This document shows, piece by piece, positions 1 through 5,933 of a DNA stretch of 5,933 nucleotides. The stretch lies in NCBI GenBank assembly GCA_030837265.1, contig JAUPKV010000122.1:1-5933 (forward strand), in the 5' to 3' direction. Both the position numbers and the translations under genes were made by a program. Under the pieces are notes generated by a model. That model had not been told where the DNA came from, did not search any database, and worked only from the letters and a program-made list of their open reading frames with translations. Position 1 is the first letter of the stretch. Each line of letters begins with the position of its first letter. This DNA comes from Methanobacteriota archaeon (GTDB lineage Archaea; Halobacteriota; Methanosarcinia; Methanosarcinales; Methanosarcinaceae).

Positions 1-35
1 AGCATTACAGGCAAGCTTCGATAGCTGAGGCTCTC

Positions 36-68
36 GGGGTCTAAACCCCATTTATTTTTTTTCGATTT
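36..68 (+). terminator. Hairpin plus T-tract, terminator-like
   Basis: A perfect 5-bp stem (GGGGT at 36-40, ACCCC at 45-49) with a 4-nt loop is followed by ATTTA and a nearly continuous T-tract to 68. This has the shape of an intrinsic terminator for a rightward gene lying left of the window. Because it sits immediately upstream of a rolling-circle initiator gene, it could instead be part of that replicon's origin hairpin. The T-rich stretch also includes ATTTATTTT (50-58), a possible weak TATA box for the operon that follows. The three readings cannot be separated from sequence alone. Confidence 0.45.
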
Positions 69-77
69 TTTTGGAGA

Positions 78-101
78 CCGAACTATACCAGTATACTACG
101 G
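78..101. promoter_or_regulatory. 24-bp dyad, candidate operator or Rep site
   Basis: The half-sites CCG-N3-TATAC and GTATA-N3-CGG face each other across a 2-nt centre, and 18 of 24 positions are symmetric. The dyad lies after the T-rich promoter-like stretch and runs into the G-rich SD of the replication gene, so a protein bound here would cover the likely transcription start or the SD. Autoregulation by the N-terminal helix-turn-helix-like part of the initiator is a reasonable inference. A nicking cruciform (double-strand origin) is the alternative. Confidence 0.4.
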
Positions 102-110
102 GGGGAGATT

Positions 111-1448
111 ATGCCAGGTCTATCTCAAGCTCAGATCTCAGATTTTTACAAAATCACCAGCGAAAAACCTTATTCTGTTAGCCAAATCGCCAATTATCTC
201 AAAGAAAAGTATAAACTCAAAGAAACTTTAAAACGAATTTATAAAAGGATCTATGATTATCTAACAACGCAAGCGGGTAAGCTCCATTTCTTGATGGGAA
301 GGGAAGATTCTATTCTTTGGATCCGGGCTAATCCTCTAAACCCACTTACCTTGATCCAAGATAAGCAAATTACCGATAAGACCGAACTCGACAGCGAGCG
401 GCACTGTAACACATCCAAAAAACCGTATAAGCACTCTGAAACTTTAGAAGATCTTAAAAATATTAACCCCGAACGTTATAAGGCTCTGCATAAACTCAGC
501 CGGTGTAATGGTTTCGGTTACATGGACCGTGAAACAAAAGAATTCATCTACACCAACAATATTTATTTCGAGGTCATTGGGGGCTTTGGTGAATACATTT
601 CAAGGATCAATACTGAAAACATTGAAATGGTTCATAGCATGGACGGTAACCCCATTTTTTCCAGTAAAGTACATCTACCGTATAAAACCCGATTCACAAG
701 CCAAGATCGCCAAACAGCAAACAAACAAGCCTATTGGGCTACCTGGGACTATGTAAACCATCGGTATTTAAAAGGCGTTTTCCTCACTCTTACTGCTCCC
801 TCTAGCGCTGGCGATCTCGTATCGGTTAACACTCAAATGCGCGAAGCCTGGGATAAATTACGCGACCTTCTTGACTCAAAACTTGCCAGTGGCCTAACCT
901 ACATCAAAGTAAATGAATTTCAAAAAAACGGACGGCTGCACTTCCATATTGTGATATTTGGTCTAAACTGGCTAATGCCTATAAAACTTCTTAAAAAGAT
1001 ATGGGTAAGCTACGGAGGTGGCCCGGTAATGAATATCTGCGCCATAACACAGACTAAAGAAGGATGGACCTGGGCTCGCCAATCTCCAAGGGATGCAGGA
1101 GCTTTACCTCCTGCTGGCTATCTCTCAGATTATCTCGAAAAATCAATGAGTCCTAGCTCAGGTGCTTTGTATTGGGCTTTCAATATTCAGTTCTGGTCCG
1201 CAAGCAAAAACATCAAGCAGGCTCCCGAGCGCATAGAATCAAAAGGCGTATGGGCTCGGGTGGGCGTAGTTGGCAAAGAAGGTAAACGTCTCTTTCAGAA
1301 AGGTAATGAAAAAGCTAAAGCCTTCTTCTCCGGAGCTCTTGCACGCTGCAAGAAACAACCAGCTCCAAAGCAGGATGATAAACCAAAGGAAAAAGAAAAG
1401 CCTTCTGTGAGCTTTAGGACAGCTTCCGCGCTATTCATGCAGGGGTGA
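111..1448 (+). CDS. HUH-family rolling-circle replication initiator
   Basis: This 445-aa protein has the three motifs of rolling-circle replication initiators in order: motif 1 FLTLT (residues 224-228), motif 2 GRLHFH with the metal-binding His277-Phe-His279, preceded by Glu269, and motif 3 YLSDYLEK with Tyr337, Tyr341 and Lys344. Such enzymes nick one strand at an origin, stay covalently bound through tyrosine and start rolling-circle replication. The YxxxY pair recalls phage and archaeal plasmid or virus Reps. Residues about 1-72 look like a winged-helix DNA-binding region (SVSQIANYLKEKY, then ETLKRIYKRIYDYL). The C-terminus from about 415 is a charged Lys/Pro/Glu tail. ATG 111 is preceded by a G-rich SD (GGGGGAG). 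It is the first gene of a tight operon ending near a tRNA-Leu 3' fragment, so it probably belongs to an integrated plasmid- or virus-like element. It is full length, with catalytic residues intact. The role as Rep is well supported; the exact family name is not. Confidence 0.9.
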   Translation: MPGLSQAQISDFYKITSEKPYSVSQIANYLKEKYKLKETLKRIYKRIYDYLTTQAGKLHFLMGREDSILWIRANPLNPLTLIQDKQITDKTELDSERHCNTSKKPYKHSETLEDLKNINPERYKALHKLSRCNGFGYMDRETKEFIYTNNIYFEVIGGFGEYISRINTENIEMVHSMDGNPIFSSKVHLPYKTRFTSQDRQTANKQAYWATWDYVNHRYLKGVFLTLTAPSSAGDLVSVNTQMREAWDKLRDLLDSKLASGLTYIKVNEFQKNGRLHFHIVIFGLNWLMPIKLLKKIWVSYGGGPVMNICAITQTKEGWTWARQSPRDAGALPPAGYLSDYLEKSMSPSSGALYWAFNIQFWSASKNIKQAPERIESKGVWARVGVVGKEGKRLFQKGNEKAKAFFSGALARCKKQPAPKQDDKPKEKEKPSVSFRTASALFMQG

Positions 1449-1453
1449 AATCA

Positions 1454-1780
1454 ATGTCTCACAAAAAATACAGAAAACAAATGCTCATGAATCAATGCAT
1501 AGTCAAATACAACTCAAAATGTGCTACATGTGGGTGCAGCCTAACTGCTCAGGGCGCTTATTCTTCGTCTAGTTACGCAACAGGCTCACAGCATGGCGAA
1601 ACATCAACCACTTTTAGATTTTGTTCAAAAAAATGTGAAATCCTCTTTGAAATTAACTTTCATGCTGCTTTCATGGGATGTGAAGAATCATTTTCTCATC
1701 TAGTTCATGATCATGGATATTCTCCTGAAGAACTCTTTCAGGCAATAGGGGGTAAAATATGTTCTCTCTCGACGAACTAA
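1454..1780 (+). CDS. Small cysteine-rich zinc-finger-like protein
   Basis: This 108-aa protein has CATCGC (Cys23, Cys26, Cys28) and, about 30 residues later, FCSKKC (Cys57, Cys61). A CxxC...CxxxC arrangement of this kind fits a TRASH/MYM-type treble-clef zinc-binding fold. The segment between them is Ser/Gly/Thr-rich and probably a loop. The C-terminal third is His- and acid-rich (HLVHDHGYSPEELF). ATG 1454 is chosen because AGGGGTGA (1441-1448) lies 5 nt upstream; a GTG at 1445 in the same frame would add three residues but has no SD at usable distance. The SD overlaps the stop codon of the replication gene, so the two are probably translationally coupled. A DNA-binding or accessory role in the replicon is plausible but unproven. 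Confidence 0.75.
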   Translation: MSHKKYRKQMLMNQCIVKYNSKCATCGCSLTAQGAYSSSSYATGSQHGETSTTFRFCSKKCEILFEINFHAAFMGCEESFSHLVHDHGYSPEELFQAIGGKICSLSTN

Positions 1781-1935
1781 CAAAACAATTAGAATTTGAT
1801 AAATCTGAATTGGCTAAAATAGAATCTAACAACCTTCCTTTTCATGAAAAATGCGGGGTTTACTGGAAGAATTTAAAAATTTCGATCTATAATTTAGAAT
1901 CTCAAATCTCTTTCATTCATCATAAACGGGGATAA
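1759..1935 (+). CDS. Small 58-aa hypothetical protein
   Basis: An ATG-initiated 58-codon frame starts inside the end of the zinc-finger-like gene (22-nt overlap) and has a good SD, AGGGGG, a few bases upstream. The product begins MFSLDELTKQLEFDKSELAK and is mostly predicted helical and charged, with one Cys, one Trp and a basic HHKRG end. There is no signal peptide or membrane segment. Overlap with the gene before it and the 1-nt gap to the ATG after it (TAA 1933-1935, ATG 1937) support a real, coupled gene. I do not recognise the family. Small helical proteins of this kind in plasmid operons are often regulators or replication accessories, but that is only context. Confidence 0.55.
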   Translation: MFSLDELTKQLEFDKSELAKIESNNLPFHEKCGVYWKNLKISIYNLESQISFIHHKRG

Positions 1936-1936
1936 C

Positions 1937-2205
1937 ATGGCCTTTCTAAGTAGTAATATCTCTTACATGATGCAAATCCCAAAGAAACCAGAATTTAAAA
2001 TTCCAGAAAAAAAATTGATGCCCTGGTGATTCCTACATTGCTAAAATACGATGCTACGAACTTTGTAAGAGTCCACCCTGAATTTAATACGGCTGAAGAA
2101 TATGCTTCAGCTTACAGGGATCGCTGGGCAGGGTACAAAAAAGATTATACTCAGGTGTTTATTGTAGAGGTTTTTCTGCAAATATTAAATACCTCTCGAA
2201 AATAA
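1937..2205 (+). CDS. Frameshifted small gene, 30 aa or 89 aa after -1 slip
   Basis: ATG 1937 follows the previous stop by 1 nt and has GGGG as its SD (1928-1931). The zero frame ends at TGA 2027-2029 after 30 codons. At 2007-2014 there are eight A's arranged as A AAA AAA in the reading frame, a canonical -1 slip heptamer. Shifting there re-enters a frame that is open to TAA 2203-2205, giving 89 aa. The downstream part reads like ordinary protein (VIPTLLKYDATNFVRVHPEF, then EYASAYRDRWAGYKKDY), with aromatic and charged residues. It could be a programmed frameshift, a recent inactivating indel or a sequencing error in the A-run. A GTG at 2026 could start the second frame alone (59 aa) but has no SD. 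The family is not recognised. The gene stops 38 nt before the tRNA-Leu fragment, so its end may have been shaped by integration. Confidence 0.45.
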
Positions 2206-2216
2206 AAGATTCCTTT

Positions 2217-2270
2217 TTTGGATCTTGGCGCCAAAATTTTTTGTGGGTTCGAATTCTACCTCTCGCACTA
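2217..2270 (+). pseudogene. tRNA-Leu 3' fragment 1 (attachment-site scar)
   Basis: The end of a tRNA gene is visible without its 5' half: T-arm GTGGG (2243-2247), loop TTCGAAT, arm TCTAC (2255-2259, pairing with G-T wobbles), acceptor strand CTCTCGC (2260-2266), discriminator A and then CTA. Upstream, GGATCTTG (2220-2227) may be a decayed anticodon-arm remnant. The acceptor strand requires a 5' partner GCGAGAG, which is typical of archaeal tRNA-Leu and is absent from the expected position. The fragment follows the plasmid-like operon, as an attR left by integration into a tRNA 3' end would. It is not a functional tRNA. Confidence 0.65.
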
Positions 2271-2348
2271 AAGGGTAGGGTAATAGGTAAAGATAAAAAA
2301 CGCAATGCTGTTATGTAGAATTTATGCACAACCTCTTTTAGAGTGTGA

Positions 2349-2370
2349 GAAAAATCGGATTTTTCTTTTT
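2349..2370 (+). terminator. A/T hairpin with T-tract
   Basis: GAAAAAT (2349-2355) pairs with ATTTTTC (2359-2365) around a 3-nt loop, and five T's follow. It is weak because the stem is nearly all A-T. It may end transcripts coming from the replication operon. Confidence 0.3.
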
Positions 2371-2414
2371 CAAAAGTTAGTTAGTCGAAAATAAGTCACC
2401 TCTTTTAGGGAGTT

Positions 2415-2443
2415 ACCTTAACAAAATAAGGTTTTTTCTTTTT
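2415..2443 (+). terminator. Second terminator-like hairpin
   Basis: ACCTTA (2415-2420) and TAAGGT (2427-2432) form a 6-bp stem with a 6-nt loop, followed by TTTTTCTTTTT. It has the form of an intrinsic terminator and lies about 210 nt after the last operon stop. It is one of three hairpins with T-tracts in this stretch. Confidence 0.4.
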
Positions 2444-2528
2444 AGAAGATTATCATATATAAAAACAGATTTTTATCTCTTTCAAAAGTTAGGTAGTTCA
2501 TTGATACACGGTTGATGTTTTCAGAATG

Positions 2529-2586
2529 TTTGAGTTACCTGTATTCCTGCACTAACCTTTTAGGATACAAGTAACTCAAATTTTTT
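2529..2586 (+). terminator. Long 16-pair hairpin followed by T6
   Basis: TTTGAGTTAC-C-TGTAT (2529-2544) pairs with ATACA-A-GTAACTCAAA (2565-2580) with a single mismatch, and CC at 2546-2547 can extend it against GG at 2563-2564. The loop is about 15-20 nt and T6 follows at 2581-2586. It could be a strong terminator, a structured small RNA or an origin cruciform. No gene is seen immediately upstream that needs a terminator here. Confidence 0.5.
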
Positions 2587-2614
2587 GTACGCATGTGTAA
2601 GATTTATGCACAAC

Positions 2615-2930
2615 AGTCAATTTTCAAAATCGTTCTAACAAAAAAGCCTTGATTCTCTTTCGAAGTATTCCTCTGAAAAGGAATCACTTTTCTCTTTTAG
2701 AAGCTGACCTGAAAAAGCAAGCGAAATTTCTAATACTGCATTATATTTTCTGAAAACTCATTATATTTGATTCAGTGGGTTTTGGAAACGGTGGTTTTAC
2801 AGAATTATTGACCATTTTCCTTTTTTAACAATAATGGATGCTTTAGGAAAAATATCTGATTATCAAGATATATGTTTTGCATCTAAATAGATAGCGTAAG
2901 TTTTGAATTAACAAATTGATTCATAGATAG
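2615..2930. other. A+T-rich stretch without a supported gene
   Basis: I see no credible coding frame on either strand. An imperfect hairpin, ATTCCT (2667-2672) with AGGAAT (2679-2684), is followed by a T-rich run. A very short frame, ATG 2834 with 18 codons ending at TAG, lacks an SD and is not called. The rest is plain A+T-rich sequence. Confidence 0.5.
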
Positions 2931-2932
2931 TT

Positions 2933-2941
2933 CTTATAAAT
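2933..2941 (+). promoter_or_regulatory. Candidate TATA box for the cupin gene
   Basis: CTTATAAAT resembles an archaeal TATA box. Transcription would begin about 25 nt downstream, giving a leader of roughly 120 nt before ATG 3086. Long leaders are common in Methanosarcina. Surrounding ATTAAT dyads make the exact box uncertain. Confidence 0.35.
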
Positions 2942-2981
2942 TAATTCTGATTAATATTTCGCTAGATTAATTATAGTGTAT

Positions 2982-3018
2982 TAATAATAATGCTAATAAT
3001 AATAATAATAATAATAAT
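2982..3018. repeat. TAA trinucleotide microsatellite
   Basis: Three TAA units (2982-2990) are followed by TGC and then eight perfect TAA units (2994-3017). The tract lies in the likely leader of the cupin gene. Such tracts change length by slippage. Confidence 0.85.
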
Positions 3019-3085
3019 TGTGCGATATTAATTGAATATTACTAATAGTTTTAACTATTTAGAAATAACTTCGGGGTTTGGACAA

Positions 3086-3619
3086 ATGGAAACACAAATT
3101 AGTAGAGCAAAAAAGACACTGGGTATTTTGCTAGCAGTTTGTTTTTTACTGTCAGTGGCAGCAGTTGCAGTAAGTGCTAAAGAGCAAACTAATGAATGTG
3201 GAAAAATGGAAGAGAACCAAAAGAAAGGATTCTCTATTAATATCGAAAAGGCCACTTTGGAAAATAACTATTTCCGCAAAGTGCTTTATACTGCAGAGCA
3301 CAGCCAGCTTGTACTTATGAGCCTCAAGTCCGGGGAAGAAATCGGAATGGAAATGCATGAGAATAGCGACCAGTTTTTCCGTTTTGAAGAAGGAGAAGGA
3401 AAGTGCATAATCAATGGTAATGAATACGAAGTGTCTGCTGGATCTGTAATAATAATCCCGGCAGGTGCTGAACACAATGTCATAAACACTGGAAAAACAG
3501 AGTCTCTGAAACTGTATACTATCTATTCGCCGCCTATTCACAAGGATGGCATCGTGCGTGCCACAAAGGAAGAAGCTGAAGCCAATCCAGCGAAATTTGA
3601 TGGAGTAACTACAGAATGA
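3086..3619 (+). CDS. Secreted cupin-domain protein
   Basis: This 177-aa protein has a signal peptide (Lys9-Lys10, hydrophobic 11-29, likely cleavage after VSA at residue 31) followed by one cupin barrel. Cupin motif 1 is GMEMHENSDQFF...EEGEG (His91, Asp95, Gln96, Glu101/Glu102) and motif 2 is PAGAEHNVIN (His130). His91, one glutamate and His130 are the likely metal ligands; the usual second His of HxH is not present, as in the DQFF-type small cupins. These are generally short cytosolic proteins of unknown substrate ending YTIYSPPxH, as here (LYTIYSPPIH), so a leader peptide is an unusual addition. ATG 3086 is chosen over a TTG at 3034-adjacent frame position 3032 because it gives a textbook signal peptide and has GGGG (3073-3076) upstream. 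It stands alone, between an A+T-rich leader and a strong terminator. Function is likely metal-dependent sugar or small-molecule binding or isomerisation outside the membrane; the substrate is unknown. Confidence 0.85.
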   Translation: METQISRAKKTLGILLAVCFLLSVAAVAVSAKEQTNECGKMEENQKKGFSINIEKATLENNYFRKVLYTAEHSQLVLMSLKSGEEIGMEMHENSDQFFRFEEGEGKCIINGNEYEVSAGSVIIIPAGAEHNVINTGKTESLKLYTIYSPPIHKDGIVRATKEEAEANPAKFDGVTTE

Positions 3620-3638
3620 AACTATAAAAAACAGAAAT

Positions 3639-3672
3639 AAACGCTTTATTTTCATAAAGCGTTTTTCTTTTT
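3639..3672 (+). terminator. Intrinsic terminator of the cupin gene
   Basis: An 11-bp perfect stem (AAACGCTTTAT at 3639-3649, ATAAAGCGTTT at 3654-3664) with a 4-nt loop TTTC is followed by TTCTTTTTT. It begins 20 nt after the cupin stop codon. It is the best terminator in the window, and on the other strand its A-rich flank could serve the leftward relic. Confidence 0.9.
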
Positions 3673-3680
3673 TACTATGA

Positions 3681-3871
3681 AATTAAAGGTTCAATTTGTT
3701 CTTTCCAGAGCTTTCCCTTATTGAGTTTTTAAAACTATTCAGCAGGATATCTTTTTGTGGATCCTTTTGAATACGAGATTTAATGAAATCTATTTCTCTT
3801 ATCTCCCTTCTCTTTCCTTTTTTCTTCCATAAAACGAGGAATACAGAGAACCTTTTGCAGGTGCAGGTCAT
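3681..3871 (-). pseudogene. Degraded paralogue of the 5224-5925 gene
   Basis: The leftward frame (62 codons from ATG 3871 to TAA 3683-3685) matches an internal part of the leftward protein at 5224-5925. REIDFIKS corresponds to RKLDFVKP, and LLNSFKNS to VLNRFKKL. At DNA level a 16-nt block, AATTTGTTCTTTCCAG, is identical at 3693-3708 and 5734-5749. Similarity runs about 3681-3804 against 5721-5860, with a few indels. The relic stops at TAA where the other copy continues through AAC, and it lacks the roughly 150-residue C-terminal part. Sequence upstream of REIDF does not match. It is a truncated, probably non-functional remnant lying between the cupin terminator and the second tRNA scar. Confidence 0.7.
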
Positions 3872-3925
3872 GTATTTTTTAAACCGAGACCTCGAGATCT
3901 AAAGGAAAAAATTCTGAGTGTATAC

Positions 3926-3984
3926 GAATTCTCAGGAAATATCATCAAAGTATTTCGTGGGTTCGAATCTTACCTCTTGCACTA
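3926..3984 (+). pseudogene. tRNA-Leu 3' fragment 2 (attachment-site scar)
   Basis: This is a longer relic than fragment 1. It has an anticodon-loop-like CTCAGGA (3931-3937, anticodon CAG, leucine), 5 nt of decayed stem, a 14-nt variable arm (3943-3956) ending TTC, T-arm GTGGG (3957-3961), TTCGAAT, CTTAC, acceptor strand CTCTTGC (3974-3980), A and CTA. The spacing from anticodon loop to T-arm is what a class II tRNA-Leu needs. The anticodon stem pairs poorly and no matching 5' half (GCAAGAG start, D-arm) is found upstream, so it is not functional. The last 30 nt resemble fragment 1 closely, with a few substitutions. Confidence 0.7.
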
Positions 3985-4014
3985 AATTTGGGGGATATAG
4001 GTAAGGCGAAAAAA

Positions 4015-4139
4015 GTGTACGCTACAGAAAGATATCCACAGTACTGATTTTTAGGAAATTGTCCTACCTAAAATTAATTCATTTTCATAAATCAAATCTG
4101 ATAAAAAAGTGTACGCTTTTGTATAAGTTACGCACAATC
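4015..4139 (+). repeat. Degenerate repeats R3 and R4 behind scar 2
   Basis: R3 (4015-4041) and R4 (4109-4139) both begin GTGTACGCT and end in a CCACAG or GCACAATC block, matching R1 and R2 behind the first scar. Sequence just before R3 (TAGGTAAGGCGAAAAAA, 3998-4013) also resembles that before R1 (TAGGTAAAGATAAAAAA, 2284-2300). Between R3 and R4 is a hairpin, TTTTAGG (4049-4055) with CCTAAAA (4067-4073). After R4 the similarity to the sequence after R2 continues for about 25 nt (ATTTTC, AAAA, CTAAC/TTAACC). Confidence 0.5.
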
Positions 4140-4518
4140 CCTCATTTTCGAAAAATGCTTTAACCAAATATTCATTTTATTTCTGCACTGTAAATCTAGT
4201 ATAAAATTTTAAGTTAGCTTATAGTATTATTTTTGTTTAAATATTTACATACTATTTTTGCTTTATATATAAAGGTTAAATTCTTAGAAACCATTTAAAA
4301 AATATTCTAGCATAAGTATATGAATGATGACCTCTATTGTGTATATATATCTTTTTAGTGAAGGGTCGTGTTTGTGAGTGATTGACAACCATAATCGCTA
4401 ATGTCTTTCTTTGTTTTATTAATTTGGTTTTAGTGCCAGTTTTTCATAATTGATTATAATGGAAATCTAAGCAAATAGGATATACCTTGGATAAAAATTT
4501 TAAAAATATGAGGAAATT
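4140..4518 (+). promoter_or_regulatory. A+T-rich kaiB upstream region with TATA-like boxes
   Basis: No coding frame is supported here. Two archaeal TATA-like boxes are visible: TTTATATATAAA (4262-4273) and TATATATAT (4342-4350). Starts about 25 nt downstream would give leaders of roughly 230 or 150 nt before kaiB. Which one is used cannot be told from sequence. Confidence 0.35.
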
Positions 4519-4854
4519 ATGAGAGATTTAGCAGAAAATGGAGATGTACCAATAGAATCTGATACTATTTCTGACCAAGAATGTTATTTATTGAAGCTAT
4601 ATGTGACTGGTCAGACTAAGAATAGTAGGAATGCAGTCAACAACTTGAAAAAGATATGTGAAGAAAATCTGTGCGGAAGGTACAGGATTGAAATTATAGA
4701 TCTTTTGGAGAATCCACGATTAGCTAAGGAAGATCAAATATTAGCTGTCCCAACTCTGATGAAAAAACTTCCTTCATCGGTAAAAAAAATAATAGGAGAC
4801 CTTTCGAATACAGAGAGTGTTCTGGTCGGTCTGGATCTGCGCCAGAATAAATGA
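4519..4854 (+). CDS. kaiB: KaiB-family circadian-clock-like protein
   Basis: This 111-aa protein is a clear KaiB homologue with a thioredoxin-like fold. Residues 23-36 ([14 protein letters not shown]) are the first strand and loop. Residues 60-97 carry [21 protein letters not shown] (written here only in part as IDLLENP, then [12 protein letters not shown] and IIGDLSN), and GLDLR lies at 104-108. In cyanobacteria KaiB switches fold to bind the KaiC ATPase ring and reset its phosphorylation cycle; in archaea its role is not settled. This copy has a roughly 20-residue acidic N-terminal extension and lacks the acidic C-terminal tail of cyanobacterial KaiB, ending LRQNK. ATG 4519 has GAGG about 6 nt upstream. 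No kaiC or kaiA lies in the window, so a partner must be elsewhere. It follows the second tRNA-Leu scar and may be mobile cargo. Confidence 0.95.
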
Positions 4855-4970
4855 TTTCGTTAAACATATACAAGTCTTTAGACTTCGAAATTGTATCCCT
4901 TGCAGCAGTTCTTTATGTGTTCATTTAGAAAATAAGGTCTATAGCGTAACCAAGATTTTATTGATTTACT

Positions 4971-5240
4971 TTATAATGGATCCCTGCAATTATCAGGAAA
5001 TAAAAAATGAACATTTGATTTTTCAATAACTGCCTGGATCTCTTCTTTACTTACGTTTGATACTTCTATTACATCAAAAGCACCAAAGAATTGATTTCTT
5101 TTTTTTACATTGAATAGTAAGGTAATCGACCAAATAACCAATATTCTCAGGTCAATAGGATGAACGAGTGTAGAAAAGCATAGATAAAGCAGGCTGGAAA
5201 AAGTAAATGGTTTATCTGACTTTTCATTCCTTATATACAA
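4971..5240 (-). pseudogene. Possible remnant coding frame, unrecognised
   Basis: A leftward 89-codon frame begins with a TTG inside the end of the 5224-5925 gene, without an SD. Its C-terminal half looks protein-like: VKKRNQFFGAFDVIEVSN, then VSKEEIQAVIEKS, suggesting a strand followed by an amphipathic helix. The N-terminal half is less convincing. It may be the tail of a gene that has lost its start, or chance. The rest of 4855-4970 holds nothing beyond a small dyad, ATACAA (4868-4873) with TTGTAT (4891-4896) enclosing AAGTC-TTTA-GACTT, after kaiB. Confidence 0.25.
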
Positions 5241-5925
5241 AATTCAGAATTTTTCTTATCTCTTTTGTATCCAGTTTAAAGTCGCCTTCCTTCACCCTGT
5301 TTTTCAATTTATTCAAGGTACTTCTATATTTTATTCCGAATTCCCGAGCTTCTTTTGGACTTAAGCTTAGAATCTTCTGCTTGATATCTTCCTCATTAAT
5401 GAAAACCTGAGCTCCTGTCACATCTAAAGGCTGATCCTCAATGTTGTTGGCTTCTTTTCCAATGTAAATTAAACTATCAGCCTGAATGTGTTTTCTCTTT
5501 AAAACTCCTATATCTCCTTCAAACTTGTTTTCGAGATGTTCAACATACTGCAAAATAGTCCTACTTAATGGCTTGAAATATTGAGAACCTTCCTTAACTT
5601 CCCCAGATTCATAATCAATAAATGGTTCATAAACTATCTTCTGATAATCCTTAGTAAACGGAGCCAGAGGCTTAACTGCATCACCTTTTTCTTCAATTGT
5701 CTGAAATCCCACAAGGAAGAAGTTAAAAGGTTTAATTTGTTCTTTCCAGGGGTTCCCATCATTCAACTTTTTAAACCTGTTTAATACATTGGGAGTGGTA
5801 ATTGTAAGCCTCGAAATTTCATACTCAGGCTTAACGAAATCCAGTTTTCTCTTATTATCTTGTGCCGGCTTCCGAGAAATAAGGCATATCAAAAACCCCT
5901 TTATATACTCTAAAAAAAATAACAA
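5224..5925 (-). CDS. Conserved hypothetical protein, probably 5'-truncated
   Basis: A leftward 233-codon frame runs from TTG 5925 to a stop at 5224-5226. The body is well-formed soluble protein: ISRLTITTPNVLNRF (residues about 39-53), KPFNFFLVGFQ, KPLAPFTKDY, YEPFIDYESGE, YFKPLSRTILQYVEHLENKF, then IYIGKEANN and a helical C-terminus with LSPKEAREFGIKYRSTL, which could be helix-turn-helix-like. Apart from the TTG start there is no methionine in 233 residues, no SD is visible and a stop lies directly upstream. It is therefore more likely the C-terminal part of a longer gene than an intact one. Residues 1-25 are hydrophobic and do not resemble the rest. A second, shorter copy of residues about 26-68 lies at 3681-3804. 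I do not recognise the family and assign no function. Confidence 0.6.
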   Translation of the reverse strand: MLFFLEYIKGFLICLISRKPAQDNKRKLDFVKPEYEISRLTITTPNVLNRFKKLNDGNPWKEQIKPFNFFLVGFQTIEEKGDAVKPLAPFTKDYQKIVYEPFIDYESGEVKEGSQYFKPLSRTILQYVEHLENKFEGDIGVLKRKHIQADSLIYIGKEANNIEDQPLDVTGAQVFINEEDIKQKILSLSPKEAREFGIKYRSTLNKLKNRVKEGDFKLDTKEIRKILNFVYKE

Positions 5926-5933
5926 TTACTATA

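Follow-up and report, generated by a model that had tools for sequence, protein, structure and literature searches.

A probable tandem array of decayed family-2 casposon derivatives with cupin and kaiB cargo in a Methanosarcina-like archaeon

Introduction

Casposons are archaeal transposons that use a Cas1 integrase and are regarded as the source from which CRISPR adaptation arose. The TIR, TSD and target of family-2 casposons have been published, as given in the available portions of PMC10359463 and PMC6977970. One member, MetMaz-C1 of M. mazei Go1, is about 10 kb long, contains eight genes and is mobile in vivo, according to the accessible part of PMC10359463; its published 14-nt sequence, in the form in which that source was available, is the one found at locus L114, where it lies beside a T-loop without an intact tRNA. 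Tandem casposons at tRNA-Leu are already known, tandem arrays in M. mazei being described in the available text of PMC9939771 and PMC6563490; the new details of the locus reported here are its cargo and a miniature element.

In Methanosarcina sp. 2.H.T.1A.6 (L081/L082), the elements are arranged head to tail with 14-nt joins at tRNA-Leu and carry cargo between TIR and PolB, as in the present locus; unlike it, they retain the cas1, HNH and polB genes, one polB being split near residue 603, and it is their cas1 end, rather than the cargo end, that abuts the tRNA. The casposons of Methanococcoides burtonii and Methanolobus psychrophilus are likewise adjacent and partly inactivated, and the accessible part of PMC4046053 names no kaiB or cupin cargo in them; TIRs were looked for without success in the M. 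burtonii elements and the second M. psychrophilus one.

Results

The stretch of DNA analysed here (the window, 5,933 nt) is an entire contig that ends at position 5933, with nothing readable to its right; it stops short of 6000-6030, where the initial annotation had predicted a third tRNA-Leu scar or the intact gene. The initial annotation had described an order of tRNA-Leu scar, repeats, cargo gene and leftward relic that occurs twice, and this order is real, its parts being a tRNA-Leu scar, TIRs, cupin or kaiB, and PolB (Table 1). The match of the TIRs, the casposon spacing, the PolB C-terminus and the cargo layout together make it very probable that decayed derivatives of family-2 casposons follow one another in tandem over 2243-5933, in DNA of a Methanosarcina-like archaeon: a 270-bp miniature, a cupin element and a kaiB element. 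Comparison with other genomes shows the T-loop target, the TIRs with their 14-nt target spacing, the cargo slot and the C-terminal part of PolB. The earlier idea stands in part: a tandem array of mobile cargo modules at tRNA-Leu-type sites, with a single family of relics, is upheld; what it missed is the casposon identity, with the repeats as TIRs, the scar as casposase target and the relic as polymerase.

Table 1. Coordinates of features in the window
Feature	Position	Strand	Remarks
Scar A, tRNA-Leu T-arm with the 3' part of the acceptor; predicted casposase recognition region upstream of the 14-nt target	2243..2263	+	T-loop-to-TIR spacing 30 nt, as at 37 pattern places
14-nt target-site sequence CGCACTAAAGGGTA	2264..2277	+	
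Left TIR of element 1, 31 nt	2278..2308	+	0/300 shuffles
Element 1, putative 270-bp miniature non-coding casposon derivative	2278..2547	.	Inward-facing TIR pair
Subterminal repeat of casposon ends TGTAGAATTTATGCACAAC	2314..2332	+	Also at 2596-2614 and 4120-4138; TIRs of L099, L100, L114 are followed by a similar stretch
Right TIR of element 1	2517..2547	-	4/300 shuffles
14-nt target sequence TGCACTAACCTTTT separating elements 1 and 2	2548..2561	+	12/14 identical to end and flank of tRNA-Leu(GAG) in L210
Left TIR of element 2	2562..2592	+	10/300 shuffles; 44-nt match
Cupin gene, cargo of element 2	3086..3619	+	PF07883, E 1e-16; best full-length relatives 79-80%
PolB C-terminal relic and beginning of Cas1-like segment	3681..3871	-	
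Scar B, old tRNA-Leu remnant and upstream flank	3907..3977	+	83 nt align with L161 at 79%; for the upstream portion by itself 0/2000 shuffles
14-nt target-site sequence TGCACTAAATTTGG	3978..3991	+	
Left TIR of element 3	3992..4022	+	0/300 shuffles
kaiB gene, cargo of element 3	4519..4854	+	KaiB PF07689, E 3e-25
Open frame with PolB residues 694-887 (5239-5823), C-terminus toward cargo	5224..5925	-	
cas1 (casposase gene) segment joined to PolB, 9-nt overlap at junction	5815..5864	-	41 nt 90% to cas1 in L081; 50 nt 86% to cas1 relic in L083

When the repeats of the window were compared with the published 31-nt M. mazei casposon TIR against 300 dinucleotide shuffles, those beside each tRNA-Leu scar matched it, and no shuffle equalled the two that follow the scars, which identifies the repeats noted earlier as TIRs. 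The TIR at 2562-2592 is weak against the published sequence alone and scores much higher (53) with the TIR variants of relatives; 44 nt around it match, at 91%, the end of a casposon that sits beside an intact tRNA-Leu in L116. A casposon end in G001:C54 aligns with 3991-4176 at 73%. In G001:C54 two casposons in succession are followed by the end of another, with 14-nt joins; this series ends at tRNA-Leu(TAA), and its last element has identical CGCACTAAAGTTAT on both flanks. Facing TIRs at 2547 and 2562, with a 14-nt gap, lie inside what had been taken for a single first module, whose order holds and which thus actually consists of two elements. Pairs of outward TIRs no more than 40 nt apart gave 15 rows, 13 of them distinct, and all (that of the window and 12 others) have a gap of 14 nt. 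Among the matches listed in a literature search on miniature, non-autonomous and cargo-bearing casposons, no title dealt with miniature ones.

Casposon spacing in the window takes the form TTCGAAT, 9 nt, 14-nt target sequence and TIR, exactly so at scars A and B, with 14 nt between elements 1 and 2. The same T-loop-N9-TSD-TIR pattern was found at 37 places in 24 of 111 genomes, with none in a backwards control and none in viral contigs. A Methanosarcina sp. DH2 casposon has identical CGCATCTGTTTTTG on each side, and in L210 and L213 a casposon TIR follows the last of tandem tRNA-Leu(GAG) genes. The 14-nt sequences flanking element 1 agree at only 8 of 14 positions, so either the duplication is old or the two ends of the element stem from different insertions.

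The two tRNA-Leu scars proposed earlier fared unequally. Both contain GTGGGTTCGAAT, at 2243 and 3957, within a 69-nt direct repeat of 77% identity. Scar B agrees with tRNA-Leu(TAA) at 16 of the 20 nt upstream of the T-loop, and at 11 of 15 when GTGGG is left out; neither value was reached by any of 2000 random window positions. Scar A, only about 27 nt long, agrees beyond GTGGG at 7 of 15, which is chance level (425 of 2000 random positions). Scar B also has in common with remnants elsewhere an upstream stretch of about 50 nt that is not tRNA sequence. Judged by such alignments, scar B is an old tRNA-Leu remnant used as a casposon target, because its relatives run on without a TIR in two Methanosarcina genomes (L161 and L218), and in a third (L115), as in the window, a TIR begins directly after its 14 nt. 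This empty form of the site in other genomes concerns scar B only, not the whole array.

Profile matches confirmed the cargo genes as cupin and kaiB. The layout of TIR, unrelated cargo gene and PolB C-terminus recurs at 20 other casposon ends (PolB C-termini with a facing TIR); 12 of the 32 other PolB C-termini have no clear cargo-TIR arrangement, seven having no facing TIR and five a weak, far or ambiguous one. Among 27 cargo frames compared, no two were alike at E 1e-3; as far as these comparisons indicate, the slot between TIR and PolB is one that holds unrelated genes in other casposons. A standing place for kaiB or cupin among casposon genes was considered and is unsupported by four cupin and six kaiB loci elsewhere, in none of which PolB or a strong TIR takes its place in the cargo layout; a single weak TIR-like match occurs in each of L163, L165 and L091, and L089 and L094 have a Cas1 or PolB fragment 4-7 kb from kaiB. 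The literature search found no paper joining casposon and KaiB.

The leftward gene and the relic belong to one family, as first proposed (80% over 51-56 nt), and this family is the C-terminal piece of casposon PolB. Such fragments are unrecognised by Pfam (weak matches only) and NCBIfam; PolB was identified through longer relatives with the DTDS motif, which at 579 lies outside the window fragment, and through the full protein of L003, a locus with PolB, Cas1 and weak HNH matches. The leftward PolB carries about 50 nt of cas1 fused to it. Where computable, dN/dS of the truncated PolB is 0.09-0.18. With six outgroups, the lineage counts are 17-28 synonymous and 12-17 other changes for the window against 14-25 and 9-15 for its nearest relative; outgroup L022 gave 17/17 against 25/9, and the others mostly no acceleration. 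These rates fit recent truncation as well as kept function and do not separate the two.

A casposase gene is absent from the window, the cas1 segment at 5815-5864 being the sole match, although further cas1 sequence may follow past the contig end, and so is a complete family-B DNA polymerase gene, the window holding only residues 694-887 of 890 and the relic. Searched by tblastn with the proteins of L003, the window gave no match for the HNH nuclease and the two HTH genes. TIRs were found at both ends of element 1 and at the left end only of elements 2 and 3, whose right TIRs were not found up to the contig end at 5933. The elements thus have casposon ends and target without a casposase gene, as casposon-derived non-autonomous elements do. 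They share with MetMaz-C1 the 31-nt TIR, the 14-nt target and PolB, and differ from it in lacking the casposase gene and in size (0.27 kb, about 1.4 kb and at least 1.9 kb). No intact tRNA was found in the window, and no plasmid record matched it. Viral contigs contained no relative of the leftward gene or of Rep. The rolling-circle replicon is probably a neighbour of the array; three Rep loci (L159, L160 and L161) showed no casposon TIR. In L161, a degenerate tRNA-Leu 3' end lies on the other strand about 4 kb from Rep.

Discussion

The target of a Cas1-type casposase, supplied by an intact casposon, was probably the T-loop plus acceptor end (TTCGAAT-N9-YGCA) in tRNA-Leu genes or in their old remnants, and the enzyme would have joined casposon ends 14 nt apart. 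Further casposons entering the same kind of site would produce head-to-tail elements, from which later deletions may have removed polB, HNH and cas1 while sparing the target-side end, that is, TIR, cargo gene and PolB C-terminus. Element 1 would have been reduced to 270 bp, with the cupin gene remaining on element 2 and kaiB on element 3; the two T-arms would represent two old tRNA-Leu copies rather than a product of the 14-nt duplication.

Of the other explanations, a coincidence of AT-rich DNA, unrelated repeats and two stray T-arm matches could draw on the modest individual strength of the TIRs at 2517-2547 and 2562-2592, but it is untenable, with next to no probability, given the two TIRs that no shuffle equalled, the spacings of exactly 30 and 14 nt, and a PolB of 76% identity that stands where the casposon order calls for it. 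It is possible, if doubtful, that the modules are a tandem duplication of one rearranged casposon with PolB fused to Cas1, the cargo having been swapped afterwards: PolB is joined to a similar Cas1-like stretch in both modules, and the resemblance between the copies extends beyond the PolB part (3/2000 shuffles), but they align only over a short stretch with gaps, decay of the relic is far advanced, and no other locus examined spans the same junction. The scars might instead be attachment sites of tyrosine-recombinase elements in tRNA-Leu that later became casposon targets, as suggested by Methanosarcina sp. DH2, where a tyrosine recombinase gene starts within about 100 nt of a 3'-half tRNA-Leu carrying the casposon with identical target duplications, and by the rolling-circle element directly left of scar A. 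We regard this as unlikely, the window containing no integrase or recombinase gene, scar A being so short, and the upstream sequence that scar B shares with other remnants resembling an old locus more than a recently formed attachment site.

Still less likely is that the T-arm repeats of the window arose because casposon ends take a landing pad of their own (T-loop, acceptor end and 14-nt target) along to new sites, where it becomes the next target. ARAGORN finds no intact tRNA at 28 of the 35 pattern sites in the examined loci, and conservation drops within two to three bases before the T-loop. A search for the pad family that required no TIR gave 33 matches in 8 of 111 genomes (control 0); none of the 31 distinct sites falls within an intact tRNA, 28 show GGG where the TIR begins (by eye, 30 look TIR-like), and the median score of upstream pairs is at background level. 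Moreover, 28 site pairs share at least 9 of 10 distal target bases (shuffled mean 2.1, maximum 7 in 500), and in vivo transfer of a casposon's own target site is reported in the accessible part of PMC10359463. However, this signal comes mostly from Methanococcoides and near genomes, Methanosarcina contributing 4 of the 28 pairs; the upstream score of 5 of the 28 exceeds the all-pair 95% level of 34; and for the window, scar B is an old remnant, free of casposons in two genomes. The idea that every casposon end in Methanococcoides-type loci includes a pad was rejected as a general rule, since only 16 of 69 ends were flagged, several by a loose rule. Pads inside TIR ends were also rejected: their pattern turned up at 4 places, spread over 3 of 111 genomes, and the control gave 1.

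Casposon ends and T-loop landing pads are dispersed together in Methanococcoides. We suggest, tentatively and as a rather unlikely proposition, that a pad of about 32 nt (the last two T-stem bases, T-loop, acceptor end and 14-nt target) travels there with the casposon end to unrelated sites, that arrays grow pad-end-pad-end, and that the window preserves an older, Methanosarcina state. If so, each insertion would found a new target, recalling the leader and repeats of CRISPR, and Methanosarcina casposons would still depend on tRNA-Leu genes or remnants such as scar B, with scar A perhaps an early pad.

Under the preferred reading of an array of casposon derivatives, the repeated module would be a fossil bed of casposons. 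Element 1 would be a miniature casposon, and host-type genes (kaiB and cupin) would be added to the known casposon cargo; in relatives, the slot that they occupy between TIR and PolB contains defence-type genes as well. How casposons obtain new targets becomes a testable question through the pads dispersed in Methanococcoides.

Terminal inverted repeats and element borders

The order of tRNA-Leu scar, repeats, cargo gene and leftward relic, seen twice in the initial annotation, is confirmed, and its parts can now be named as casposon terminal inverted repeats (TIRs), tRNA-Leu targets and PolB. The repeats are located as TIRs by the published M. mazei casposon TIR (PMC10359463, in excerpt) used as a query. 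At both tRNA-Leu remnants, scars A and B, TTCGAAT begins 30 nt ahead of the TIR, and this interval consists of 16 nt of T-loop and acceptor end followed by a 14-nt sequence starting with YGCA. The spacing equals that of the M. mazei casposase target measured in vitro, which, in the excerpted text of PMC6977970, has a 14-bp target-site duplication (TSD) and a CGCA motif and requires upstream tRNA-Leu sequence; it also resembles the A. boonei casposon target, with TCAAATC 9-15 bp upstream (PMC6614799, in excerpt). A pattern search for T-loop-N9-TSD-TIR across 111 Methanosarcinaceae genomes returned 37 places, spread over 24 of them, and none with the backwards control.

Outward-facing TIR pairs with gaps of up to 40 nt were sought in the window and 65 fetched loci; the gap was 14 nt in all 15 rows (13 distinct), including the window pair 2547/2562. 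The first module is therefore not a single unit: it comprises two elements, and the first of them measures only 270 bp. Other short inward TIR pairs span 94 nt (L008) and 156 nt (L024).

Features of the window and cargo of comparison loci
Feature	Location	Comment
Rolling-circle Rep	111-1448	PF23343
Small protein	1457-1780	CxxC...FCSKKC
Scar A	2243-2263	tRNA-Leu remnant
TIR	2278-2308	
TIR	2517-2547	inverted
TIR	2562-2592	
PolB relic	3681-3871	smaller part of PolB than in 5224-5925; sequence comparison
Scar B	3907-3977	tRNA-Leu remnant
TIR	3992-4022	
PolB open frame	5224-5925	residues 694-887; 76% to the 890-aa L003 protein
Defence/conflict-type cargo	L022	oligonucleotide cyclase
Defence/conflict-type cargo	L081	RES domain
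Defence/conflict-type cargo	L015	Schlafen AlbA_2 domain
Defence/conflict-type cargo	L012	PIN-TPR-GreAB protein
Defence/conflict-type cargo	L013	PLD protein with DrmC similarity
Cargo outside this type		DUF4386, 4Fe-4S protein, OmdA

PolB and Cas1 remains

Longer relatives of the leftward family carry YMDTDS and then KRY, both characteristic of family-B DNA polymerases. The full-length protein of Methanosarcina sp. DH2 (L003; 890 aa) matches Pfam DNA_pol_B (E 1e-5, 25 bits, cut-off 23), is preceded by a protein with weak HNH matches and lies near a Cas1 protein (E 5e-70), which identifies the locus as a casposon. Window positions 5815-5864 match cas1 genes (41 nt, 90%, to that of L081) in the reading direction of PolB, with which they overlap by 9 nt. 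Cas1 and PolB pieces are also fused or close by in one direction in L085, L090 and L096, unlike L003 and L081, where the two genes occupy opposite strands. Since the upstream side of the relic 3681-3871 resembles the Cas1-like stretch (reached by 3 of 2000 shuffles), a single rearranged casposon may be the ancestor of both window modules.

tRNA-Leu remnants as targets

The 14-nt duplication copies no T-arm and does not account for the two in the window. Scar B retains tRNA-Leu(TAA) sequence farther upstream, with 16 of 20 nt identical, a score that none of 2000 random window positions reached; scar A retains no such sequence. A stretch of L161 with a degenerate tRNA-Leu end matches 3907-3990 at 79% over 83 nt; for the mostly non-tRNA part upstream of GTGGG alone, none of 2000 mononucleotide shuffles equalled this match, and 6 of 2000 equalled that with L115. 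In L161 and L218 the remnant continues with no TIR, and the TIR follows immediately after TGCACTAAATTTAT in L115 and after TGCACTAAATTTGG in the window; scar B is therefore an old remnant of tRNA-Leu which was used as a target. The 101-nt scar B stretch has matches in 24 of 30 genomes, mostly to the tRNA part only; its upstream half is matched at four places, in G011, G017 and G001, which were read, and, by the search, in contig G012:C10.

On contig G001:C54, two casposons stand one after the other together with the end of a third, with 14-nt junction sequences, and this array terminates at a tRNA-Leu(TAA); identical 14-nt copies flank its last casposon, as they do the DH2 casposon, located at a 3'-half tRNA-Leu. 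L210 and L213 each have three tRNA-Leu(GAG) genes in tandem with a casposon TIR after the last one, and the flank CGCACTAAACTTTT is identical to window 2548-2561 at 12 of 14 positions. In L213 this last copy, adjoining the casposon, has changes at both of its acceptor ends, as if insertion had freed it to decay. A tyrosine recombinase gene (L084:4763-6023) lies near a 3'-half tRNA-Leu also used as a casposon target.

An alternative is that casposons bring their own landing pad of T-loop, acceptor end and 14-nt target. ARAGORN found an intact tRNA at 7 of 35 pattern sites in the fetched loci (one called tRNA-Met); at the other 28, scar B included, the acceptor part is conserved and conservation drops two to three bases ahead of the T-loop. 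A search of 111 genomes for the pad family, with its target, gave 33 matches in 8 genomes, 13 of the matches in Methanococcoides seepicolus, and none for the control. Among the 31 distinct pad sites read, none lies in an intact tRNA, 28 have GGG and 30 a correctly placed TIR-like end (by eye). Target sequences are shared by 28 pairs (column-shuffle mean 2.1); only 4 of these pairs come from Methanosarcina, and in 5 the upstream flanks are related. Given these TIR-like ends and the excess of common targets, Methanococcoides casposons could carry their own pad, which we consider rather improbable; in the window, scar B is evidence against this reading and for an old remnant used as a target. In six Methanococcoides-type loci (L016, L104, L105, L126, L179, L202), casposon ends of ~56 nt are iterated with T-loop pads in units of ~86 nt, like a repeat-spacer array.

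Left side and origin of the window

The window spans one entire contig of 5933 bases, and its proteins have their named close relatives mainly in Methanosarcina or other Methanosarcinaceae. Rep has relatives of ~82% identity in two Methanosarcina genomes, with 65-67% reached in a third, and DNA similarity stops at the Rep stop codon; the rolling-circle element is likely a bystander of the array. The third genome (L161) has an empty relative of scar B ~4 kb from Rep. The neighboring small protein, whose cysteine pattern is zinc-finger-like, had no Pfam match and no relative among the loci fetched by then.

Cargo genes

The slot between TIR and PolB was surveyed in 35 sequences with 39 PolB C-terminus rows (33 distinct, by our reading). 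In the window and 20 others, the PolB C-terminus is followed by an open frame (80 aa or longer) and then, no more than 4 kb away, by a facing TIR, which scores low in two of them (L015, L098); in this survey, 7 of the 33 lacked a facing TIR and 5 were weak, far or ambiguous. The PolB N-terminal part was undetected in 12 of the 21 (tblastn, 1e-10). The 27 cargo frames of at least 100 aa, kaiB included, share no mutual similarity at E 1e-3, and 10 of 20 cargo proteins scanned have no Pfam match; some of those matched are of defence or conflict type (table). At L022:10597-12035, the cyclase stands beside a 182-aa frame. Chromosomal kaiB pairs in L089 and L094 lie 4-7 kb from a fragment of Cas1 or PolB, outside the cargo position.

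The initial interpretation is thus confirmed in part: cargo modules do form a tandem array at tRNA-Leu sites, but they consist of casposon remains. With relatives in 10 of 30 (KaiB) and 30 of 30 (cupin) genomes, their cargo consists of ordinary genes of the genus.
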